Positions 1 to 64,000 of a stretch of 64,000 nt of DNA are shown one piece after another. Every line of letters begins with the position of its first letter. Position 1 is the first letter of the stretch. The stretch is from Leucobacter luti (GTDB lineage: Bacteria; Actinomycetota; Actinomycetes; Actinomycetales; Microbacteriaceae). The position numbers were made by a program, and so were the translations under genes. The stretch is taken from positions 124,001 to 188,000 of the forward strand of contig NZ_SHKI01000006.1 in NCBI RefSeq assembly GCF_004217175.1, given 5' to 3'. The notes under the pieces were generated by a model. The model was not told the DNA's origin. It ran no database searches and was given only the letters and a program-made list of their open reading frames with translations.

Positions 1-40
1 AGCGTTTGGACGTCACCGCACGCGGCGGGCAGCACCCACG

Positions 41-72
41 TTGGCGCACCGTGGCGACGGTGGTTCTGCCAA
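41..72. repeat. Nested inverted repeat upstream of the surface-protein gene
   Basis: An inner palindrome (CACCGT, 4-nt GGCG loop, ACGGTG at 47-62) is nested inside an outer pair TTGGC (41-45)/GCCAA (68-72). It lies 13 nt before the start of the DUF11 gene, so it could be an operator, a hairpin in the 5' UTR, or the end of a terminator for a gene to the left. No T-run follows, which argues against an intrinsic terminator. Function is not known. Confidence 0.35.
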
Positions 73-84
73 ACGAGAGTTCAG

Positions 85-3000
85 ATGATGAGATCGGTCC
101 ACGCCGCACCCCACGCCAGTCCAGCCAGCCCACCGCGCCGCAGCGCGCGTCTCCTCGTTTCCGCGGGCCTCGCCCTGGTACTCGGGGCGATGAGCCTCAC
201 CGTGACGGCGCCTACCGCGCAGGCGGCGGCGGGCGACCCGTTCCCCGCTGGGCGCGGCCTCGTGTTCGTGGCGCAGGGGGCCACGAACACTCGCCTGTAT
301 GAGGCGGTGCAATCTGACGACGGGAACATCTCGTTTGCCCCCGAGGGGCCGGCGTCGGGGCGTCGCTACAACGCGATCTCCTTCAACGAAGCAGACATGT
401 ACCTCTACGGCATGCTGCAGCCAGACAACAACCGGCTCATCCGGATTGGGCAGCAGGGCGCGGTGACCGTGCTCGGTCCCGTGGCGGGCCTGCCGGTCCT
501 CGACTACAACCAGGCGACATTCGGGCAGGGAGATTTCGCTGCAACCCTCTTCGTGCGCGACTCGAAGGCGAGCGCCGCGGTTTACCTGGTCAACGTCGCG
601 ACCCAGACCGCGACGCGGCTGACGCTGAACCAGCAGGTGCCAAACCTCTCGGACATCGTGTTCTTCGACGGCGCCATCTGGGGCGTATACGGCGAGGGGC
701 AGACGATGTACCGGATCAACCCGGCCACGGGGGCGGTCTCATCCTGGTCGCTCGCGGGGCTGGGCGTGGGCACCAACCCGTTCGGCGCGCAGTGGGTGTA
801 CGGCAACGGCAACCTCGGCATCTCGAACAACGTCACCGGCCGGATCACGCAGATCAGCGTCACGGGCGGCACGACGGCGACGCCGACCTTCGCCGTGGTC
901 TCCCGGATCAACGGGCCGGCGAGCGTGAACAACGATGGCGCCTCGTACCGCGGCGAGGCGGCGGACCTGTCGCTGGTGAAGTCGACGAACCCGGTGTACA
1001 CGCCCGGCGGCGACATCACGTACACGCTCACGGTCACGAACCAGGGTCCGGGCGCCTCGAGCGGGTACGTCATCTCCGACCCGCTTCCGGAGGGGGTGCT
1101 CAATCCGGCGACCAGCACCGCGGGCTGCACGATCGAGGCGAGCGTGCTCAACTGCGCGGGGGGCCCGCTCGCGTCGGGTGCCACGAGCACGGTCACCATC
1201 ACAGGCACCACGTCGAGCACGGCAACCGCGTGCATCACCAACGGCGCGACGGTGCTCGGCAACGAGTCTGATCCAAACCCCGCGAACAACACGGGGACGA
1301 ACGAGACCTGCCCGCCGCCTCCGGCTGACCTGTCGCTCGTGAAGACGGCGCCGGCGACGTTCACGCCGGGCGAGGGGATCGCGTACGAGCTGACCCTCAC
1401 CAACAACGGCCCCGGATCGTCCTCGGGCGCGGTCGTGACCGACAGCATTCCGCCCGAGCTCACTGGCGTCAGGTCTGCCACCCCGGGCTGCGAGGTCGAT
1501 GGGAGCGTCCTCCGCTGCGAAACCGGGGCGCTTGAGCCGGGGGCGAGCCTCACCATCGAGCTGCAGGGGACCACGAGCGCCACCGAGACCGCGTGCGTCA
1601 ACAACACCGCGGTGGTCGTCGGCTCCGAGAGCGATCCAGACGACTCGAACAATTCGAGCGCGGCCTCCTCGTGCCCCCTCGTGCCAGGCTCGGCCTACGC
1701 CGTGACCAAGTCTGCGTCTAGGACGAGCGCCTCGCCGGGCGATCGGGTCACGTACACCGTGAGCGTCGTGAACACCGGGGAGACCGCATATACCGCGGAG
1801 GCGCCCGCGAGCTTCAGCGACTCGCTGGCGGGCGTGCTTGACGATGCCACGTACAACGATGACGCCAGCCTCGGCGCGGTGTACGACTCCGCGGCGCAGA
1901 CCATCTCCTGGGCCGGCCCGCTCGACGTGGGGGCGCAGGCGACCATCACTTACTCCGTGACGATCAACGCTCCGCCCACCGGCGACGGCACGCTCAGGAA
2001 CGCCGTGGTGCCCGGCGACGACGGGCAGTGCTTGAGCGCTGAGAACTGCACCACGGAGACGCTGGTGCGGGCGTTCACGGTCGCCAAGACGGCCGGACCG
2101 CCCAGCACCCGCCTCGGCGGCGTCGTCGCGTACACCGTGACGGTGCGCAACGTGGGCGGTGTCGCGTTCACCGCCGACGATCCGGCCTCGTTCACCGATG
2201 ACCTCTCGGACGTGCTCGACGATGCGCAGTACAACGGCGACGCGTCAGCGGGCGCCGTGGTCGACGGCACTCTGCTCAGCTGGGCGGGTGCCCTGGGCGT
2301 GGGGGCGGAGCTCACCGTCACCTACTCGGTCACGGTGAACGCCCCGCGAAGCGGTGATCTGCACCTGCGCAACGCTGTGCTCCCGGGCCCGGACGGGGTC
2401 TGCGAGACCGAGGCCAGCTGCGGCACTGACACTCCGGTCTCCTCGTTCGTCGTGAGCAAGTCGGTACTGACGCGCGTCGCCCGCGTCGGCGATTCGGTGA
2501 GCTACGTGATCGCCGTTGAAAACACTGGTGCGGTCGACTACACGAGCGAGTCGCCGGCGGGCTTCGAGGACGACCTGACCGATGTGCTGCGCGACGCCAC
2601 CTACAACGGAGACGTGACGGGGGGCGCCACCCTCACGGGTGAGCTCCTGAGCTGGTCGGGGCCGCTCGCCGTGGGCGAGACGGTGCTCATCAGGTACTCG
2701 GTCACCGTGGCGGCGGCCGGATCCGGTGATCACGAACTCGTCAACACTGTGGTCCCCACCGGGGACGGCACCTGCGTGAGCGAAACCGTCTGCGAGGCCG
2801 ACACGGAGATCGCCGAGTTCGACGTGTCGAAGTCCGTCGACGTGACGGAGGCGGAGGTCGGGGAGGTGGTGACCTACACCATTCTCGTCACGAACACCGG
2901 GGCCACCGACTTCACCCGGGATACCCCGGCCAGCGTCTCCGACGACCTCAGCGCGGTGCTCGACGACGCCACGTACAACGACGACGCGAGCCCGGCTGCC

Positions 3001-3777
3001 GCGCTCAGCGGCAACGTGCTGGTCTGGGACGTCGAGGTGCCCGTCGGGGAAACGGTGCGGCTCACCTACAGCGTGACCGTTGACGATCCAGACACCGGCG
3101 ACCACGTGCTCACCAACGCGGTGGTCCCCGGCTCGGGTGGCGCCTGCGCAGACGCCTGCGTTGCCGTGACCGAGATCCCGTCGTTCACGGTCGAGAAGGC
3201 GGTGGACCGTGCGTCGGCGTCGGCGGGCGACCGGGTGGCGTACACGGTCACGGTCACGAACACCGGGCCCGTCGCGTTCACCGCGGAGCACCCCGCATCG
3301 TTCACGGACGATCTGAGCGACGTGCTCGACGACGCCGCGTACAACGACGACGCCACGCGGGGAGCCACGTTCGACACCGACACCCTGCGGTGGGAGGGCG
3401 CACTCGACGTCGGCGAGCAGATTACGATCACCTACTCGGTGACCGTCTCGGCTGACGCGGCGGATCGCACGCTCAAGAACCTGGTCGTGCCGGGGGCGTC
3501 AGGAACCTGCGCCGCGGCCGGGGTGTGCGCCACGCGCACGGTCGTGCCAGGGCCCACGCCGACGCCGACGCCGACGCCCACGCCCACCCCGCCGAACCCG
3601 TCGCCGACACCGCCCACGCCCACCCCGCCGTCGAACTCGGCCCTGTCGCGCACGGGTGCCGCGGACGATGCGGCGCTGTGGCTCGGAGCGTCCGGGGCGG
3701 CGCTCGCGCTCGCCGGCGCGGTCGCGCTGGGGATCGGCCGCGCCGACCGGCGGTCGCGGCTGCGGCGGCTTAAGTAA
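85..3777 (+). CDS. Secreted, wall-anchored DUF11 repeat surface protein
   Basis: This is a 1230-residue exported protein. A signal peptide is visible (hydrophobic core about residues 23-42, likely cleavage near AQA about 46). Residues about 50-290 resemble the beta-propeller-like DUF6923 domain. Two DUF11 domains, each opening with ADLSLVK, start near 293 and 414. Five further related repeats of about 122-126 residues start near 538, 664, 788, 912 and 1034, each carrying a DDLSDVLDDA-like block. A Pro-Thr spacer (about 1155-1185) leads to LSRTG (1187-1191), a hydrophobic helix and a basic tail (RRSRLRRLK). That end matches a sortase sorting signal, probably of the actinobacterial LAxTG-like type. 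Role: probable adhesin or stalk protein. An alternative start is the next ATG at 88. Confidence 0.85.
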   Translation: MMRSVHAAPHASPASPPRRSARLLVSAGLALVLGAMSLTVTAPTAQAAAGDPFPAGRGLVFVAQGATNTRLYEAVQSDDGNISFAPEGPASGRRYNAISFNEADMYLYGMLQPDNNRLIRIGQQGAVTVLGPVAGLPVLDYNQATFGQGDFAATLFVRDSKASAAVYLVNVATQTATRLTLNQQVPNLSDIVFFDGAIWGVYGEGQTMYRINPATGAVSSWSLAGLGVGTNPFGAQWVYGNGNLGISNNVTGRITQISVTGGTTATPTFAVVSRINGPASVNNDGASYRGEAADLSLVKSTNPVYTPGGDITYTLTVTNQGPGASSGYVISDPLPEGVLNPATSTAGCTIEASVLNCAGGPLASGATSTVTITGTTSSTATACITNGATVLGNESDPNPANNTGTNETCPPPPADLSLVKTAPATFTPGEGIAYELTLTNNGPGSSSGAVVTDSIPPELTGVRSATPGCEVDGSVLRCETGALEPGASLTIELQGTTSATETACVNNTAVVVGSESDPDDSNNSSAASSCPLVPGSAYAVTKSASRTSASPGDRVTYTVSVVNTGETAYTAEAPASFSDSLAGVLDDATYNDDASLGAVYDSAAQTISWAGPLDVGAQATITYSVTINAPPTGDGTLRNAVVPGDDGQCLSAENCTTETLVRAFTVAKTAGPPSTRLGGVVAYTVTVRNVGGVAFTADDPASFTDDLSDVLDDAQYNGDASAGAVVDGTLLSWAGALGVGAELTVTYSVTVNAPRSGDLHLRNAVLPGPDGVCETEASCGTDTPVSSFVVSKSVLTRVARVGDSVSYVIAVENTGAVDYTSESPAGFEDDLTDVLRDATYNGDVTGGATLTGELLSWSGPLAVGETVLIRYSVTVAAAGSGDHELVNTVVPTGDGTCVSETVCEADTEIAEFDVSKSVDVTEAEVGEVVTYTILVTNTGATDFTRDTPASVSDDLSAVLDDATYNDDASPAAALSGNVLVWDVEVPVGETVRLTYSVTVDDPDTGDHVLTNAVVPGSGGACADACVAVTEIPSFTVEKAVDRASASAGDRVAYTVTVTNTGPVAFTAEHPASFTDDLSDVLDDAAYNDDATRGATFDTDTLRWEGALDVGEQITITYSVTVSADAADRTLKNLVVPGASGTCAAAGVCATRTVVPGPTPTPTPTPTPTPPNPSPTPPTPTPPSNSALSRTGAADDAALWLGASGAALALAGAVALGIGRADRRSRLRRLK

Positions 3778-3792
3778 GCCCGCACACACAAA

Positions 3793-3824
3793 AAGACCCT
3801 CACTCTCGAAAGAGTGAGGGTCTT
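3793..3824 (-). terminator. Intrinsic terminator of tRNA-Arg
   Basis: A 14-bp perfect stem (3793-3806 with 3811-3824, CGAA in the loop on the plus strand) is followed on the minus strand by a run of T residues (3794 down to 3791). It lies just 3' of the tRNA and reads in its direction. The same stem could also stop read-through from the DUF11 gene on the plus strand. Confidence 0.85.
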
Positions 3825-3828
3825 GCGG

Positions 3829-3902
3829 TGCGCCCCGAGGGATTCGAACCCCCGACCTTCTGATCCGTAGTCAGATGCTCTATCCAGCTGAGCTAGGGGC
3901 GC
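3829..3902 (-). tRNA. tRNA-Arg (anticodon ACG)
   Basis: On the minus strand, GCGCCCC (from 3902) pairs with GGGGCGC (ending 3830), with discriminator A at 3829. The D-arm, a five-pair anticodon stem and the T-arm sequence GGTTCGAATCC are all present. The seven-base anticodon loop is CTACGGA, giving anticodon ACG, which reads CGU/CGC after A-to-I editing. The 3' CCA is not encoded (the next bases are CCG). Confidence 0.95.
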
Positions 3903-4009
3903 CCGTTGGTTTCCCAACCAGAGAAACATTACACGAGCCGATTCGAAAACGAAAATTCGGGTGGGGATCCCGGGCGTGTGGGGCCCGCGCCCGCGCCGCC
4001 GCGGCAGGG

Positions 4010-4015
4010 TACCCT
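4010..4015 (+). promoter_or_regulatory. -10 box of apt (leaderless geometry)
   Basis: TACCCT ends 7 nt before the GTG of apt. Transcription would begin at or next to the start codon, so the mRNA would be leaderless. No Shine-Dalgarno sequence is visible, which agrees. Confidence 0.6.
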
Positions 4016-4022
4016 GGTCATC

Positions 4023-4589
4023 GTGCTTGAGAACGATGCGACCCCCGCCAGCCACCCGTCCGCGCCCGATCGGGCGGCGCTTGAGCGCGCGGAGTCCCTC
4101 ATCCTCGAGGTGCCCGACTACCCGGCGGCCGGGATCCTGTTTCGCGACATCACCCCGCTGATCGCCGACGGCCCCGCGTTCCGGGCCACCGTCGACGCGC
4201 TGATCGCCCCCTTCGCCGGCACCTTCGACGTGGTCGCCGGTCTGGAGGCCCGCGGCTTCCTGTTCGCGAGCGCCGCGGCGTACGCGAGCGGCGCCGGCCT
4301 GATGCCGATCCGCAAGGCGGGGAAGCTGCCCCGCCCGGCGGCGAAGGTCGACTACGCGCTCGAGTACGGGGTGGCGGTCGTCGAGGCGCACGCCGACTTC
4401 CCGCGCGGCTCCCGCGTGCTGCTCATCGACGACGTGCTCGCTACGGGCGGCACGCTCATCGCGGCGCACGCGCTGATGGCGGAGCTCGGTTACGAGGTCG
4501 CCGGCACCTCTGTGCTGTTCGAGATCGATGACCTCGGCGGCCGCGCGGCGCTGAACGATCCGCAGCTGCACACGGTCTTCCACAGCTAG
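4023..4589 (+). CDS. apt: Adenine phosphoribosyltransferase
   Basis: Apt converts adenine and PRPP to AMP and pyrophosphate in purine salvage. The protein has about 188 residues, normal for the family. The PRPP-binding motif VLLIDDVLATGGTL is near residues 136-149, and the family block VAGLEARGFLF is near 71-81. The open frame continues upstream into the tRNA, but the GTG at 4023 is preferred because the TACCCT box at 4010 would start the transcript right there, and because the N-terminus then matches the family length. The gene stands alone between the divergent tRNA and the large membrane protein gene. Confidence 0.93.
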   Translation: MLENDATPASHPSAPDRAALERAESLILEVPDYPAAGILFRDITPLIADGPAFRATVDALIAPFAGTFDVVAGLEARGFLFASAAAYASGAGLMPIRKAGKLPRPAAKVDYALEYGVAVVEAHADFPRGSRVLLIDDVLATGGTLIAAHALMAELGYEVAGTSVLFEIDDLGGRAALNDPQLHTVFHS

Positions 4590-4647
4590 CGGCGCACCAG
4601 CCCCGGCGCACCCGGCGCGGGGCACACGGTTCGGGGGAATCTGGAGC

Positions 4648-7600
4648 ATGAGCAAAGACGCGAGACCGGCACGGCGCGGGCTGCCCGGCCCCGACTTCTT
4701 CGACCTCGCGGGGAGCGATCCCGAGCTGCTGAACTCCGGCCGGATCCCGGACCCGGTGCCCGCGCACACGCCGCTGTTCCGGTGGCTGGCGCGGATCCTC
4801 ACGGCGGTCGAGGCCCGGCTGCGGGCCCGCGGCGACGCGTCGGCGCGCACCGCGCTGCGGTTCCTCTGGGCGCTGCTCGGCGCGGTCGGCCTGTTCCTGC
4901 TGTTCGGGCCGATCATCAACAAGCCGCACGACTTCGACGCGGTGATCGCCGCGGCCGAGGTGGACGAGGTCGACTGGGTGGCGCGCGACGTGAGCGTCGA
5001 TTACGCGGTCACACGGGGCGCCGACGGCGGCTTCGCGGCTGAGATCGCGGAGCGCTACACCGCCGACTTCAGGAACGGGCCAGAGCCGAGCGTCGAGCGC
5101 GTGCTCGTCACCGAGTTTCAGGGCCACGACGCGGAGTTCGAGCTCGGGGAGGTGCTGGTCGACGGAACACCGGCCACCGCAGAGCTCGTGCGCGCGGCGA
5201 CCACCACCACGATCAGGATCACGCCGCCCACCGGCACGGAGTTCGCCGGCACGCACAACATCGCGGTGTCGTACGAGCTGCACCACCTGATCACCGCCGA
5301 GGTTGACGACGCCACAGGCCAGCCGGTCGACGCCTTGAACTGGCCTGTGTTCGGGCAGCTGTGGCCGCAGGCCACCCGTGGAATCGAGGTGTCGCTCACG
5401 CTCCCGGCCGAGCTCGACGCCGCGCTGATCCGCCAGCCGCAGGCGTACGTCGGCTGGCTGATCGCGAGCGCGACCGAGTGGCTCGAACCCGAGGCCGTCG
5501 GGGCGGGCGACGGGGAAGGCGCGGGCGACGGGGTGGGGGCCGACGAGAGTGCCGGATCCGGCGATGCAGCCGACGTGCGCTACAGCTTCACCAACGACCA
5601 GGGGCTCCCGCCCTACCCGGACATCGTGATCCGCGCGAGCTTCGAACCGGGCACCTTCGCGCAGCCGCCCACCACGGCGCTGTTCTGGTGGCAGAGCTAC
5701 GGCCCGCTGCTGCCCCTCGTCGTGCTCGCGGCGCTCGCGCTGTTCGCCGCGGCCGCGCGCCGCGTCGTGTGGGCCGACAGCGCGGGGGAGCCGTGGTACC
5801 TGGCGCGCAGCGAACCGCCGGAGGGGCTCTCGCCCGAGCTCGCGGCCGCTCTGCTGGGGAAGACCGGGCACGCGGAGCTGGTGGCCGAGCTCGCCGCGCC
5901 GCCCACCAAGCGCGCGCCGCGCGAGCCCTGGCTGGCGCGGCTCGCGCGCGCCGGGCGGCGTGCGGGACGCTGGGGCAACCTGCCCGCGGTGCGCGCCGCC
6001 GCCCGCCGCTGGCGCGCCCCGGACGAGGCGGTCGAGCGCGGGCTGCGCTGGGTGCCGGACAGCTACGTGCGCGACTTCTTCGTCTTCGCGCCGATCGCGA
6101 TCACGCTGCTGCAGTGGGGCGTGCTGCGGCAGCTGTCCGAGCAGGTGATTCTGACGGTCGTGTGGTGGCCGGCCGCCTTCGTCGTGGCCTCGACGGCGCT
6201 CGCGCTCGCCACGCTCGTGCTCGTGCACCGGCCCCGCCCGCTCACCCGGCGGGGCGCGCTCGCGGTGCAGCAGCTCAAAGGCGCGCACGTGTTTGCGCGG
6301 GCGACCCGGCTGACGGAGCGCGGGCCGCTCGACGACCCGCTGTTGCCGTTCGCCCTGCTGTTCGAGCGGCCGCGCCGCGCCGGGCAGCGGGTCGCCGCGC
6401 TCGCGATCCGCGAGGCCGGGAGCCCGGCGATCGCCGCTGGCTGGCGCGGGGACCGGTTCCTGTCGCTGCCCGGGATGCTCTCGTTCGCCGCCGCGCTCGC
6501 GGTGCTCGCCGGGGCGATCGTGACGGTGGCCACGGTGCCGCCACCCTACGAGCCGACCACGCACTTCAGCGAGGACGCGAGCAACCTGCCGGGCACCCTC
6601 GCCGTCGAGGTCTCCGGCTTCGACGTGCGCGCGGAGCTCAGCCGCGACGCGTCCGGGGCCGCGCGCCTGGCGGTGACCGAGCAGCTGGACGTCGTGTTCG
6701 CCGCGGACTCCGCGCGGGTGCCCCAGGTGGCGCGCGAGTGGCGTACGAGCTATCTCGGGCAGGATCTGGGCTTCGCCCTCGACTCCTTCAGCATCGACGG
6801 CGCGGAGGTGCCCGTGCGGGAGCTGCCGCAGCCGCGCAGCGCGGTCGCGGTGACCCAGCTCACCGAGGCGCTCTCCGGAGCGCACGAGGTCGAGGTGCGC
6901 TACACGCTCGCGAGCGCCGCGGTTGACGCGGGGCCCACCGCCGCCGCCGAGCAGGTGCGCTGGGCCGCGTGGCTCGACACCTGGGACGACGAGTACTACA
7001 CGAACCCCAACAACCCGTACGACGGATCCGCCCCCGTGCGCCCGCTCCGCATCGAGCTCACGGTCGCCCCGGACCTCGCGGCCGAGCTGCGCGGCGGCGG
7101 GTGGATCGACTCCGATCGTGAGCTCCCGCAGATCCCCGACGCCGACGGCAACACGGTGGTGCCCTGGGTTGCGGAGATGGCCACGTACGACGATGCCGGG
7201 CAGCGGCGTGAGCTGCGGGTCGGGTCCGAGACGGTGCGGGAGGATGGGGCACTCGTGGTCACGTTTGACGCCGACGCGGTCGAGTCGCGTGAGGTCGACG
7301 TGCTCGGCGAGGGCGGCGAGTTCGAGGTCTCGCCCGAGGTGAACGCGACGCTCGGATCGTACGAGCTGCAGATCGGCGGGTTCACCGATCTGGGTGCGCG
7401 CCTCGACTTCGCGCCCGGCACCTTCGCCGGGGTTGAGGCGGGCGCGGCGCAGCGGGCCGCCGCCGAGTACGACCTGCCGTTCGCCGCGATGATGTGGTTC
7501 ACGGGCGCCCTGCTCGCCGCCTGCGTTGGCACCGCCGTGGCCGCCCTGCTGCGCCGCCGGCCCCCGAGCCTCGGGCTCGGGCTGATCGCGTTCGGCGCGC

Positions 7601-7773
7601 TCCCCGTGCTGCTCATCGCGCAGTGCGTCGTGTTCTGGTGGGTGGTCGGCCCGATGCCGAGCGGCAACGCGCGGGGCGTCGCCGCGTTCATCCTCGCGGG
7701 CGCGATGCTCGTGGCATTCGGGGCCCAACTCGTCGCCGTGGTGCGCCGCCATGGCCGCACGGGTGGAGAATAG
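4648..7773 (+). CDS. Large DUF2207-like membrane protein
   Basis: This is a 1041-residue predicted membrane protein. A first membrane helix lies near residues 70-92. It is followed by an extracytoplasmic beta-rich region (about 95-345), a helix near 350-370, a cytoplasmic stretch, helices near 475-528, one near 610-631, a second ectodomain (about 635-938), and three C-terminal helices (about 945-1031). Each ectodomain resembles DUF2207 in its run of short beta-strands ending in amphipathic 'W..W/Y' segments, so the gene looks like two DUF2207 units in tandem. The RBS GGAG precedes the ATG. The acyl-CoA ligase starts 5 nt after the stop, so the two are probably co-transcribed. Substrate and role are unknown; the DUF2207 assignment is from general resemblance only. 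Confidence 0.6.
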   Translation: MSKDARPARRGLPGPDFFDLAGSDPELLNSGRIPDPVPAHTPLFRWLARILTAVEARLRARGDASARTALRFLWALLGAVGLFLLFGPIINKPHDFDAVIAAAEVDEVDWVARDVSVDYAVTRGADGGFAAEIAERYTADFRNGPEPSVERVLVTEFQGHDAEFELGEVLVDGTPATAELVRAATTTTIRITPPTGTEFAGTHNIAVSYELHHLITAEVDDATGQPVDALNWPVFGQLWPQATRGIEVSLTLPAELDAALIRQPQAYVGWLIASATEWLEPEAVGAGDGEGAGDGVGADESAGSGDAADVRYSFTNDQGLPPYPDIVIRASFEPGTFAQPPTTALFWWQSYGPLLPLVVLAALALFAAAARRVVWADSAGEPWYLARSEPPEGLSPELAAALLGKTGHAELVAELAAPPTKRAPREPWLARLARAGRRAGRWGNLPAVRAAARRWRAPDEAVERGLRWVPDSYVRDFFVFAPIAITLLQWGVLRQLSEQVILTVVWWPAAFVVASTALALATLVLVHRPRPLTRRGALAVQQLKGAHVFARATRLTERGPLDDPLLPFALLFERPRRAGQRVAALAIREAGSPAIAAGWRGDRFLSLPGMLSFAAALAVLAGAIVTVATVPPPYEPTTHFSEDASNLPGTLAVEVSGFDVRAELSRDASGAARLAVTEQLDVVFAADSARVPQVAREWRTSYLGQDLGFALDSFSIDGAEVPVRELPQPRSAVAVTQLTEALSGAHEVEVRYTLASAAVDAGPTAAAEQVRWAAWLDTWDDEYYTNPNNPYDGSAPVRPLRIELTVAPDLAAELRGGGWIDSDRELPQIPDADGNTVVPWVAEMATYDDAGQRRELRVGSETVREDGALVVTFDADAVESREVDVLGEGGEFEVSPEVNATLGSYELQIGGFTDLGARLDFAPGTFAGVEAGAAQRAAAEYDLPFAAMMWFTGALLAACVGTAVAALLRRRPPSLGLGLIAFGALPVLLIAQCVVFWWVVGPMPSGNARGVAAFILAGAMLVAFGAQLVAVVRRHGRTGGE

Positions 7774-7778
7774 ACCGC

Positions 7779-9545
7779 ATGACCCAGATCGATGCAACCG
7801 CCGCATTCTTCGCCGCCCGCGACCAGCTGCTCGCCTGCGCGGGCGATCCGGCGCGCGCACGCGCCGAGTTCAGCTGGCCCGATGTGGGCTCAGAGTTCAA
7901 CTGGGCGCACGACGTCTTTGACGTGATCGCCGCGGACAACGACACGGTTGCGCTCTGGATCGCCGAGGAAGACGGCACCGAGCAGAAGCTCACCTTCGCC
8001 GAGCTGAAGCGCCGCTCCGACCAGGTCGCAAACTGGCTGCGCGGCACCGGCGCGCGCAAGGGCGACGTGGCGATGCTCATGCTCGGCAACCGGGTCGAGC
8101 TGTGGGAGATCATGCTCGCGGCGATGAAGCTCGGCGTGGTGATCCTTCCCACCTCCGTGGTGCTCGGCGCCGCGGAGCTTGAGGACCGCGTCGCCCGCGG
8201 CCGCGTGGACTGGGTGTTCGCCGCCCCGGAGGACGCGGTGAAGTTCGCCGAGGTGCCCGGCCGCTACCGCGGTATCGGGGTCGGCCTCGCCGAGGGCACC
8301 AAGGACGAGCGCGCCGCGCTCTGGGAGTGGGCGCACTACGAGGAGTCGCGCGCGGCGGGCCCCGGGCGGATCCCCAAGACCACCCGCAGCGAGGATCCCG
8401 CGCTCATCTACTTCACCTCGGGCACCACGAGCCTCCCCAAGATCGTGGTCCACTCGCACACCAGCTACCCGCTGGGCCACCTCACCACCATGTCGTGGCT
8501 CGGGGTGCGCCCGGGCGACACCCACCTCGTGATCAGCGCACCCGGCTGGGGCAAGCACGCCTGGTCGAGCTTCTTCGGGCCCTGGCACGTGGGCGCCACG
8601 ATTTTCGTTGCCAACTACGGTCGCTTCGACGCCGAGTTCCTCGTCTCAGAGCTCGACCGCGCCGGCGTCACCACGTTCTGCGCGCCGCCCACCGTGTGGC
8701 GCATGCTGATCCAGCACCGGCTCGACCGCAAGCCGCACGCCCTTCGCGAGCTCGTCTCCGCCGGCGAGCCGCTCAACCCCGAGGTGATCGCGCGCATCAG
8801 CGAGTGGTGGGGGCTCGAGATCCGTGACGGCTACGGCCAGACCGAGACGACGGCGCTCATCGCGAACATGCCGGGCGACCCGATCGTGCCGGGGGCGATG
8901 GGCCTGCCGCTGCCCGGCGTCGACGCCGTGCTCGTGGACCCGGTGACCGGCGCCGAGGTCGAGGAGGGCGAGATCTGCCTGCGGATCGTGCCCGCCGACC
9001 CCGCAACCGACGGGGCGAGCCCGCGCCGCGCGCCGATCAACCTCATGACCGAGTACCTGGGCAACCCCGAGGCGACCGCCCGCGCGACCGCCGACGGCCT
9101 GTTCCACACCGGCGACGTGGCGCGCCGCGACGCCGACGGGGTGCTCACCTTTGTGGGCCGCACCGACGACGTGTTCAAGTCGAGCGACTTCAAGGTGTCC
9201 CCGTTCGAGGTGGAGAGTGCCCTCCTGGAGCACCCGGCCGTGGCCGAGGCCGCCGTGGTCGGCGCACCAGACGAGACGCGGCTGAACGTCACGAAGGCGT
9301 ACGTGGCGCTCGCCGCCGGGGTGCCCGCCACCGAGGACACGGCCCGCGAGATCCTCGCGCACGCTCGCGTCGCCCTCCCGCCGTACATGCGGGTGCGCCG
9401 GGTCCAGTTTGCTGAGCTGCCGAAGACCACCTCGGGCAAGATCCGCCGCGTCGAGCTGCGCCAGCACGAGGAGGCGTCGTTCGCCGCCGGGGAGCGGACC
9501 GCGGGCGAGTGGCGCGAAGAGGACTTCCCGGGCCTCAAGGGCTAG
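7779..9545 (+). CDS. AMP-forming acyl-CoA ligase, ACSM type
   Basis: The protein has 588 residues and belongs to the ANL adenylate-forming superfamily; it activates a carboxylic acid to acyl-AMP and then acyl-CoA. The phosphate-binding loop is TSGTTSLPK, the adenine-site motif is DGYGQTETT, the hinge is GRTDDVFKSSDFKV, and the C-terminal catalytic lysine lies in TTSGKIRR. Overall pattern matches medium-chain (ACSM-like) ligases rather than acetyl-CoA synthetase. The frame is open further upstream inside the preceding gene, but the ATG at 7779 restores a normal N-terminus and sits 5 nt after the preceding stop. Exact acid substrate cannot be read from the sequence. Confidence 0.85.
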   Translation: MTQIDATAAFFAARDQLLACAGDPARARAEFSWPDVGSEFNWAHDVFDVIAADNDTVALWIAEEDGTEQKLTFAELKRRSDQVANWLRGTGARKGDVAMLMLGNRVELWEIMLAAMKLGVVILPTSVVLGAAELEDRVARGRVDWVFAAPEDAVKFAEVPGRYRGIGVGLAEGTKDERAALWEWAHYEESRAAGPGRIPKTTRSEDPALIYFTSGTTSLPKIVVHSHTSYPLGHLTTMSWLGVRPGDTHLVISAPGWGKHAWSSFFGPWHVGATIFVANYGRFDAEFLVSELDRAGVTTFCAPPTVWRMLIQHRLDRKPHALRELVSAGEPLNPEVIARISEWWGLEIRDGYGQTETTALIANMPGDPIVPGAMGLPLPGVDAVLVDPVTGAEVEEGEICLRIVPADPATDGASPRRAPINLMTEYLGNPEATARATADGLFHTGDVARRDADGVLTFVGRTDDVFKSSDFKVSPFEVESALLEHPAVAEAAVVGAPDETRLNVTKAYVALAAGVPATEDTAREILAHARVALPPYMRVRRVQFAELPKTTSGKIRRVELRQHEEASFAAGERTAGEWREEDFPGLKG

Positions 9546-9629
9546 CGCCGCGCGCACCCGCCCGCCGCCCCCGGTGTGCCCGCCGCGTCATCCTGCGTCA
9601 CGCAACTGGGAGCCGTGTGCGCCGCCCGG

Positions 9630-9635
9630 TAGCTT
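9630..9635 (+). promoter_or_regulatory. -10 box of the MetE-like gene (leaderless geometry)
   Basis: TAGCTT is followed by exactly 6 nt and then the ATG at 9642. No Shine-Dalgarno sequence is present. Confidence 0.5.
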
Positions 9636-9641
9636 CGAAGC

Positions 9642-10844
9642 ATGACCCGTATCGAAACCACCACCGCCGGCAGCCTGCCCCGCACCCAGGCGCTCATCGA
9701 GGCGAACGCGGCCCGCACCTTCGCAGACGACGGCTTCACGCTGCAGTCGACTCCGGAGTACGAGGCGCTTGTCGCTGAGGCGGTGCGCGACGTCGTGGAG
9801 CGGCAGCGCGAGGCCGGGATCACCCAGCCGGGCGACGGCGAGTTTGGCAAGGCGATGTCGAACGCGGTCGACTACGGCGCCTGGTGGACGTACTCGTTCC
9901 AGCGCACCGCGGGCCTGGAGCTGACCGGCAAGGACATCTTCAGCCAGGAGCCGGTCCGCTCCGAGCCCGGCAACGTGCGCCTCACCACGTTCCCTGACCG
10001 TCGCGACTGGAGCGAGTTCTCCGCCGCGTACCAGGATCCGGAGAGCGGGATCAGCGTGGGCAAGAACGCGACCGCGTTCCCCGCGACCACGGGCCCGATC
10101 AGCTACACGGGGCAGGCCGCGATCGCCGCCGACACCCGCAACCTGAACGCGGCGCTTGCCGAGGGCGAGACGGGCTTCCTGACCGCGATCGCGCCCGGCT
10201 CGGCCGCCCGCATCGAGAACGAGTTCTACGGCAGCGAGCAGGAGCACATCGACGCCTGGGTCGCGGCCCTGCGCGAGGAGTACCGCGCCGTGACCGACGC
10301 CGGGCTGATCCTGCAGCTCGACGACCCGTCGCTCGCCGAGAACTGGGACCAGATCAACCCGGAGCCGAGCATCGAAGACTACCTCGCGTTCACGCAGATC
10401 CGCGTCGACGCGATCAACGCCGCGATCGAGGGGCTCCCGAAGGAGCAGATCCGGCTGCACCTCTGCTGGGGTTCCTGGCACGGCCCGCACACCACCGACA
10501 TCGAGCTGAAGCACATCCTCAAGACGGTGCTCGGCGCGAAGGTGGGCCAGATCTCGTTCGAGGCGGCGAACGCCCGTCACGAGCACGAGTGGGCGGTCTG
10601 GGAGGACCAGAAGGCGCTCATCCCCGACGATCTGATCCTCGTTCCGGGCGTCGTGGGCCACTCGACCAACCTCGTGGAGCACCCCGACCTCGTGGCGCAG
10701 CGCATCGAGCGCTTCGCTCGGGTGGTCGGCCCGGAGCGCGTGATCGCGGCGACCGACTGCGGCCTCGGCGGCCGCGTCCACCCGCAGATCGCGTGGGCAA
10801 AGCTTGAGGCGCTCGGCGAGGGCGCCCGCCGCGTGCGCGTCTAA
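9642..10844 (+). CDS. Single-domain cobalamin-independent methionine synthase-like protein
   Basis: This 400-residue protein has the catalytic barrel of MetE (methionine synthase II family, COG0620), without the N-terminal half found in full-length MetE of about 750 residues. The likely zinc ligands are visible: His and Cys in LHLCWGSWHG (about residue 270) and a late Cys in ATDCGLGG (about 370). Short members of this family (YxjG/YxjH type in Bacillus) are thought to transfer methyl groups to homocysteine from donors other than standard methyl-tetrahydrofolate. Which donor this one uses is not known. It is a free-standing gene between the acyl-CoA ligase and the convergent menC. Confidence 0.8.
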   Translation: MTRIETTTAGSLPRTQALIEANAARTFADDGFTLQSTPEYEALVAEAVRDVVERQREAGITQPGDGEFGKAMSNAVDYGAWWTYSFQRTAGLELTGKDIFSQEPVRSEPGNVRLTTFPDRRDWSEFSAAYQDPESGISVGKNATAFPATTGPISYTGQAAIAADTRNLNAALAEGETGFLTAIAPGSAARIENEFYGSEQEHIDAWVAALREEYRAVTDAGLILQLDDPSLAENWDQINPEPSIEDYLAFTQIRVDAINAAIEGLPKEQIRLHLCWGSWHGPHTTDIELKHILKTVLGAKVGQISFEAANARHEHEWAVWEDQKALIPDDLILVPGVVGHSTNLVEHPDLVAQRIERFARVVGPERVIAATDCGLGGRVHPQIAWAKLEALGEGARRVRV

Positions 10845-10857
10845 CCGAAGGGCGCGC

Positions 10858-11874
10858 TCAGGCGCGGCCCGGCGTCGCGAGGAGCGCGTGGCACCGGGCC
10901 ACGCGCTCCCGCCACCAGGTGGCCCGCTCGGGCGCGGCCGCGTAGCGCGCGAGGAGCTCGTCCGAGAGCGCGGGACGGCCCACCGGGATCGACCCCCGCT
11001 CCGGGACGAGCGGCGCCGCCGTGACGTCGCCCGCGAGGAGCGCGACCGTGCCGAGGCCGCAGGCGCCGGCGAGCATTCCCGCGGGGAGCGCGGCGGCAAG
11101 CTGCGCCCCCATCGCGATGCCCACGGACGTGTCGAGCGCGCTCGACACGACGACCGGGAGCCCGGCCTCGCGCACGATGTCGAGCGCCCGGGCGACCCCG
11201 CCGAGCGGCTGCGCCTTGACGATGATGAGGTCGGCGGCCCCGGCGCGGGCCACGGCGAGCGGGTCGCTCGCCTTGCGCACGCTCTCGTCAGCCGCGATCC
11301 GCACGCTGGTCCCCGCCGCCGCGAGCCGCTCGCGCACCGCCGCGAGCTCCGGCACCGTGGCGCACGGCTGCTCCGCGTAGTCGAGGTCGAACGTGGCGAG
11401 CGCGGTGAGCGCCGCGACCGCCTCATCGACGGTCCAGCCCGTGTTCGCGTCGACGCGGATCCGCGCGTCCGGCCCCATCAGCGCGCGCACCTCCCGCACG
11501 CGGGCGACGTCCTCCGCGAGCGTCTGGCCGCGCTCGGCGACCTTCACCTTCGCGGTGCGGCAGCCGGGAAACCGGGCGAGGATCCCCGCCACCTCTGCGG
11601 GCCCGACCGCCGGGACGGTCGCGTTCACGTCGATGCGGTCGCGCAGCGCCGCGGGCTGCGGCCGCCACCCGAAGTCGATCGCGGCCGCGAGCCACTGCGC
11701 CGCCTCGGCGTCCCCGTACTCGGTGAACGGGGAGAACTCGCTCGGGCCCTCGGGGCCGTCGAAGATCGCCGCCTCGCGCACCGTGATCCCGCGGAACCGG
11801 GTGCGGGTGGGGATCGCCACCACGCGCACCGCGTCGAGCAGGGCTGCGAGGGGCGGGAGCTCGGCGTGCGTCAT
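10858..11874 (-). CDS. menC: o-Succinylbenzoate synthase
   Basis: MenC dehydrates SHCHC to o-succinylbenzoate in menaquinone synthesis. It is an enolase-superfamily enzyme of 338 residues. The catalytic Lys pair is in AKVKVAE, the metal ligands are in RVDANTGW, DYAEQPC and AADESVR, and the second catalytic Lys is in IIVKAQPLGG. The ATG at 11874 is chosen rather than an upstream in-frame ATG at 11916, because a TACACT box ends 7 nt before it. The gene converges with the MetE-like gene (13-nt gap) and is read away from menB. Confidence 0.92.
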   Translation of the reverse strand: MTHAELPPLAALLDAVRVVAIPTRTRFRGITVREAAIFDGPEGPSEFSPFTEYGDAEAAQWLAAAIDFGWRPQPAALRDRIDVNATVPAVGPAEVAGILARFPGCRTAKVKVAERGQTLAEDVARVREVRALMGPDARIRVDANTGWTVDEAVAALTALATFDLDYAEQPCATVPELAAVRERLAAAGTSVRIAADESVRKASDPLAVARAGAADLIIVKAQPLGGVARALDIVREAGLPVVVSSALDTSVGIAMGAQLAAALPAGMLAGACGLGTVALLAGDVTAAPLVPERGSIPVGRPALSDELLARYAAAPERATWWRERVARCHALLATPGRA

Positions 11875-11881
11875 GCACCCG

Positions 11882-11887
11882 AGTGTA
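11882..11887 (-). promoter_or_regulatory. -10 box of menC (leaderless geometry)
   Basis: On the minus strand TACACT is followed by 7 nt and the menC ATG (11874). It decides the start codon. Confidence 0.55.
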
Positions 11888-12023
11888 CGGAGTTTCGCGG
11901 AGCCCCGGCCCCGCATCGAGCGCTGGATTCGTCTCCCGAGCTGGGAGTTGTGTGCCTCAGGCTGGGAGAAAGGCCAGCCTCACCATGCTTGCGGACCCCG
12001 CGCGGGAGGTTCAGACTCAGGGC

Positions 12024-12758
12024 ATGGCACTCACGCAGAACCCCGAGAATAATCGGCAGCACGCTGACGAGCCCCACCAGAAGGTTGGCCAGCGTCTCAA
12101 CTGGTTGCGCGCCGGCGTCCTCGGCGCAAACGACGGCATCGTCTCGACCGCCGGCGTGGTGATCGGCGTTGCCGGCGCGACGCCCGGCAACCTGATCGCG
12201 ATCGTGACCGCGGGCCTCGCCGCCCTCGTGGCCGGCGCGTTTTCAATGGCCGGCGGCGAGTACGTCTCGGTGAGCACGCAGCGCGATACCGAGCGCGCGC
12301 TCATCGCGAAGGAGACCCGCGAGCTTGCGGAACAGCCGGAGGAGGAGCTGCACGAGCTCGCCGGGTTCTACGAGCAGCGCGGCCTCTCCTCCGGCCTGGC
12401 ACTGCAGGTGGCCGAGGAACTCACCGCGCACGACGCGCTTGCCGCGCACGCGGAGGTCGAGCTCGGGATCGACCCGAGCGACTACACGAGCCCGTGGGCG
12501 GCCGCGGTGTCGTCGTTCGTGGCGTTCACGGCCGGCGCGCTGATCCCGCTGCTCATGATCCTGCTCCCGGTCGGCGAGCACCGGGTGTGGGTCGCGGCGG
12601 TCGGCGTGGTCGTGGGCCTCGTACTCACCGGCTGGATCAGCGCCGGCCTCGGCGAATCGCCCCGGCGCCCCGCGATCCTGCGCAACGTGACGATGGGGAT
12701 GGCGACGATGGCGGCCACGTACCTGATCGGGCTGCTCTTCGGCGTCGCGGTGTCGTGA
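12024..12758 (+). CDS. VIT1/CCC1 family transporter
   Basis: This 244-residue membrane protein of the VIT1/CCC1 family is expected to move Fe2+ or Mn2+ across the membrane. The conserved N-terminal block NWLRAGVLGANDGIVSTAG is near residues 20-38, and the first helices follow. A cytoplasmic helical region rich in Glu (about 85-150) matches the metal-binding linker of the family, and three further helices close the protein (about 160-244). The ATG at 12024 is preferred because a CAGACT box ends 6 nt before it. An in-frame ATG at 11985, preceded by AAAGG, is a reasonable alternative. It lies between menC and menB but has no obvious part in quinone synthesis. Confidence 0.85.
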   Translation: MALTQNPENNRQHADEPHQKVGQRLNWLRAGVLGANDGIVSTAGVVIGVAGATPGNLIAIVTAGLAALVAGAFSMAGGEYVSVSTQRDTERALIAKETRELAEQPEEELHELAGFYEQRGLSSGLALQVAEELTAHDALAAHAEVELGIDPSDYTSPWAAAVSSFVAFTAGALIPLLMILLPVGEHRVWVAAVGVVVGLVLTGWISAGLGESPRRPAILRNVTMGMATMAATYLIGLLFGVAVS

Positions 12759-12772
12759 TCGGCCGCGGCGAA

Positions 12773-12778
12773 TAGGCT
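12773..12778 (+). promoter_or_regulatory. -10 box of menB (leaderless geometry)
   Basis: TAGGCT, then GGGGGC (6 nt), then the menB ATG at 12785. Confidence 0.55.
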
Positions 12779-12784
12779 GGGGGC

Positions 12785-13699
<915 letters not shown>

Positions 13700-13756
13700 C
13701 GCGGCGGGGGCGGTGGTGCGGCACGGGCCTGCGCCGCCGCTGCGCCGCCGCCGGGC

Positions 13757-15988
13757 CTACGCCGCCTGCTCCGCCTTCTTTGCGCGGCGCAGCTCGTGCA
13801 GCAGCGGCTCCGTGTAGCCGCTCGGCTGCGCGCCGCCCTCGATGATGAGCCGGCGGGCGGCGGTGAACGCGAGGCCCGGGGTGGCGCCGTCGGCCCCGAG
13901 CAGCAGCTCGTAGGCGGGGTCCGCGGCGTTCTGCCGATCGACCACCGCCGCGCAGCGCACGAGCGCGGCGTCGATCTCGGCCTCCGTGATCACGCCGTGG
14001 AGCAGCCAGTTGGCGAGCAGCTGCGCGGAGATGCGGAGCGTGGCGCGATCCTCCATGAGGCCCACGTCGTGAATGTCCGGCACCTTCGAGCAGCCCACGC
14101 CCTGGTCGATCCAGCGCACCACGTAGCCGAGGATCGACTGCGCGCTGTTTTCGAGCTCGGCGGCCACCGTGGCCGGGTCGAGATCGTCGGCGCCCGCGAG
14201 CGGCACGCGCAGCAGCTCGGCGAGCGAGTCGCTGTCCGCGGCCGCGGCGGCGGTGACCTCGGCCCGCGCCGCGAACGCGTCGACGAGGTGATAGTGGATC
14301 GCGTGCAGCGTCGCGGCGGTCGGCGACGGCACCCACGCCGTCGAGGCCCCGGCACGCACGTGCCCGATCTTCTGCTCCAGCATCGCACCCATGAGATCCG
14401 GCATCGCCCACATCCCCTTGCCGATCTGGGCGTGGCCGTCGAGCCCGCAGGCGACGCCGGTCGTCACGTTGCGCGCCTCATAGGCGCCGAGCCAGGGCGC
14501 GGTGCGGATCGCGGCCTTGGGCAGGAACGGGCCGGCGTGCATGGAGGTGTGGATCTCGTCGCCGGTGCGGTCGAGGAAGCCGGTGTTGATGAACGCGACC
14601 CGGTCGGCGGCGGCCGCGATCGAGGCCGCGAGGTTTGCCGACGTGCGGCGCTCCTCGTCCATGATCCCGATCTTGAGGGTGCCGAGGGGGAGGCCGAGCA
14701 GCTCCTCTACCCGGCCGAATAGCTCGGCCGTGAACGCGGCCTCGTCTGGCCCGTGCATCTTTGGCTTCACGATGTACATCGAGGGGGTGCGCGAGTTCGC
14801 GAGGGCGCCGCGGAGATCGTCGAGCGAGCCGAGCGCCGTCATGATCGCGTCGACGATCCCCTCGGGGGTCTCCGCGCCGTCGCGGTCGAGGATCGAGTCG
14901 CCCAGCATGAGGTGGCCCACGTTGCGGACGAACAGCACCGAGCGGCCGGGCAGCGTGACCTCGCCGCCGCTCGGCCCCGTGTAGCGCCGATCCGGGGCCA
15001 TCGAGCGGGTGAAGCTCGCGCCGCCCTTCGTAACCTGCTCCGTGAGGGTGCCCGCCATGAGCCCGCGCCAGTTCCGGTAGCCGAGCGCCTTGTCCTCGGC
15101 GTCGACGGCGGCGACTGAATCCTCAAGGTCCATGATCGTGGTGAGGGCCGCCTCGAGCACGATGTCTTGCACCCCGGCGGCGTCGCGCGATCCGATCGAG
15201 CCGGCCGGATCGATGACGATCTCCGCGTGGATGCCGTGGTGTACGAGGAGCAGCGAGTTCGGGGCATCGGCCGTACCGGTGTAGCCGACGAACCCGGCGG
15301 GGTCGGCGAGTCCGGCGGCTGCGAGGCCCGACAGCTCGACGCGGAGTTCCCCGTCGACCACCGTGTAGCCGGTCGCGTCGGCGTGTGAGGCCGGGGCGTT
15401 CTCCGCGGGGACGGGGTCCGCGCCGATCGTGATGCCCTCGCGCACCACGAGCGGCGCGATCGTGTCGAGTAGTTCGCGCCCGCGGGCGATCACGGCGGCA
15501 CCGCGCTCGGCGTTGTAACCCGTGCCCGGCGCGAGCGCGCCCTCCTGCGGGATCGCGTCGGTGCCGTAGAGCGCGTCGTAGAGCGATCCCCAGCGGGCGT
15601 TCACCGCGTTGAGGGCGAAGCGCGCGTTGAGGATGGGCACCACGAGCTGCGGGCCGGCGAGCGTGGCGATCTCGGGCGCCACGTCGGCGGTGGTCACCCG
15701 CACGGCCTCCGGTGCGGGCCGGAGGTACCCGATCTCGGTGAGGAACGCCCGGTACGCCTCGGGATCCGGCACCCCGGGGTGCGCGCGATGGTGGGCGTCG
15801 ATCCGCGCCTGCAGCTCGTCGCGGGTCTGCAGCAGCCGGGCGTTCCGCGGTGACAGCTCGTGCACGATCGCGCTCACGCCGGCCCAGAACGCCTCGGCGT
15901 CGATGCCGTGGCGGTCGAGGCTCTCCTCCGCGAAGGCGAGGATCGGGTCGGCGACCGAGAGGTCGGCGCGTGAGGCGTAGCTGATCAT
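13757..15988 (-). CDS. glcB: Malate synthase G
   Basis: GlcB condenses glyoxylate with acetyl-CoA to malate (glyoxylate cycle and glycolate use). The protein has 743 residues, the usual size for isoform G. The family signature [15 protein letters not shown] is present near residue 290, with catalytic acid/base regions further on. On the minus strand AGGAG lies 6 nt before the ATG at 15988, which fixes the start although the frame stays open upstream. No isocitrate lyase gene is nearby. It diverges from an IclR regulator across 106 nt, the classic arrangement for local control. Confidence 0.95.
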
Positions 15989-16066
15989 GCGAGCTCCTAT
16001 GCTGCGGGCGTGCGCGGCCGTGCGCCGCGGGGTCTGCTCCCCACGATAGGAGGACGGCTCGCTTTT

Positions 16067-16082
16067 TGGAGTATCGATTCCG
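16067..16082. promoter_or_regulatory. Candidate IclR operator between glcB and iclR
   Basis: TGGAGTATCGATTCCG is an imperfect palindrome (GGA-T....A-TCC) with the half-site spacing of known IclR-family operators. It abuts the TATCGT -10 box of the regulator gene, so binding there could give autoregulation and control of divergent glcB. Half-site matches are short, so this is tentative. Confidence 0.35.
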
Positions 16083-16088
16083 TATCGT
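16083..16088 (+). promoter_or_regulatory. -10 box of the IclR gene (leaderless geometry)
   Basis: TATCGT is followed by 6 nt and the ATG at 16095. Confidence 0.5.
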
Positions 16089-16094
16089 GGAGTC

Positions 16095-16883
16095 ATGAGA
16101 AATCCGGATCCCCGCGCCGCTCCCGCCACGGCAGCTACTCCCGTGCCCGCCGGCGCTGGGCAGGTGCAGTCGGTCGCCCGCGCCTTCGGGGTGCTCGAGG
16201 TGCTGGCCGAGGCGGACGCCGCGCTGCCGCTCGCCGAGATCGCGGCCAGGGCCGGGCTCGCCGTGCCCACCGCGCACCGCCTGCTGCGCACGCTCGTGGA
16301 GCTCGGCGCGGCGCGGCAGCTCGACACCCGCGACTACGCGCTCGGCCCGCGCCTCATCGGCCTCGGCGAGCGCGCGACGCCGCCGCTCGCCGAGTCGGCC
16401 CGCGGCGCGCTCGTCCGTCTCGAGGACATCGCGCAGGAGACCGCCAACCTCGCGGTGCTCGACGGCGACCTGGTCGCCTACGTGGCCCAGGTCCCGTCAC
16501 GGCACAGGATGCGCATGTTCACCGAGGTGGGGCGCCGCGTGCTGCCGCACGCGAGCGGTGTGGGCAAGGCGATGCTCGCGACGCTGCCGGAGCGCCGGGT
16601 GCGCGAGATTCTGGATCGGACCGGGCTCCCGGCCTACACGCCGACCACGCTCCCGAGCGCGGACGCCGTGATCGCCGACCTGCGCGAGACGCGGCGCCGA
16701 GGCTTCGCGATCGACGACGGCGAGCAGGAGGTCGGCGTGCGGTGCATCGCGGTCGCCGTGCCGGGCGCGGTGCCGCCGGCGGCGCTGTCGATCTCGGGCC
16801 CGAGCGCGCGCATGACCGACGCGATCGTTGAGCGCGCGGTCGCCGAGCTCACCCGCGCGGCGCGCGAGCTCGGCGCCGCCTGA
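16095..16883 (+). CDS. IclR family transcriptional regulator
   Basis: This 262-residue protein has an N-terminal winged helix (about residues 25-85; [20 protein letters not shown] is the recognition part). The C-terminal IclR effector domain (about 100-258) holds the blocks [15 protein letters not shown] and [10 protein letters not shown]. It most likely controls the divergent malate synthase gene in response to a small organic acid such as glyoxylate. That target is inferred from position only. The downstream menE begins 19 nt after its stop but has its own -10 box. Confidence 0.9.
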
Positions 16884-16890
16884 CACGGAG

Positions 16891-16896
16891 TACCCT
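16891..16896 (+). promoter_or_regulatory. -10 box of menE (leaderless geometry)
   Basis: TACCCT followed by 6 nt and the GTG at 16903. The 15-nt stretch TACCCTGGTGGGGTG is almost identical to the one before menG (33038-33052). Confidence 0.6.
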
Positions 16897-16902
16897 GGTG
16901 GG

Positions 16903-18162
16903 GTGACACAGCCGAACGGACTCCGCGCCATCCCCACCGAGGATCGCGCCTGGCTCATGGCCGCGCTGCAGGACGCGCTCGCCGGCGGGGCCCCCGTGCT
17001 CCCCGTCGCACCGGGCACTGACCCGGACGCGGTGCACGCGCTCCAGCACGCCCCGCTCCCGGACGGCACCGCGCTCGTGGTGCGCACCTCGGGGTCGAGC
17101 GGCATCCCCAAGGCCGTCGCGCTCTCCGCGGCGGCGCTGCGGGCCAGCGCGGCCGCGACCCACGAGGCCTTTGGCGGGCCGGGCCAGTGGCTCGTGGCCC
17201 TCCCGATCCACCTCATCTCCGGCCTGCAGCTGCTCATCCGCAGCACGCTCGCCGGGGAAGACCCGGTCTTCGTTGACGACCCGGGCGACCCGGCACGCGT
17301 GCTCGCGGCCGTGGAGGCGATGACGGCCGAGCGCCGCTACCTGTCGCTCGTCCCGGTGCAGCTGTCGCGCCTGCTCGACCTCGCCGCCGCTGATCCGGAC
17401 GCCGCGGCCGTGCTGCGCGCGTTCGACGCGGTGCTCGTGGGCGGCCAGGCAGTTTCGGTGGCCCTGCGGCAGCGCTGCCACGAGCTGGGCGTCGCGCTGA
17501 AGCGCAGCTACGGGATGACCGAGACCGCCGGTGGCTGCGTCTATGACGGCGTGGAGATCGGCGACACCCGTGTCCGCATCCGGGCCGGCGAGGTGCAGCT
17601 CGGGGGCAGCGCGCTGGCGCTCGGCTACGTGGCCGATCCGGCCCTCACCGCCGAGCGCTTCATCACCGATGTCAGCCCCGCCGGCGTCGAGTCGCGCTGG
17701 TACCGCACGGGCGACGCGGGCGAGCTGTTGGGCGGCATGCTCACCGTCACCGGCCGCCTGGACCGGGTCGTGATCTCCGGCGGCATCAACGTCTCTCTCG
17801 ACGAGGTCGAGCGCGTGGTGCGCGAGCTGCCCGGCTGGGAGAGCGCCGTCGCGCTCGGCGCCCCGCACCCGGAGTGGGGCGAGCGGGTCACGCTGGTCGT
17901 CGAGACGCAGCGTGGCGCGGATCCGGCCGGCACCGGCGTCGACGCCGCGGCCGACCCGGCCGCCGCGAGTTTTGACGCCGTCCGCGAGGCGGTGCGCGCC
18001 CGGCTCGGCGTGGCCGCAGCGCCGGAGTGGGCGACCGAGACCGACGAGATCCCGCGGCTCGCGGGCGGCAAACCGGACCTCGTCGCGCTCGGCGAGTGGT
18101 TGGGACGAGTGCGCGACAGCTTCCGCGAAACGCGGCGCGCAGCAGGGGAGGAACGGTCGTGA
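16903..18162 (+). CDS. menE: o-Succinylbenzoate-CoA ligase
   Basis: MenE activates o-succinylbenzoate to its CoA thioester. It is an ANL-family ligase of 419 residues. The P-loop is RTSGSSGIPKAV (about residues 63-74), the adenine motif is RSYGMTETAGG, the hinge is GRLDRVVISGG and the C-terminal lysine region is ETDEIPRLAGGKPD. The GTG at 16903 is supported by the -10 box 6 nt upstream; an upstream ATG would overlap iclR. The stop overlaps the GTG of menA by 4 nt (GTGA), so the two are translationally coupled. Confidence 0.92.
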   Translation: MTQPNGLRAIPTEDRAWLMAALQDALAGGAPVLPVAPGTDPDAVHALQHAPLPDGTALVVRTSGSSGIPKAVALSAAALRASAAATHEAFGGPGQWLVALPIHLISGLQLLIRSTLAGEDPVFVDDPGDPARVLAAVEAMTAERRYLSLVPVQLSRLLDLAAADPDAAAVLRAFDAVLVGGQAVSVALRQRCHELGVALKRSYGMTETAGGCVYDGVEIGDTRVRIRAGEVQLGGSALALGYVADPALTAERFITDVSPAGVESRWYRTGDAGELLGGMLTVTGRLDRVVISGGINVSLDEVERVVRELPGWESAVALGAPHPEWGERVTLVVETQRGADPAGTGVDAAADPAAASFDAVREAVRARLGVAAAPEWATETDEIPRLAGGKPDLVALGEWLGRVRDSFRETRRAAGEERS

Positions 18163-19115
18163 ACCAGGCAAAGGATCGCCGCAAATCGGGCAACCCGGCC
18201 GTGCGGGCAGCGGCAGCGGAGCAGGTTGCCAGCGGCGCGGAGCCGCGTATCACCTGGCGCAACTGGGTGGGCGGGGCGCGGTTGCGCACCCTCCCGCTCG
18301 CGGTCGCCCCCGTGGCGGCGGGTGCGGGGATTGCGCACATGGTGCAAGGCTTCTCGTGGCCGCTCACCCTGCTCGCGCTCGCGGTCGCGGTGTTCCTGCA
18401 GATCGGCGTCAACTACGCGAACGACTACTCCGACGGCGTGCGCGGCACCGACGAGTTCCGCGTGGGCCCGGCCCGGCTCACCGGCTCCGGGCTCGTGAAC
18501 CCCAAGCGGGTGCTCGCGCTCGCGCTCATCTTCTTCGGCCTCGCGGCCGTGTCCGGGCTCGTGGCCGTGGCGCTCAGCGGCCGGTGGTGGTTCCTGGCGC
18601 TCGGCGTGATCGCGATCATCGCCGCGTGGTTCTACACCGGCGGCAAGCGCCCCTACGGGTACGCGGGCCTCGGCGAGGTGGTCGTCTTCATCTTCTTCGG
18701 CCTCGTGGCCACGGTGGGTACGGTCTGGCTGCAGACCGACGTGCGCACGCAGGAGGAGTGGTTCGCCGGTGCCGGCGTGGGCCTGTTCGCGGTCGCCGTG
18801 CTGATCGTCAACAACATTCGCGACATCCCCACGGACCGGCTCGCGGGCAAGCGCACCCTCGCGGTGCGGATCGGGGATCGGGCCTCGCGGATCCTGTTCG
18901 TGGTCTGCCTGCTGCTCCCGTTCGCGGTGCCCGCGATGTTCGGTTTCGCCAATCCCGGGATGCTGCTCGTGTGGTTCGTGCTGCTGCTCGTGCTGCCCTG
19001 CATCCTGATCGTGCTCACCGCGAAGACCCCGCGCGAGCTGATCCTCGTGCTGCAGCTCACGAGCCTCGCGGCGCTCGCCTACGGCGTGCTGCTGGGGATC
19101 GGCTTCGCCTTCTAG
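18159..19115 (+). CDS. menA: 1,4-Dihydroxy-2-naphthoate polyprenyltransferase
   Basis: MenA attaches the polyprenyl chain to DHNA in the membrane. The protein has 318 residues and about eight membrane helices. The first Asp-rich motif is NYANDYSDGVRGTD (about residues 85-98) and the second is NNIRDIPTDRLAGKRT (about 217-232), as in UbiA-superfamily prenyltransferases. GGGGAGG lies 8 nt before the GTG start, which overlaps the menE stop. Its own stop lies in a CTAG shared with the convergent acyltransferase gene. Confidence 0.95.
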   Translation: MNQAKDRRKSGNPAVRAAAAEQVASGAEPRITWRNWVGGARLRTLPLAVAPVAAGAGIAHMVQGFSWPLTLLALAVAVFLQIGVNYANDYSDGVRGTDEFRVGPARLTGSGLVNPKRVLALALIFFGLAAVSGLVAVALSGRWWFLALGVIAIIAAWFYTGGKRPYGYAGLGEVVVFIFFGLVATVGTVWLQTDVRTQEEWFAGAGVGLFAVAVLIVNNIRDIPTDRLAGKRTLAVRIGDRASRILFVVCLLLPFAVPAMFGFANPGMLLVWFVLLLVLPCILIVLTAKTPRELILVLQLTSLAALAYGVLLGIGFAF

Positions 19116-20509
19116 CCCCGCGCCGGGCGCGTGGCCGGCCCCGTGGCCGCGACGGCGCCCGCGACCGCGATCTGGTCCGCGGGTCGCAAGCGGGCGGGCG
19201 ACACCGTCCACACCGCCGCGGCGATGAGCGCGGCGCCGAGCGCCCAGGCCCAGAGCGCTCCGGTGGCGGTGAGGATCACCAGCACGCCGCCCGCACCGCT
19301 CAGCACCCCGAGGGCGGCGCGGCGCGCGGAGACGGCGCCGGGGCGCCCGGCCGGCACGGAACCCGCGGCGCCCCGGGGCCGGCGCTCGATGCGGCCCGCG
19401 ACCGACACAGCGAGCGTCACCGCGACCCCGGCCGCGACGAGCCACGCGGGGCGGCCGAGCCACCAGTCGCCGGAGAGCGGAGCGGGGAGCAGCGCCGCCG
19501 CGCCGGGCGCGGACTGTGCGGCGAGCAGCAGGCCCGCGAGGAGCACGACCACGGGCATGTGCCAGGAGTAGATCGTCATCGCGGTTCCGTTGATCGCGTC
19601 GACGGCGCGCCGCACCCGGGGGAGCCCGGCCCGGGCCGCGAGCCGGTGCCGCAGCGCCGCGAAAGCTGCCAGCTGCACCACGCCGAGCAGCGCGAGCGCA
19701 GCCGTGGGCGGGTTGAGCGCCTCGAACAGGTTCGCCGGGCTTGCCCCGACGACGATGAGCCCCGCGATTCCCGCCGCGGCCCAGGCCGCCTGCCGCAGGC
19801 TCGGCGCGCGGCCGTCCGCGAGCCAGAAACCCAGCTGCTGCACCAGCAGCCACACGAACAGCAGATTTGCACAGCCAACCGCGTCGACGCCGCTCACCCA
19901 CCGAATCGCGTCGACCGCGAGCACCGCGGCGCCGAGCGCGGCGACCGCGCGGCGCGGCGCGCGCTCGTGGGCGCGCAGCGCGAGCGGCACGAACGCGGTG
20001 CACAGGACGTAGACGCCCAGGAACCAGAGCGGCTGACTGATCCGCCAGCCCGCCTCCGCGACGAGTTCCGGGTCGAGCCCGGCCGCGGCCAGCACCGCGA
20101 GCGCGACCGTGGTGGCCACCGCGGCGGCCAGCGGCACCGGGAGGAGCCGCCGCAGCCGGAGCGCGACATACTCCGGACCGCGCACCCCGCGCCCGCGCTC
20201 GCGCCGCAGGTGGGTCGCCGAGGCGAAGCCCCCGAGGATGAAGAACAGCGGCATCATCTGCGCGACCCAGGAGAACGGCGTGAACAGGTCCCACGCCTCG
20301 AGCGCGTTCTCGAGCACCACGCCGTCGCCCGTGACGCTCACGCCGACCATGAGCGCGTGCACCGCGACCACCGCGACGAGGCACGCGGCGCGCACGAGAT
20401 CAACCGCGGGGTCGCGGCGGGAGCCGGGGGCCGCGGTGCGGCCGGTGCGGCCGGTGCGGGCGGTGCGCGGCGCGGGGGCGCTGCGCGGAGTGGGGGCGAC
20501 GATGGTCAT
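19112..20509 (-). CDS. Acyltransferase-3 family membrane protein
   Basis: This is a 465-residue multi-helix membrane protein of the acyltransferase-3 (OafA-like) family. These enzymes move acyl groups onto sugars, peptidoglycan or lipids. The conserved R-x10-H motif is seen in the first helix (RAACLVAVVAVH, about residues 40-51), and the FFILGGFASATHL block follows. The C-terminus is low-complexity and Ala/Pro/Arg-rich with two extra helices. It lies downstream of the response regulator in the same orientation, separated by a palindrome-rich 123 nt, so the two-component system may control it. The start has GGAAGGA partly inside a hairpin. The last 4 nt overlap menA. Confidence 0.82.
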   Translation of the reverse strand: MTIVAPTPRSAPAPRTARTGRTGRTAAPGSRRDPAVDLVRAACLVAVVAVHALMVGVSVTGDGVVLENALEAWDLFTPFSWVAQMMPLFFILGGFASATHLRRERGRGVRGPEYVALRLRRLLPVPLAAAVATTVALAVLAAAGLDPELVAEAGWRISQPLWFLGVYVLCTAFVPLALRAHERAPRRAVAALGAAVLAVDAIRWVSGVDAVGCANLLFVWLLVQQLGFWLADGRAPSLRQAAWAAAGIAGLIVVGASPANLFEALNPPTAALALLGVVQLAAFAALRHRLAARAGLPRVRRAVDAINGTAMTIYSWHMPVVVLLAGLLLAAQSAPGAAALLPAPLSGDWWLGRPAWLVAAGVAVTLAVSVAGRIERRPRGAAGSVPAGRPGAVSARRAALGVLSGAGGVLVILTATGALWAWALGAALIAAAVWTVSPARLRPADQIAVAGAVAATGPATRPARG

Positions 20510-20518
20510 GTGACGGTC

Positions 20519-20536
20519 CTTCCAGTGGTCTGGAAG
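20519..20536 (-). promoter_or_regulatory. Hairpin covering the RBS of the acyltransferase gene
   Basis: CTTCCAG (20519-20525) and CTGGAAG (20530-20536) form a 7-bp stem with a 4-nt loop. In the minus-strand transcript the second arm contains part of GGAAGGA, the ribosome binding site of the acyltransferase start (20509). It could therefore mask translation, or be a DNA operator. Confidence 0.5.
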
Positions 20537-20567
20537 TACGGTCCCGCGCCAGAATCGGCCTGCGCAT

Positions 20568-20608
20568 CACCCCGGGGTGCGCATTCGACCCCCTACCGGG
20601 GTAGGGGG
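20568..20608. promoter_or_regulatory. Two strong palindromes in the acyltransferase upstream region
   Basis: CACCCCGGGGTG (20568-20579) is a perfect 12-bp palindrome. CCCCCTACC (20589-20597) pairs with GGTAGGGGG (20600-20608) across 2 nt. Both are G/C-tract dyads of the kind bound by dimeric regulators. The adjacent response regulator is one candidate; the G-tract style also recalls metal-sensor (CsoR-like) sites, but no such gene is here. Confidence 0.4.
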
Positions 20609-20615
20609 CGGCTCC

Positions 20616-20631
20616 CGGACGGCCCCGTCCG
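20616..20631 (-). terminator. Hairpin just 3' of the response regulator gene
   Basis: CGGACGG and CCGTCCG (7-bp arms, 2-nt loop) sit directly after the regulator's stop codon. No U-run follows, so it may stabilise the 3' end or act as a weak or Rho-assisted terminator. Confidence 0.35.
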
Positions 20632-20632
20632 A

Positions 20633-21304
20633 CTAGCGATCCGGCGAGACCAGGCCCGCGTCGTACGCGAGGATCACCGCCTGGACGCGGTCGCGCAGGT
20701 GCAGCTTCGTGAAGATGCGGGTCACGTGCGACTTCACGGTCTGCTCGGCGATGAACAGCTCGGCGGCGATCTCGGCGTTGGCGAGGCCGCGGCCGATCCG
20801 CACGAGGATCTCGCGCTCGCGCTCGGTGAGCTCGGCGAGGCGCAGCGCGTGCGCGTCGCTGGCGGGGCGCTGCTCAGCGAAGCGCTGAAGCAGCCGCTTC
20901 GTGACGCTCGGGGCCAGCAGGGCGTCGCCCGCGGCGACCACGCGCACCGCCTGCACGAGGTCGGCCGGGGGCGCATCCTTGAGGAGGAACCCGCTCGCCC
21001 CCGCCGCGAGCGCGTCGTGCACGTACTCGTCGATGTCGAAGGTGGTGAGGATCACCACGCGGGGGACGTGGTCGATGCGCGGCGGCGGCGACATGAGCTC
21101 GCGGGTGGCCTCGAGCCCGTTCTTCCCGGGCATGCGGACGTCCATGAGCACGACGTCCGGGCGGAGCCGGTGCGAGAGCTCGATCGCCTCCTCGCCGTCC
21201 GCTGCCTGCCCCACGACCGTGAGGTCCGGCTGGGCGTCGAGGATCGCGGCGAAGCCGGCCCGGACCATCGCCTGATCGTCGACGATGAGCACTGAAACGG
21301 TCAT
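20633..21304 (-). CDS. NarL/LuxR-type response regulator
   Basis: This 223-residue regulator has a receiver domain (residues about 3-125) with the acidic pair VDDQ, the phospho-acceptor Asp in LMDVRMPG (about 56) and the conserved Lys in LLKDA. A LuxR-type helix-turn-helix follows (about 155-215; LTEREREILVRIGRGLANAE and TVKSHVTRIFTKL). Its start overlaps the histidine kinase stop by 4 nt (ATGA), so the pair is co-translated. Targets are unknown. The palindromes immediately downstream and the acyltransferase gene beyond them are the nearest candidates. Confidence 0.95.
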   Translation of the reverse strand: MTVSVLIVDDQAMVRAGFAAILDAQPDLTVVGQAADGEEAIELSHRLRPDVVLMDVRMPGKNGLEATRELMSPPPRIDHVPRVVILTTFDIDEYVHDALAAGASGFLLKDAPPADLVQAVRVVAAGDALLAPSVTKRLLQRFAEQRPASDAHALRLAELTEREREILVRIGRGLANAEIAAELFIAEQTVKSHVTRIFTKLHLRDRVQAVILAYDAGLVSPDR

Positions 21305-22659
21305 GCGCGGGGCTCCGGTCGGGTGGGTGGTGCGGGGGCGGTGGGCGCGGCCGGCGTCACCGGTGCGGTCAGTGTGGTCGGCGCGGCCGGCGCGGGTGCG
21401 ATGCTCGCGTGTGCGGGATCGATCGGCGTCCCCGGGGTGACGGGCACGAGCGCGACGACCCGGAAGCCGCCGGCCGGGGTGTGGTCCGCCCAGAGGCCGC
21501 CGCCGAGGGCCGCCACGCGCTCCCGCATGCCGCGGATGCCGTGGCCGCTCCGGTCGGCAGCGAGGACCGCCGGGGCCGACGCCGCGGTCGGCGGCGCGTT
21601 CTCAACGGTGATCCGCAGCTGTGCTGGGGCCTCGGGCCCGGCGGTGCGGGCGACCTCGGCACTGGCATCGGTTGTGGCTGTGGCCTCGGCCTCGAGCGTG
21701 ACGCGGACGGCGGTGCCGGGCGCGTGCCGGGCGGCGTTGCCGAGCGACTCCTGCGCCACCCGGTACACCGCGAGCGCGCAGACCGGGTCGAGGCGATCCC
21801 CCACGGCCGGCGGAAGCTGATCGTCGAGCTCGGCGCGCGAGCGGGCGACGAGCTCGGGGAGCTGGGCGAGACCCGGCTGCGGTGCCTGCTCGGCGTCGTC
21901 ATCGGCGCGGAGCACCCCGAGCAGCGCCCGCATCTCACCCAGCGCGGTGCGAGCGGTGGCCGCGAGGTCGTCAAACTCGTCTGCGACGGGGGCGTCGAGG
22001 TCGGGGTAGCGGTAGCGCGCGCTTGCCGCCTGCACCTGGATCACTGACATGCCGTGCGCCACGACGTCGTGCATCTCGCGCGCGATCCGCGTGCGCTCCT
22101 CCGCGACCTGACGGCGCGCGAGCTCAAGCTCGGACACCTCCTTGACCGCGGCAAGCTCGCCCCGCGTGGCCCGGATCGCGCGCACGAGCAGCGCCGCGCC
22201 AACGGCTGCGGCGAGCAGGGCGAGGGTGACGATGAGGTTTGAGATCACGGGGCCCGGGGGCAGGTGGGATCCGGTGCCGGAGGCGATGCCGCCAGCGACG
22301 ATCCCGATGAGCGCCGTGCCGCTCGCCGCCCCCACCCAGTGCCCCCGCAGCGCCGCGACCGCGAAGACGATGAGCGCGGCGAGGAGCGTGGCCACGGGGA
22401 CCGGCCACGGCGCGGTCGGCGTGGCGGTGACCAGGAGTATCTCGCCGATCGCGCCCGCGGTGACGAGGCCGAGCGCGAGCCGCGGGAAGCGCTGCACGGT
22501 GAGCACCGCGACGGCGAGCACGAGGGCGACCGCCAGGCTGTCGCCCACCCCGACGCCGTACACGGTCGCACCGAGCGCGGCGTTGACCGCGAGCACCGCG
22601 AGGGCGGCGAGGGTGGCCGCGGCCCACAGCCAGGGGGCGAGGCGGCGGCGAGGGGTCAT
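21301..22659 (-). CDS. Sensor histidine kinase (HisKA_3 type)
   Basis: This 452-residue kinase partners the response regulator. Five to six membrane helices occupy residues about 8-165 with hardly any extracellular loop, so it probably senses the membrane state. The phospho-acceptor His is in REMHDVVAHGMSVIQ (about 205), typical of HisKA_3. The ATPase domain follows, with AQESLGNAARHA (N-box) and GHGIRGMRERVAALGG (G-box). A C-terminal tail of about 40 residues is Ala/Pro/Thr repeats and looks unstructured. The ATG at 22659 has TAGCCT 6 nt upstream, so the mRNA is probably leaderless. Confidence 0.93.
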   Translation of the reverse strand: MTPRRRLAPWLWAAATLAALAVLAVNAALGATVYGVGVGDSLAVALVLAVAVLTVQRFPRLALGLVTAGAIGEILLVTATPTAPWPVPVATLLAALIVFAVAALRGHWVGAASGTALIGIVAGGIASGTGSHLPPGPVISNLIVTLALLAAAVGAALLVRAIRATRGELAAVKEVSELELARRQVAEERTRIAREMHDVVAHGMSVIQVQAASARYRYPDLDAPVADEFDDLAATARTALGEMRALLGVLRADDDAEQAPQPGLAQLPELVARSRAELDDQLPPAVGDRLDPVCALAVYRVAQESLGNAARHAPGTAVRVTLEAEATATTDASAEVARTAGPEAPAQLRITVENAPPTAASAPAVLAADRSGHGIRGMRERVAALGGGLWADHTPAGGFRVVALVPVTPGTPIDPAHASIAPAPAAPTTLTAPVTPAAPTAPAPPTRPEPRA

Positions 22660-22665
22660 GCGGCA

Positions 22666-22671
22666 AGGCTA
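22666..22671 (-). promoter_or_regulatory. -10 box of the histidine kinase operon (leaderless geometry)
   Basis: On the minus strand TAGCCT is followed by 6 nt and the ATG at 22659. Confidence 0.5.
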
Positions 22672-22693
22672 CCGCCCCACCCCAAACTGGTGC

Positions 22694-22723
22694 TTGCAGA
22701 TCGCGCGACCGCCCGGATAGGGT
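22694..22723 (+). promoter_or_regulatory. Promoter of the leader ORF / ABC exporter unit
   Basis: TTGCAG (22694-22699) and TAGGGT (22718-22723) are spaced by 18 nt. Transcription would start about 30 nt before the leader ORF, giving it a proper 5' UTR with a strong RBS. This contrasts with the leaderless genes around it. Confidence 0.5.
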
Positions 22724-22761
22724 GGTTCACTGTATCCCTACGACCCGGAAAGGAGCAGATC

Positions 22762-22827
22762 ATGGTACGGATGACCCGCATCGCATATCGTCTCGCTCGT
22801 CCGGGCACCCCGCTGACCGGACACTAG
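22762..22827 (+). CDS. 21-residue leader peptide upstream of the ABC exporter
   Basis: A short ORF encodes a basic peptide ending in RPGTPLTGH. A near-consensus Shine-Dalgarno (GGAAAGGAG, 22747-22755) stands 6 nt before its ATG, which is stronger than that of most genes in the window. The stop at 22825 is followed by 87 nt holding hairpins and then the first ABC half-transporter gene. The peptide has four Arg codons and an RLAR segment. This layout matches ribosome-mediated attenuation leaders, for example bmrB before the bmrCD heterodimeric exporter in Bacillus. An inner ATG at 22771 would give an 18-residue version. The regulatory role is inferred. Confidence 0.6.
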   Translation: MVRMTRIAYRLARPGTPLTGH

Positions 22828-22834
22828 GTATCTC

Positions 22835-22896
22835 GCGGCCCGCCGCTCGGCGCCGCCCCTTCCGTTTCCAGCTTCTCCGCACCACGCTTCGGTGCG
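22835..22896 (+). promoter_or_regulatory. Candidate attenuator between leader ORF and ABC exporter
   Basis: Two stems can form in the transcript: GCGGC (22835-22839) with GCCGC (22852-22856), and CGCACC (22878-22883) with GGTGCG (22891-22896). The latter has a 7-nt loop and is followed by CTTTCTC. The second stem ends 18 nt before the exporter ATG (22915), so it could act as a weak terminator or hide the RBS AGGG. Alternative pairings were not computed. Confidence 0.4.
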
Positions 22897-22914
22897 CTTT
22901 CTCGATCAGGGATC

Positions 22915-24753
22915 ATGACTGTTTCACACGCTGTACCGCCGTCGTCTGATGACCGCGGCCCCGTTCCCGAACCCGCGGCGCGGCTGTCCACGCCCCGCGC
23001 GCTCGCCCGGCTGTACCCGTTCGCGCGCCCGGCGCTGCCCCGCCTCATCGGCGGTGCGCTCGTGGGCCTCGGCGCCGCGGTCGCGAGCCTGCTCATCCCG
23101 CTCGTGCTCCAGTGGGCCGTCGATGGCCCCATCACCACGGGCGACCGCGTGCAGATCGTCTGGGCCACCCTCGCGGTGCTCGGCCTCGGCGTTGCGGAGG
23201 CCCTCATGGTGTTCCTGCGCCGCCGCTTTGTGCTGACACCGGCCGCCGGGATCGAGCTGTCGATCCGCCGGGCCTTCTACGACCGGCTGCAGCGCCTGCC
23301 CGTCGCGTTCCACGACCGGTGGCAGTCGGGCCAGCTGCTGAGCCGCATGATGCAGGACATCGGAACGATTCGCCGCTGGCTGGCGTTCGGCCTGATCCTG
23401 CTGCTCATCAACATTCTCACGATCGTGATCGGCGCCGCGCTGCTGTTCCGGTGGCACTGGGCGCTCGGCACGGTGTTCGTGGTGTGCTCGATCCCCGTCT
23501 GGGTGATGGGGTACCGCTTCGAGCAGAGCTACGGCCTGCTCTCTCGGCGCAGCCAGGACCAGGCCGGCGATCTCGCGACCGCGGTCGAGGAGAGCGTGCA
23601 CGGCATTCGCGTGCTCAAGGCGTTCGGCCGCGGCGGCCACGCGCTCACCCAGTTCACGCGCCGCGCGGAGTCGCTGCGCGATACAGAGCTGCGCAAGGCA
23701 CGCGAGGTTGGGGCGCTCTGGTTCTGGCACGAGCTGGTGCCGATCCTCGCCCTCGGCGCGTGCTTCATCACCGGTGTGTGGCTCACCGCGCACGGTCTCC
23801 TCACGGTGGGCGAGCTCTTCGCGTTCTTCGCGATGGCCGCCGCGCTGCAGTGGCCCATGTCGTCGCTCGGCTACCTGTACTCGTTCCTTGTGGACACGCG
23901 CACCGCGACGGACCGCGTCTTCGAGGTGTTCGACGCGCCCGTGACCATCACGGATCCGGCTGAGCCGCGCACCATCGCGGAGCCCCGCGGCGAGCTCGCA
24001 TTTCGCAACGTGCGGTTCGCGTACCCGGACGCGGGCGCCGCGGAGCCGGATCTGCTCGCGGGCATCGACCTCGTGCTGCGTCCCGGCGAGACGATGGCGA
24101 TCGTGGGCGCAACCGGCAGCGGCAAGACCACGCTGACCACGCTGCCCACCCGGCTGTTCGACGTCACCGGCGGTGCGGTCGAGCTCGACGGCGTGGACGT
24201 GCGCGAGCTCCGCCTCTCCGAGCTGCGCCGCCGCATCGGCGTCGCGTTCGAGGAACCGATCCTGTTCTCCGCCTCGGTGCGCGAGAACGTGCTGCTCGGG
24301 CGCGACGACCTCGACCCGGACAGCCCGGAGGCCGACGCGGTGCTCACGCAGGCGCTCGACGTGGCGCAGGCCGGCTTCGCCGCCGAGCTGCCGAACGGCG
24401 TCGACACCGAGGTGGGGGAGGAGGGGCTGTCGCTCTCGGGCGGGCAGCGCCAGCGGCTCGCCCTCGCGCGCGTGGTCGCCGCGGCGCCCGACGTGCTCGT
24501 GCTCGACGACCCGCTCTCGGCGCTCGACGTTGACACGGAGGCGCTCGTTGAGGCGGCACTGCGGCGCGTGCTCGCCGACACGACCGCGCTGATCGTGGCC
24601 CACCGCCCGTCAACCGTCTCGATGGCGGACCGGGTCGCGGTGCTCTGGGAGGGGCGGATCGAGGCGGTCGGCACACACGCCGAACTGCTCCGCGAGAACG
24701 CCCACTACCGATACTTGATCGCCAGCATTGACGCGACGGAGGACCGCGCATGA
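22915..24753 (+). CDS. ABC exporter half-transporter A (degenerate catalytic site)
   Basis: This 612-residue half-transporter has six membrane helices (about residues 40-320) and an ATPase domain (about 355-600). Walker A is GATGSGKTT, the signature [10 protein letters not shown] is canonical, and the H-loop is IVAHRPST. In Walker B ([12 protein letters not shown]) the catalytic Glu is replaced by Asp. That substitution marks the degenerate site of heterodimeric exporters such as TM287/288 and BmrCD. Its stop overlaps the ATG of the partner (ATGA). Likely function: export of drugs or lipids with the next gene product. RBS AGGG is weak, which suits control by the upstream leader. Confidence 0.92.
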
Positions 24754-26567
24754 GCCCCGAAACGGTGCGCGGCACCCGCGGCGAGGACCGCGACCAGTAC
24801 ACCCGCGAGGAGAGCCGGGCGATCCGACGCCGCTCGCTGCGCCTGCTCGGATCGATCCTCGCGCCGCTGAAACGCCTGATCTGGCTCACCGGCATCGTGA
24901 TTGTCGTCTCGACGGCAATGCGCGCGATCGGGCCCACCCTCATCGCGTTCGGGATCGACGAGGCGCTGCCGCGCGCGGTCGACCAGGGCGACTGGGGCCC
25001 CGCGATCCTGATCGGCCTCGCCTTCGTGGTGTCGGGCGGGATCGGTGCCGCGTTCGTCGGCTGGTACATCGTGCTGATCGCCCGGCTCACCCAGGCGGTC
25101 ATGATGGAGCTGCGCACCCGCATCTTCCGGCACACGCAGCGCCTCAGCCTTGAGTTCCACGAGGGCTACACGTCTGGCCGGATCATCGCCCGGCAGACGA
25201 GCGACCTCGAATCGATCCAGGAGCTGCTCGACGGCAGCCTGAACGAGCTGATCGACGCGATCCTGATCGGTAGCTTCACGCTGCTGATGCTGTTCCTTAT
25301 CGACTGGCGCAGCGGCCTGCTGCTGCTCGGCATGGGGATCCCGCTCGTGCTGCTGATGCGGTGGTTCGTCCGCGAGTCGCAGAAGGGCTTCCGCGCCACC
25401 CGCGTGGTCAGCGCCCGCCTGATCGTGCAGTTCGTGGAGACGATGACGGGGATCCGGGCCGTGCAGGCGTTCCGACGCGAGCCGCGCGGCCGCGAGGTGT
25501 TCGGTCGCGTGGCCGACGACTACCGGCGCGCGAACCTGCGCGTGTTCAGGCTGTTCGGCGTGCTCGATCCGGGGCTGATCCTGCTCGCCAACGTGACCAT
25601 CGCCGGGGTGCTGCTGTGGGGCGCGCTGCGGGTGTCGGACGGGACGCTCGCGATCGGCGTGCTGCTCGCGTCGGTGCTGTATGTGCGCAACTTCTTCGGC
25701 CCGATCGAGGAGGTGGCGATGTTCTTAAACTCGTATCAGTCGGCCACCGCCGCGCTTGAGAAGGTGTCGGGCGTGCTTGAGGAGGACCCGACGGTGCAGG
25801 ACCCGGAGCGTGCACGCCGGCTGCCCGAGGCGCGCGGCGAGCTCGAGTTCGACGGCGTGAGCTTCGCGTACGCGACCGGCCGCACCGTGCTCGCCGACTG
25901 CGCGCTCACAATCCCTGCCGGGCAGACCGTCGCGCTGGTGGGCACCACGGGGGCGGGCAAATCGACGCTCGCGAAACTCGTCGCGCGGTTCTACGATCCG
26001 ACGGCGGGGCGCGTGCTGCTCGACGGGGTCGACCTGCGCCAGCTCGATCCCGAGGACCTCCGCCGCGCGATCGTGATGGTCACCCAGGAGGCCTACCTGT
26101 TCAGCGGCACCGTCGCGGAGAACATCGCGCTCGGGAAGCCGGACGCGACACTCGCCGAGATCCGTGCCGCGGCCGAGGCGGTCGGCGCGCACGGGTTCAT
26201 TGAGGCGCTGCCCGACGGCTACGACACCGACGTGAACAAGCGCGGCGGGCGGGTCTCGGCCGGGCAGCGGCAGCTCGTCTCGTTCGCGCGCGCGTTCCTC
26301 GCCGACCCGCGCGTGCTGATCCTCGACGAGGCCACCGCGTCGCTCGACCTGCCGAGTGAGCGGCTCGTACAGGACGCGCTGCAGCGGCTGCTCGCCGACC
26401 GCACGGCGATCATCATCGCCCACCGGCTCTCGACCGTCGCGATCGCGGATCGGGTGCTCGTCATGGAGCACGGCCGGGTGGTCGAGGACGGCAGCCCCGC
26501 GGCGCTCATTGCGGCCGGTGGGCGCTACGCCGCCCTCAACGCAGGCTGGGAGGCGTCGCAGGCGTAG
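24750..26567 (+). CDS. ABC exporter half-transporter B (catalytic subunit)
   Basis: This 605-residue partner has six membrane helices (about residues 45-335) and an ATPase domain (about 360-600). Walker A is GTTGAGKST and Walker B is [12 protein letters not shown] with the catalytic Glu. Its signature, however, is VSAGQ instead of LSGGQ. Together with subunit A this leaves one complete ATP site (Walker motifs of B, signature of A) and one degenerate site, which is diagnostic for an asymmetric heterodimer. It is translationally coupled to subunit A. Substrate unknown. Confidence 0.92.
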
Positions 26568-26661
26568 GGCGGCGTGGGGCAGCGTGTGGGCGTGCGGCCT
26601 CGCGTTTGGGCTCGCGGGCTCGCGGGCGCGCGGGCTCGCGTGAGGGCGGGTGCCGGGTGGC

Positions 26662-27801
26662 TCAGTGCGCGGCGAGGCGGAACGGCTCGGGCGGGAATGC
26701 GACGCCGAGCGCCGCGTCCGCGAGCACGCGGCCGATCGCGGGCGCGAACTTGAAACCGTGGCCGGAGAACCCGGCAGCGACCGTGATCGGGCCGACGCGG
26801 TCGAGCACGAAGCGCCCGGACTCGGTCGAGGTGTAGGTGCAGCTGATCTCCGCCGCGGTGTCCGGATCCAGGCCGGGGAACCACTCGGCGACGTACTCGC
26901 GCAGCGCCGCACGCGCGAGATCGGGCGCGCGGAATCGCCGGGCGTCGGGGTCCACCTCGTCGCCGACGGCGTGGAAGCCGACCTTGACGCCCTCGCCTGG
27001 CGTGAGCATGCCGTACACGGCGCCCACGCTCGGCCCGGCGGACGGCGCCGTGCGCACGTGGTTGAACGATGGCCACCAGGCCTCGGCGCCCGGCTCCCGC
27101 AGGCTCGGCTGCGGCGTGAAGTGCGCGGGGTGCTCCTCGGTGACCCGCAGCGCCGGAAGCGCGACGAGGTCGCGCAGCAGCTCGCGGCTCCAGGCGCCGG
27201 CCGCCACGACCGCGCCGCCCGCCTCGATCCGGAAGGGCTCGCCATCCGCGGCCACCCCGGTGACCACCACGCCGTCGGCCGCCGCAGCGATCGCCGTGAC
27301 GCGGTGCTCGAAGCGGAGGTCTGCCCCCAGCCTGCGCGCCTCGGCGGCGAACACCTCAAGCGCGGTGGCGGAGTGGATCCGGCCCGCGTCGCGGTTGACC
27401 AGCACCCGCCCCGAGAAGCGCATGCCCGGCCAGCGCGCCGCGGCGGCCTCGGCGTCGATCAGCTCGGTCGCGGCGCCCCGGGCCGCGAGAGCGTCGTGGG
27501 CGGCGGTGACGACGGCCTGGTCGCCGTGGGTCACCAGGCCGCACAGCGTGAGCAGCCGCTCGCCCGAGGTCTCGGCGAGCTCGTTCCAGAGCCCGAGCGC
27601 CTCGTCGTACAGGTCGAGATAGAGCGCGTCGTCGTACGCGTTGTTCATGTTGCGGGTGGCCCCGTGCGAGGCCCCGCGGGTGTGCCCCGGGGCGAAGCGC
27701 TCGAGCAGCACCACGCTGCGACCGCGAGCGGCGAGCTGCCAGGCCGCGGCGAGCCCCATGACTCCGCCGCCAATTACCACGTGGTCATAGTGCTCGCTCA
27801 T
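26662..27801 (-). CDS. Monomeric sarcosine oxidase-like FAD enzyme
   Basis: This 379-residue flavoenzyme of the DAO family most resembles monomeric sarcosine oxidase and N-methyl-amino-acid oxidases. The dinucleotide-binding motif GGGVMGLAAAWQLA is near residues 11-24. The Cys in ISCTYTSTE (about 317) lies where the family links FAD covalently, and the C-terminal GFSGHGFKFAPAIG block contacts the flavin. It would oxidise a secondary amine to an imine with release of hydrogen peroxide. The RBS TAGGAG precedes the ATG at 27801. DUF4229 lies upstream on the same strand 9 nt away. Confidence 0.87.
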   Translation of the reverse strand: MSEHYDHVVIGGGVMGLAAAWQLAARGRSVVLLERFAPGHTRGASHGATRNMNNAYDDALYLDLYDEALGLWNELAETSGERLLTLCGLVTHGDQAVVTAAHDALAARGAATELIDAEAAAARWPGMRFSGRVLVNRDAGRIHSATALEVFAAEARRLGADLRFEHRVTAIAAAADGVVVTGVAADGEPFRIEAGGAVVAAGAWSRELLRDLVALPALRVTEEHPAHFTPQPSLREPGAEAWWPSFNHVRTAPSAGPSVGAVYGMLTPGEGVKVGFHAVGDEVDPDARRFRAPDLARAALREYVAEWFPGLDPDTAAEISCTYTSTESGRFVLDRVGPITVAAGFSGHGFKFAPAIGRVLADAALGVAFPPEPFRLAAH

Positions 27802-27810
27802 GCGGGGCTC

Positions 27811-28203
27811 CTACTGGGTGTCTCGGGTGTCTCGGGCGTGCGGGGACTCGTCCCCGGAACCCGCGGCCGCCTGCGGCTCAGCCGACGCCTCGGGTGCCGC
27901 GGTCGCCTGCGGCTCGGCCGTCGCGTCGGATGCCGCCTGCTGGGCCTCGCTCGCCTCGACCGCCTCGTCCTCGAGGATGCTGTCGGGCGTGCGGTCGCGG
28001 TTGCGCCACTCGTAGATGCTCTCGGAGGCGGTGTCGCGCGGCCGCGAGAGGAAGATGATCGACAGCGAGAAGCCAATCAGCGCGGCGAAGATCGCCGCGA
28101 GCCACGGCCAGATCCCGAGCGCGAAGAGTACGGCGAACGGCACCGCGAAAAACAGGAGACGGAGTACTGAGTACACGAGCCAGGCGGTGCGGGGGTTCTT
28201 CAC
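27811..28203 (-). CDS. DUF4229 membrane protein
   Basis: This 130-residue protein opens with KNPRTAWLVYSVLR, the hallmark of DUF4229, and has two membrane helices (about residues 10-28 and 33-52). A conserved FLSRPRDTASESIYEWRNR segment follows, then an acidic Ala/Glu-rich tail. The GTG at 28203 is chosen because a TAGACT box ends 7 nt upstream; the frame is open further 5' but lacks family similarity. DUF4229 genes are often found beside menaquinone genes in actinobacteria (general knowledge). Its function is unknown. It diverges from the PLDc_N-menD operon. Confidence 0.8.
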   Translation of the reverse strand: MKNPRTAWLVYSVLRLLFFAVPFAVLFALGIWPWLAAIFAALIGFSLSIIFLSRPRDTASESIYEWRNRDRTPDSILEDEAVEASEAQQAASDATAEPQATAAPEASAEPQAAAGSGDESPHARDTRDTQ

Positions 28204-28210
28204 GGCCACG

Positions 28211-28216
28211 AGTCTA
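28211..28216 (-). promoter_or_regulatory. -10 box of the DUF4229 gene (leaderless geometry)
   Basis: On the minus strand TAGACT is followed by 7 nt and the GTG at 28203. Confidence 0.5.
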
Positions 28217-28294
28217 GCGCCGCTCGCTGCGCCGCGGCTGAGGCGGGGCGGGTGCGCCGCCGCTGGCACCCAGCCGGTGGGCACCCGCGCCGGG

Positions 28295-28300
28295 TACGAT
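28295..28300 (+). promoter_or_regulatory. -10 box of the PLDc_N-menD operon (leaderless geometry)
   Basis: TACGAT is followed by GGGAGC (6 nt) and the ATG at 28307. GGAG within the gap may not be transcribed if the mRNA starts at the ATG. Confidence 0.5.
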
Positions 28301-28306
28301 GGGAGC

Positions 28307-28792
28307 ATGGTGCGATTCGTGATTATCGGTATCGTCATCGCCGTGGCGTTTACGCTCTACGCGCTCGTCGACGCAGCGATGACGGATGGATCGCGCGCTC
28401 GCGGCGTGAGCAAGCCCGTGTGGGTGCTGCTCGTCGTGGTCTTGCCGGTGATCGGCGGCGTGCTCTGGTTCCTGATCGGGAAGGGGCAGGCGCGCCCCGC
28501 CGGGTCCGCGCGTCCCGCGGCGCCGGACGACGATCCGCGCTTTACCGGCACGCGCATGTCTGACACCGACCTCGACGCGCACATGCGCGACCTTGAGGCG
28601 CGGCTGCGCGAGCTCGACAGCGAGACGTTCCCGGGCGAGGAACCGCGCGCGAGCGCCGCGCCCGAGCCGGCCGCCGAGACGCCGCCGGCCCCCGCGCCGA
28701 AGCCCAAGCCCCGCGATGGCGGCGTGAGCGGCGACGAGGGCGACGCTCGCGAGGGCGGCGCGCGCGCAGACGGTGACGCGGCGCAGCCGTGA
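28307..28792 (+). CDS. PLDc_N domain membrane protein
   Basis: This 161-residue protein has two membrane helices (about residues 2-22 and 36-55) with the PLDc_N pattern, including KPVWVLLVVVLPVIGGVLWF. A cytoplasmic region with the DTDLDAHMRDLEARLRELD helix and a Pro/Ala/Glu tail follows. The domain is the N-terminal membrane unit of cardiolipin synthases, but no catalytic HKD motif is present. It overlaps menD by 4 nt (GTGA), so it is expressed with it. A scaffold or assembly role at the membrane is possible but unproven. Confidence 0.82.
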   Translation: MVRFVIIGIVIAVAFTLYALVDAAMTDGSRARGVSKPVWVLLVVVLPVIGGVLWFLIGKGQARPAGSARPAAPDDDPRFTGTRMSDTDLDAHMRDLEARLRELDSETFPGEEPRASAAPEPAAETPPAPAPKPKPRDGGVSGDEGDAREGGARADGDAAQP

Positions 28793-30621
28793 CCGGCGCG
28801 CCACCCCCGGCCCCCGCCTCGATCTTCGCGGTTGAGCTGCTCGGCGAGCTGATCCGCCGCGGCGTCCGCGACGTCGTGGTGTGCCCCGGCTCGCGGTCGC
28901 AGGCGCTCGCACTCGCGGCGGCCGCGGCCGAGCGCGCCGGCGCGATCCGGCTCCACGTGCGCATCGACGAGCGCTCGGCGGGGTTCCTCGCGCTCGGGAT
29001 CGCGCGCGAGAGCGGCGTCCCCGCACCCGTCATCGTGACGAGCGGGAGCGCCGTCGGGAACCTGCTGCCCGCGGCCCTCGAAGCGCACGAGGCGCGGGTG
29101 CCGCTGCTGCTACTCACGGCGGATCGGCCGGCCGAGCTGCGCGGGATCCGCGCCAACCAGACCACGCAGCAACCCGGGATCCTCGGCCAGGCCGCGCGGC
29201 TCGCGCTCGACGTGCAGGCCCCCGAGTTCACGGATGACGGCGACCTGCGCCGCGACGGGCTGCGGGATCCCGGCGTGCTCGCGGCCAGGGCCCTGGCCGA
29301 CGCGATCGGATCACCGGGCAGCGCCCCCGCGGGCCCGGTTCACCTCAACCTCGCGTTCCGCGAGCCGCTCTCGGGCACCGCAGGCTTTGACGAGATGATC
29401 GCCGCCGGCTTCACCGCCGCGCGCGCGGAAGCGGACGCCGCGGCAACCGCGGCAACCGAGGCTGCGGCGGCCGGGACCGCCCCGGTCGAATCCGATGCGC
29501 CAGCCGGGACCGTGGTCCCCGAGCCCGAGCGCTACGTGCACTCGGGCGACGCGCTCACCGTGGTGCTCGCCGGCGCTGATGCCGGCGCCGCGGCCGAGGC
29601 GTTCGCGCACGCGGCCGGTGCACCATTGCTCGCGGAGGCGGTGAGCGGCGCGCGCTACGGCCGGGAGACGATCGCCGCGTACGCGACCCTGCTCGACACC
29701 CCCGAGATCGGCGGGCTCACCGAGCGCGTCGTCGTGTTCGGCCACCCCACGCTCACCCGCCAGGCAAACGCCCTGCTCACCCGCGACGACGTCGAGGTGA
29801 TCGTCGTCGACCCGCACGCCGGCCCCGGCGTCGCCCACGTGAACCCCGGGCGGCGGGCACGGATCGTGCGCGAGGCGGCCGTCGGCGCTGACTACGACCC
29901 GCGCACCCTGCACCGCTGGCTCGGGCTTTGGGTGGTGGCCGATCGGGAGCTGCTGCGAGAGCGCTCCACGGTGCACGAGCCGGATCTTGCCGCCGCGACC
30001 GCGACCGGGTACAAGGAGCGCAACAGCTACGCCCGCGCCGAGGTGGCCATCCTTCGCGAGCCGATCACGCGCGAGCTGCTCGCCGAGTCGGTGTGGCGCG
30101 GCACCTGGCCGCACGACCGACTCGTGCTCTCCGCCTCGCGCCTCGTCCGCGTGCTCGACGGGCTCGCGCCGGGGCGCAAGCTCACGGTCCACGCGAACCG
30201 CGGCCTCGCGGGCATTGACGGCACCGTCGCCACCGCGCTCGGGGTTGCCGTGGCAAGCCAGGGCGACGCCGACCCGGCGCGCGCCGCCGGGACCACCCGC
30301 GTGCTCATCGGGGACCTCGCGCTGCTGCACGACGCAGGCTCGCTGCTGCTGCCGGAGGGGGAGGACCGGATCCGGATCCAGCTCTTCGTCGGCAACGACG
30401 GCGGCGGCACCATCTTCGACGGGCTCGAGGTTGCCGGCAGCGCGGATCGCGCCGCGTTCGACCGCGTGCTCTTCACCCCGCAGCGCGTCGACCTCGCGGC
30501 CCTCGCCGCCGCGTACGGGTGGGAGCACCGCCGGGTGGCGACTCGCGGCGAGCTTGAGCGCCTGCTCACCGAGCCGGTCACCGGCCCCTGCATCGTCGAG
30601 GTGCCGCTCGCCCGCGAGTAG
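28789..30621 (+). CDS. menD: SEPHCHC synthase
   Basis: MenD is the thiamine-diphosphate enzyme that joins 2-oxoglutarate-derived succinic semialdehyde to isochorismate, the committed step of menaquinone synthesis. It has 610 residues. Markers are CPGSRSQALA and RIDERSAGFLALG at the N-terminus (with the ThDP-activating Glu), the block RGIRANQTTQQ near 120, and the C-terminal ThDP/metal motif GNDGGGTIFDGLE near 540. An insertion of Ala/Thr-rich residues (about 205-240) separates the first two domains. The GTG start overlaps the upstream stop. Confidence 0.95.
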   Translation: MTGAPPPAPASIFAVELLGELIRRGVRDVVVCPGSRSQALALAAAAAERAGAIRLHVRIDERSAGFLALGIARESGVPAPVIVTSGSAVGNLLPAALEAHEARVPLLLLTADRPAELRGIRANQTTQQPGILGQAARLALDVQAPEFTDDGDLRRDGLRDPGVLAARALADAIGSPGSAPAGPVHLNLAFREPLSGTAGFDEMIAAGFTAARAEADAAATAATEAAAAGTAPVESDAPAGTVVPEPERYVHSGDALTVVLAGADAGAAAEAFAHAAGAPLLAEAVSGARYGRETIAAYATLLDTPEIGGLTERVVVFGHPTLTRQANALLTRDDVEVIVVDPHAGPGVAHVNPGRRARIVREAAVGADYDPRTLHRWLGLWVVADRELLRERSTVHEPDLAAATATGYKERNSYARAEVAILREPITRELLAESVWRGTWPHDRLVLSASRLVRVLDGLAPGRKLTVHANRGLAGIDGTVATALGVAVASQGDADPARAAGTTRVLIGDLALLHDAGSLLLPEGEDRIRIQLFVGNDGGGTIFDGLEVAGSADRAAFDRVLFTPQRVDLAALAAAYGWEHRRVATRGELERLLTEPVTGPCIVEVPLARE

Positions 30622-30668
30622 CTGAGGTCATACAGTTGGGTGCAAACGAGCCCAGGGGAGTGTGTGCG

Positions 30669-31553
30669 ATGGCGCAGAAGTTTTGGACCGACGACGTGAC
30701 CGAGCTGCTGCGCGTGCGCGACGGCTTCCGCCTGAGCGAGGTTGACCCGGCCGCGACGCCGGGCACCGCCGCCGACAAGAAAGCCGGACAGGCCGAGCTT
30801 GCCCGTTCGGCACAGGAGCTGCGCGAGCTCCAGGAGAAACTCTTCGCGCAGAGCCGCGTGGGCGCCCGTGAACGGGTGCTCGTGGTGCTGCAGGCAATGG
30901 ACGCCGCCGGTAAGGGTGGGATCGTCAACCACGTCTTCGCGCAGCTCGAGCCGTACGGCCTCGCCCTCGCGGCGTTCAAGGCTCCCAGCGAGGAAGAGCG
31001 CGCGCACGATTTCCTGTGGCGCATCGAGCCCCGCGTGCCCGGCCCGGGCCTGATCGGCCTCTTCGACCGCTCGCACTACGAGGACGTGCTGATCCAGCGC
31101 GTGCGCGGCTTCGCGCCGCCCGAGGAGATCGAGCGCCGCTACGGGGCGATCACCGACTTCGAGCAGCGGATCGCGGACGACGGGGTGCGGATCGTGAAGA
31201 TCATGCTGCACGTCTCGCCAGAGGAGCAGGCCGCGCGGCTCCTCGACCGGCTCGGTGACCCCGAGAAGCACTGGAAGTACAACGCCGGCGACGTCGACGA
31301 GCGGGTGCTGTGGCCCGCCTACATGGACGCCTTCCAGCTCGCGATCGAGCGCTCGCACGCGCCGCACGCACCGTGGTTCGTGGTGCCGGCGAACTCCAAG
31401 TGGTACGCGCGCGCCGCCGTGCAGCGGATCGTGATCACGGAGCTGCAGCGGCTCAATCCGAGCTGGCCGGCCGTCGACTTTGACGTCGCCGCAGAGCGGG
31501 CCCGGGTCGAGTCGACGCTCGACCTCAGCTGGCCGACGCGCAGCGGCAGCTAG
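30669..31553 (+). CDS. PPK2-family polyphosphate kinase
   Basis: This 294-residue enzyme of the PPK2 family uses polyphosphate to phosphorylate nucleotides (AMP or ADP). The P-loop is QAMDAAGKGG (about residues 76-85), the Walker B region is LFDRSHYEDV and a lid module follows. The final block FVVPANSKWYARAAV is conserved in the family. Class (AMP- or ADP-directed) cannot be settled by eye. AGGGGAG stands 9 nt before the ATG. Its stop shares CTAG with the convergent menF. Confidence 0.88.
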   Translation: MAQKFWTDDVTELLRVRDGFRLSEVDPAATPGTAADKKAGQAELARSAQELRELQEKLFAQSRVGARERVLVVLQAMDAAGKGGIVNHVFAQLEPYGLALAAFKAPSEEERAHDFLWRIEPRVPGPGLIGLFDRSHYEDVLIQRVRGFAPPEEIERRYGAITDFEQRIADDGVRIVKIMLHVSPEEQAARLLDRLGDPEKHWKYNAGDVDERVLWPAYMDAFQLAIERSHAPHAPWFVVPANSKWYARAAVQRIVITELQRLNPSWPAVDFDVAAERARVESTLDLSWPTRSGS

Positions 31554-32926
31554 CGGGCGAACGCCTCGGTGATCGGCCGAAACTTCGACACGGTCTCGCT
31601 GAACTCGTGCTCCGGATCCGATCCGGCGACGATCCCGCCGCCGGCCGAGGCGGTGACCGGGCGCGCACCCGTCGCCGCGTCGGCGTCGCCGAGCTGGGCG
31701 CACCGCAGCGCGATCACCCACTCGCCGTCGCCCGCCGCGTCGATCCAGCCCACTGCGCCCGAGTAGCGGCCGCGGTCGAACGGCTCGAGCTCGGCGATCG
31801 CGGCGATCGCGTCAGCCGTGGGGGTGCCCGCGATGGCTGCGGTGGGGTGCAGCGCGCCGACCAGCTCGATCGCTGAGCTGCGCTCGGCGAGGCTCGCCCC
31901 CAGATCGGTCGCGAGGTGCCACACGTTTGGGAGCTGCAGCGGGAACGGCTCCTCGCTGGTGCGCAGCTCGCGCACGTGCGGGGCGAGCGCCGTGACGACG
32001 CTCTGCACGGCGAACGCGTGCTCGTGCTGCTCTTTGTCGCTGGTGAGCAGCTCGTCGCGCGCCTGAGCGTCGCGCTGGGGAGCCTCCGGGTGGCGGGCCC
32101 GCGTCCCGGCGAGCACGCGCGCCGACACCGCTCCCGCGGTGGAGCGGATCAGCGTCTCCGGGCTGGCGCCGACCATGCCGTCGACGGCGAAGGTCCAGCA
32201 GTCGAGGTAGCGCTCGGCGAGGCGGCCCAGCGGCACCCGGAGGTCCGAGCCAGCCGGGAGGGTTCCCGCGATCTGCCGCGAGAGCACGATCTTCTCAACG
32301 GAGCCGTGGGCGATGCGGCGCACCGACTCGCGCACCCCGTCGAGATAGGCGGACACCGAGTCCGGGCGATCCGCGGCAGCGGCCGGCGCCGCGGGGGCGA
32401 ACTCGACCCCCGGCCAGGCCCCGGGCGGGGCGGGTGCGGGAAGCGCGGGTGCCGGGTCGACGGTGCCCGTGGTCCCCGTCGCGTCCGGGGTGGCGGTGGT
32501 CACCGGGGCGCCGGTGGCGTCCGAGGCGTCCTCCGCGGCGTCCGGCGCCGCGACGGTCGTCTCGGTGACCCACCAGCGGTCGCGGTGCCGCGCGACGAGG
32601 AGGCGCGGCACGATCAGCACGCTCTCGGTCGCGCTCGTGTCGGCGAACGCAAACGTGCCGAGCGCGATCAGGCCCGAGCCCGGCAGCCGCACGGTGTCGT
32701 CGACCTGCGCCGCCGCGGCGATCGCGCGCCAGGCCGCCGCGGCCTCGGTGAAGCGACCGGGGCCGGTGAAGCTCAGCCGCAGCGTCTCGCCGATTCCCAC
32801 GCAGCCGCGGTCGCCGCGCTGCCACACGAGAGGGGCGGTCGGATCCGCGAGCTGCAGCAACTCGACGGCCGTCGCGAGGGGTCGGGTGATCGCGCGCAAA
32901 CGGGGCACGGCGGATTCACTTGTCAC
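31550..32926 (-). CDS. menF: Isochorismate synthase
   Basis: MenF isomerises chorismate to isochorismate, the first menaquinone step. The protein has 458 residues. The chorismate-binding domain occupies about 185-455 with the blocks EKIVLSRQI, GASPETLI, ELVGALHPTAAIAGTP, PFDRGRYSGAVGW and GGGIVAGSDPEHEF. A low-complexity insert of Ala, Thr and Pro (about 130-180) separates a divergent N-terminal region. The GTG at 32926 is supported by TAGATT 6 nt upstream. It converges with PPK2 (CTAG overlap) and diverges from menG. Confidence 0.92.
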   Translation of the reverse strand: MTSESAVPRLRAITRPLATAVELLQLADPTAPLVWQRGDRGCVGIGETLRLSFTGPGRFTEAAAAWRAIAAAAQVDDTVRLPGSGLIALGTFAFADTSATESVLIVPRLLVARHRDRWWVTETTVAAPDAAEDASDATGAPVTTATPDATGTTGTVDPAPALPAPAPPGAWPGVEFAPAAPAAAADRPDSVSAYLDGVRESVRRIAHGSVEKIVLSRQIAGTLPAGSDLRVPLGRLAERYLDCWTFAVDGMVGASPETLIRSTAGAVSARVLAGTRARHPEAPQRDAQARDELLTSDKEQHEHAFAVQSVVTALAPHVRELRTSEEPFPLQLPNVWHLATDLGASLAERSSAIELVGALHPTAAIAGTPTADAIAAIAELEPFDRGRYSGAVGWIDAAGDGEWVIALRCAQLGDADAATGARPVTASAGGGIVAGSDPEHEFSETVSKFRPITEAFAR

Positions 32927-32932
32927 CCACTC

Positions 32933-32938
32933 AATCTA
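32933..32938 (-). promoter_or_regulatory. -10 box of menF (leaderless geometry)
   Basis: On the minus strand TAGATT is followed by 6 nt and the GTG at 32926. Confidence 0.5.
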
Positions 32939-33037
32939 CTCCTCCCGACTGAGTGGAGCATCCCCGCCGCGTGCGTGCATCCGGCGCCGCGGAAGCCGAT
33001 CGTGAGCGTACCCGCCGTGTCCTCAGCGTGGACGGGA

Positions 33038-33043
33038 TACCAT
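33038..33043 (+). promoter_or_regulatory. -10 box of menG (leaderless geometry)
   Basis: TACCAT is followed by 6 nt and the GTG at 33050. The segment TACCATGGTGGGGTG differs from the menE promoter by one base. Confidence 0.6.
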
Positions 33044-33049
33044 GGTGGG

Positions 33050-34258
33050 GTGATCCGACCCGACACCGCGACCAAGCACGCCGCCGACGTTTCAAGCATG
33101 TTCGATGAGGTGTCGCCGCGCTACGACCTCATCAACGATGTGCTCACCGTGGGCAACGACCGCCTGTGGCGTATCGCCACCACGAAGGCCGTCGCTCCGC
33201 GCAAGGGGATGCGGATCCTCGACCTCGCCGCCGGCACCGGCACCTCGTCCGCGGCACTCGCCGCGCACGGCGCGCACGTGGTCGCCGCGGACTTCTCCGA
33301 GGGGATGCTCGCCGAGGGGCGAAAGCGGCACGCCGACAATGAGCTGATTGAGTTCGTGCACGCGGACGGCACCGCGCTCCCGTTCGACGACGACAGCTTC
33401 GACGCCGCCACGATCTCGTACGGCCTGCGCAACATCAGCGACCCGCGCGCGGCCCTCGCAGAGCTGTTCCGCGTCGTGAAGCCCGGCGGCCGGCTCGTGA
33501 TCGCCGAGTTCTCCACCCCGCCGTCGTCCGTGGTGCGCGGCCCCTACGCCTTCTACGGGCGGCACGTGCTGCCCCGCGTCGCGGGCGCGCTGAACCGCGA
33601 GGCCGCCGACGCCTACCGCTACCTCAACGAGTCGATCGAGTCGTGGCCCAACCAGGAGGCCCTCGCGGGCTGGCTGCGCGAGGCCGGGTTCGAGCGCGTT
33701 GCCTACCGCAACCTGACGTTCGGGATTGTCGCGCTGCACCGCGGCTTCGTGCCGCGCGAGGCTCCCGTCGCCGCCGCGAAGGCCGCGACCGCCGCGAAGG
33801 GTTCGAAGGCCACGACCGGCGCGAAGGCCGCGACCGGCGCGAAGGGTTCGAAGGCCACGACTGGCGCGAAGGCCGCGACCGGCGCGCCCGCGAAGGCCGA
33901 GGCCGCGCAGAAGTCGGCACCCGCCGCGAAGGCAGCGTGGGGGAAGAAGCCGGCCACCGCGAAGACCTCGAGCGGGGCGAAGTCGGCACCCGCCACCACG
34001 AAGCCCGCTTCGGCCGCGAAGAAGCCCGCGGCCAAGCCCGCCGCGAGCGGGGCGACGAAGCCGGCGGCGAAGAAGTCCGCTTCGGCCGCGAAGCAGACCA
34101 CGGCCAAGCCGGCCGCCGCGGCGAAGTCGCCGGCCAAGGCGGCGACCACCGCGAAGCCCGCAGCGAAGCCGGCGGCCGCGAAGCCACGGCCCAGCGCCGC
34201 ATCGAACCCCTCGACGACCCCCTCAGGGTCGTCCGACGCCACCGGAGGTACCGAGTGA
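33050..34258 (+). CDS. menG: Demethylmenaquinone methyltransferase with long Lys/Ala-rich tail
   Basis: MenG (UbiE family) methylates demethylmenaquinone with SAM, the last step of the pathway. The catalytic part fills residues 1-233 and matches the normal family length; the SAM motif is LDLAAGTGTSSAAL (about 60-73), and VKPGGRLVIAEFSTPP is near 142-157. The protein then continues with about 168 residues made almost only of Ala, Lys, Pro, Thr, Ser and Gly (AAKP, TGAK and similar), like the C-terminal domain of histone H1. Such a tail is not part of standard MenG. The stop overlaps the polyprenyl synthase GTG, so the tail is in frame to the operon junction and not a sequencing run-on. Confidence 0.9.
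   Translation: MIRPDTATKHAADVSSMFDEVSPRYDLINDVLTVGNDRLWRIATTKAVAPRKGMRILDLAAGTGTSSAALAAHGAHVVAADFSEGMLAEGRKRHADNELIEFVHADGTALPFDDDSFDAATISYGLRNISDPRAALAELFRVVKPGGRLVIAEFSTPPSSVVRGPYAFYGRHVLPRVAGALNREAADAYRYLNESIESWPNQEALAGWLREAGFERVAYRNLTFGIVALHRGFVPREAPVAAAKAATAAKGSKATTGAKAATGAKGSKATTGAKAATGAPAKAEAAQKSAPAAKAAWGKKPATAKTSSGAKSAPATTKPASAAKKPAAKPAASGATKPAAKKSASAAKQTTAKPAAAAKSPAKAATTAKPAAKPAAAKPRPSAASNPSTTPSGSSDATGGTE
33794..33883 (+). repeat. Two tandem 45-nt repeats inside the menG tail
   Basis: Two copies (33794-33838, 33839-33883) each encode AKGSKATTGAKAATG and differ by one base. They show that the tail has grown by in-frame duplication. Confidence 0.9.
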
Positions 34259-35316
34259 ACCGCCCGATCGCGGAAGACACCGCCACACAGGCGCTGCCCA
34301 TGCGGTTGTTCCGCGGGGCGCAGGATCGTCGCCACGCGAAGCAGCTGCAGGATCAGCTTGAGCTGATCGAGGCCGGCCTGATGGAGCATCTCGCGTTCGC
34401 CTCCCCGGTTGCCGACGCGCCGGCGCGCTACCTGATGAGCGCTGGCGGTAAGCGGATTCGCCCGATGCTCACGCTCCTCACGAGCGAGCTGGGCGACGGG
34501 CCGGGCGAGCTCGTGCGCCGCGCTGCCCAGGCCGTCGAGATGACCCACCTCGCGTCGCTGTACCACGACGACGTGATGGACGACGCGAAGCTGCGCCGCG
34601 GGGTCCCCGCCGCGCAGACCGTGTGGTCAAACTCCGTCGCGATCCTCGCCGGCGATCTGCTCTTCGCCCGCGCCTCGTCGCTCGTCTCCGGAATGGGTGA
34701 GGAAGCGATCATGCTCCAGGCCCAGACCTTCGAGCGGCTCTGCCTCGGGCAGCTGCACGAGACGGTCGGCCCGCGTCCCGAGGACGATCCGATCGCGCAC
34801 TACATCCAGGTGCTCGCCGACAAGACCGGCGCCCTGATCGCGACCGCGGCCCGCATGGGCGTCATGTTTGGCAACGCCCCCGTCGAATATGCCGATCCGG
34901 TTATGGAGTACGGCGAGCGCATCGGCGTCGCGTTCCAGCTCATCGATGACGTCATCGACCTGTCGCCGCAGAAGGAACAGACCGGCAAGCGCGCCGGAAC
35001 CGATCTGCGCGCGGGCGTGGCGACGCTGCCGCTGCTGCTGCTGCGCCAGCGAGTCGCCGCGGGTGCCGGTGGCGCCGACGCGGAGCTGCTCGCGCAGATC
35101 GAGGCGGGTGTGGCCGAGATCGAGGGCGGCGCCGACGCCTCGGTGCTTGACGCGGCGGTCGTTGCCCTGCGCGCCCACGAGGTGACTCGCGAGACCGAGG
35201 CGACCGCGCGGCGCTGGGCAACCGAGGCCGTCGCGGCGCTCGACATCCTGCCGAAGTCGGCGGTGAAGCGAGCGCTTGAACAAATGGCCGACTCCATCGT
35301 GTCACGCGAGGGCTAG
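34255..35316 (+). CDS. Polyprenyl diphosphate synthase (menaquinone side chain)
   Basis: This 353-residue trans-prenyltransferase builds the isoprenoid chain, most likely for menaquinone. Both Asp-rich motifs are present: HDDVMDD (about residues 103-109) and QLIDDVIDL (about 229-237). GGKRIRP (about 64-70) binds IPP. GGAGG lies 7 nt before the GTG start, which overlaps the menG stop (GTGA). The operon position directly after menG supports hepta- to decaprenyl products; exact chain length is not readable. Confidence 0.92.
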   Translation: MNRPIAEDTATQALPMRLFRGAQDRRHAKQLQDQLELIEAGLMEHLAFASPVADAPARYLMSAGGKRIRPMLTLLTSELGDGPGELVRRAAQAVEMTHLASLYHDDVMDDAKLRRGVPAAQTVWSNSVAILAGDLLFARASSLVSGMGEEAIMLQAQTFERLCLGQLHETVGPRPEDDPIAHYIQVLADKTGALIATAARMGVMFGNAPVEYADPVMEYGERIGVAFQLIDDVIDLSPQKEQTGKRAGTDLRAGVATLPLLLLRQRVAAGAGGADAELLAQIEAGVAEIEGGADASVLDAAVVALRAHEVTRETEATARRWATEAVAALDILPKSAVKRALEQMADSIVSREG

Positions 35317-35325
35317 GCAACACAT

Positions 35326-35347
35326 TCCCGCATCCGAATATGCGGGA
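35326..35347 (+). terminator. Hairpin after the polyprenyl synthase gene
   Basis: TCCCGCAT (35326-35333) and ATGCGGGA (35340-35347) form an 8-bp stem with a 6-nt loop, 9 nt after the stop. No U-run follows, so it is at best a weak terminator. Confidence 0.4.
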
Positions 35348-35410
35348 GCGTGAGAGGGAACCGGCCGTGCGGAGAATACCGTCGACGGCAACACTGAGGC
35401 TAGGAGTGCG

Positions 35411-36784
35411 ATGAGCAAGATGCGATTGGCGATTGTCGGAGCGGGCCCTGCGGGGATCTACGCGGCGGACCTGCTGTTGAAGGCGGACCGCGACTTCGAG
35501 GTCGAGATCGATCTGTTCGAGCAGCTGCCCGCACCCTACGGCCTGGTGCGCTACGGCGTTTCCCCCGACCACCCGCGCATCAAGGGGATCATCACCGCGC
35601 TGCGCGACGTGCTCGATTCCGGCCAGATCCGCTTCTTCGGCAACGTGCACTACGGGCGCGACATCACGCTCGAGGATCTCAAGCGCCACTACAACGCGGT
35701 GATCTTCTCGACCGGCGCGATCCGCGACGCGGGCCTCGACATCCCTGGCATCGACGCTGAGGCGTCGTACGGCGCCGCCGACTTCGTGAGCTGGTTCGAC
35801 GGACACCCCGACGTGCCGCGCACCTGGCCGCTCGAAGCGGCCGAGGTGGGCGTGATCGGCAACGGCAACGTGGCGCTCGATATCTCGCGCATGCTGATCA
35901 AGCACGCCGACGATCTGCTGCCCACCGAGATCCCGGACAACGTCTACGAGGGCCTGAAGGCGAACCCGATCCAGGACCTGCACCTGTTCGGCCGCCGCGG
36001 CCCGAAGTACGTGAAGTTCACGCCGCTGGAGCTGCGCGAGCTCGGCGAGGTGCGCGACGTCGACATGATCGTCTCCGAACGCGACTTCGACCGCGAGGAC
36101 GCGTACGCCGACGAGGTGCTCGGGAAGAACAAGCAGATCACGGTGATCACCCGCATCATGAACAAGTGGCGCGAGGAGCAGCGGGCCCGCGAGGAGTCCG
36201 GCGAGCACGCGTCGCGTCGACTGCACATGCACTTTTGGTCGAAGCCGGTCGAGGTGGTCGTCGAGGACGGCCGCGTCGCGGGCCTCAAGGTTGAGCGCAC
36301 CGCGCCCGACGGCGAGGGTGGCGTGATCGACACCGGCGAGTTCGAGGTCATCCCGATGCAGGCGCTCTACCGCGCGGTCGGGTACTTCGGCTCCCCGGTC
36401 GATGAGATCCCGTTTGACGACGCGAAGGGCGTGATCCCCAACGCGCAGGGCCGCGTGCAGGATCTCTCCGGCCAGCAGATCCCGGGCGTCTACGCCACGG
36501 GCTGGATCAAGCGCGGTCCAGTTGGCCTGATCGGCCACACGAAGTCCGACGCGATGGAGACGCTTGAGTGCCTCATCGAGGATCGCGGCACGTGGTGGGA
36601 CCCCGAGAACGCCGACGGCGAGGCGGTCACCGCCCTGCTGCACGAGCGCGAGGTCCCGTACACCACGCTCGACGGTTGGCACCGGCTTGACGAGCACGAG
36701 CTGGCGCTCGGGGCCGAGGCCGGTCGCACCCGCGTGAAGGTCGTGCCTCGCGACGAGATGACGCGCGTCTCCCGCGGGGAGTAG
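35411..36784 (+). CDS. fprA: Ferredoxin-NADP+ reductase, adrenodoxin-reductase type
   Basis: This 457-residue FAD/NADPH enzyme passes electrons between NADPH and ferredoxin, as FprA of mycobacteria. The FAD motif VGAGPAGIYAADLL is at residues 9-22, the PAPYGLVRYGVSPDHP block at 40-55, the NADPH motif GNGNVALDISRML near 155-167, and the C-terminal GWIKRGPVGLIGHTKSDA is diagnostic for the family. RBS AGGAG is 6 nt before the ATG. It is probably transcribed separately from the menG operon. Confidence 0.93.
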   Translation: MSKMRLAIVGAGPAGIYAADLLLKADRDFEVEIDLFEQLPAPYGLVRYGVSPDHPRIKGIITALRDVLDSGQIRFFGNVHYGRDITLEDLKRHYNAVIFSTGAIRDAGLDIPGIDAEASYGAADFVSWFDGHPDVPRTWPLEAAEVGVIGNGNVALDISRMLIKHADDLLPTEIPDNVYEGLKANPIQDLHLFGRRGPKYVKFTPLELRELGEVRDVDMIVSERDFDREDAYADEVLGKNKQITVITRIMNKWREEQRAREESGEHASRRLHMHFWSKPVEVVVEDGRVAGLKVERTAPDGEGGVIDTGEFEVIPMQALYRAVGYFGSPVDEIPFDDAKGVIPNAQGRVQDLSGQQIPGVYATGWIKRGPVGLIGHTKSDAMETLECLIEDRGTWWDPENADGEAVTALLHEREVPYTTLDGWHRLDEHELALGAEAGRTRVKVVPRDEMTRVSRGE

Positions 36785-36792
36785 CGCCGCGT

Positions 36793-37725
36793 CTACCCGG
36801 GCGCTTCGGTGTGGCGGTGCCGCCCCGCGAGGGCCACGAGCTGACGGCGCACCCCGGTCAGGTCCCGCCGCGATCCGCGCCACACCGCGGTGAACGGCCG
36901 CTCGAGTGGCTCCGGGCCGATCGGGAGCGCAACGATCCGGCCCAGCTGGGCGTCGTCGCGCACGGTGAGCTCACTGAGTACCGCCGGGGCCACGCACTGC
37001 GCCACGGCGGAGCGCACGGCGGCCTCGGTGGCGAGGGTGAGCGCTGGGGCGAGCGGCTCAATCCCGAGCGCCTCCGAAACCGCGGCCTCAAACGCTGCGC
37101 GGGTGCCGCTGCCCACCTCGCGCGCGACGAGTTGGACGCGCGCGAGGTCGGCGAGCGGGACGCTGGCGCGCCCGCTCCACTCGTGATCGGGTGCGACGGC
37201 CACGACCATTCGGTCGCGACCGACCTGCGCGCTGCCGAGGCCGTGCGGCGGGGCGGGCGACTCGATGAAGCCGAGGTCGAGTTCGCCGGCGCGCACCGCG
37301 GCGACAATCTCCGTGCTGTTGCCGGTGCGGAGGGCGATCTCGCTGGGCGCTGATCCCGCCGCCAACTGGGCGCGCCTGAGCTCGAGCAGCCAGGTCGGGA
37401 GTAAGTGGGCGGCGACGGTTTGGCTCGCCCCGACGGTGAGCGCGCGATCCGGCTGGCCGGCAAGACTCGAGATCCCCTCGTCGAGCCTGGCGGCCGCGGC
37501 AAGCACCTCGCGGGCCCAGGCGAGGACCGCGTCGCCGCCCGGTGTGGGGCTCACCCCGGCGGGGGAACGCTCGAGCAGCGGCACCCCGATCAGGCGCTCG
37601 AGCCCTCGGAGGCGGGCGGAGACTGCCTGCTGGGTGACGCCGAGTTCGCGGCCGGCCGCCGAGATACTGCCGGTGCGCAGTGCGGCCTCGAAGCAGCGCA
37701 GCTCAGTGATGTCGGGGGTCCTCAC
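36793..37725 (-). CDS. LysR family regulator
   Basis: This 310-residue LysR-type regulator has an N-terminal helix-turn-helix (about residues 3-60; SISAAGRELGVTQQAVSARL) and a periplasmic-binding-like effector domain (about 90-295). The GTG at 37725 is supported by TATCCT 6 nt upstream, although the frame is open for another 86 codons. It diverges from the yeiH-type exporter gene across 83 nt, and LysR-yeiH pairs are common, so it probably controls that transporter. Confidence 0.9.
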   Translation of the reverse strand: MRTPDITELRCFEAALRTGSISAAGRELGVTQQAVSARLRGLERLIGVPLLERSPAGVSPTPGGDAVLAWAREVLAAAARLDEGISSLAGQPDRALTVGASQTVAAHLLPTWLLELRRAQLAAGSAPSEIALRTGNSTEIVAAVRAGELDLGFIESPAPPHGLGSAQVGRDRMVVAVAPDHEWSGRASVPLADLARVQLVAREVGSGTRAAFEAAVSEALGIEPLAPALTLATEAAVRSAVAQCVAPAVLSELTVRDDAQLGRIVALPIGPEPLERPFTAVWRGSRRDLTGVRRQLVALAGRHRHTEAPG

Positions 37726-37731
37726 GCCCCC

Positions 37732-37737
37732 AGGATA
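37732..37737 (-). promoter_or_regulatory. -10 box of the LysR gene (leaderless geometry)
   Basis: On the minus strand TATCCT is followed by 6 nt and the GTG at 37725. Confidence 0.5.
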
Positions 37738-37808
37738 CAACCTGAGCTTGGATCCCCCAAGCGCCCGCCCGGTTCCGCCAGCATGGCCCGATCCGAAAGA
37801 CTTGTCGC

Positions 37809-38846
37809 ATGCAGGTCTCCCCACTCCCCACCCTTCCCAGCAGGCTCGCCACGCGCGGCGTCGAGGTGCTCCCCGGCACGCTCCTGTGCGCGGCGATCGC
37901 CGCGGTCTCAACGGTGATCGGGTCCTTCCTCCCGATGCTCGGCTCGGCGATCCCCGCCGTGGTGATCGGGGTCCTGGTCGCACTGGTCCGCACCCCGGGC
38001 CCGCGGCTGCGGCCGGGGATCGGGTACTCCGGGAAGTTCGTGCTGCAGTGCGCGGTCGTGCTGCTCGGCGCGCAGCTCTCGCTCGCGAGCATCGTGGAGG
38101 TGGGGGCCGAGTCGCTCCCCGTGATGCTCTCCTCGCTCACCGTGTGTTTGCTCGGCGCCTGGCTGCTCGGCCGCGCGCTCAAGATCGACCGCGACCTCAC
38201 CGTGCTCGTCGGCGTCGGCACCGGGATCTGTGGCGCCTCGGCGATCGCGGCGGTCTCGCCGGTGATCAAGGCGAAGAGCGCCGACATCGCGTACGCGATC
38301 TCCACCGTGTTTCTCTTCAATATCCTGGCCGTGCTGATCTTCCCCGTGGTGGGCCACGCGCTCGGGATGACCCCGCACGCCTTCGGGCTGTTCGCCGGGA
38401 CCGCCGTGAACGACACGAGTTCTGTGGTGGCCGCCGCGAGCGTGTTCAGCGCCTCGGCGCTCGGGTTCGCGGTGGTGGTGAAGCTGGTGCGCACGCTGAT
38501 GATCATCCCGATCAGCATCGGACTCGCGGTGATGGAGGGGCGGCGCTCCGGCGAGGGCGAACGATTCACGCCCCGGCGCGTGCTGCGCCTCGTGCCCTGG
38601 TTCCTTGTCGGATTTCTCGTCGTCGCGACGCTCACGTCGCTCGGCGCCGTGCCGGCCGCCGCTGCCGACCTGCTCACCCAAGTCAGCGTGTTCCTCGTGG
38701 CGACGGCGCTCGCCGGGATCGGCATGTCGACCGACCTGCGCGCCATCCGCACTGCGGGGCTGCGGCCGCTGCTGCTGGGCGGGATCCTGTCCGTGCTCGT
38801 GGCGAGCACCACGCTCGGCGTGATGGCGCTCACCGGCGCGTTCTAG
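37809..38846 (+). CDS. YeiH family putative sulfate exporter
   Basis: This 345-residue protein of the YeiH (UPF0324) family has about ten membrane helices. The conserved block VGVGTGICGASAIAAVSPVIKAK lies near residues 135-157, in its typical place, and FAGTAVNDTSSVVAA near 197-211. The family is annotated as a putative sulfate or organosulfonate exporter on indirect evidence. The divergent LysR gene is the likely regulator. A weak GAAAG precedes the ATG. Confidence 0.85.
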   Translation: MQVSPLPTLPSRLATRGVEVLPGTLLCAAIAAVSTVIGSFLPMLGSAIPAVVIGVLVALVRTPGPRLRPGIGYSGKFVLQCAVVLLGAQLSLASIVEVGAESLPVMLSSLTVCLLGAWLLGRALKIDRDLTVLVGVGTGICGASAIAAVSPVIKAKSADIAYAISTVFLFNILAVLIFPVVGHALGMTPHAFGLFAGTAVNDTSSVVAAASVFSASALGFAVVVKLVRTLMIIPISIGLAVMEGRRSGEGERFTPRRVLRLVPWFLVGFLVVATLTSLGAVPAAAADLLTQVSVFLVATALAGIGMSTDLRAIRTAGLRPLLLGGILSVLVASTTLGVMALTGAF

Positions 38847-38907
38847 GGGGCTTGGCGCCCTGCCTGGTCCTGCCTCGCTCGCCCTGCCGCGTCGCGAGGT
38901 GCTCGCT

Positions 38908-38965
38908 TGCTCAGCTGCGCCCCTGCTCAGCTGCACCCCTGCTCGTCGGCCTTGCTCGTCGGCCC
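38908..38965. repeat. Short tandem duplications (16 bp x2, 13 bp x2)
   Basis: TGCTCAGCTGCGCCCC (38908-38923) is followed by a copy with one change (38924-38939). Then TGCTCGTCGGCCT (38940-38952) and TGCTCGTCGGCCC (38953-38965) follow. All begin with TGCTC. This opens the 520-nt non-coding stretch between yeiH and the sirtuin gene; 38847-38907 shows nothing else. Confidence 0.85.
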
Positions 38966-38979
38966 TGCCGCCCGCCCAT

Positions 38980-39040
38980 GTCGAGTGGACCCAAATCCCC
39001 CCTGCGGTGCCTCGTGTGGGAAGTTTGCCTACACTCGGCG
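38980..39040. repeat. Hairpin repeat, copy 1
   Basis: This is the first of three related palindromic units of about 57-61 nt. The outer stem CGAGTG/CACTCG (38982-38987, 39032-39037) encloses an inner CAAA/TTTG pair and a C-run/G-run pair. Its outermost pair would be T-G in RNA. It is followed at once by a 9-bp tandem array. Confidence 0.9.
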
Positions 39041-39041
39041 G

Positions 39042-39104
39042 GTGAGGCTCGTGAGGCTCGTGAGGCTCGTGAGGCTCGTGGGGTTCATGGGGTTCGTGGG
39101 TCCA
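39042..39104. repeat. 9-bp tandem array (GTGAGGCTC)
   Basis: Four perfect GTGAGGCTC units are followed by three degenerate ones (GTGGGGTTC, ATGGGGTTC, GTGGGTCCA), keeping the 9-nt period over 63 nt. Confidence 0.9.
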
Positions 39105-39111
39105 ACCAAGC

Positions 39112-39168
39112 CGAGTGGAGCCAAATCGCCCCTTGCGGTGCCTCGTGAGGGGTGTTTGCCTACACTCG
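39112..39168. repeat. Hairpin repeat, copy 2
   Basis: The stems are CGAGTG/CACTCG, CAAA/TTTG and CCCC/GGGG. The extra outer pair is C-G here (CCGAGTG/CACTCGG), where copy 3 has T-A. Confidence 0.9.
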
Positions 39169-39170
39169 GC

Positions 39171-39224
39171 GTGTGGTGCGTGTGGTGCGTGTGGTGCGTG
39201 TGGTGCGTGTGGTGCGTGTGGTGC
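39171..39224. repeat. 9-bp tandem array (GTGTGGTGC x6)
   Basis: Six perfect GTGTGGTGC copies follow hairpin copy 2 directly. The unit is different from the array after copy 1 but has the same 9-nt period. Confidence 0.95.
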
Positions 39225-39251
39225 GGGTGGGGCTCGCGGGTCCAGCCCGTG

Positions 39252-39310
39252 TCGAGTGGAGTCAAAATCCCCCTTGTGGTGGCTCGAAGGGGGCTTTTGG
39301 CTACACTCGA
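39252..39310. repeat. Hairpin repeat, copy 3
   Basis: The stems are TCGAGTG/CACTCGA, CAAAA/TTTTG and CCCCCTT/AAGGGGG. T-runs flank the inner stem on both strands, so this copy could work as a bidirectional terminator between the convergent yeiH and sirtuin genes. Confidence 0.9.
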
Positions 39311-39350
39311 CGGGCGACGGGCGACGGGCGACGGGCCACGGGCCACGGGC
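39309..39350. repeat. 7-bp tandem array (GACGGGC)
   Basis: Four GACGGGC and two CACGGGC units follow hairpin copy 3 directly and end 17 nt before the 3' end of the sirtuin gene. Confidence 0.9.
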
Positions 39351-39366
39351 AGCGCGCGCCCGCACC

Positions 39367-40182
39367 CTACGGCACCAGCAGCCCGGCGAGCTCCGAGAGC
39401 GTCTCGGTGGTGCCGCCCTCGATCCGCACGCTCGCGCGCGAGTCGGCGCCGGTCGGCCCGCGGTTGATCACGCCGACCGGGATCCCGCGCCGTTCGGCCC
39501 GGTGCAGCAGCCGCACGCCGGTGTTGACCGCGAGCGAGGTGCCGGCAACGATGAACGCGCCGGCCTCGGCGACGAGGTGCTCGGCTGCGGCGAATACCCC
39601 GGTGGGCACGACTTCCCCGAAGTACACGACGTCGGGGCGGAGCATGCCGCCGCACACGGGGCACTGCGGCACGCGCACCCCGGCTACCTCGGCGACCTCC
39701 GCGTCGCCGTCCGGGTTGATCGGGGCCCCGGCGTGCGCCTCCGCGTAGCCGGGGTTGCCCACGTCGAACCAGTGGAGCACCTCGGTGCGGCTCCAGCGCG
39801 AGCCGCAGTCGATGCAGCGGATGATCGATCCGTTGCCGTGCAGCTCGACGACGGTGCGCGAGCCCGCCCGGCGGTGCAGCCCGTCGACGTTCTGGGTGAT
39901 CACGCCCTCGATGCGCCCGGCCGCCTCGAGCTCGGCGAGCGCCACGTGCCCGGCGTTCGGCGCAATCGTGTGCAGTGGGCCGTCGCCGAGGCGCGCGCCC
40001 GCCCAAAACCGCTGGCGGTAGGCGAGATCGCTGGTGAACTGGGAGATGTTCATCGGAGTGCGCGGCGGTGTGCCCGCCCCCCGATAGTCCGGGATCCCGG
40101 AGTCCGTACTGATTCCCGCCCCCGTGAGCACGGCGACGGGTCCGTTCGCGAACAGCTCCGCGAGGTCTCCCACCTGATTCAT
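39367..40182 (-). CDS. Sir2-family NAD-dependent protein deacylase
   Basis: This 271-residue sirtuin removes acyl groups from lysines using NAD+. The motifs are [15 protein letters not shown] (about residues 21-35), TQNVDGLH (about 97-104) and four zinc-binding cysteines (CIDC near 122-125 and CPVC near 167-170). [10 protein letters not shown] and the final INRGPT block are also visible. RBS GGAGGG precedes the ATG, with a TAGGCT -10 box about 22 nt upstream, so this gene does have a short 5' UTR. It diverges from nothing; its 3' end faces the hairpin array. Confidence 0.94.
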
Positions 40183-40242
40183 GTGCCCTCCATCGTTGTC
40201 TGCAGCCTACGCGCCCTCATGGAGAACGTCCGGGTCCGCCCG

Positions 40243-41955
40243 CTATTCCTCATCCGCCCGAAGCGAGTCGCCCGCGAGTTGCACGCGCAACTGTACCCAG
40301 GCGGTGAGCCGCTCATCCGGGGTGGTGAGGCGCACACCGTACTGCTCCTCGGCCTGCCGGATCCGGTGCCGCACCGTGTTCTCGTGCACCTGAAGTGCGC
40401 GCGCCGTGCGGGCGACGTTGCCGAAGTGGCCGCACCACGCCAGGAGCGTCTCCGCGTAGCTTGGCTCCTCCGCGCACAACCGGTCCACTTCCGGCGCGCG
40501 CAGCGCTGGCTCCGCCGCGAACGCCCCCGCGAAGCGTTCGAGCGCGAGCCTCGGACGGAGCGCGGGCAGGCCGAGGATCCGGTCGGGCAGGGCGGCCCCG
40601 GCGCGTGCTGCAGCGTCGAGGAGCCGCTCGGCGAGCTGCCGCAGCTCGGCGACATCGCCGGATCGGTGCGCGGTGCCGGGGATCGCGGCCCGCGACCCCG
40701 GGCCGATGAGCCGGTCCACGAGCGGGATCAGTGGGGCGACGAGCTCGGCGGGATCCTGGGCGGCGCCGCGGGCGAGCAGCGCGTAGACGCGCCGGTCCCG
40801 GATCACGGTGACGGCTTCCGGGTGTCGCAGCGCGAGGTGGCGGTGCACCGTGGAGCGCAGCTGGGCGATCGGGACCGGCCCCGGGTCGCCCGCGGCCTCG
40901 AACGCGAGCACGATCGCGCCGCGCTCTTCAGTGATGCCCAGCTCTGCGAGTTCAGAACCGGCGACGTCGGTGCCGTCGAGCAGCGTGCGGAATCGCGCCT
41001 CGCGGGGGATCTGGCTCGCTTTGCGGGCCCGCACGTCGTCGAGCATGTGCGCGGCGGCGACGGCCGCGGCCGCTCGCACCCTGGCGTCCTGCTCGGGCGA
41101 TAGCTCCGGAGCTGGGTCGGCGGTGATCACCCAGATGGTGCCGAGGGGGAGGGTGCCGGCCCGCACGCCCATCGCGATGCGCGGCGCCTCGTCGTCCTGG
41201 CCCGGGTAGACGAGGGGGTGGTCTGCGCGCAGCACGGTGCGGTACTGATCATCGTTGAACGGGGAATCGGGTACGCGGCGGGTCAAGATGCCCTGGGTGC
41301 GCACGCTGTCGATGAGCTGGCCGGGAATGGACGAGTATGCGAGGATCCGGCGCCCCAGATCCTCGATCGCGACAGAGCCGCCGAAGTGTCCGGCGAGTTC
41401 GTTTGCGAGCGCGAAGAGCGGCTCTGCGCCACGGTCACGGTGCGTGTCCTCGGGGTGGTGCTCCGCTCCGAGGAGCGGGGCCACGAGCGCATCGAACAGG
41501 CGCCAGCTCACGCGCTCGGAGACGCGAATGATTGCTACCCCGCTCGCTTCGGCGACGGCGCCGAGTGCCGCGGTGTCGCCGTCACGGCACTTCAGTGCGA
41601 GCGCGCCGACGCGTGCGCGGGCGGCGCGCTCGGCAAGCTTCGCGAACCCGTCGGGGGACGTGCCGCCCGCCGATGGCGTCAGGAGGAGCAGATCCGGATC
41701 CGGGGGAAACTCGTCGAGCGCGTCGTGGAACTCGGCGCCGGCGATCACGCGCTCCGCGTCGTAGGGGCCGAGCGGGGAGGCGACGTCGGCCCCGAGGCTC
41801 CTCATGAGCCCCGCGAGGGTGAGGGTCCCGCCAGGAGACCCGGGGGTCCCAGGGATCCCAGGAACCCCAGGAACCCCAGGAACCCCAGGCGCCCCGGGAG
41901 GCAGTGGCGTCCCGGGAGCCCCCTGGGCCTGGATTGGAGAAATCTTGCCTTCCAT
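40243..41955 (-). CDS. PucR family regulator with collagen-like N-terminus
   Basis: This 570-residue regulator begins with 11 ordinary residues, then a Gly-X-Y stretch (residues 12-43: GAP GTP LPP GAP GVP GVP GVP GIP GTP GSP), then the PucR-type N-terminal sensory region (about 44-170). A GGDEF-like middle region (about 290-430) and a C-terminal HTH (about 505-560; CGHFGNVARTARALQVHENT) follow. The ATG at 41955 is supported by TAGATT exactly 6 nt upstream, so the collagen-like part is very probably translated. It diverges from lysA, 85 nt away, and could regulate it. PucR proteins usually control purine or amino-acid use. Confidence 0.88.
   Translation of the reverse strand: MEGKISPIQAQGAPGTPLPPGAPGVPGVPGVPGIPGTPGSPGGTLTLAGLMRSLGADVASPLGPYDAERVIAGAEFHDALDEFPPDPDLLLLTPSAGGTSPDGFAKLAERAARARVGALALKCRDGDTAALGAVAEASGVAIIRVSERVSWRLFDALVAPLLGAEHHPEDTHRDRGAEPLFALANELAGHFGGSVAIEDLGRRILAYSSIPGQLIDSVRTQGILTRRVPDSPFNDDQYRTVLRADHPLVYPGQDDEAPRIAMGVRAGTLPLGTIWVITADPAPELSPEQDARVRAAAAVAAAHMLDDVRARKASQIPREARFRTLLDGTDVAGSELAELGITEERGAIVLAFEAAGDPGPVPIAQLRSTVHRHLALRHPEAVTVIRDRRVYALLARGAAQDPAELVAPLIPLVDRLIGPGSRAAIPGTAHRSGDVAELRQLAERLLDAAARAGAALPDRILGLPALRPRLALERFAGAFAAEPALRAPEVDRLCAEEPSYAETLLAWCGHFGNVARTARALQVHENTVRHRIRQAEEQYGVRLTTPDERLTAWVQLRVQLAGDSLRADEE
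41827..41922 (-). repeat. 9-nt repeats encoding Gly-X-Pro in PucR
   Basis: The DNA has a 9-nt period (units like GGGGTTCCT on the coding strand) over its central part. It encodes nine Gly-X-Pro triplets with one break (LPP). The opposite strand also reads as Pro-Gly-X in frame, a consequence of the repeat composition. Confidence 0.85.
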
Positions 41956-41961
41956 CCCCCA

Positions 41962-41967
41962 AATCTA
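41962..41967 (-). promoter_or_regulatory. -10 box of the PucR gene (leaderless geometry)
   Basis: On the minus strand TAGATT is followed by TGGGGG (6 nt) and the ATG at 41955. It is the main evidence that the Gly-X-Y stretch belongs to the protein. Confidence 0.55.
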
Positions 41968-42040
41968 TCCGAAAGCAACAATGTCAGGCCTGATCGTCTC
42001 CCATAGTGTTGAGACAGCCGTGATTCGACAGGAGACCGTC

Positions 42041-43366
42041 ATGCAAGAAACCACCACCGCCCTCCAGCCCGCGCCCGAGGGGACCCGGCTGGGTGAACTG
42101 TGGGACGTGCTCCCCGAGGAATCCGGAGTGAACGCGGACGGTGTCCTGACGATCGGCGGCGTCCCCGTCACGGAGCTCGCCGCGCAGTACGGCACCCCGC
42201 TGCACATCTTTGACGAGACGGGGCTGCGCCGCCAGATCCGCCGCTTCGTCGACGGCCTCGCCGAGCGCTGGCCCAACTCGGAGGTGCTGTTCGCCTCGAA
42301 GTCGCTGCCCGTCGTGGGGATGTACCGCCTCGCGCACGAGGAGGGGCTGTCGGTCGATATTGCGGGCGGCGGGGAGCTGCAGCTCGCGCTCGCCGCGGGT
42401 GTGGACCCCGCGAAGCTGCACTTCCACGGCAACGCGAAGTCGGACGCCGAACTGGAGATGGCGCTCGCCGCCGGCATCGGCGCCATCATCGTCGACAACG
42501 AGGACGAGCTCGATCGCCTGGAGCGGCTACTCACGAAGCCGCAGGCGCTGCTGCTGCGGGTGATCCCCGGGGTGGAGGCCGAGACGCACGCGTCACAGGC
42601 GACGGGGGGTGCGAAGTCGAAGTTCGGGCTGCCGATGGACCAGGCGCTGCGCGCGATCGAGCGAATGAACGCGCACCCGCTCATGGAGTTTGAGGGCGTG
42701 CACCTGCACATCGGTTCGCAGATCCTGAACACGCGCCAGTTCGCGCAGGCAGTTGAGAACATCTCCACCGCGGGCACGTTCGCCACCTACGACGTGGGTG
42801 GCGGGCTCGGCGTGAAGTACACGTACGCCGACGACGCGCCGTCGGTCGACGAGTACCTCGACGCGATCGTCGCGGCCGCGCGTGAGCACCTCCCCGAGGG
42901 GGCCAGGATCATGATCGAGCCCGGGCGCTCAATCGTCGCCCGCGCCGGCGTGACGCTCTACGACGTGCTGTCGGTGAAGCGCACTGGACACACCTTCGTT
43001 GCGGTCAACGGCGGCATGGCCGACATGCTCGACGTCGCGCTCACCGATCAGCGGTTCGAGGCGGTGCTCGCCAACCGGGTCACCGAGCCCTGGACCGAGA
43101 GTGTGCAGCTCGTGGGGCGTCAGTGCGAGTCGGGCGACCTGCTCGTCGACGGGGCGGAGCTGCCGGCCGCGCAGGTCGGTGATCTGGTGGTCATGGCGAC
43201 CACCGGCGCGTACTCGTACACGCTCGCGAACAACTACAACGGTGCGCTGCGGCCCGCGATCGTCTTCGTCGCGGACGGCGAGGCGCGGCTCGTCGCCCGC
43301 CGCGAAACGTACGAGGACCTGCTGCGCCTGCACGCGCCCGCGATCGCGGCTGCCCAGGCGGAGTGA
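42041..43366 (+). CDS. lysA: Diaminopimelate decarboxylase
   Basis: LysA decarboxylates meso-diaminopimelate to L-lysine with PLP. The protein has 441 residues. The PLP lysine is in VLFASKSLPV (about residue 87), followed by DIAGGGELQLAL and the HFHGNAKSD block. The His and Gly-rich phosphate-binding region is in VHLHIGSQ and YDVGGGLGVKY, and the C-terminal active-site Cys is in LVGRQCESGD. AGGAGA is 6 nt before the ATG. Upstream in-frame codons exist inside the PucR repeat region but are not likely used. The divergent PucR gene may regulate it. Confidence 0.93.
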   Translation: MQETTTALQPAPEGTRLGELWDVLPEESGVNADGVLTIGGVPVTELAAQYGTPLHIFDETGLRRQIRRFVDGLAERWPNSEVLFASKSLPVVGMYRLAHEEGLSVDIAGGGELQLALAAGVDPAKLHFHGNAKSDAELEMALAAGIGAIIVDNEDELDRLERLLTKPQALLLRVIPGVEAETHASQATGGAKSKFGLPMDQALRAIERMNAHPLMEFEGVHLHIGSQILNTRQFAQAVENISTAGTFATYDVGGGLGVKYTYADDAPSVDEYLDAIVAAAREHLPEGARIMIEPGRSIVARAGVTLYDVLSVKRTGHTFVAVNGGMADMLDVALTDQRFEAVLANRVTEPWTESVQLVGRQCESGDLLVDGAELPAAQVGDLVVMATTGAYSYTLANNYNGALRPAIVFVADGEARLVARRETYEDLLRLHAPAIAAAQAE

Positions 43367-43381
43367 GTCCCGGCCAGCCGG

Positions 43382-43387
43382 TAGAAT
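43382..43387 (+). promoter_or_regulatory. -10 box of pyrE (leaderless geometry)
   Basis: TAGAAT is followed by 7 nt and the ATG at 43395. Confidence 0.55.
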
Positions 43388-43394
43388 TGTTCGC

Positions 43395-43949
43395 ATGACC
43401 AGCGCACGCGAACAGCTCATCGACCTCATCACCAGCGAGGCCGTGTTCCACGGCGACTTCACGCTCACGAGCGGCAAGAAGGCGACGTACTACATCGACC
43501 TGCGCAAGCTGAGCCTCGATCATCGTGCTGCGCCGCTGATCGGCCAGGTGATGCTCGATCTCATCGCCGACGTCGACGGCGTGGTTGCGGTGGGTGGGCT
43601 CACGATGGGGGCGGATCCGATCGCCTCCGCGATCATGCATCAGGGCGTCGCGCGCGGCCAGGTCTACGACTCGTTCGTGGTGCGCAAGGCGCCGAAGGAT
43701 CACGGCCGCGGCCGCCAGGTCGAAGGCCCGGATCTCGAAGGCAAGCGTGTGATCGTGGTCGAGGACACCTCCACCACGGGCGGCTCGCCGCTCGCAGCGA
43801 TTGAGGCGCTTGAGAAGGTCGGCGCCGTGGTCGTGGCGGTCGCCGTGGTGGTCGATCGCCAGGCCCCCGCGAAGGCGCGCATTGAGGCCGCCGGCTACGA
43901 GTACCGCTACGCGATCGGGCTCGAGGACCTCGGGCTGCTGCCCCAGTAA
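43395..43949 (+). CDS. pyrE: Orotate phosphoribosyltransferase
   Basis: PyrE joins orotate and PRPP to orotidine monophosphate in pyrimidine synthesis. It has 184 residues. FTLTSGKKATYYIDLRKLSL (about 22-41), VGGLTMGADPIA and the PRPP motif VIVVEDTSTTGGS (about 118-130) are characteristic. The start 28 nt after lysA is fixed by the -10 box, so it has its own promoter even though it follows lysA closely. A strong terminator ends the unit. Confidence 0.95.
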   Translation: MTSAREQLIDLITSEAVFHGDFTLTSGKKATYYIDLRKLSLDHRAAPLIGQVMLDLIADVDGVVAVGGLTMGADPIASAIMHQGVARGQVYDSFVVRKAPKDHGRGRQVEGPDLEGKRVIVVEDTSTTGGSPLAAIEALEKVGAVVVAVAVVVDRQAPAKARIEAAGYEYRYAIGLEDLGLLPQ

Positions 43950-43960
43950 CCCGCACCAAG

Positions 43961-44008
43961 ACGCCGCGAGGCCCGGACGCATCTGCGTCCGGGCCTCGCG
44001 GCGTTTTT
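43961..44008 (+). terminator. Intrinsic terminator after pyrE
   Basis: A 21-bp perfect stem (43961-43981 with 43984-44004) is followed by TTTTT (44004-44008). This is the strongest terminator in the window. Confidence 0.95.
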
Positions 44009-44339
44009 GCGTGCGCGTGCAGCGCAGGGAAGCGTGGGGAGCGGCGCCAGTGTTGTGTTTCGGGGAGCGGTCTGAGTGATTGATTCGCCGTGTCGGCGAA
44101 GTTTCGCTGCGGCGTCACTGCGGTGAGTTGCGTGCGGGTGTAGCGCAATAAATAACTTTTGAGCTGGGATTATCTCGAGATCTGCGCCGAAATTTGGGGG
44201 CACAAAGAATTTACACACTGGGTCTTCCCAGAGTGAAGTCAACTTGCTAGCATCTTCGTTAGTCGGTCATTTGGTCAGACCAATGGTCTGGAGGGGTGGC
44301 GGCTGTACATACTCAATGCAGAGATTTATGAAGGAGATA
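44009..44339. other. Regulatory region before the RidA/Liv operon
   Basis: This 331-nt stretch has no convincing gene and looks less GC-rich than its surroundings. It holds a 10-bp palindrome ATCTCGAGAT (44172-44181), a candidate promoter (TTGCTA 44244-44249, TCATTT 44267-44272, 17-nt spacer), the GntR-type operator at 44271-44290, and the RBS AAGGAGATA before the RidA-like gene. Confidence 0.6.
44271..44290. promoter_or_regulatory. Overlapping GntR/FadR-type operators
   Basis: TTGGTCAGACCAA (44271-44283) is a perfect palindrome with the TTGGT-N3-ACCAA form typical of FadR-subfamily GntR regulators (PdhR, LldR). It overlaps a second perfect dyad CAGACCAATGGTCTG (44276-44290). The site lies over the presumed -10/+1 of the operon whose last part encodes a GntR/FadR regulator, so it is the probable binding site of that protein. 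Confidence 0.65.
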
Positions 44340-44840
44340 ATGGTGTCTGTTTCGTTTGAAGCCCGTGTTGCTGAGCTCGGTCTCGAGATTCCCGACTACA
44401 GCCAGGGTGGCTACCACGGAACCTATTACGGTTCGATGAAGGCGTTCCATAAGACGGGCAACCTGCTCTTCCTCTCGGGACACGTCGAGGACACACTCGG
44501 CAAGAACGGCCAGCCGATCCACCCGGGGCGCCTCGGCGCCGAGGTGACCATCGAAGAGGGCTATCAGGCGGCTCGCCGCACGGCGCTCAACTGCCTCGGC
44601 ACGATGCGCCTCGCACTCGGATCGCTCGACAACGTGAAGTGCCTCGTAAACTCGCTCAACTTCGTGGTCTCCGCGCCCGACTTTGTCGACGTCAACCTGG
44701 TGTCTTCCGGCGCGACCGATCTGTTCCGTGACGTCTTCGGTGAGGAGGCCGGCCTGGGAGGCCGCGCCACGATCGGCGTCACCTCCCTCGCGGCAAACCA
44801 CTGCTTCGAGAACTGGATGACCATCGAGACGATCGACTAG
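44340..44840 (+). CDS. RidA/YjgF family protein
   Basis: This 166-residue protein has the RidA fold signature (NLLFLSGHVEDTLGKNGQP about residues 38-56 and ALGSLDNVKCLVNSLNFVVS about 94-113). Classical RidA proteins of about 130 residues hydrolyse reactive enamines and imines from PLP enzymes. This longer relative lacks an obvious conserved Arg of that active site and belongs to the wider 'RutC-like' group. As first gene of a uptake operon it probably acts on an imine or a small amide of the catabolic pathway. AAGGAG stands 5 nt before the ATG. Confidence 0.85.
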   Translation: MVSVSFEARVAELGLEIPDYSQGGYHGTYYGSMKAFHKTGNLLFLSGHVEDTLGKNGQPIHPGRLGAEVTIEEGYQAARRTALNCLGTMRLALGSLDNVKCLVNSLNFVVSAPDFVDVNLVSSGATDLFRDVFGEEAGLGGRATIGVTSLAANHCFENWMTIETID

Positions 44841-44860
44841 ATCGTCCGCCAAGGGAAGTG

Positions 44861-46021
44861 ATGACGATGAGAAGCAGAAGAACCGCCGCCCTCGGGCTGA
44901 CCGCTGGTGCGGCACTACTCGTACTGAGTGCCTGCTCCCCTGCAAGCTCCAGCGGCGGTGACGGGGGGAGCTCAGAGGGCGCAATCCCGCTGGGCTACAC
45001 CGCGACGCTCTCGGGCGACTTCGCGAGCTACGGGCTTGAGATGCGCGAGGGAATCGACCTCGCAATCGAAGAGATCAACGCCGAGGGCGGTGTGCTCGGA
45101 CGCGACCTCACCACCGAGGTCGTTGACGACGAGGGGAAGCCCGCGAACGGCCCGGTGATCGCGCAAGAGATGTGCGATAACGCGGAGATCCCGGCGGTGC
45201 TCGGCTTCAGCTTCTCGAGTGTTGCCCTGTCCGGGTTGCCGATCTACACGCAGTGTGGGCTTCCAATCGTCGCCTCCGCGGTAACCTCGCCGGAGCTCAG
45301 TGGGGCGAGCGACATCTTCTTCCGCACAGTGTTCACGGATGCGTATCAGGGGGCCGAGGCGGCGTCGTTCATCTCAGCGAACCGCGGTGTGAAGAAGGTC
45401 GCCGTGCTCTACCAGCAGGACGACTACGGTAAGGGCGTCGCCGACGCGTTCACCGCGGGGATCGAGGAAGCGGGTGGCGAGGTCACGAGCTCGCAGGCGT
45501 ACCAGCTGGGCACCGTGAACTTCGGCAGCACGGTTGACGCCGCGCTGAAGGATAACCCGGACGCCGTGTTCATCGGCGGCTTCTACACGGAGGCCGGGAA
45601 GATCGTGACGCAGATCCGCGACGCGGGATCCGAGTTGCCGATCTTCGCGTCCGACGGCGCAGCAAGCCCGCTGTTTATCGACCTTGCCGGGGACAACGCC
45701 GAGGGGGTCGAGGTCTACGCGGCATTCTCCGCGAGCGATCCGAGGGCGGAGTCGTCTGGTTTCGTCGAGTCGTTCTCAACAAAGTACGACAAGGAGCCGA
45801 GCTCCTGGGCCGCGCTCGCATACGACGCCACGTACGTGGTCGCCGACGCGATCGAGGCGGCGGGCACCACCGATCGCGCGGATGTCGCGTCCGCCATTCG
45901 AGACACGAAGGACTTCGCCGGCGTCTCAGGGAGTATCAGCTTCGACGACGAGGGAAACCGAGTCGGGGAGCTGACGTTCCAACGAGTCGAAGACGGCAAG
46001 TTTGTTGTGATTACCGAGTAG
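44861..46021 (+). CDS. Substrate-binding lipoprotein, branched-chain amino acid type
   Basis: This protein of about 386 residues begins with a lipoprotein signal (lipobox LSAC, Cys about 26) and continues as a LivJ-type periplasmic-binding fold. Family blocks are GDFASYGLEMREGIDLAIEE, then VLGFSFSSVALS and YDATYVVADAIEAAG. It delivers a ligand to the LivH/LivMG/LivF permease encoded next. AAGGGA precedes the start; GTG 44858 and ATG 44867 are alternatives. The ligand is unknown; the family binds amino acids, amides, urea or aromatic acids. Confidence 0.9.
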   Translation: MTMRSRRTAALGLTAGAALLVLSACSPASSSGGDGGSSEGAIPLGYTATLSGDFASYGLEMREGIDLAIEEINAEGGVLGRDLTTEVVDDEGKPANGPVIAQEMCDNAEIPAVLGFSFSSVALSGLPIYTQCGLPIVASAVTSPELSGASDIFFRTVFTDAYQGAEAASFISANRGVKKVAVLYQQDDYGKGVADAFTAGIEEAGGEVTSSQAYQLGTVNFGSTVDAALKDNPDAVFIGGFYTEAGKIVTQIRDAGSELPIFASDGAASPLFIDLAGDNAEGVEVYAAFSASDPRAESSGFVESFSTKYDKEPSSWAALAYDATYVVADAIEAAGTTDRADVASAIRDTKDFAGVSGSISFDDEGNRVGELTFQRVEDGKFVVITE

Positions 46022-46024
46022 CCA

Positions 46025-46059
46025 CTTTGGCGGGCACCGTGATGCGGCGCCCGCCAAAG
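46025..46059 (+). terminator. Hairpin between binding-protein and permease genes
   Basis: CTTTGGCGGGC (46025-46035) and GCCCGCCAAAG (46049-46059) form an 11-bp stem without a U-run. Such a hairpin can raise expression of the upstream binding protein over the permease by partial termination or 3' protection. Confidence 0.6.
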
Positions 46060-46094
46060 CGGCTTCCTCCGCTCAACTATTACGGAGATAAGTG

Positions 46095-47000
46095 ATGCAG
46101 GAAATCATCAACGGACTCGCGGTCGGTGGGATTTACGGCCTCCTCGCGGTCGCGTTCAGTGTGGTGTACGGCGTGCTGGGAATGGTCAACTTCGCCTTTG
46201 GCGAGATCTTCATGTTCGGTGCCTTCGGGGCGCTCGTTGCCGGGCAAACTCACAACGTGATCGCGGGAACCGCGGTCGAGGGCACGGCGTTCCCCGCGTG
46301 GCTCGCGATCCTGATCGGGGTGATCGTCGGTGCTCTCGTGGGCTGGCTGATCGAACGAATCGCATACCGGCCGCTCAGAAACGCCCCAATACTCTCAATG
46401 CTCATCACGGCAATTGCCGTGTCGATGCTGCTTCGGGCAGTCGCGACCTTCCTGTTCGGGGCGGCTCAGGTGCCCGTCGAACGGCCGGATCTTGGCGACC
46501 CGATCATGGTGCTCGGCGCCAGGGTGCAGCGCATCGACGTCGTCGTGCTCACGGTGGCCGTACTCGTGACGCTGGCGTTCTGGGCCGTCATTCGGTTCAC
46601 CCCCATCGGGCGCGCGATCCGCGCGACTGCCGAAGACAAGGACGCCGCCCGCCTCATGGGCATCGGCGTGGACCGCGTGATCTCAACAACGTTCATCCTC
46701 GGGTCGGCAATGGCTGCGATCGCCGGGCTGCTGTACTCGCAGCGCTACGGGTTTGCTGCGGCGACGATGGGATTCCTGCCGGGGCTGAAGGCCCTGGTTG
46801 CAGCGGTGCTCGGTGGAATCGGGAGCATCCCCGGCGCGTTTGTCGGTGGCCTCGTGCTCGGAGTGAGCGAGGAGCTCGCTGCCGCATACGTGCCGCAGGG
46901 ATCCGCCTACCGCGACGTGATCGCGTTTGGAATTCTCGTGATCATCCTGTGGCTCCGGCCGCAGGGCCTGTTTGGCCGACGAGAGGTGCAGAAGGTCTAA
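46095..47000 (+). CDS. Branched-chain-type ABC permease (LivH family)
   Basis: This 301-residue membrane protein belongs to the LivH family. It begins with NGLAVGGIYGLLAVAFSVVYGVLGMVNFAFGE split over residues 6-37, the typical LivH N-terminus. About eight helices follow, and the late cytoplasmic loop IGRAIRATAEDKDAARLMGI (about 175-194) contacts the ATPase. RBS CGGAGA is 5 nt before the ATG 46095 (a GTG at 46092 is also in frame). The LivMG fusion gene starts 3 nt after its stop. Confidence 0.92.
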   Translation: MQEIINGLAVGGIYGLLAVAFSVVYGVLGMVNFAFGEIFMFGAFGALVAGQTHNVIAGTAVEGTAFPAWLAILIGVIVGALVGWLIERIAYRPLRNAPILSMLITAIAVSMLLRAVATFLFGAAQVPVERPDLGDPIMVLGARVQRIDVVVLTVAVLVTLAFWAVIRFTPIGRAIRATAEDKDAARLMGIGVDRVISTTFILGSAMAAIAGLLYSQRYGFAAATMGFLPGLKALVAAVLGGIGSIPGAFVGGLVLGVSEELAAAYVPQGSAYRDVIAFGILVIILWLRPQGLFGRREVQKV

Positions 47001-47003
47001 ATC

Positions 47004-48863
47004 ATGTCGAATACTCATACCACCCCGATAGTGGTCATCAAGCCAGAACTGGGCCTGCACCGCTGGCTCTGGCCCGGTGTCTTCCTGGTGATCGGACTCC
47101 TCGCCCCGCTGGTATTGCCGGGCGATAAGTGGGTACGCGTCGCGGCGCTCGCGCTGGTCTACGTCGCACTCGCCTCGGGCCTCAATATTCTCGTGGGCCT
47201 CACTGGGCTGCTCGATCTCGGCTTCATCGCCTTCTTTATCGTCGGAGCGTACACCGCAGCGATATTCACGGTGAGTACGTTCGGACCGCTCCTCGCTGAG
47301 AACCCGGCGGCGCTCGCCTGGGTGCTCCCAATTAGCGTGGTTGCGGCGATCGTGTTCGCCGGCATCGCGGGATCGATCATCGGCTATCCGACGCTGCGTG
47401 CCCGCGGAGACTACCTCGCGATCATGACGCTCGCGTTCGGTGAGATCGTGCGAATCGTGTCGATCAACTGGACCGAATTCACCGGGGGTGCGGTCGGCAT
47501 TCGAAACATCCCGGCCCTCAATTTTGTTGACGGGAGCATGGTCCCGCCCACGACCACCTACTACATCATCCTCACGGTGGTCGTGATCCTGATCGTCGCG
47601 CTCGCTTCGCTGATCGCCTCACCCGTTGGCCGTGCCTGGGTGGCGATTCGCGAGGACGAGCTCGTCGCCGCCTCGATCGGCATCCGCACCAGACGGTACA
47701 AGCTGCTTGCGTACGTGGTCGGTGCCTCGACCGCGGGCGTGATCGGGGTCTTCTTCGCCCACATGAACCAGTTCGTGAATCCAGACAGCTTCACGCTCGA
47801 GGACAACTTCATCGTGTTGAGCCTCGTGATCCTTGGCGGCGCGGGAACGCTCTGGGGGCCCATCACTGGCGCGGCGCTCTGGATTTTCTTCCAGGCGGTC
47901 GCGAAAGACATCCCGCTGATCCAAGCGCACCCTGAGTTCCGCACCGGCTTCCTCGCTCTCATTGTGATCGTGCTGATGATCCTGCGGCCGGGCGGGATCA
48001 TTTCGAAGCGGCTTGAGCTGACCCGGGCCCGCGGCGGGACGGTCCCGCCCGTGGGTGAACTCGTTCGCCCGGACGCGGAGCAGCCGGTTGCACCCGGTGC
48101 TGCGGTGCTGCGGCTGCAAGAGGTCAAACAGGTGTTCGGCGGCCTCACCGCGCTCGAAGCGGTCACATTCGACCTGAAGCACGGTGAGGTGCTCGGCTTG
48201 ATGGGGCCCAACGGTGCGGGGAAGTCGACGCTGCTCAACGCGATTTCCGGGGTGACAAACGCGACCTCCGGGACCATCGAGTTCTTTGGAGAGCGCACCG
48301 AGCGGCTCGAATCGAGCGCGGTATCGACACGTGGCATCGCGCGCACCTTCCAGACCGTGCGGTTGTTCTGGGACATGACCGTGCTCGAGAACCTCCTGGT
48401 CGGTGGGCACTCGCGTCTCGCCGGGTTCGTGCCAAAGTTCCTCTCGCCGTTCCCATTCGTGCGCAAGAGCGAGCGATTCACCGTCGAAGAGGCCGAGGAA
48501 GTACTCGCGTTCGTCGACGCGTGGGAGTGCCGGGACCGCAGAGCGTCGTCCCTCGATGCCTACCAACAGCGCAAGGTCGAGATCGCCCGGGCGCTCATGA
48601 CGCGGCCGCGGGTGCTGTTGCTCGACGAACCGGCCGCCGGTCTCAACGAGAGTGAAACGCGAGACCTCTCGACGCTGATTGCGCGGATCAGGGAGCACGG
48701 AATCGACGTAATCCTGATCGAGCACGACATGGATCTCCTGATGGGGGTCTCCGACCGAATCGTTGTCCTCGACCACGGCGTGATCATCGCCGACGGCACG
48801 CCAGCGGAGATTCGAAAGAACCCCGCCGTGCTTGAGGCCTACCTGGGGAGTGATGCAAAGTGA
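47004..48863 (+). CDS. LivM-LivG fusion: permease plus ATPase
   Basis: This 619-residue protein combines two normally separate parts. Residues 1-330 are a LivM-type permease (GLNILVGLTGLLDLGFIAFF, ARGDYLAIMTLAFGEIVRI). Residues about 375-615 are a LivG-type ATPase with Walker A GPNGAGKST and Walker B VLLLDEPAAGLNESE. A linker of about 40 residues joins them. The ABC signature is altered: the usual LSYGQQR-like motif reads LDAYQQR, so the central Gly is missing. With LivF supplying a canonical site, the transporter may be asymmetric. The final GTGA overlaps livF. Confidence 0.92.
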   Translation: MSNTHTTPIVVIKPELGLHRWLWPGVFLVIGLLAPLVLPGDKWVRVAALALVYVALASGLNILVGLTGLLDLGFIAFFIVGAYTAAIFTVSTFGPLLAENPAALAWVLPISVVAAIVFAGIAGSIIGYPTLRARGDYLAIMTLAFGEIVRIVSINWTEFTGGAVGIRNIPALNFVDGSMVPPTTTYYIILTVVVILIVALASLIASPVGRAWVAIREDELVAASIGIRTRRYKLLAYVVGASTAGVIGVFFAHMNQFVNPDSFTLEDNFIVLSLVILGGAGTLWGPITGAALWIFFQAVAKDIPLIQAHPEFRTGFLALIVIVLMILRPGGIISKRLELTRARGGTVPPVGELVRPDAEQPVAPGAAVLRLQEVKQVFGGLTALEAVTFDLKHGEVLGLMGPNGAGKSTLLNAISGVTNATSGTIEFFGERTERLESSAVSTRGIARTFQTVRLFWDMTVLENLLVGGHSRLAGFVPKFLSPFPFVRKSERFTVEEAEEVLAFVDAWECRDRRASSLDAYQQRKVEIARALMTRPRVLLLDEPAAGLNESETRDLSTLIARIREHGIDVILIEHDMDLLMGVSDRIVVLDHGVIIADGTPAEIRKNPAVLEAYLGSDAK

Positions 48864-49579
48864 GGATGCTCGAAGTACAGGACCTCAATGTCCGCTACGG
48901 AGTCGTCCGCGCGGTGCTCGACGCGAGCCTGCACGTAGACGAGGGAGAACTCGTTGTGGTCGTCGGTGCGAACGGCGCGGGCAAGAGCAGTCTGCTCCGC
49001 GCGGTCGTGGGGCTCAATAAGCACCGGGGACAGATTGAGTTCGGCGGGAGGCAGATCACTGGCCTTCGCGCGGAGCAGCGGGTGAAACGTGGACTCACGC
49101 TGGTCCCGGAGGGGCGGCACATTTTCGGGCGGATGAGCGTGCTCGAAAACCTGCAGGTCGCTCACTGGGGTGCCACGACGAACCTCGCCGCCGAGATTGC
49201 CGGGGTCTTCGAACGCTTCCCTCGCCTGGAAGAGCGGAAACACCAGACCGCGGCAACCCTCTCCGGCGGGGAACAGCAGATGCTCGCGCTGTCGCGGGCG
49301 CTGATCCGGCACCCGCGACTCCTGATGCTCGACGAGCCGTCGATGGGGCTTGCGCCGAAGATTGTGGCGCAGATGTTTGAGATCATTGAGGAGATCAATG
49401 CTGCGGGCACGAGTGTGCTGCTGATCGAGCAAAACGCGCGAATGGCGCTCTCGATCGCGCACCGTGGCTACCTCATGGAAACCGGGACGCTTTCCGGCGG
49501 TGGGGATGCGCGTGTGATGCTTGAGGATGAGCGTCTCCACGAGGCCTACTTCGGCAAGAGCGCCGAGGCCGAGGACTAA
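48860..49579 (+). CDS. Branched-chain-type ABC ATPase (LivF family)
   Basis: This 239-residue ATPase has Walker A GANGAGKSS (about residues 37-45), the signature TLSGGEQQM (about 134-142) and Walker B LLMLDEPSMGLAP (about 154-166), with the LivF-typical EGRHIFGRMSVLENL block. The GTG start overlaps the LivMG stop by 4 nt. It completes the ABC transporter started at 44861. A second in-frame start is ATG 48866. Confidence 0.93.
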   Translation: MRMLEVQDLNVRYGVVRAVLDASLHVDEGELVVVVGANGAGKSSLLRAVVGLNKHRGQIEFGGRQITGLRAEQRVKRGLTLVPEGRHIFGRMSVLENLQVAHWGATTNLAAEIAGVFERFPRLEERKHQTAATLSGGEQQMLALSRALIRHPRLLMLDEPSMGLAPKIVAQMFEIIEEINAAGTSVLLIEQNARMALSIAHRGYLMETGTLSGGGDARVMLEDERLHEAYFGKSAEAED

Positions 49580-49627
49580 CCGTGGTTCGCGGCAGCGGCG
49601 GCCGCTCGCGGTCAGCGACGAATTGAG

Positions 49628-50383
49628 ATGAGAGTGGACAGTATGGACTGGGGTTCGATGAATCGGGGAGAGACCCTCTCCGTGCCAGACCGGCTCTCGG
49701 TCGACCTTGAACGGTTGATTCTTGAGGGCGATCTCACACCGGGCGAGAAGCTCCCCGCGGAGCGCGATTTGGCGCAGCTGCTCGGCGTCTCCAGAGTGTC
49801 GATCCGCGAGGCGCTCCGTGAGCTTGAGAACCGCGGTCTCATCGATCGCAAGCCCGGGCGCGGCACCATCATTCTTGCGCCGGGCGAGTCCTCTGGTGCC
49901 GCGGACGAGGTGATCGAGGCGTTCTCCGCCCTGCGCACGGAGCTGTCAGACATCATGGAACTGCGCGCGATCGTCGAGCCTCCCATCGCTCGAATCACCG
50001 CGGCACGCGCGCAGCCGCGCGACCTGACCCAGCTCGAAGAGCTCGTCAAAGCGATGGAGCTCGACGTCACGAAGGATCGCTACGCAGAGCTCGATCGCGC
50101 CTTCCACCAGGCGATCGCGCAGTACACCCACAACCCACTGCTGTCGCTCATCAACGAGCAAATTGCGAATCAGATTGCCCCGAGTCGCGCCAGTCGCTAC
50201 CAGACGAAGGCCCGGCGCCAGGCGTCGAGCGTGGCGCACCGCCGCATCTACGAGGCAATCGCCTCCCGGGACGGCGATCTCGCCGAGACCGAGGCGCGGG
50301 CCCACGTGCACGACATCAGCCGTGAGATCGCCCGAGCATCCGAGGATGGGGCTCCGCAGAAGGGACAGCGCCGTGGCCAGTGA
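49628..50383 (+). CDS. GntR/FadR-subfamily regulator
   Basis: This 251-residue regulator has a winged helix (about residues 18-85; PAERDLAQLLGVSRVSIREA) and an FCD effector domain (about 100-235) with the metal/ligand residues in ELRAIVEPPIA, ELDRAFHQAIA and AHRRIYEAI. The FadR subfamily binds TTGGT-N3-ACCAA type sites, and exactly such a site lies at 44271 before this operon, so it probably represses its own operon until the substrate appears. Start could also be ATG 49643 or 49658; no strong RBS distinguishes them. Its 3' end overlaps the GGT-like gene by 11 nt. Confidence 0.88.
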   Translation: MRVDSMDWGSMNRGETLSVPDRLSVDLERLILEGDLTPGEKLPAERDLAQLLGVSRVSIREALRELENRGLIDRKPGRGTIILAPGESSGAADEVIEAFSALRTELSDIMELRAIVEPPIARITAARAQPRDLTQLEELVKAMELDVTKDRYAELDRAFHQAIAQYTHNPLLSLINEQIANQIAPSRASRYQTKARRQASSVAHRRIYEAIASRDGDLAETEARAHVHDISREIARASEDGAPQKGQRRGQ

Positions 50384-51917
50384 CGCAGCCCCCACCGGCG
50401 GCGCGATCTCCACGTCGCACCACCTCGCGACCGCGGCCGGGGCCGCCGCTCTTGAAGCCGGCGGCAACGCGGTCGACGCGGCGCTCGCCGCAGCCGCGAC
50501 GCTGTGCGTCGTGTATCCCAACAACGTGGCGCTCGGCGGCGACCTCGTGGCCCTCGTGCGCAGCCCGGACGGCGAGATCAGGTTTCTGAACGCCACGGGA
50601 GCGGCGCCGGCCGCGCAGTCGCTCGCGGCGCTGCGCGAGACGCACGGCGACGCGCTTCCGTTGCGGGGCATCGACACGGTCACCGTGCCCGGCGGCATCT
50701 GCGGGTGGAACTCGCTCCACGAATACGGGGCCACCCGGCCGTGGGCGGCGCACTTCGAGGCCGCGATCCGGCACGCCGAGGAGGGGTTCCCCAACTCGCG
50801 CTCGGTCGCCGCCGCCCTCGTCGACGATCGCGGCTCACTCGAGCGCGATCCCGGCGCCCGCGCAGTGTTCTACCCCGGCGGCGAGCCGATCGCCGAGGGG
50901 GCGCCGCTCGTGCAGCCCGCGCTCGCCAGGACGCTCCGCCGGATCGCCGACGGCGGCTCCGCCGAGTTCTACGAGGGGGAGACCGCGGAGCGCTGGATCG
51001 CGGGCCTCCAAGCGCTCGGATCGAAGATCACCGCGCAGGACGCGATCGACTACCAGGCGTATTGGGCCGAGCCGCTCGAGGGCGAGTTCGCCGGGCACCG
51101 CGTGGTGACCGGCCCGCCAAACACCTCCGGGTTCATGCTGCTGCGCGCGTTGAACGAGGTCGCCGCCGGGATCGAGGATCCGCTTGGCGCGGGCGCCGGG
51201 CGTCTCGCACGCGCGTTCCGCGACGCGAACATGGTCCGCGCCAGCCACCTCGCCGACCCCCGCTTCGGTGGCGCCTCGGGCTCGGAGCTCATCGGCATGC
51301 ACGCGCCGGAGTTCCCGGTCTCCGGCGCCCCGAAGGCGAGCGGGGACACCGTGGGGTTTGCTGCGATCAGCGACGACGGCTGGGCGGTCTCGTTCATCAA
51401 CTCGGTCTACTGGAGCTTTGGGGCGCACATCCTTGAGCCGGAGACGGGGATCCTGTTCCAGAACCGCGGCACCTCGTTCTCGCTCGACCCCGCCTCGCCA
51501 AACGCGTTCGCACCGGGCAAGCGCCCGCGGCACACGCTCATGCCCGTGCTCATCCTCCGCGGCGACGAGGTCGCGTGGGTGCCGGCCACCATGGGTGGGG
51601 CCGCACAACCGCAGATCCACGCCCAGCTCCTGCTGCGCTCGCTTGCCGGGGCCACGCCCCACGAGGCGACGCACGCACCGCGCTGGATGGTCGAGGAGTG
51701 GCTCGGATCAGGCACGCCGGCGGTCATGGCCGAGGCCGACGTCCCGGCCGCAACGCTCGCGGCGATCGCCGCCGCCGGCTTCGCGATCACCGAGGTGCCG
51801 CCGTACACGGAAGACCTGGGGCACTCAAACCTCATCCGCGTCGCGCCCGACGGCCTCGCCGCCGCGAGCGACCCCCGATCAGACGGATCCGCGATCATCG
51901 TGCCGGCCCCCAGCTAG
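50373..51917 (+). CDS. Gamma-glutamyltransferase family hydrolase, no signal peptide
   Basis: This 514-residue Ntn-hydrolase of the GGT family has the N-terminal block STSHHLATAAGAAALEAGGN and the GGDLVALVRSPDG substrate region. The processing site and Thr nucleophile are probably in GDTVGFAAISDDG (about residue 330), followed by the catalytic small chain with FQNRGTSFSLD and RPRHTLMPVLI. GGT enzymes are usually exported; this one has no signal peptide, so it likely acts in the cytoplasm on the compound imported by the upstream ABC system. The GTG at 50373 (AGAAGGGA 7 nt upstream) overlaps the GntR gene; ATG 50346 is an alternative. Confidence 0.85.
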   Translation: MASDAAPTGGAISTSHHLATAAGAAALEAGGNAVDAALAAAATLCVVYPNNVALGGDLVALVRSPDGEIRFLNATGAAPAAQSLAALRETHGDALPLRGIDTVTVPGGICGWNSLHEYGATRPWAAHFEAAIRHAEEGFPNSRSVAAALVDDRGSLERDPGARAVFYPGGEPIAEGAPLVQPALARTLRRIADGGSAEFYEGETAERWIAGLQALGSKITAQDAIDYQAYWAEPLEGEFAGHRVVTGPPNTSGFMLLRALNEVAAGIEDPLGAGAGRLARAFRDANMVRASHLADPRFGGASGSELIGMHAPEFPVSGAPKASGDTVGFAAISDDGWAVSFINSVYWSFGAHILEPETGILFQNRGTSFSLDPASPNAFAPGKRPRHTLMPVLILRGDEVAWVPATMGGAAQPQIHAQLLLRSLAGATPHEATHAPRWMVEEWLGSGTPAVMAEADVPAATLAAIAAAGFAITEVPPYTEDLGHSNLIRVAPDGLAAASDPRSDGSAIIVPAPS

Positions 51918-51974
51918 CGCGCGCGGGATCGCCCGCCGCCGCCATCACGACCAGACTCGCAGAATCGACGCTTC

Positions 51975-52757
51975 ATGACTCAGCCCTCCCGCTCAAGCAT
52001 TTTCACCCTCGCCGTGCTCGGCGCGATCACCGGACTCCTCTCCGGCCTGTTCGGCATCGGGGGAGGTGTGGTCCTCGTCCCGATGCTCGTGATGTTCCTC
52101 GGTTTCCAGCAGCGCCTTGCCGCAGGCACCTCCGTGGCCGCGATTCTCCCGGCCGCGGTGGTCGGCGGCATCGGCTACGGGGTGCAGGGAAACGTCGACT
52201 GGATCGCCGCGATCGCACTCGCGGCCGGCGTGATCGTGGGCGCGCAGATCGGCAGCTACCTGCTCTCGCGGGTGCCCACCGGATTCCTGCGCTGGCTGTT
52301 CATGGGGTTCCTCGCGGTCGTCGTGGTGAGCCTGTGGTTCGTGGTGCCGCAGCGGGACGCCGAGATCGAGAAGACCGTGCTCGTGATCGTGCTGCTCGTG
52401 GTGACGGGGCTGGTCACGGGGGTGCTCTCCGGCCTGCTCGGGGTCGGCGGCGGTGTCGTCGTCGTGCCGGTGCTGATGTTCTTCTTTGGCGCCAGCGACC
52501 TCATCGCGAAGGGGACCTCGCTCATCATGCTCATCCCCGGCTCGATCTCCGGCACGATCGGCAACTCGCGGCGGCGCAACGTTGATCTGCGCGCCGCCGC
52601 GGTGCTCGGGATCGCGGCGAGTGTGCTCTCGCCGCTCGGATCGGTGATCGCGACGCACATCCCGCCGTTCTGGTCAAACGTCGCGTTCTCGCTGTTGCTC
52701 GCTTTCGTGCTCGGGCAGATGCTCTTCAAAACCCTCAAGAAGAACAAGAACTCCTAG
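51975..52757 (+). CDS. TauE/SafE family membrane protein
   Basis: This 260-residue protein of the TauE/SafE family has about eight membrane helices in two related halves. Each half opens with a glycine-rich motif: GLLSGLFGIGGGVVLVPML (about residues 18-36) and GVLSGLLGVGGGVVVVPVL (about 150-168). Members export sulfite, sulfonates or other small anions. It starts 57 nt after the GGT-like gene and may be part of that transcript. Substrate unknown. Confidence 0.87.
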   Translation: MTQPSRSSIFTLAVLGAITGLLSGLFGIGGGVVLVPMLVMFLGFQQRLAAGTSVAAILPAAVVGGIGYGVQGNVDWIAAIALAAGVIVGAQIGSYLLSRVPTGFLRWLFMGFLAVVVVSLWFVVPQRDAEIEKTVLVIVLLVVTGLVTGVLSGLLGVGGGVVVVPVLMFFFGASDLIAKGTSLIMLIPGSISGTIGNSRRRNVDLRAAAVLGIAASVLSPLGSVIATHIPPFWSNVAFSLLLAFVLGQMLFKTLKKNKNS

Positions 52758-52789
52758 TCGGCGGGGCGCAGGCGACCGCCCCGCTTGCG

Positions 52790-53262
52790 CGCGCGCTGTG
52801 GATCAGGTCGGTGCGCACGTGCTGCGAGTATTTCGCCCACACTGGCCGTGCGAGCAGCAGGTAGAGCGCTGCGTGCGAGGGTGTCACGATGTTGACCAGC
52901 AACTGCGAGGTCCCCGCGATCGCGGCGGCGTAGCGGACCTCGGGCCAGCGGGTGAGGTGCTGCCCCAGCGCTTCGACGTGCTGCGGCGCGGCCTGCACCC
53001 ACAGCACCGCCTCGACGCTGAACCCGACGTCGGCCGGGTCCACGATCGCGCGAATCGAGAGCTGCCCGGATCCGAGCAGCCAGTCGATGCGTCGCGCCAA
53101 GCCCGGATCGTCTTGAAACACTTGAGCACCGGGAACGCCGCGAACCGCACGAGCCCCGGGATTGCTGGCACCTGGAGCTCAAGCACCTCACTGAGATTGT
53201 CGTGGTACCCGAGCTCTACGACGATGTCGTGCTCACCCGTGGTGGCGATGCGAAACCTGCGG
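52790..53262 (-). pseudogene. Decayed AsnC/Lrp-type regulator
   Basis: On the minus strand one frame (about 53262-53115) reads as the end of an AsnC ligand domain (ATTGEHDIVVELGYHDN ... FAAFPVLKCFK). Shortly before it ends, another frame (53121 to about 52797) takes over with the wing and ligand domain of a second AsnC unit (ARRIDWLLGSGQLSIRA, then VRYAAAIAGTSQLLVNIV). The first helix-turn-helix, most of the second and the final strand are missing. It looks like a double-domain regulator, as the intact one at 54645-55664, reduced by deletion and frameshift. Confidence 0.65.
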
Positions 53263-53430
53263 GCCACGCTCGTGGCGGTGGTGGTGGGCATTGCGCTCCA
53301 CTTCGCCCTGATCCCGAGTTTCGAGCAGCTCGCGCCGTTCGCTACGGCGATCGCAGTAGGCTGTACCATCCTGTTCTCGTGGATCGTGCGAGACCGGTCG
53401 AAGTTCACGCGTTCAGAGTCAGATGAATGA
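53248..53430 (+). CDS. Small two-helix membrane protein
   Basis: This 60-residue ORF encodes two clear hydrophobic helices (about residues 6-22 and 29-47) and a charged tail DRSKFTRSESDE. It ends 12 nt before the amidohydrolase start and reads the same way. Its first codons overlap the decayed AsnC gene on the other strand. No family is recognised and the RBS is weak, so it could be fortuitous, but hydrophobicity and position favour a real gene. Confidence 0.45.
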   Translation: MRNLRATLVAVVVGIALHFALIPSFEQLAPFATAIAVGCTILFSWIVRDRSKFTRSESDE

Positions 53431-53442
53431 GGAGTTGTCGCT

Positions 53443-54648
53443 ATGTCACCCACGAACATGATCGATTCGGAACAGTCTCTGCTGCACGAAAGCTACCTGC
53501 ACCTGCACCGGAACCCAGAGCTGTCGATGCAGGAGCACCGCACCGCAGAGTTCATTGAGGGCAAGCTTGAAGAGCTCGGTATCGAGCACCTGCGGTGTGG
53601 CGGCACCGGGGTCGTTGGGGTGCTGCGCAACGGCGACGGTCCCGTGGTCGCGTTCCGAGCCGACACCGACGGCCTGCCGATCCGTGAGGACACCGGGGTC
53701 GATTACGCCTCGGTGGCCACCGGGACACTCGCCGACGGCACGGAGGTTCCGGTGATGCACGGCTGCGGCCACGACACCCACGTCGCGGCGGCGCTCACCG
53801 CCACCGCAGTGATGGTGCGCGAGCGCGACAGCTGGCGCGGAACGATCGTGTGGGTGTTTCAGCCCGGCGAGGAGACCGCGGCGGGTGCGGCGGCCATGGT
53901 GGCTGACGGGCTGTGGGACCGGGCGCCGAAACCCGAGCTCGTGCTGGGGCAGCACGTGGTTCCACAGGTGCCGTCGGGCGCAGTGGGGCTCGCCTCGGGC
54001 AGCGCGATGGCGATGGCCGACTCACTTCGGGTCACCGTGTTTGGTACCCAGTCGCACGGCTCGCAGCCGCAGAACGCGATCGACCCGGTGGTGCTTGGTG
54101 CGCACATGGTGGTGCGGTTGCAGACCATCGTGGCGCGTGAGCTCTCACCCCAGGAGCCCGCGGTGGTCACCTGCGGCACCTTCCACGCGGGCCTGAAAGA
54201 GAACATCATCCCCGACCGGGCGGAGTTCACGATCAACGTGCGCACGCTCACCGAGGACGTGCGCTCCCGGGTGCTCGAAGCGATCACCCGCATCCTCAAC
54301 GCGGAGGCCGCGGCCTCGCGCGCGCCGCAGCCGCAGATCGAGGAGATCTACCGGTTCCCGCTGCTGCACAACGACCCGCAGCGCACAGAGCAGGTCGCGG
54401 CCGCGCTCCGGGCGGAGCTGGGGGCTGAGCAGGTCGTCGCGCTCGCGCCGTCGATGGGCTCCGAAGACTTCGGGTGGCTCGCCGAGAGTATCGGGGTGCC
54501 AAACGTGTACTGGGTGTTCGGGGGGTTCCCCGCGGATCGCGCGGATCCCCCCGTCAACCACTCGCCGTTCTTCTTACCCGACATGGAGCCGACCCTCAGC
54601 ACGGGGGTGCGCGCGGCGGTCGGGGCGCTGCGCGCGGCGCTGGGCTAG
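53443..54648 (+). CDS. M20 family amidohydrolase
   Basis: This 401-residue metallohydrolase belongs to the M20D group (hippurate, indole-acetyl-amino-acid and N-acyl-amino-acid hydrolases). Metal-binding motifs are MHGCGHDTHVA (about residues 103-113), FQPGEETAAGA (about 138-148) and GSEDFGWLAE (about 337-346), with the dimerisation domain between. It would release an amino acid from an amide-linked acyl group in the cytoplasm. AGGAG is 8 nt upstream of the ATG. Its stop lies in the CTAG shared with the convergent AsnC regulator. Confidence 0.9.
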   Translation: MSPTNMIDSEQSLLHESYLHLHRNPELSMQEHRTAEFIEGKLEELGIEHLRCGGTGVVGVLRNGDGPVVAFRADTDGLPIREDTGVDYASVATGTLADGTEVPVMHGCGHDTHVAAALTATAVMVRERDSWRGTIVWVFQPGEETAAGAAAMVADGLWDRAPKPELVLGQHVVPQVPSGAVGLASGSAMAMADSLRVTVFGTQSHGSQPQNAIDPVVLGAHMVVRLQTIVARELSPQEPAVVTCGTFHAGLKENIIPDRAEFTINVRTLTEDVRSRVLEAITRILNAEAAASRAPQPQIEEIYRFPLLHNDPQRTEQVAAALRAELGAEQVVALAPSMGSEDFGWLAESIGVPNVYWVFGGFPADRADPPVNHSPFFLPDMEPTLSTGVRAAVGALRAALG

Positions 54649-55664
54649 CCGGCGGCGGCCTCCTCCGGCCGCGGCGTGCCGTGCGAGACCAGCACGTCGC
54701 TGCGTTTGAAGTGCGAGAGGATTGGGCTCGCCGTGATCCGAGTCGCGGTGTCCCCGAGCCGGGCGTCGAGCCGCCGCAGGGTCTCGTGCAGCTCGACGTG
54801 CGATTCGAGCGTCAGGAGTGCCTGGACCTGGCCCAGCCCGGGCACCTCGGCGGCCCAGCGGGTGCGCCAGTCGTCGGCGACGAGTGCGGCGATCTCGTCG
54901 AGGCGGGCGACTGGAGCTTCGACGGTGAGGCTCGCCTCGAGCGGGAATCCGAGCAGCGCCGGGTCGATCACGGCGCGAATGCTGAGATAGTCGGCCTGCT
55001 GCAGCTGGGCGATTCTGCGACGCGCGGTCGGCTTCGCGACCCCCACGTTCGCTGCGATCGCGTCGATGCTGAGCCGGCCGTCAGCGCGCAGCAGCCGGAC
55101 GATTTCACGGTCGGTCTCGTCGGGCAGCGGGGTGATCGCAGCCCGTTCGTCGAGCGAGGCGAGCAGCGCCCGCGTCTCGTTTTCGCCCAACTGGTCCAGC
55201 TGCTCGGTGGACAAGATGTTTGGCTGCCAGCCTCGAACGGTGCGCCGGTAGCGGCCGAGGTAGGAGAACGAGTAGTTGGTGATGGGCTGCTGGGCGAGCT
55301 CGCCCTCGATGAAGGCGGCGCGGGAGTCGTCGCGCAGGTAGCACTCCGAGATCACCGCGCTCTCGGTTGCCAACGACGCCACCCAGAGCGTCTCCGGGCG
55401 TCCAGCGAACCACGTCGCGACGCGGTTCAGGTCTTTCGGCGCACACTCGATTCGAGCGAAACTGCTGATGCCGCGCTCCTGCAGGAGCGGCTGAGACAGT
55501 CCGCGCACTTGGACGAGGCCCTGTTCAAGAAGCCGGGCGCCCCGCCGCGCAATCGTGCGTTCCTGCATTCCTGTGACGCGGGCGATCTCGCGCCAGGACG
55601 CGCGACCGTTGCGCAACAGTGCCGCGCAGATCTCGCGGTCGGCCTCATCGAGCGGCTGGTGCAT
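54645..55664 (-). CDS. Double-domain AsnC/Lrp family regulator
   Basis: This 339-residue protein contains two AsnC units. The first has a helix-turn-helix (about residues 5-60) and a ligand domain with diverged sequence (to about 150). The second has DETDREIVRLLRADGRLS (about 182-199), GVAKPTARRRIAQLQ (about 207-221) and a RAM-type domain to about 320. AsnC/Lrp regulators respond to amino acids. Its position between the M20 amidohydrolase (convergent) and the amidase-PotABCD unit (divergent, 163 nt) suggests it controls one or both. GAAGGAGG precedes the ATG. Confidence 0.87.
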   Translation of the reverse strand: MHQPLDEADREICAALLRNGRASWREIARVTGMQERTIARRGARLLEQGLVQVRGLSQPLLQERGISSFARIECAPKDLNRVATWFAGRPETLWVASLATESAVISECYLRDDSRAAFIEGELAQQPITNYSFSYLGRYRRTVRGWQPNILSTEQLDQLGENETRALLASLDERAAITPLPDETDREIVRLLRADGRLSIDAIAANVGVAKPTARRRIAQLQQADYLSIRAVIDPALLGFPLEASLTVEAPVARLDEIAALVADDWRTRWAAEVPGLGQVQALLTLESHVELHETLRRLDARLGDTATRITASPILSHFKRSDVLVSHGTPRPEEAAAG

Positions 55665-55734
55665 GGCCCTCCTTCAACGTCTCCTGCGCCTATCCTGCCA
55701 GATGTTGCGTTCTGGACACGAGTGATACTTGGGG

Positions 55735-55763
55735 TTGACAAAGTAGTCATTCGTGGTCATTAT
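55735..55763 (+). promoter_or_regulatory. Promoter of the amidase-PotABCD unit
   Basis: TTGACA (55735-55740) is a perfect -35 box, and CATTAT (55758-55763) follows after 17 nt. The surrounding 55730-55815 is AT-rich, unlike most of the window. Two TCATT elements (55747-55751 and 55757-55761) lie between the boxes and could be regulator contacts. Transcription would leave a 5' UTR of about 60 nt. Confidence 0.6.
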
Positions 55764-55827
55764 AAATTCCATATTAAGCATTTCAGGGCGTCGATGATTC
55801 TGATTTTGCTCATTCAATGGAGTGTGG

Positions 55828-57294
55828 GTGGCTGATTTGGAAACCGATCTGTGTCGGATGAGCGCGGAGAGCCAGCTTGCGGCAATGGCCGGAGGGACGC
55901 TTTCCGCAGCCGAGCTGCTGAGCGAGACACGCCGACGCTATGAGCTGGCGAACCCGCTGGTCAACGCAATCGTGACCACTGACTTCGCCGCGGCCGAGCG
56001 CAGCGCCACTGAATCAGACCGGCGACGGGCTGCGGGCGAGCCCCCGCGCCAGCTTGAGGGGCTTCCCGTCGCGGTGAAGGATCTGGAGCAGACCGCGGGT
56101 ATGCGCACCACCTTCGGCTCGGCGCTCCACGCCGATTTTGTGCCGACCAGCGACTCGCTCGTCGTCGAACGGCTGCGCGCCGCTGGCGCGGTGATCTACG
56201 GGAAGACCAACACCCCGGAGTTTGGCACCGGGTCGCACACGTACAACCGCGTGTTCGGCACGACCACGAACCCGTATGCTCCAGACCGCAGCGCTGGCGG
56301 CTCGAGTGGCGGTGCCGCCGCAGCGCTCGCGGCGGGGCTGGTCTCGATCGCCGACGGCTCCGACATGGGTGGATCGCTGCGCACCCCGGCGGCGTTCTGT
56401 AACGTGGTCGGGCTGCGCCCCTCAGCCGGACGCGTCCCGAACTGGCCCAGTGACAATGCGTGGGAGACGCTGTCCACCAACGGGCCGATGGGGCGCACGG
56501 TTGGCGACACCGCTCTGCTCCTCGGGGCGCTCTCGGCCGGTTCCGACCGTGCCCCGCTCGGCTTCCCCGAGCCGTTCGACACGCGCATTGGCGCGCACGA
56601 GCGCCGGCTGCGGATCGGCTGGAGCCGCACACTCGACGGGCTTGAGATCGACCCGGCCGTGACCGAGGTGCTCGAAGCGCACGGACTCCCGACGCTGCTG
56701 GAGCTGGGGCACACCGTGACCGACGAGGAGCCCGAGCTCGCCGCCGCAGACACAGTGTTCCGTGTCATGCGGGGCATCGGATACGCCCGCAACTTTGGGA
56801 GCCTGCTCGCTGGGAAACGTGAGCTGCTCGGCCCAGAGCTCATCGCAAACACTGAGGCGGGACTGCAGTACTCGCTCGACGACTACCTCGATGCGCGTGA
56901 ACAGCGCACGCGGGTGTATGCGGGGATGGCGCGGCTGTTTGAGCGCATCGACGTGCTCGCGGCCCCGGTCACCGCGGTGCTGCCGTTCCCAGCTGCGCAG
57001 CACTGGCCGCGGGAGATCAACGGCGTGCAGCAGCCCGATTACCTCGAGTGGATGCGCGCGAGCTGGCGCATCACCGTCACCGGGTTCACCGCGATCAGCG
57101 TGCCGTGCGGGTTGAGCGCCGGGGGACTTCCCGTGGGGATCCAGCTGATCGCGCCGCCTCGTCACGAAGCGCGGATTCTCGCGCTCGCCGCCCAGTTCGA
57201 GCGCGCACGCCCGATGTGGCGCGAGACGCCGCGTGTTCTTGACCACTCCACACCCGATCGGCCACACCGCGAAGAAACGGAGGCGCTTCGATGA
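55828..57294 (+). CDS. Amidase signature family enzyme
   Basis: This 488-residue enzyme has the Ser-cisSer-Lys triad of amidases: Lys in [11 protein letters not shown] (about residue 87), cis-Ser in [14 protein letters not shown] (about 155-168) and the nucleophile in [10 protein letters not shown] (about 178-187). It hydrolyses an amide to acid plus ammonia or an amine. GTG 55828 has GGAG 5 nt upstream; GTG 55822 is in frame too. Its stop overlaps the ABC ATPase ATG, so hydrolysis is coupled to an uptake system of the polyamine type. Substrate unknown. Confidence 0.9.
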
Positions 57295-58370
57295 CTGCAT
57301 CAGCTGGCGCGACTCTTTCAGTCCAGCAGCTCACCAAGGAATTCACCACCCCCGAGGGCAGCACTTTTGTCGCCCTCAACGGGGTCGACCTCGAAATCCG
57401 GACCGGTGAGTTCTTTGTTCTGCTTGGCCCGTCCGGCTGCGGCAAGACGACGCTGCTGCGCTCGATCGCGGGGCTCGAGCAACCGACGAGCGGGGAGATC
57501 TGGCTCGGTGAGCACCGAATCGATCAGCTCCCGCCGTACCGACGCCGCGTCAACACGGTGTTTCAGGCGTACGCGCTCTTCCCGCACCTCACGGTCCGCG
57601 CGAACATCGCGTTCGGCCTCGAGATGGAGGGAAAGAAGGCGAAGTCGCCTGAGGTGGTCGCCCGGGTCGACGAGATGCTTGAGCTGGTGGGTCTGCAAGA
57701 CTTCGGGAGTCGGCTCCCGTCCCAACTCTCTGGAGGACAGCAGCAGCGCGTGGCGCTTGCACGCGCGCTCGCCAAGCGGCCGGACGTCCTGCTGCTCGAC
57801 GAACCGCTGTCGGCGCTCGATCTGAAACTGCGCCGCGAGATGCAGACCGAGCTCAAGCGCATCCAGGTCGAGTCGGGCATCACCTTCGTGTTTGTGACGC
57901 ACGACCAAGAGGAAGCCATGAGCATGGGCGACCGGATCGCGGTGTTTCAGCGCGGCGAGATTGCGCAGTTGGGTGCACCTCGTGATCTGTACGCCGAACC
58001 CGCGAACCGCTTCGTGGCCGAGTTTATCGGCGAGATGAACTTCCTCAGCGTCACGCCGGAGCCGGGCGGCCTCCGAACTCTGGCCGGAGCGCTTATCCAC
58101 GACGCAGCGCTCAGCGCGCCGCTCGCTGGCGCGGGTGCGACGACCGTTGGGATCCGTCCGGAACACCTCGCAATCGCCGCCGACGGACCACTCAACGGCA
58201 CTATCGCCGCCGCCCAGTACATCGGCACTGACCTGCGGCTCTGCCTCGACATCGGTGGGGGAGACGAGGTCTGGGTGCGCGTCGCCGCGAGTTACGACGG
58301 CCCAACAGCCGTGGGCGAACCGGCCGCGCTGGCAGTCACGCCAGGCGGTGCGCGGGAGGTGGTGGCGTGA
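57291..58370 (+). CDS. ABC transporter ATPase, PotA type
   Basis: This 359-residue ATPase energises a polyamine/spermidine-type importer. Walker A is GPSGCGKTT (about residues 43-51), the signature [15 protein letters not shown] is near 145-159, Walker B is [12 protein letters not shown] near 165-176, and a TOBE domain fills about 285-355. The start and stop codons both overlap neighbours by 4 nt (ATGA and GTGA). Confidence 0.93.
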
Positions 58371-59332
58371 CCGCGCAGCACCACGCGACGGTGCCGATCG
58401 ATGTCGCGACCGCAGAAGAATTCCGGCGCACGCGGTGGCGCCGCCCGGGCAGTGCGTCGCCGATCCTGGCACTGCCCGGCATCATCCTTGGCGTGCTGCT
58501 CGTCGCGCTCCCGGTGCTCCTCGTGATCACCTACTCATTCATGAGCCAGGCGCCGGGCGGTGTCGGTGTCGCGGGTCCGGTGAGCTTCGAGAGCTGGAGC
58601 AAGCTGCTCTTCGAAGAAGACTTCACCGGCACGCGGAGCTTCAACCCGCAGTACCTCGCGATCCTGTGGCGCTCCGTGTGGATGGCGGGCCTCACGACGA
58701 TTCTCGCAGCGCTGCTCGCGATCCCGACGGCCGTGTGGATCGCAACTCGGCCACCGAGGACGCGCAACCTGCTGGTACTCGCCGTGACCATTCCGTTCTG
58801 GACGAACACCCTGATCCGCACCTACGCATGGATGATTCTTCTGAACGACCGCGGGCTGATCAACTCGGGAATCGAAGCGCTGGGGCTCACGCCGTTGCCG
58901 CTGTTTCCCAGCCCGTTCGCGACCATGGTGGGGCTCGTCTACGTTTTCGTGCCGTTCATGATCCTGCCCATCTATACGAGCGCGGCAAAGTTCGACTTCC
59001 GGCTCGCGGAGGCGGCGTACGATCTCGGCGCGACGCGGTGGCGCGTCATCACGCGCGTGCTCTTGCCGAATCTGCGCGCTGGCATCCTCGCCGGCAGCAT
59101 GCTCGTGTTTGTCCCAGCGCTCGGCGCATTCATCCAACCGATGCTGCTGGGTGGGGCAAAACTCGACCTGATCGGCACCGTGATTCAGCGCCAGTTTAAG
59201 GAGTCGATGAACTGGCCGTTTGGTGCCGCGATCTCGGTGGCGCTGCTGATCCTGACAATGCTGGCGCTGCTCGGTTTCGCGTTCCTCGCGAAGCGGTTCT
59301 CGGCGTCTGGCGAGAAAGCGAGCCTGCTGTGA
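58367..59332 (+). CDS. ABC transporter permease, PotB type
   Basis: This 321-residue permease has six membrane helices and the cytoplasmic EAA loop [21 protein letters not shown] (about residues 214-234). An N-terminal helix near 35-60 and the loop [12 protein letters not shown] are typical of PotB. GTG start and stop overlap both neighbours. Confidence 0.92.
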
Positions 59333-60162
59333 GCAACGCACGTGGGGTCACTGCCGCCGAGCGGGGCGCGCGGAAGCCCGGATTTCGGGCGCTCAACTCC
59401 TTCCCCGGATTCGCGGGGATCGGGATCGCGCTGCTGCTGTTTTTGTACCTGCCGCTCGCGGTGATCATCGGGTACTCGTTCAACGCCAACAACATCGTGA
59501 TGGTGTGGGAGGGCTTCACCTTCGACTGGTTCGTTCGTGTGTTCCAATCCGAGCAGATCCGACAGGCGTTCGGGAACTCGCTGCTCATCGCGGTGTGGTC
59601 GACCGCCCTCGTCGTGATTCTTGCGATCCTCTCCGCTGTCGGGCTTGTCAGCATGAAGCGGCGCAATTCAACGCTCGTCAATGGACTGCTCTCCGCGCCA
59701 CTGATTCTCCCCGAGATCGTCCTCGCCATCGCGATTCTCAGCCTGTTCGCGTTTGTCAAGATCCCGCTCGGGATCCCGGCGATGATCGTCGGCCACGCCG
59801 TGGTGGGTCTCCCGTTTGCGCTGATGACGATCAGATCACGCCTGTCGGAGGCCGACTGGAGTCAGTTCGAAGCCGCGGCCGATCTGGGGGCGAACGAGCG
59901 TCGCATCTTCCGGCGCATCACCATCCCGATGCTGACACCGGCCATCATCTCAGGGGGCATGCTGAGCTTCATCGTCTCGATGGACAACTTCATCATGTCG
60001 TTCTTCACCGCCGGCCCCGGTTCCACCACCCTCCCGCTCTACATCTGGGGGTCCCTCCGCGTCGGTCTCACCCCAGAGATCAACGCGCTCTCGACCATGA
60101 TCATCGTCGTCTCGGTGGTCGTGCTGATCCTGTCCCAACTCATTACCCGTAAGAAAGGCTGA
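59329..60162 (+). CDS. ABC transporter permease, PotC type
   Basis: This 277-residue second permease has six helices; its EAA loop is EAAADLGANERRIFRRITIP (about residues 182-201). It pairs with the PotB-type subunit. The binding-protein gene starts 3 nt after its stop. Confidence 0.92.
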   Translation: MSNARGVTAAERGARKPGFRALNSFPGFAGIGIALLLFLYLPLAVIIGYSFNANNIVMVWEGFTFDWFVRVFQSEQIRQAFGNSLLIAVWSTALVVILAILSAVGLVSMKRRNSTLVNGLLSAPLILPEIVLAIAILSLFAFVKIPLGIPAMIVGHAVVGLPFALMTIRSRLSEADWSQFEAAADLGANERRIFRRITIPMLTPAIISGGMLSFIVSMDNFIMSFFTAGPGSTTLPLYIWGSLRVGLTPEINALSTMIIVVSVVVLILSQLITRKKG

Positions 60163-60165
60163 ACC

Positions 60166-61287
60166 ATGAAACTCTCGTTGACGGGCGCACCGTTGCGTCT
60201 CACCCTGACGGCGGCCGCAGGCGCTGCACTCCTGCTCGGGGCCACAGCGTGTTCCGCGGCCCCCGCTACCGGAGGAGAATCGGGGGGCGCTGTCGCCGCG
60301 TTCCCAGAATCCGGCTCCGGTGAACTGAACCTGTTCAACTTCACGAACTACATCAATCCGGACGCGTTGACGAAGTTCACCGAGGACACCGGGATCAAGG
60401 TGAATGTCGACACCTTCTCGTCGGCCGAGGAAATGGTGGCGAAGGTGAAGACCGGCTCCGCGACCTACGACGTGGTGTCGATCTCCGACTACGTCGCCGA
60501 GGATCTCATCGCAAGCGGCCAGTTGCTCGAGATCGACGCAATCTCCTTCCCCAACGGGGGCAACATTGAGGCAAGCTTCGTCGACTCGTACTTCGATGAG
60601 GGCCGAAAATACACCACCCCCTACGCGGTCGTGTATCAGGGGATCGGTGTGAATCCCGACGAGGTATCCGGAGAGGTCGCCTCGTGGAAGGACTACTTCG
60701 GGGTGCCGGACGGGGCCGCAGGCAAGATCAACCTCCACGATAGCCAGACCTTCGTGATTGATGCGGCGCTCATGGCGGTCGGATCAGAGGCCTGCACTAC
60801 CGACAACGCCGCCTATCAGGACGCACTCGACCTGCTCAACGGGTTCAAATCGGATGTCAAGGTGATCAGCTCGGACGGCACAATCGACCGCATGGCCGGT
60901 GGCGAAGTGGTGCTCTCGACCATGTGGAACGGCTCATTTGCTCGGGCGCAGGCGCAGAATCCTGACCTCGAGTACGTCTTCCCCGAAGAAGGCTTCATGA
61001 TGGGCGCCGACAACCTGGGCATTCTTGCGAACGCCCAGAACCAGGACAACGCAAAGATCTTCCTGAACTGGCTCCTGGAGCCGGAGAACGCGGCGCTCAA
61101 CGCTGACTTCATCAAGTACTCCTCGCCGATCACCGGCATTGAGGAGTTTCTCGCGGAGCCCGCGGAGGGCGATGCCGCGGTCATCATTGCGGACGCAGAA
61201 ACCATGCAGCGCGGCCACGACCAGAAGCCCTGCTCCGCTGAGGTGAAGGAGCAGTACGACAAGCTCTGGACGATGTTCAAGGGCTAA
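60166..61287 (+). CDS. Polyamine-type substrate-binding lipoprotein, PotD type
   Basis: This 373-residue lipoprotein has a signal peptide with lipobox GATAC (Cys about 28) and a PotD-type fold, with ELNLFNFTNYINPDALTKF and YDVVSISDYVAEDL near the N-terminal half. PotD proteins bind putrescine or spermidine, but relatives bind other cationic or neutral organics. RBS GAAAGG precedes the ATG. It closes the transporter and is followed by a large hairpin. Confidence 0.9.
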   Translation: MKLSLTGAPLRLTLTAAAGAALLLGATACSAAPATGGESGGAVAAFPESGSGELNLFNFTNYINPDALTKFTEDTGIKVNVDTFSSAEEMVAKVKTGSATYDVVSISDYVAEDLIASGQLLEIDAISFPNGGNIEASFVDSYFDEGRKYTTPYAVVYQGIGVNPDEVSGEVASWKDYFGVPDGAAGKINLHDSQTFVIDAALMAVGSEACTTDNAAYQDALDLLNGFKSDVKVISSDGTIDRMAGGEVVLSTMWNGSFARAQAQNPDLEYVFPEEGFMMGADNLGILANAQNQDNAKIFLNWLLEPENAALNADFIKYSSPITGIEEFLAEPAEGDAAVIIADAETMQRGHDQKPCSAEVKEQYDKLWTMFKG

Positions 61288-61296
61288 TCGCGGGGG

Positions 61297-61331
61297 CTGG
61301 CGGGCCCGGCCGTCTCGGCCGGGCCCGCCAG
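61297..61331 (+). terminator. Large hairpin after the PotD-type gene
   Basis: A 15-bp perfect stem (61297-61311 with 61317-61331, 5-nt loop) lies 9 nt after the stop codon. No U-run follows; it can protect the upstream mRNA end or reduce read-through into the CaiB gene. Confidence 0.65.
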
Positions 61332-61366
61332 GGGGACCAGCGTCAACGTGTGAAGGAGGACCAGAG

Positions 61367-62656
61367 ATGAGCAAGGGTGCACTCGACGGTGTGGTCGTAG
61401 TTGATCTCAGCCGCGCGCTCGCCGGCCCGCACGCCGGCCAGATGTTTGGCGACCTGGGCGCCAGAGTGATCAAGGTGGAGTCCCCGGGAACGGGCGACGA
61501 CACACGGAGCTGGGGGCCGCCGTTCGTACCGGGCGGCGACGGCGCCGAACACTCGACCTATTTCCTCTCGTGCAATCGCAACAAGGAATCGATCGCGCTC
61601 GACCTGAAGAGCGACGACGGCCGCGGCGTGCTCCGACGCCTGGTGGCCCGCGCCGACGTGCTCATCGAAAACTTCCGCACCGGCGTGATGGCCCGGCTGG
61701 GCTTCGACACGGCCACCCTCGCGGAGCTGAATCCCCGGCTCGTGCAGCTCTCGATCACGGGGTTCGGCCACGACGGCCCCGAGGCCGACCGCGCCGGGTA
61801 TGACCAGATCGTGCAGGGCGAGGCCGGCCTCATGTCGCTCACGGGGGCTGGACCCGACGACCCCCAGCGCGTGGGCACCCCGATCGCGGACCTGCTGGCC
61901 GGGATCCACGGCGTCGTCGGCGTGCTCGCGGCACTCGTGAAGCGCGGCGAGACCGGGCGCGGCCAGGTGGTGCGCACCTCGTTGCTCTCCTCAATCGTGG
62001 GCGTGCACGCGTTCCAGGGCACTCGCGCGACAGTGGCGGGACAGACCCCGCTCGCGCAGGGGAATCACCACCCCTCGATTGCGCCATACGGGCTGTTCCC
62101 GTGCCGAGACGGCGCGGTGCAGATCAGCGTGGGCAACGAACGCCTGTGGGCGGCGCTCTGCGCCGAGTTTGGGCTCGACCCGGAGGCGCCGGGCCTCGCG
62201 ACGAACGCGGAGCGGGTCGCTCATCACGCGCGCACGCTCGAGTTCGTGACCGCCGCGTTCGCGGACCACGACGCCGAGCCCCTGCTGAAACGCCTGCGCG
62301 CGGCCGGGATCCCGGCCGGCAAGGTGCGCACACTGCCCGAGGTGTACGCCTGGGACCAGGTGGCCTCGCAGGGCCTGCTCGTCGACGTGGAGCACCCCGC
62401 CCTCGGCACCATCACGCTCCCCGGCCCCGCAATCCGGTTCTTCGACCCCGGTTCTGGCTCGGGCGTGAATGCTGACCCCGGTTCCGGCTCGGGTGCGGGT
62501 ACTGCCCCCGGTTCCGGCTCGGGCGCGAGTGCTGCCCGCGAGTCCGCCGGGGCCGAGGCCGGAGCCGGGGAGATTGAGCGCACGCGCACCTCGCACACCG
62601 CGCCGCCCACTCTCAACCAGCACGACGCCATCATCCGCGAATGGTTGGCGTTATGA
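61367..62656 (+). CDS. CaiB/BaiF family protein lacking the usual aspartates
   Basis: This 429-residue protein has the family III CoA-transferase fold: DGVVVVDLSRALAGPHAGQM at residues 5-24, and the SCNRNKESIALDLK and SITGFGHDGP blocks. The block that normally reads GQxVDxSLLD reads GQVVRTSLLSS (about residues 204-214), so neither conserved Asp is present. Residues 361-390 are three 10-residue PGSGSG repeats, followed by an Ala/Glu-rich stretch and a normal C-terminus (NQHDAIIREWL). RBS AAGGAGG precedes the ATG. It overlaps the carboxyltransferase gene (ATGA). The activity is therefore uncertain: CoA transfer with altered chemistry, or another acyl-CoA reaction. Confidence 0.85.
   Translation: MSKGALDGVVVVDLSRALAGPHAGQMFGDLGARVIKVESPGTGDDTRSWGPPFVPGGDGAEHSTYFLSCNRNKESIALDLKSDDGRGVLRRLVARADVLIENFRTGVMARLGFDTATLAELNPRLVQLSITGFGHDGPEADRAGYDQIVQGEAGLMSLTGAGPDDPQRVGTPIADLLAGIHGVVGVLAALVKRGETGRGQVVRTSLLSSIVGVHAFQGTRATVAGQTPLAQGNHHPSIAPYGLFPCRDGAVQISVGNERLWAALCAEFGLDPEAPGLATNAERVAHHARTLEFVTAAFADHDAEPLLKRLRAAGIPAGKVRTLPEVYAWDQVASQGLLVDVEHPALGTITLPGPAIRFFDPGSGSGVNADPGSGSGAGTAPGSGSGASAARESAGAEAGAGEIERTRTSHTAPPTLNQHDAIIREWLAL
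62447..62536 (+). repeat. Three tandem 30-nt repeats in the CaiB-like gene
   Basis: Three in-frame units (62447-62476, 62477-62506, 62507-62536) each begin CCCGGTTCYGGCTCGGG and encode PGSGSG plus four variable residues. They form a flexible insert near the C-terminus. Confidence 0.9.
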
Positions 62657-64000
62657 CGCCCCACGCGACGCCCCCGCCCGCCGCACAGCGCCCGCGGCGG
62701 CTCTCCGCGACAGCGCTGATCGAGCTCACGGCCGATCCCGGCAGCTACATCAGCTGGGATGCTGCGCCCCGGCAGCCCGATCTCGGGGCGGAGTACCGCG
62801 CGGAGCTCGCGGCAGCCGCCGAAAAGTCCGGGGTCGACGAATCGATTATCACGGGCGAGGCCCTCCTCGATGGCCGCCGGGTGGCCCTCATCGCGAGCGA
62901 GTTCACCTTCCTCGCCGGCTCAGTCGGAGTTGCCGCGGCCGAGCGGCTGGTGCTCGCCATGGAGCGCGCCACTGCCGAGCGCCTCCCTGTGCTCGCCGCG
63001 GTTGCCTCCGGCGGAACCCGGATGCAGGAGGGCACCGTTGCGTTTGTTGCGATGGTGAAGATCGCTGCGTCCGTCGCCGCGCACGAGGCCGCGGGGCTGC
63101 CCTACCTCACGTATCTGCGCCACCCGTCCACGGGGGGAGCGCTCGCGTCATTCGGGTCGCTCGGCCAGGTCACCGTTGCCGAGCCGGGCGCGCTCGTGGG
63201 GTTCTTGGGCCCCCGGGTGTACGAGGCGCTCTACGATGCGCAGTTTCCCGCCGGCGTGCAGTCCGCCGAGAACCTCGCGCATCACGGGATCATCGACGGG
63301 GTGCTGCCGCCGGGGGAGCTGCGCGAGGTGATCTCGCGCACGCTGCGCCTCCTGGAGCGGCCGACGCACGCGGAACTCGTGGCGCGGGCCGCGGATCCCG
63401 GAACGGCCGCGGCTGATCCGGCCGGTTCGGTGGACACGTGGGATTCGGTGGTGCGCACCCGAGATCGCGCGCGCCCCGGGCTGCGCGACCTGCTGCGGCA
63501 CGCGGCCACTGACGTGGTGCCGCTCTCCGGTACCGGGCAGGGGGAGCGGGACCCCGGGCTCGCGCTCTGCCTCGCCCGATTCGGCGGCGTGCCGAGCGTG
63601 GTGGTGGGGCAGGACCGCCGCACGCAGCGTTCCCATGCGCCGCTCGGCCCGGGGGCGCTGCGCGCTGCGCGGCGCGCAATGCATCTCGCCGAGGAGCTGC
63701 GGCTTCCGCTGGTCAGTGTGATCGATACGCCCGGAGCGGCGCTCTCGCGTGCCGCCGAGGAGGGCGGGCTCGCGTCTGAGATTGCGCACAGTCTCGCGGA
63801 TCTGGTCACGCACGCGAGCCCCACGCTCTCGGTGCTGCTGGGTGAGGGGACCGGCGGGGGTGCGCTCGCGCTGCTTCCCGCGGACCGCACACTCGCCGCC
63901 GAGCACGCGTGGCTGTCGCCGTTGCCCCCGGAGGGGGCCTCGGCGATTGTGTATCGCGACACCGCGCACGCCCCGCAGCTCGCCGAGCAGCAGGGGGTCG
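62653..64000 (+). CDS. Fused acetyl-CoA carboxylase-type carboxyltransferase (partial)
   Basis: The frame is open from the ATG at 62653 to the window edge (449 codons so far). It reads as a beta-like (AccD) half (about residues 15-230; GGTRMQEGTVAFVAMVKIA, HPSTGGALASFGSLG) joined to an alpha-like (AccA) half (about 270-449; LGPGALRAARRAMHLAEE, VIDTPGAALSRAAEEGG, LLGEGTGGGALAL). The N-terminal zinc ribbon of classical AccD is missing. Such enzymes move a carboxyl group between biotin and an acyl-CoA, in either direction. Its ATG overlaps the CaiB-like stop, so the two products probably act on the same acyl-CoA. No biotin carboxylase or biotin carrier gene is in the window. Confidence 0.87.
   Translation, partial: MTPHATPPPAAQRPRRLSATALIELTADPGSYISWDAAPRQPDLGAEYRAELAAAAEKSGVDESIITGEALLDGRRVALIASEFTFLAGSVGVAAAERLVLAMERATAERLPVLAAVASGGTRMQEGTVAFVAMVKIAASVAAHEAAGLPYLTYLRHPSTGGALASFGSLGQVTVAEPGALVGFLGPRVYEALYDAQFPAGVQSAENLAHHGIIDGVLPPGELREVISRTLRLLERPTHAELVARAADPGTAAADPAGSVDTWDSVVRTRDRARPGLRDLLRHAATDVVPLSGTGQGERDPGLALCLARFGGVPSVVVGQDRRTQRSHAPLGPGALRAARRAMHLAEELRLPLVSVIDTPGAALSRAAEEGGLASEIAHSLADLVTHASPTLSVLLGEGTGGGALALLPADRTLAAEHAWLSPLPPEGASAIVYRDTAHAPQLAEQQGV

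Follow-up and report, generated by a model that had tools for sequence, protein, structure and literature searches.

A dispersed palindrome of near-constant length at gene ends in Leucobacter luti and other Microbacteriaceae

Introduction

Three similar hairpins lie between two convergent genes of Leucobacter luti, and they raise the question of what such a unit is and what it might do at the end of a gene. The preliminary description of this DNA offered three answers: bidirectional terminators, a REP-like element, or remnants of a non-autonomous mobile element. Mitra is said to have described I-shaped terminators in actinobacteria in 2009, and how GC-rich actinobacteria end their transcripts is disputed. 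The reason is that these genomes contain few U-rich tracts, a scarcity stated in passages of a study of actinobacterial 3′ ends (PMC8914203). Here we analyze the window, that is, the whole stretch of 64,000 nucleotides in which the hairpins lie, and follow the hairpins through the L. luti genome, its genus, the family Microbacteriaceae, and the class. We consider it rather probable that the unit is a dispersed palindromic hairpin that serves gene ends from both sides, with a 57-bp core, 24-bp arms, and a loop of about 9 nt.

Results

Three palindromes between convergent genes

Three hairpin units layered as CGAGTG/CACTCG, CAAA/TTTG, and C-run/G-run are present as the preliminary description had claimed, and its placement of them between convergent yeiH and sirtuin genes is borne out by gene calls and Pfam (Table 1). 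The junction between the PF03601 gene and the sirtuin gene measures 520 nt. In the window, the arm pattern matches six times, at three places on both strands, whereas shuffles lead one to expect 0.14. When RNA folding was compared with shuffled sequences, copy 2 gave z scores of -5.2 and -4.8 on the two strands and copy 3 gave -5.9 and -5.6, and the signal of copy 1 was weak (z -2.0; 0.1 on the minus strand). The outermost pair is T-G, C-G, and T-A in copies 1, 2, and 3, and this had been taken as compensatory change and as evidence of structure. Across the 49 copies found in the genome, however, the pair is Watson-Crick in 28, where shuffling leads one to expect 28.9, so it provides no evidence of structure.

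A consensus scan of positions 38800-39420 found no canonical terminator. In Rfam, only a tRNA scored above the gathering threshold in the window and no family matched the palindromes; at a relaxed threshold, positions 38850-39370 and the elements of 11 loci gave only eukaryotic miRNA models below gathering. Among the loci of other genomes, an msiK RNA match above the gathering score adjoins a palindrome in genome G032 (L059:1380-1439, minus strand), and a TPP riboswitch match in genome G008 (L246:2144-2244, plus strand) falls just below it (54.0 against 54.3 bits). The window also holds other strong palindromes at 43961-44004 and 61297-61331, with 20-nt and 16-nt arms and of ordinary terminator size.

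Table 1. Palindromes, tandem arrays, and flanking genes of the junction (window positions)
Feature	Position	Strand	Description	Source
PF03601 gene (yeiH of the preliminary description), convergent left neighbor	37809..38846	+	E 8e-76	Gene call; Pfam
Tandem array before copy 1	38908-38944	+	16-nt unit	Tandem Repeats Finder
Tandem array before copy 1	38937-38968	+	13-nt unit	Tandem Repeats Finder
Palindrome copy 1	38982..39037	no strand	56-nt core; 62.5% of 24 arm pairs Watson-Crick	
Tandem array behind copy 1	39042..39098	+	9-nt unit GTGAGGCTC, 6.3 copies	Tandem Repeats Finder
Palindrome copy 2	39112..39168	no strand	57-nt core; 62.5% of 24 arm pairs Watson-Crick	
Tandem array behind copy 2	39169..39230	+	9-nt unit GCGTGTGGT, 6.9 copies	Tandem Repeats Finder
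Palindrome copy 3	39253..39309	no strand	57-nt core; 83% of 24 arm pairs Watson-Crick	
Tandem array behind copy 3	39308..39350	+	7-nt unit CGACGGG, 6.1 copies	Tandem Repeats Finder
SIR2-family gene (sirtuin), convergent right neighbor	39367..40182	-	PF02146, E 5e-37	Gene call; Pfam

Copies across the L. luti genome

The arm pattern finds further places in the L. luti genome beyond the window, and a reversed control pattern has no match in the whole genome. With a covariance model built from 21 copies, we detected the palindrome in at least 49 places (98 matches over both strands); like the other hairpin copy counts given here, this is a lower bound because scoring covered a part of the first-look candidates (here 150 of 1951). 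None of the 49 copies lies inside a gene called by our codon-usage script, and three overlap a gene end by 10 nt. They are spread over 29 intergenic regions, of which 15 separate convergent genes, 12 tandem genes, and 2 divergent genes. The convergent share is higher than among the other adjacent gene pairs of the window (8/48, p 0.002); of the nine convergent pairs in the window, one has the element. Copies fill 59 alignment columns in 47 cases and 58 in two, and the nearest facing stop codon is a median of 137 nt away (47 copies). At the convergent sites, the left flanks lean toward C (skew -0.10) and the right flanks toward G (0.12).

Arrays of two to four copies stand in 12 regions, and array copies pair less completely than single ones (0.75, n = 32, versus 0.85, n = 17; p 0.003). 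The three window copies are of the array sort. Short-unit tandem repeats are present in 24 of the 29 hairpin-bearing regions as against 8 of 37 other regions of at least 100 nt on the same stretches, and they make up 3395 of 15565 bases in the former and 400 of 7691 in the latter. The window copies and their tandem repeats apparently form an array in decay.

Pairing within the genome is uneven along the arm. In the inner columns 16-25, pairing exceeds that of shuffles (none of 2000 as high), and columns 8-12 reach 0.64 versus 0.59 in shuffles (p 0.047, 49 copies), in both cases counting Watson-Crick pairs only. The CGAGTG end letters are 94.9% conserved in the 26 copies detected by the model alone; the pattern required exact ends in the other 23 of 49, where conservation is 100% by construction. 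Clean covariation within L. luti was sought in 21 copies and proved weak, its score being reached by 12 of 500 shuffles, and two-sided pair changes did not stand out from shuffles (340 of 500). This weakness is explained by columns 8-12, of which several variants exist, intermixed between the left arm and the right.

The same shape with other letters in relatives

Among 54 genus genomes, the strict arm pattern occurs in the L. luti genome only, and it has no match in named genome contigs and none in viral contigs, sets that possibly lack L. luti records. A first covariance model (R1) matched L. luti and 10 of 53 other genus genomes, mostly in palindromes equal in length but different in letters. 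In an alignment of 29 sequences (18 from relatives, 11 from L. luti), 24 of 25 pairs changed on both sides, 92% of cells are paired, and covariation is 0.602 versus 0.155 in shuffles. Selection on a folded structure, as the preliminary description had proposed, is thus supported by these two-sided changes and by the inner columns 16-25, but not by the outermost pair on which that proposal was built. Our covariance-model search and pair counts, used instead of R-scape, found both other copies and covariation, and the proposal stands to that extent.

A second model (R2), whose training included L. luti and eight of the other genus genomes matched, found the palindrome in 15 of 41 genus genomes, among them six that contributed no training sequence (G004, G005, G017, G034, G047, and G049); the matches seen in G004 and G017 are shorter, at 50-52 nt. 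Across the family Microbacteriaceae, R2 matched at least 75 of 249 genomes and 43 of 85 genera, a lower bound set by scoring 22 candidates per genome, and across the class it matched 22 of 296 genomes, 17 of the 22 outside the family. One genome of another genus in the family (G479:C17:219351-219649, L267) has three matches at an exact spacing of 120 nt, a tandem array as in the window.

A set of 52 matches from relatives, counted without L041, L053, L085, L086, and L089 and taken from the best-matching loci, are 59 nt long in 38 cases, 58 in 11, 60 in 2, and 57 in 1. Over the same set, the fraction paired reaches 0.98 at column two, 0.48 at column one, and 0.23-0.48 beyond the element; the pairing and the constant length are inflated because the loci were picked by structural models, but the absence of pairing outside was not selected by them. 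A palindrome scan, which like the outside pairing and the loop identities given below depends less on this choice of loci, found at least 17 arm positions in 34 of 40 loci and none of that size in L228, L233, L234, L240, L241, and L256, and in L232 the palindrome reported is another one, beside an imperfect R2 site. Locus L269 is left out of the analysis. Other Leucobacter palindromes range from 32 to 84 nt, so the constant length holds for this type and not for every palindrome of the genus.

Position at gene ends

Of 48 best matches from relatives (the five loci named above and also L054, L088, L100, and L107 excluded), 22 lie between convergent genes, 15 between tandem genes, and 6 between divergent genes. 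The other 5 have open-ended or uncalled surroundings or fall within a called gene. Facing stop codons are a median of 26 nt away (59 distances). In genome G379, which belongs to another bacterial family, designated f10, R2 gave 69 matches at roughly 35 sites. Nineteen of its 20 better-scoring sites, all but L314, comprise 11 convergent, 6 tandem, no divergent, and 2 open-ended positions, at a median of 6 nt from facing stop codons (28 distances). Many of these elements almost fill the junction, with AAAA-stem-TTTT inside. The motif TTTGCGTC occurs in 27 of 40 arms of f10 elements; outside f10, few arms have the CGT motif (1 of 98 in L. luti and 12 of 104 in relatives). In Streptomyces griseus, 293 of 2,115 transcript 3′ ends carry a GC-rich stem, CGT, and an adjacent T-rich motif, according to passages of PMC8914203, and that motif is similar to TTTGCGTC. 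We also considered whether the f10 elements are linked to a published mycobacterial motif under the name 'tuboligo', and rejected this after neither the name nor, among the papers listed, the arm strings gave a link in the open-licence literature.

The junction in other species and the question of mobility

Sirtuins of the five closest named Leucobacter are 80-82% identical to that of L. luti. Among 37 sirtuin loci examined, both genes stand side by side in five, always convergent, and the PF03601 gene is 84.6-88.3% identical in these five relatives with the same junction. The junction is 12, 33, and 13 nt long and contains no palindrome in Leucobacter sp. 7(1) and two L. chromiireducens subspecies, and it contains one palindrome of other sequence in sp. 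PH1c (224 nt) and L. chromiireducens LYC-2 (163 nt). The element is therefore dispensable at this place, and the junction palindromes were either gained in L. luti or lost in the three relatives. At the loci L145, L146, L150, L160, L161, L166, L169, and L174, the sirtuin 3′ end has long palindromes that differ between Leucobacter species, and L. chromiisoli (L150) has nearly the same 58-nt palindrome twice within 7 kb.

Such differences between junctions, from 520 nt with three copies here to 12-33 nt with none in three relatives, two more having one palindrome each with different letters, could also arise if the unit were a REP- or MITE-like non-autonomous palindrome, moved by a transposase that we did not recognize, tolerated at gene ends as the least harmful places and acting in termination only incidentally. 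We regard this as possible but doubtful. The arrays of two to four copies in 12 regions agree with it, and so does genome G032, where a pair of elements agrees at all 58 nt, including the loop, with unrelated DNA on either side (95.8% over a 72-bp alignment), the only clear sign that the unit has been copied. On the other hand, the Y1 transposase (Y1_Tnp, RAYT) was found neither in L. luti (0/1) nor in any of the 54 genus genomes, with E. coli positive as a control, so that REP proper fails: RAYT-driven REP was ruled out, and spread by a REP-type transposase is excluded within the limits of the Y1 family. Among 48 elements, no target duplication was convincing, with flush matches of 4 nt or more in 0-1 cases; flush flank matches of 2 nt numbered 12 against 5.3 expected and those of 3 nt 4 against 1.3. 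The REP-like element of the preliminary description thus keeps its dispersal and gene-end position but lacks the Y1 transposase, and the mobile remnant has the identical pair in its favor and the lack of a convincing target duplication against it.

Like arms and free loops

Paralogous copies speak against recent copying as well. In genomes G051 and G012, which belong to two related species, the arms of the copies are 0.92 and 0.88 identical (13 and 9 copies) and the loops, in the same orientation, are 0.34 and 0.31 identical, where chance gives 0.275 and 0.262; the copies were chosen by part of the arm, which inflates the arm identity but not the loop identity. Fresh copying would not yield the arms and loops of G051. 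The arm of these two species, within three mismatches, occurs in no other of the 54 genus genomes, and both arms stand about 30 nt apart in 33 of its 37 places in G051 and G012 (up to three mismatches).

Like arms around free loops would be expected if a species-specific protein read the arms as sequence, for chromosome organization, as a roadblock, or in a similar role, with the hairpin irrelevant. The CGAGTG ends kept in the model-only copies of L. luti, with columns 8-12 pairing near chance, agree with such a binding site, and so does a lean toward the origin in two genomes, with 13 of 22 palindrome sites in G051 and 12 of 18 in G012 no more than 0.6 Mb from dnaA (p about 0.01 for either genome). 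Yet gene-end positions are not expected of it, and in G032 the palindrome scan found copies with several different arms, each a near-perfect palindrome, which argues that pairing is kept beyond sequence. We think this reading quite unlikely. Together, the like arms of G051 and G012 and the differing palindromes of G032 suggest that pairing is held and that in some species the arm letters are held too. A terminus-bound, matS-like role for the sites in G051 was also considered; they seemed centered on the terminus, but dnaA sits in the middle of the cluster, and the idea was rejected. G051 has a second palindrome family (L119:606-663, L124:2486-2535, and L125:5465-5522) with outer arms near GCGGGTCA, a variable loop, and a length of 50-58 nt.

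Inverted repeats that arose by chance or by slippage in intergenic DNA rich in GC and in repeats, a reading that the tandem repeats in 24 of 29 hairpin regions versus 8 of 37 others might favor, are very improbable and were rejected, given six matches versus 0.14 in shuffles, none for the reversed control, 49 places in the genome, and covariation across species.

Discussion

The element is a repeated, intergenic palindrome that is enriched between convergent genes, stays palindromic under compensatory change across species, and is absent from the sirtuin junction in three relatives. The function that it most likely fits is that of a two-way terminator or 3′-end hairpin, dispersed like REP but without the REP transposase, because of its gene-end position in relatives, its symmetry, and an inner stem followed by a T-run from both sides. 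Bidirectional termination, one of the proposals of the preliminary description, fits the positions (15 of 29 regions convergent in L. luti, medians of 26 nt in relatives and 6 nt in f10), but the consensus scan of 38800-39420 gave it no canonical terminator. Also weighing against it are the 137-nt median in L. luti, the single convergent pair out of nine in the window that has the element, the empty junction of three close relatives, and the scarcity of CGT arms beyond f10.

For the two-way hairpin, we propose that transcripts arriving from either side would form the inner GC-rich stem and then a short U-tract (AAA...TTT) within the palindrome, and that they would be terminated or trimmed at that point. 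Read from either direction, the outer arm would show one and the same motif, which a species-specific factor may bind. In L. luti, local multiplication may have given rise to arrays of the element next to short tandem repeats, where the copies, including the three in the window, would be decaying.

The constant length and the like arms around free loops go beyond what termination alone would explain. A bolder and only tentative suggestion is an actinomycete-wide system in which a trans-acting factor would recognize a gene-end palindrome of about 57-60 bp, with arms and factor changing together from species to species, about 20-50 places per genome, and free loops, the L. luti arrays being decaying members. 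Probable two-way hairpins of near-constant length, matched by one model in 43 of 85 genera of the family and in other families, offer a defined set of sites for work on actinobacterial termination, and the contrast between like arms and free loops raises the question of what keeps paralogous arms alike while sister species differ.

REP and BIME elements with RAYT are dispersed extragenic palindromes, and the Leucobacter element resembles them in its dispersal, its gene-end positions, and its clusters. It differs in its length and arms and in that none of the 54 genus genomes has a RAYT (Y1_Tnp). Functions of PU-BIME are mentioned for REP-type elements in passages of PMC2267715. The uptake-signal terminators of Neisseria and Pasteurellaceae, as portrayed in part of PMC1852404, are alike in having a species-specific motif, hairpins made of inverted pairs, and positions mostly between convergent genes. 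The same part of that paper counts at least 1,000 uptake motifs, for the most part not in pairs (1,892 motifs and 231 hairpins in N. meningitidis Z2491), whereas the Leucobacter-type element is found in 18-49 places per genome, with paired arms in 33 of the 37 places of G051 and G012.

Palindromic motif pairs between convergent genes of other bacteria, in passages of PMC5217627, and the stem-loop repeat families in passages of PMC2267715, including Myt-1, Myt-8, and Myt-9 of M. tuberculosis, are likewise repeats with a palindromic form, many of them intergenic and close to 3′ ends; no Leucobacter or Microbacteriaceae family appears in those passages of either source. The open-licence papers on Leucobacter palindromes are unrelated by title and the opening of the abstract, and no description of this palindrome family was found in the open-licence literature. 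With the uptake-signal terminators, the motif pairs, and the stem-loop families, the kind of element is already known, and it is this Leucobacter and Microbacteriaceae family for which that literature gave no description. Among the intrinsic terminators of actinobacteria, the 3′-end motif of S. griseus in passages of PMC8914203 would find its counterpart in the GC-rich stem of the element and an adjoining T-rich sequence with CGT, the CGT being common in f10 arms and rare in L. luti; unlike those terminators, the Leucobacter element is symmetrical, of near-constant length, dispersed, and equipped with outer arms of its own.
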